Positions 1 to 5,375 of a stretch of DNA of 5,375 nt are shown here, piece after piece (within the stretch, counting starts at the first letter, position 1; the number at the start of each line of letters is the position of its first letter). Below the pieces are notes generated by a model that saw only the letters and a list, made by a program, of their open reading frames with translations, was not told the origin of the DNA and did not search any database. This DNA is from an uncultured Propionibacteriaceae bacterium (GTDB lineage Bacteria > Actinomycetota > Actinomycetes > Propionibacteriales > Propionibacteriaceae): the NCBI GenBank assembly GCA_937859105.1, contig CALMAD010000073.1, positions 1 through 5,375 on the forward strand, given 5' to 3'. Both the position numbers and the translations under genes were made by a program.

Positions 1-251
1 TGCACCTCTCCGGTCGCCGGCGTCCCGGATGTGTTCCTCAGAGCGAAGCGACTCCAGTTGTCCACCGAGTCAGACAGGTAGATCCGAGTGAACTCGGCTT
101 CGTCGTGATACCGGAACGTCGGATACTTCACAAGGGTGCCGTTCTTGTTCAGGGAACCGCTGATCTGCGAGCCTGCCCACGCGGGGCCCGCACTCGTGAG
201 GGTTAGGACCGTTACGGCGGCGAGCGTGGCGAGCGTCTTTGTGTGTTTCTT
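1..251 (-). CDS. Small exported protein of unknown function, N-terminal part; start codon apparently lost
   Basis: An open frame of 83 codons runs off the left edge with no stop. It begins KHTKTLATLAAVTV, a basic n-region followed by a hydrophobic stretch, and continues to a signal-peptidase-I-like site (A-W-A then G, about residue 26). The mature part seen is about 57 residues, rich in Ser, Thr, Asn and aromatics, with one Trp and no Cys. I do not recognise the family. The start is odd. A Shine-Dalgarno AGGGAG lies at 263-258 and the codon 6 nt after it is AAG (251-249), not ATG; one A-to-T change would give an ideal start. An in-frame TGA (257-255) lies just upstream, and the first ordinary start codon is GTG at 131-129, beyond the signal peptide. 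By my count 17 of 83 codons end in A or T, more than in the neighbouring genes. It could be a fresh pseudogene, a non-canonical start, a sequencing error, or translated by a +1 shift from GTG at 258. Confidence 0.55.
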
Positions 252-257
252 GAGTCA

Positions 258-263
258 CTCCCT
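258..263 (-). promoter_or_regulatory. Ribosome binding site for the exported protein
   Basis: AGGGAG read on the minus strand is followed by the 6-nt spacer TGACTC and then AAG AAA CAC. The spacing is optimal for a start at 251. This is the main reason to think that AAG occupies the original initiation position. Confidence 0.5.
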
Positions 264-453
264 GTCTGGGCTGCGGCCTCTGCGGTCGTCCCGGGGTGGT
301 TGGGGTGGAAAGAGCACCGTCAGCGACGGCTGGCCTGAGACTGGCGCATGCCGACAGGGGTCGCAATATCCCGACAGCACATCTGACCGATCGGTGCTGG
401 ATTCTGCACTTTTGGTCAATCGCGGGCAGGTAGAGCCCATGGTTCCGATGGAC
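264..453. other. Divergent intergenic region with candidate operator elements
   Basis: This stretch separates the minus-strand exported protein from the plus-strand trpS leader, and I see no convincing gene in it. It holds a perfect 10-bp palindrome ACCGATCGGT (386-395) and a direct repeat CCGACAG at 351-357 and 371-377, spaced 20 bp (about two helical turns). On the minus strand TTGACC (419-414) resembles a -35 box. About 18 nt further lies ACCGAT, half of the palindrome, a poor -10 match. If that promoter is real, a repressor at the palindrome would cover its -10. The region looks less GC-rich than the genes to its right. Confidence 0.35.
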
Positions 454-459
454 TAGGGT
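454..459 (+). promoter_or_regulatory. -10 element of the trpS leader promoter, placed for a leaderless transcript
   Basis: TAGGGT fits the actinobacterial -10 consensus TAnnnT. The leader-peptide ATG begins 7 nt after its last base, so transcription would start at or next to the A of that ATG. I see no good -35 box at the 17-18-nt distance (sequence there is TAGAGC), so the promoter may be weak or activator-dependent. The alternative is that the G-rich stretch before the ATG acts as a ribosome binding site and transcription begins further upstream. Confidence 0.5.
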
Positions 460-465
460 GGGGCC

Positions 466-507
466 ATGCAGATTCGGGGTTGGTGGCGCCGTCCAGGCGG
501 CTGCTGA
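466..507 (+). CDS. trpS leader peptide (MQIRGWWRRPGGC) with tandem Trp codons
   Basis: A complete 13-codon frame runs from ATG to TGA. Two adjacent Trp codons (TGG TGG, 481-486) are residues 6 and 7. Trp is rare in proteins, so two in 13 residues directly upstream of a tryptophanyl-tRNA synthetase is a strong sign of a leader peptide whose translation senses Trp-tRNA charging. The Trp codons end one base before the first RNA segment of the attenuator (488-493), and the stop codon lies just after the second (495-501), which is the geometry ribosome-mediated attenuation needs. The peptide itself probably has no other function. Its start appears nearly leaderless. Confidence 0.8.
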   Translation: MQIRGWWRRPGGC

Positions 508-552
508 CCCTTCCTACCCATCGCACGGCCGTCTCGTAGGCGGCCGTTTCGT
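481..552 (+). promoter_or_regulatory. Tryptophan-responsive transcription attenuator controlling trpS
   Basis: Four segments form alternative hairpins. Segment 1 is GCCGTC (488-493), segment 2 AGGCGGC (495-501), segment 3 GCCGTCT (528-534) and segment 4 AGGCGGC (538-544). Pairing 1:2 gives a pause hairpin (488-492 with 497-501). Pairing 2:3 extends to 9 bp (495-503 with 526-534, two G-U pairs) and is the antiterminator. Pairing 3:4 is the 10-bp terminator (525-534 with 538-547). Because 1 repeats 3 and 2 repeats 4, the structures exclude one another. A ribosome stalled at the Trp codons would cover segment 1, let 2:3 form and allow read-through. A ribosome reaching the TGA at 505-507 would cover segment 2 and let the terminator form. 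This mechanism is known for trp operons and for an auxiliary Streptomyces TrpRS gene. The assignment here rests on hand pairing. Confidence 0.8.
525..550 (+). terminator. Attenuator terminator hairpin upstream of trpS
   Basis: ACGGCCGTCT (525-534) pairs with AGGCGGCCGT (538-547) over 10 bp, including one T-G wobble, closed by a CGT triloop and followed by TTTC. The U-run is only three bases, common in high-GC actinobacteria. It lies between the leader peptide and trpS. Confidence 0.75.
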
Positions 553-586
553 ATGTCCGCCCGCGGCGTCCGAGAAACGGAGAATC

Positions 587-1735
587 ATGACCGAGCAGGC
601 CTCCGATCCCACGATCGAGCACCGAGACGAGGCCGACGCGGGCGAAAGCCTCGCGGCGTCCACGTCGGAGGCGTCCCTGCGCAGAACCGAGGAGCGCAGC
701 GCGGCGATCGAGGAGCAGATCGGGAAGGACCCGAGCGGGTTCCGGATGCTGACGGGCGACCGCCCGACGGGCAACCTCCACATCGGCCACTACTTCGGGT
801 CGCTGACGAACCGGCTGCGGCTGCAGAACGCGGGCGTCGAGACGTTCATCGTGATCGCCGACTACCAGGTGATCGCGGACCGCGACGGCACCGGCGCGAT
901 CCGCGACCGGGTGTACTCGCTGCTCACCGACTACCTCGCGATCGGCATCGACCCGGTCAAGACCACGATCTTCACCCACAGCGCCGTGCCGGCGCTCAAC
1001 CAGCTCATGCTGCCGTTCCTGTCGCTCGTGACCGACTCCGAGCTGTACCGCAACCCGACGGTCAAGTCCGAACACGAGGCGACCGGCGGACGCCCCATGT
1101 CCGGCCTGCTGCTCACCTACCCGGTGCACCAGGCCGCGGACATCCTGTTCTGCAAGGCGAACCTCGTGCCCGTCGGCAAGGACCAGCTGCCCCACCTCGA
1201 ACAGACCCGCGTCGTCGCCCGGCGGTTCGACGAGCGCTACGGCCGCGTGACGCCCGACGAGCCGGTCTTCCCCCAAGCGGAGGCCCTGCTGACGATCGGC
1301 GGGTCGCTGATCCTCGGCACCGACGGCACGAAGATGAGCAAGAGCAAGGGGAACACGATCGAGCTCGGGATGACGGCCGACCAGACGGCGAAGCTCATCA
1401 AGCGCGCCGTCACCGACTCGGAGCGGTTCATCACCTACGACCCCGACACGCGCCCCGAGGTCGCCAACCTGCTGCACCTCACCGGCCTGTGCACCGGACG
1501 CGATCCGCGCGCGATCGCCGACGAGATCGGCAACGGCGGCGGCGGAACGCTGAAGAAGATGCTCACCGAGGCCCTCAACGAGACCCTCGCGCCGGTGCGC
1601 GAGCGGCGGACCGACCTCGCGGACGACCCGGCGTACCTCGCCGGCGTCCTCGCGCGCGGCAACGCGCGGGCCAACGAGGTGGCGGACGCGACGCTCGGTG
1701 ACGTCCGGGCGGCGATGGGCATGCAGTACTCCTAA
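587..1735 (+). CDS. trpS: Tryptophanyl-tRNA synthetase (TrpRS), likely inducible auxiliary form
   Basis: This cytoplasmic class I aminoacyl-tRNA synthetase activates Trp with ATP and charges tRNA-Trp. The protein has 382 residues. The class signature TGNLHIGHYFG is at 61-71 (HIGH at 65-68), and KMSKS is at 249-253 within GTDGTKMSKSKGNTI. The family stretch GLLLTYPVHQAADILF and a VPVGKDQ-HLE-TR segment lie between them. The helical C-terminal domain ends GMQYS. About 50 polar, acidic residues precede the catalytic fold, making it longer than the usual 330-340. I chose ATG 587 because GGAG (579-582) lies 4 nt upstream. An in-frame GTG at 458 would read through the leader peptide and terminator and is rejected. 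Aligned by eye to Bacillus TrpRS, Gln94 replaces His43, the residue tied to indolmycin sensitivity. This and the attenuator resemble the auxiliary indolmycin-resistant TrpRS of streptomycetes. Identity as TrpRS is firm; the resistance is inference. Confidence 0.96.
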   Translation: MTEQASDPTIEHRDEADAGESLAASTSEASLRRTEERSAAIEEQIGKDPSGFRMLTGDRPTGNLHIGHYFGSLTNRLRLQNAGVETFIVIADYQVIADRDGTGAIRDRVYSLLTDYLAIGIDPVKTTIFTHSAVPALNQLMLPFLSLVTDSELYRNPTVKSEHEATGGRPMSGLLLTYPVHQAADILFCKANLVPVGKDQLPHLEQTRVVARRFDERYGRVTPDEPVFPQAEALLTIGGSLILGTDGTKMSKSKGNTIELGMTADQTAKLIKRAVTDSERFITYDPDTRPEVANLLHLTGLCTGRDPRAIADEIGNGGGGTLKKMLTEALNETLAPVRERRTDLADDPAYLAGVLARGNARANEVADATLGDVRAAMGMQYS

Positions 1736-1746
1736 GGGTGGTTTTG

Positions 1747-1777
1747 GGCGCCGGCCACCCTGGGGTGTGCCGGCGCC
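1747..1777 (+). terminator. Hairpin after trpS, probable terminator
   Basis: GGCGCCGGC (1747-1755) pairs perfectly with GCCGGCGCC (1769-1777). An inner stem ACC/GGT can stack inside the loop. It starts 12 nt after the trpS stop. No T-run follows, so termination would rely on the GC-rich stem, as is common in actinobacteria. Confidence 0.6.
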
Positions 1778-1807
1778 GAGCAGGTCGGAGCACCCTGGAA
1801 ACACGAA

Positions 1808-1824
1808 GTGACGAGGCACGTCAC
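1808..1824. repeat. Inverted repeat GTGACG-N5-CGTCAC
   Basis: A perfect 6-bp dyad with a 5-nt spacer lies about 100 bp before the small membrane-protein gene. GTCACCC recurs in direct orientation at 1820-1826 and 1835-1841. This could be a binding site for a dimeric regulator or a further RNA hairpin. It does not fit the GTG-N6-GNCAC pattern described for streptomycete Crp. No regulator can be named. Confidence 0.35.
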
Positions 1825-1837
1825 CCGAGAGTCGGTC

Positions 1838-1856
1838 ACCCCTCGGGGGTCTTTCA
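1838..1856 (+). terminator. Short GC hairpin followed by CTTTCAT
   Basis: ACCCC (1838-1842) and GGGGT (1846-1850) form a 5-bp stem with a TCG loop, followed by CTTTCAT. An overlapping alternative pairs CCCGAG (1824-1829) with CTCGGG (1842-1847). It may be a second terminator after trpS, or a structure in the leader of the next gene if transcription runs through. The promoter of that next gene is not obvious. Confidence 0.4.
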
Positions 1857-1919
1857 TACACCCCTGCGCATGGGAGAGAGTCGTGGGGTTCGGGCCGAAA
1901 CTCGGGGGAGATGAGGAAC

Positions 1920-2291
1920 GTGAGCGCTGTGCTGCGCCCGCAGCCGCCTGCTGCGGCTGACATCGGGCAGACCGGCCGCAGCCGGGGCCTGGGGCTGTGG
2001 TGGGAGTGGTCTGCCGCCGCCCTGTGCGCCATGACGCTGGTGGCTGCCCTGGCGCTCGGATTCGTCCTCGACTCCTCCCGCGACGGACTCATCGGCTGCG
2101 CTGCCGCCGGGTGCCTGCGCCCCTCGTTCGGCCTGCTCGTGCCCCTGGTCGCCTTCGTCGGGCTCTTCGTCGGCATCGGCGCCGCCCGCAGCGGCTACCG
2201 GCACGGCCGCGCCGGCATGTCGGTGGTGCTCTGGCTGGTCTTCGCGCTCCAGGTGGGGGCGACCGCGACCGCGATCCTCTTCGGCCTGTAG
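1920..2291 (+). CDS. Small three-helix membrane protein, function unknown
   Basis: The protein has 123 residues from GTG 1920. A short Pro-rich, soluble N-terminus (about 1-25) is followed by three hydrophobic segments at roughly 31-50, 70-89 and 100-121, the last reaching the C-terminus. The loop between helices 1 and 2 holds Cys60 and Cys65 in a GCAAAGC pattern, which could form a disulfide or bind metal. The loop between helices 2 and 3 is basic (RSGYRHGR), suggesting that this loop is cytoplasmic. I recognise no family. An ATG at 1911 would add three residues, but the strong GGGGGAG (1904-1910) abuts it with no spacer; the same site is 9 nt before GTG 1920, which I prefer. It stands alone between trpS and a convergent operon, so context gives no functional hint. 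High G and C at third positions supports coding. Confidence 0.8.
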   Translation: MSAVLRPQPPAAADIGQTGRSRGLGLWWEWSAAALCAMTLVAALALGFVLDSSRDGLIGCAAAGCLRPSFGLLVPLVAFVGLFVGIGAARSGYRHGRAGMSVVLWLVFALQVGATATAILFGL

Positions 2292-2313
2292 CGCGCGCCC
2301 GACGATCGCCAGA

Positions 2314-2348
2314 CACGAGAGCGGACGCCGCCGGCGTCCGCTCTCGTG
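2314..2348. terminator. Bidirectional terminator, perfect 16-bp hairpin
   Basis: CACGAGAGCGGACGCC (2314-2329) is fully complementary to GGCGTCCGCTCTCGTG (2333-2348), with a GCC triloop. It lies 22 bp after the membrane-protein stop and 10 bp after the convergent hydrolase stop, so it can end transcription from both sides. Neither flank has a T-run. Confidence 0.85.
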
Positions 2349-2358
2349 CGTTCGGCTC

Positions 2359-2961
2359 TTAGACGTTCCCCTTCTCCGCGCCGATCGTCGTGTCGGGCCC
2401 GTGGCCGGTGTGGACGACCGTGTCGTCGGGCAGGGCGAAGAGCCGCTCCCTGATCGAGGCGACGATGACGTCGTGGCTGCTGAAGCTGCGTCCGGTGGCG
2501 CCGGGACCGCCCTCGAACAGCGTGTCGCCCGTGAACACGGCCCCCAGGTCGGGCGCGACCAGACACACCGAGCCGGGGCTGTGGCCGGGCGTGTGCAGCA
2601 CGGTCAGCGTCGTGCCGCCCACCTCGAACGTCTGGCCGTCCGCGAGGGGACCGTCGGGGTCGGCGTCGTGCGTGAGCCGCCAGACCGGCAGGTCGTCGGG
2701 ATGGAGGAGCACCGGCGCGTCCACCCGCCGGCCCAGCTCGGGCGCGTACCTCACGTGGTCGTCGTGCCCGTGGGTGCAGAGCACCGCGAGGACGCGGCGT
2801 CCGCCGACGGCGCCCAGAATCGCGTCGACGTCGTGCGGGGCGTCGACGACGTAGCAGGCGTCGTCGTCGCCGATCACCCAGACGTTGTTGTCGACGTCGA
2901 ACGTCTCCCCGTCGAGGCTGAACGTGCCCGACGTGACGGCGTGGTCGACGCGGGCGTTCAC
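2359..2961 (-). CDS. Metallo-beta-lactamase-fold hydrolase, partner of mycothiol-dependent formaldehyde dehydrogenase
   Basis: The protein has 200 residues, a typical size for a glyoxalase II-like MBL-fold hydrolase. The metal-binding set is complete: H-x-H-x-D-H at 64-69 (in THGHDDH), His127 (TPGHSPGS), Asp146 (FTGDTLF) and His187 near the C-terminus (HTGHGPDT). There is no signal peptide, so it is cytosolic. The GTG start (2961-2959) overlaps the dehydrogenase stop as GTGA, and GGGGAGGAG ends 2 nt before it, so the two are translationally coupled. Homologues of this gene lie next to the mycothiol dehydrogenase in mycobacteria. The likely substrate is an S-acyl-mycothiol thioester such as S-formylmycothiol made by the upstream enzyme, by analogy with formylglutathione hydrolase or glyoxalase II. 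That substrate is inferred from context. The fold and operon are firm; the reaction is not. Confidence 0.9.
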
Positions 2962-4052
2962 GACTCCTCCCCGAACACCACGACCGACCGCAGCACCTCG
3001 CCGCGGCCCATCTTCGCGAAGGCGTCCTCGATGTCACCGGGGCCGATCTCCTCGGTGACGAAGGCGTCCAGCGGCAGCCGGCCCTGCAGGTACAGGTCGA
3101 TCAGCATCGGGAAATCCCTGGTCGGCAGGCAGTCGCCGTACCAGGAGGACTTGAGCGAGCCACCGTGGCTGAACACGTCCAGCAGCGGCAGCTCGAGGGT
3201 CATCTCGGGCGTGGGGACGCCCACGAGCACGACCCGGCCCGCCAGATCGCGGGCGTAGAACGCCTGCTTGTAGGTCTCGGGGCGGCCCACCGCGTCGATC
3301 ACGACGTCGGCGCCGAAGCCGTCCGTGAGCGACTTGACCGCCTCCACAGCGTCCTGCACCCGGCTGTCGACCGTGTGCGTCGCGCCCAGCTCGGACGCCC
3401 ACGCGAGCTTGCGCTCGTCGACGTCGACCGCGACGATCGTCGTCGCGCCCGCCAGCCGCGCGCCCGCGATGGCGGCCGCGCCCACCCCGCCGCAGCCGAT
3501 GACCGCGACGGACTCGCCGCGCTGGATCGCGGCGGTGTTGAGCGCGGCGCCGAGCCCGGCCATCACGCCGCAGCCGAGGAGCCCGGCGACGGCCGGGCGG
3601 GCGTCCGGATTCACCGGCGTGCACTGCCCGGCGGCCACCAGCGTCAGCTCCTGGAACGCGCCGATGCCGAGCGCGGGGGAGAGCTCCGTGCCGTCGACCA
3701 GGGTCATGCGCTGGGTCGCGTTGTGCGTGGCGAAGCAGTACCAGGGCTCGCCGCGGCGGCAGGCCCGGCACTCGCCGCAGACGGCGCGCCAGTTCAGAAC
3801 GACGTAGTCGCCGGGCGAAACCTCCGTGACGCCCTGGCCGACGGACTCCACGACGCCCGCCGCCTCGTGGCCGAGCAGGTACGGGTAGTCGTCGCCGATG
3901 CCGCCCTCGCGGTAGTGGAAGTCTGTGTGGCAGACCCCGCACGCCTGCACGCGCACGAGCGCCTCACCCGGGCCCGGATCGGGCACGTTGACGGTCACGA
4001 CCTCCACGGGCGCGCCCTGGGCGCGCGCGATCACTCCTTGGACCTGATGCAT
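2958..4052 (-). CDS. mscR: S-(hydroxymethyl)mycothiol dehydrogenase (mycothiol-dependent formaldehyde dehydrogenase / nitrosomycothiol reductase)
   Basis: This zinc-dependent medium-chain dehydrogenase of 364 residues oxidises the formaldehyde-mycothiol adduct with NAD; the family also reduces S-nitrosomycothiol. Visible features are the catalytic-zinc ligands Cys41 (CGVCHTD), His62 (GHEAAG) with Glu63, and Cys161 (GCGVMAGLG); structural-zinc cysteines 92, 95, 98 and 106 (CGECRAC then EPWYC); the Rossmann motif GCGGVG at 186-191; and Asp210 ending the second strand, which favours NAD over NADP. Stretches such as [38 protein letters not shown] and SSWYGDCLP are typical of this subfamily, including mycobacterial AdhE2/MscR. 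The start is ATG 4052-4050, preceded by AGGA 8 nt upstream. A frame opening at 4151 would add 33 Pro/Arg-rich residues covering the promoter and is rejected. The next gene overlaps by 4 nt. The pair forms a cytosolic formaldehyde and nitrosative-stress detoxification operon. Confidence 0.95.
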
Positions 4053-4059
4053 ACGTCCG

Positions 4060-4088
4060 ATCCTGTCCGGAGCGGGCGCGCCAGTCAA
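4060..4088 (-). promoter_or_regulatory. Probable promoter of the mycothiol dehydrogenase operon
   Basis: On the minus strand TTGACT (4088-4083, five of six to TTGACA) is followed after exactly 17 nt by CAGGAT (4065-4060), a partial match to TAnnnT. Seven bases then separate it from the ATG, so the transcript could start at the ATG itself. The AGGA in the -10 would double as a ribosome binding site if transcription begins further upstream. Confidence 0.5.
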
Positions 4089-4131
4089 ACGCGGAGGGCG
4101 CGGCGGGTCGCCGATGTCCGTGGGCGCGGAC

Positions 4132-4166
4132 GCCCGTGACGACGGCCGCACGGCCGGCGTCCGGGC
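4132..4166 (-). terminator. Terminator hairpin after the DEAD-box helicase
   Basis: GCCCG (4132-4136) pairs with CGGGC (4162-4166), GACG (4138-4141) with CGTC (4158-4161), and CGGCC (4143-4147) with GGCCG (4152-4156), with a bulge and a mismatch between them. It begins 3 bp past the helicase stop and should separate that gene from the dehydrogenase operon on the same strand. There is no T-run. Confidence 0.65.
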
Positions 4167-4169
4167 TTG

Positions 4170-5375
4170 TCAGCCCTCGGTCGCCGGAGACTCGGCGGGC
4201 GCGGAACCCTCGTGCGTCTCCGAGCGGTGCGAGCGCCCGCGGCCGCCACGGCGGCGACGGCGACGCTTGTGGCCCTCGCCCGAGCCGTCGCCGTGCTCGC
4301 GCGTGCCGGACGCCTCGCCCGACCCGTCGTGCGTGTCCTTCGGGCCGCCCTGATCGGACTCCTCGGATTTCTTGGGCTTCTCGGCCGACCGGACGCCGTC
4401 GGCGTCCTGCGGTTGACCGTTGCGCAGGCGACGGCGCTGCCGGTTCGACGCGGGACGCGGCTCGCGCTTGCGTTCGCGCTCCTTGCGCTCCTTGCGCTCG
4501 ACGGGGGCCGGATCCTTCAGCCGGCCCCGCGTGCCCTCGGGGATGCCGAGGTCGGTGAACAGGTGCGGGGAGGTGGAGTAGGTCTCGACGGGGGTGTCGA
4601 AATCCTGCTGCAGGGCCTTGTTGATGACCTTCCAGCGGGTCACGTCGGACCAGTCGACCAGCGTGACCGCGATGCCCTTCGCGCCCGCGCGGCCCGTGCG
4701 GCCGATGCGGTGCACGTACGTCTTCTCGTCGTCAGGGCACTCATAGTTCACGACGTGGGTGATGTCGGCGACGTCGATGCCGCGGGCGGCGACGTCGGTC
4801 GCGACGAGGCATTGCACCTTGTCGTCGCGGAATCGCTTGAGCGCCTTCTCGCGCAGCGCCTGCGACAGGTCGCCGTGGATGGAGGTGGCGCTGAAGCCGC
4901 GCTCCTCGAGGTCGTCGGCGAGCCGCTGGGCCGCGCGCTTGGTGCGCGTGAAGACCATCATCTTGCCGGCGCCCTCGGCCTGCAGGATGCGGGCGACGAT
5001 CTCCGGCTTGTCGAGGTCGTGCGCCTGGTAGATGAACTGCGTCGTGTCGGGGACGGTCATCTTCGCGTCCTGCGACTCGGCGCGGATGTTCACCGGCTGG
5101 TTCAGGTGCATGCGCGCCAGGCCGACGATCGCGGCCGGCATCGTCGCCGAGAACAGCAGCGTCTGCCGGGACGACGGCGTCTTCCCGATCAGCCGCTCGA
5201 CGTCGGGCAGGAAGCCCATGTCGAGCATCTCGTCGGCCTCGTCGAGCACGAGCACCCGGACGTGGCTGAGGTCGAGGTCGCGGCGGTTCACCAGGTCCAG
5301 CAGGCGTCCGGGGGTGCCGACGACCACGTCGACGCCCTCGGCGAGGGCGTCCAACTGCGGCTCGTAGCCGACGCC
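4170..5375 (-). CDS. DEAD-box ATP-dependent RNA helicase, C-terminal part (start outside window)
   Basis: The visible 401 residues run in frame from the right edge (GVGYEPQ...) to TGA at 4172-4170; the N-terminus, with the Q motif and Walker A, is missing. Helicase motifs in order are TPGR (21-24), DEAD (45-48), SAT (76-78), then in the second RecA domain MVFTRTK, HGDLSQ, VATDVAARGIDVADITHVVNY and the arginine-finger motif YVHRIGRTGRAG. These are all the motifs expected of an active RhlE/CsdA-type enzyme that unwinds short RNA duplexes in ribosome assembly or RNA decay. A tail of about 120 residues follows from roughly residue 280. It has no aromatic core, alternates Lys/Arg/Glu (RKERKERERKR), then Asp/Glu/Gly/Ser-rich sequence, then a second basic patch with six consecutive arginines. 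It is probably disordered and RNA-binding. The TTG at 5354 is internal, not a start. The exact paralogue cannot be assigned. Confidence 0.95.
   Translation of the reverse strand, partial: GVGYEPQLDALAEGVDVVVGTPGRLLDLVNRRDLDLSHVRVLVLDEADEMLDMGFLPDVERLIGKTPSSRQTLLFSATMPAAIVGLARMHLNQPVNIRAESQDAKMTVPDTTQFIYQAHDLDKPEIVARILQAEGAGKMMVFTRTKRAAQRLADDLEERGFSATSIHGDLSQALREKALKRFRDDKVQCLVATDVAARGIDVADITHVVNYECPDDEKTYVHRIGRTGRAGAKGIAVTLVDWSDVTRWKVINKALQQDFDTPVETYSTSPHLFTDLGIPEGTRGRLKDPAPVERKERKERERKREPRPASNRQRRRLRNGQPQDADGVRSAEKPKKSEESDQGGPKDTHDGSGEASGTREHGDGSGEGHKRRRRRRGGRGRSHRSETHEGSAPAESPATEG
4482..4499 (-). repeat. Tandem 9-bp repeat within the helicase tail
   Basis: CTTGCGCTC occurs twice in tandem (4482-4490 and 4491-4499), with a decayed copy to the left. 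On the coding strand it encodes the repeating Glu-Arg-Lys units of the basic tail. The length is a multiple of three, so copy-number changes would alter tail length without breaking the frame. Confidence 0.6.

Follow-up and report, generated by a model that had tools for sequence, protein, structure and literature searches.

The window, i.e. the whole stretch of 5375 nt analysed here, contains on its + strand the trpS gene (587-1735), which encodes a tryptophan--tRNA ligase of 382 aa (TIGR00233, 224.2 bits for a cut-off of 176.75). It is the sole trpS match in the source genome, which is 73.85% complete and falls in the same genus group as G124. The sequence GGAG (579-582) is the likely Shine-Dalgarno sequence of trpS. 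Further upstream on the same strand lies a short ORF of 13 codons (466-507, MQIRGWWRRPGGC), with an ATG at 466-468, a TGA stop at 505-507 and the tandem tryptophan codons TGG TGG at 481-486. The second of these codons is retained in the genus members L082 and L085, which have a single Trp codon. A short ORF with tandem codons of the relevant amino acid is thus placed 5' of a gene for that amino acid. A -10-like box, TAGGGT (454-459), sits 6 nt (GGGGCC) before the leader AUG. Because of this position, transcription is predicted to start at or beside the AUG and to give a leaderless leader mRNA. The complete element, from the -10 box to the U-tract, measures 96 bases (454-549). The first-pass annotation had placed the leader ORF, its Trp and stop codons and two exact repeats, GCCGTC (488-493 and 528-533) and AGGCGGC (495-501 and 538-544), and all of these coordinates were correct.

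Three competing helices were predicted between four segments of the + strand. The default 1:2 hairpin (476-511, arms 476-490/496-511, -23.1 kcal/mol) takes in both Trp codons and extends beyond the leader stop codon. Segment 2 (495-503) is the 5' arm of the antiterminator and pairs with 526-534 in a helix of 9 bp including two G.U pairs (-12.0 kcal/mol). Segment 3 (525-534) provides both the antiterminator 3' arm (526-534) and the terminator 5' arm (525-534). The latter pairs with segment 4 (538-547) around a 3-nt loop (535-537), forming a strong terminator hairpin of 10 bp (525-547, -16.7 kcal/mol). The tail of this hairpin is short, being merely UUU (547-549, of which 547 also closes the hairpin) and then CGUAUGUCCG, reading CGUAUG in RNA letters. 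Folding therefore reproduced the 10-bp terminator and the 9-bp antiterminator that had been proposed earlier. The pause hairpin proposed between segments 1 and 2 stood insofar as a 1:2 hairpin is predicted; the 6-mers first taken as its arms were too small and cannot pair fully, because just 2 nt are left between them as a loop. Region 508-556 folded better than 200/200 dinucleotide shuffles (z -3.51). Region 495-552 alone folded no better than shuffles (z -0.55), with the terminator and not the antiterminator as its equilibrium structure. The support for competition between the 1:2, 2:3 and 3:4 helices thus consists of predicted folds and of the covariation described below, found in 3:4 and in one pair of 2:3.

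Stepwise folding was then used with the 5' part of the RNA masked according to usual ribosome footprint values. Without a ribosome, 476-490 paired with 496-511 and the terminator 525-547 formed. When the RNA was masked to 493 or 496 (ribosome on the first or second Trp codon), the 2:3 helix formed as soon as base 534 had emerged (-13.2 or -9.4 kcal/mol) and lasted until 542. When it was masked to 517 (ribosome at the stop codon), only the terminator was obtained. At full-length equilibrium the terminator won in all ribosome states. The mutually exclusive switch expected from masked folding was thus recovered during stepwise folding, with 2:3 in the stalled state and 3:4 at the stop, and was lost at full-length equilibrium. 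Since the terminator (-16.7 kcal/mol) beats the antiterminator (-12.0 kcal/mol) at equilibrium, antitermination must be co-transcriptional, i.e. depend on kinetic trapping.

On sequence grounds, region 454-549 is very probably a ribosome-mediated transcription attenuator that would admit polymerase to trpS when charged tRNA-Trp is scarce. Transcription would start at the leader AUG and a ribosome would initiate on the leaderless end. With ample Trp-tRNA, the ribosome would reach the stop codon (505-507) and cover segment 2, and the 3:4 hairpin would terminate transcription. In the absence of a ribosome, 1:2 would pair, and 3:4 would again cause termination. With scarce Trp-tRNA, the stalled ribosome would hold a Trp codon in its A site and cover segment 1 to about 493-496. 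Segment 2 would then be left free for segment 3 before segment 4 emerges. The leader and the competing predicted hairpins therefore suggest that trpS is likely turned up when tryptophan is short. This supports the original reading of an attenuator with a WW leader 5' of trpS, to which the larger 1:2 hairpin, the predicted leaderless start and the shortness of the U-tract are added here.

Regions upstream of trpS were collected from 80 named loci (the best 80 of 541 relatives), 30 family-search loci including the window's own and 60 selected further family regions. They collapsed to 165 distinct regions. A WW leader was defined as an ORF of at most 32 codons containing WW and located within 300 nt of trpS. 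Such ORFs were found in 36/165 regions, compared with a mean of 1.7 and a maximum of 4 in dinucleotide shuffles (30 rounds), so that the conservation of the leader peptide looked for in orthologues was found. An in-frame start codon (ATG, GTG or TTG) lay 6-7 nt past a TANNNT box in 36/36 WW regions and in none of the shuffles. No other tandem codon exceeded 3/165 at that box spacing, and the reverse strands of the 165 regions contained five WW ORFs, none with a box. Removal of same-organism duplicates (L005, L100, L102, L105, L106, L121 and L139, equivalent to L093, L003, L007, L004, L011, L032 and L019, respectively) reduced the 36 WW regions to 29. A curated set of 34 leaders was made from these 29 and five single-W leaders picked by eye. 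Four further single-W candidates (L016, L030, L163 and L165) were excluded on visual inspection before the 34 were counted; of these, L030 may be a true member. In L059 (Cutibacterium sp.) and its relative L168, a leader was present and no convincing hairpin with a U-tract was found. The U-tract was short and imperfect in many relatives and reached UUUU or more in several, e.g. L110, L019, L203 and L210.

The other 129/165 regions had no WW leader within 300 nt of trpS. In the congeners L087 and L092, a -10-like box lies about 40 bases before the trpS ATG with no leader in between. The terminator 5' arm is gone in both and an apparent terminator 3' arm is retained in L087. These two loci are likely natural losses of the attenuator, which fits an add-on switch placed between promoter and gene. 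The apparent losses and the 129 regions without a WW leader indicate that the attenuator is dispensable for trpS.

The distance between the control codons and the antiterminator was analysed by seeking the best helix with the terminator 5' arm over the entire stretch that separates the last Trp codon from the terminator. The terminator hairpin was set by hand for L084, L025 and L168. The antiterminator started 8-11 nt past the last Trp codon in 31/34 curated leaders, compared with 8.9% in shuffles, and the helix was individually significant (p <=0.05) in 23/34. For the window, no more than 1 in 201 letter shuffles of the stretch matched the helix energy (p 0.005), and segment 2 follows the last Trp codon at a gap of 8 nt (counted to A495) or 9 nt (counted to G496). 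A ribosome whose A site holds the last Trp codon reaches approximately 8-11 nt downstream. The codons of the window are placed such that a stalled ribosome would mask segment 1 and free segment 2. In a second set of 34 leaders found with the covariance model R1 (see below), the spacing was 8-11 nt in 33/34; the miss, L222, was a locus where the hairpin had been wrongly detected. This count is weaker evidence, because the spacing is part of R1 and favoured by it, and because many of the leaders are closely related. Pooling both sets gave 64/68 leaders with 8-11 nt, the second set having been chosen with R1. No TANNNT box was present 5-8 nt upstream of an in-frame start in 7/34 model-found leaders (L197, L208, L216, L217, L223, L226 and L227), so the leaderless layout is not general. 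The leader stop codon lay 6 to 27 nt past the last Trp codon. Compared with most other genus members, the window and its nearest relative L082 have a gap to segment 2 that is one base shorter, and their stop is shifted from before segment 2 to after it. In either position, segment 2 would be covered by a ribosome that has reached the stop.

A MAFFT alignment of 32/34 leaders (A1, without L168 and L170) was discarded: its arms were misaligned and RNAalifold gave no structure. The model-guided alignment A6 was used instead. From 76 input loci, 74 matches passed the threshold of E <= 0.0025, which excluded four weak opposite-strand matches (E 0.003-0.006); none was obtained for L059 and L168. The input left aside seven further loci close to ones already in it (L207, L211, L212, L215, L221, L224 and L242), as well as L227 and any locus fetched twice. 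In the 74 leaders, 97.2% of the terminator cells were paired and both-side changes occurred in 6/10 pairs, including each of the four outermost. Terminator covariation was reached by 0/500 shuffles on any measure and was above all slid controls, a score that is favoured by the fitting of A6 to the terminator helix. The antiterminator, which is outside the R1 structure, paired in 95.3% of cells. Its pair 111:171 was A-U in 34 leaders, G-C in 34, G-U in three (including the window) and broken in three. Double-change cells numbered 35, compared with 10.6 in shuffles (0/500 as high); two of the five antiterminator measures, double-change pairs (2; 74/500) and further pair types (7; 139/500), were within the shuffles. 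The compensatory changes in orthologues that the first-pass annotation asked for as a check were therefore present in both the terminator and this antiterminator pair. For the outer stem of the 1:2 hairpin (5' part of the leader with the linker), the core hairpin was hand-set for L083 and L085 and a corrected one was used for L222. Combined p-values were 0.002 and 5e-11 for the two sets, and p was 0.17 for the window alone, so that the outer stem is supported for the sets and not for the window by itself. Because the rows are related to each other, the p-values given here overstate independence.

R1 was built from 19 relatives, with the window and L082 excluded. It matched the window with 63.8 bits (E 1.4e-14), and the trpS leader element was its only match in the window's own genome. 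R1 also matches the - strand at 525-547 (11.4 bits, E 0.021), because the terminator is nearly palindromic. Among 13 genomes of the genus, three (G128, G132 and G133) gave no match. In 391 sampled genomes of the order, strict filters left 63 matches in 61 genomes, and 59 of the matches precede trpS, trpD or trpB (57) or a PF04392 transporter gene (2). Twenty-six of the 63 lie directly 5' of trpS (25 by coordinates and L184 by family scan), and six more loci correspond to trpS (3), trpD (2) and trpB (1). The 27 other full or near-full matches precede trpS (12), trpD (13) or a PF04392 substrate-binding protein gene (2), and four partial, terminator-side matches had no trpS, trpD or trpB downstream by BLAST. 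At L227, the BLAST match was partial, yet a full trpS gene is present. At the class level, 394 genomes gave 21 matches, of which 17 were new. Sixteen of these (without G511) were examined: 12 precede trpS, one trpD and three anthranilate-synthase-like genes, whose scores were under the equivalog cut-offs. In the genus member G134 (L184:452-1613, - strand), a leader of the same kind, MHERLRWWRP, precedes a trpS with 35% identity to that of the window, as if the gene had been replaced and the switch retained.

Leaders with the same WW layout and long U-tracts, MHTTRTWWPA (L203:51-162, +) and MQNMYSWWLA (L210:1201-1310, -), were observed before genes for PF04392 substrate-binding proteins. PF04392 is the family that includes the TrpX-type tryptophan transporters. 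By their sequence, these WW leaders suggest tryptophan-controlled uptake.

These data bear on the reading in which the WW ORF is a chance product of GC-rich DNA, next to an ordinary terminator hairpin that serves some unrelated function. GC hairpins and short ORFs are common in such genomes and the WW ORF is missing from most of the trpS upstream regions. Against this, 36 WW ORFs with the -10 spacing were seen vs 0 in 30 rounds of 165 shuffled regions; R1, which was never shown the window, gave a single match in the whole genome; and the linkage to Trp genes spans genera and families. Chance is therefore extremely improbable.

Another reading accepts that the leader is translated and the hairpins form, and places control in Rho/NusG release after a pause, in mRNA stability or in access to the trpS start. 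The short imperfect U-tract in the window and many relatives is in its favour, as is the S. lividans trpS leader, for which two hairpins and no uridine-enriched sequence are described in the cited part of PMC8079986. A partly conserved GYRTGYYYG-like stretch after the terminator hairpin also fits this reading, as does one fold in which a small hairpin of 4 bp covers the trpS Shine-Dalgarno sequence. On the other side, the terminator hairpin has very high stability, both-side changes occur in each of its four outermost pairs, several relatives (e.g. L110, L019, L203 and L210) have UUUU or longer, and no tie was found between the Trp codons and the trpS Shine-Dalgarno sequence. We regard this alternative as unlikely, and favour transcription attenuation at the 3:4 hairpin.

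In alignment A6, the GYRTGYYYG-like stretch that comes after the UUU (548-559 in the window, GTATGTCCG) recurs across genera and genes. It may mark a release or pause site, or something else. An exact CATG after the hairpin occurs in 17/34 first-set leaders and is absent from the window.

Control of trpS by a tRNA-sensing T-box or another riboswitch was also considered. A T-box is longer than this leader region. An Rfam search of the window up to E 1 returned no attenuator, T-box or riboswitch; its sole match was mir-598 (2803-2871), far under the gathering score. Such control is conceivable in that T-boxes are predicted for ileS in some Actinobacteria and Firmicutes aminoacyl-tRNA synthetase genes are mostly T-box controlled, according to the cited part of PMC1262725; for this window it is a most improbable explanation. 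The chance, T-box and pure-terminator readings were set aside.

The attenuator proposed here resembles that of the E. coli trp operon, which has segments 1-4, tandem Trp codons and a 1:2 hairpin containing these codons. The E. coli leader is led by a Shine-Dalgarno sequence and is longer, whereas the switch of the window takes 96 bases. Leaderless cysteine-rich uORFs of mycobacteria were reportedly described by Canestrari in 2020. As far as the cited part of PMC4633059 goes, cysteine-rich uORFs of mycobacteria are proposed to attenuate. They share with the window a leaderless (predicted in the window) short ORF with control codons, and differ from it by cysteine in place of tryptophan and by other downstream genes. 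For C. diphtheriae, the cited part of PMC5784534 reports an ilvB leader that is leaderless.

The closest published system is in Streptomyces, where attenuation of trpS was already said to be known, and this holds in the cited parts of PMC1262725 and PMC8079986. The S. lividans trpS leader (trpL2, MMTRTCTQLWRAA) is reported as leaderless from RNA-seq (PMC8079986, in the part cited). Its gene, its short Trp leader and the hairpins between leader and trpS are as in the window, where the leaderless start is predicted. The published peptide contains a single Trp, and according to that part of the article a uridine-enriched sequence is lacking; the window, by contrast, carries WW and a hairpin with a UUU tail, and its stop codon follows segment 2. 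R1 finds, in a genome of the same class, a trpS leader (L234) whose peptide, MTTRTCTQLWWPA, differs from the published trpL2 peptide at 3/13 residues. Since R1 finds both L234 and the window, their sequences make it very likely that the published S. lividans leader and the window belong to one family. Seliverstov et al. predicted a trpS2 attenuator in Streptomyces avermitilis and trp operon attenuators in Corynebacterium and Streptomyces (PMC1262725). In its cited part, the classical leader/antiterminator/terminator architecture in Actinobacteria, with GGCC in the arms, is like that of the window. Propionibacterium acnes was included there, a trpS attenuator was named in Streptomyces only, and that part describes no leaderless start or fixed codon spacing. 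No trpS attenuator in Propionibacteriaceae was found in the literature searched, most subscription journals being outside its scope.

The class is known; what is new is the window instance, the breadth of the family and the near-constant spacing. Leaderless Trp attenuation of trpS is thereby extended from Streptomyces to Propionibacteriaceae and neighbours. More broadly, a leaderless ribosome-ruler attenuator family probably runs the Trp regulon of Actinomycetes, acting on trpS, trpD, trpB, anthranilate-synthase-like genes and a PF04392 Trp-type transporter gene. In this family, transcription would start on the leader start codon and the antiterminator would begin one ribosome footprint (about 10 nt) past the last Trp codon, while sequence, stop position and trpS lineage vary. 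R1 provides a covariance model that finds the element without knowledge of the gene, and the near-constant distance between codon and antiterminator offers a natural ruler for the ribosome footprint. The compact 96-base element would be a handy test bed for transcription-translation coupling in Actinobacteria.

Other features were noted in the window. On the - strand, an open frame at 3-254 has a signal-peptide-like start (LKKHTKTLATLAAVTVLTLTSAGPAWA), and ATG, GTG and TTG are absent between its upstream stop and the signal sequence. A 126-aa ORF on the + strand (1911-2291) has a membrane-protein-like sequence and no NCBIfam match. On the - strand, a gene for an MBL-fold hydrolase adjoins one for S-(hydroxymethyl)mycothiol dehydrogenase (TIGR03451) at 2362-4052, and these genes are likely a formaldehyde-detoxification pair.
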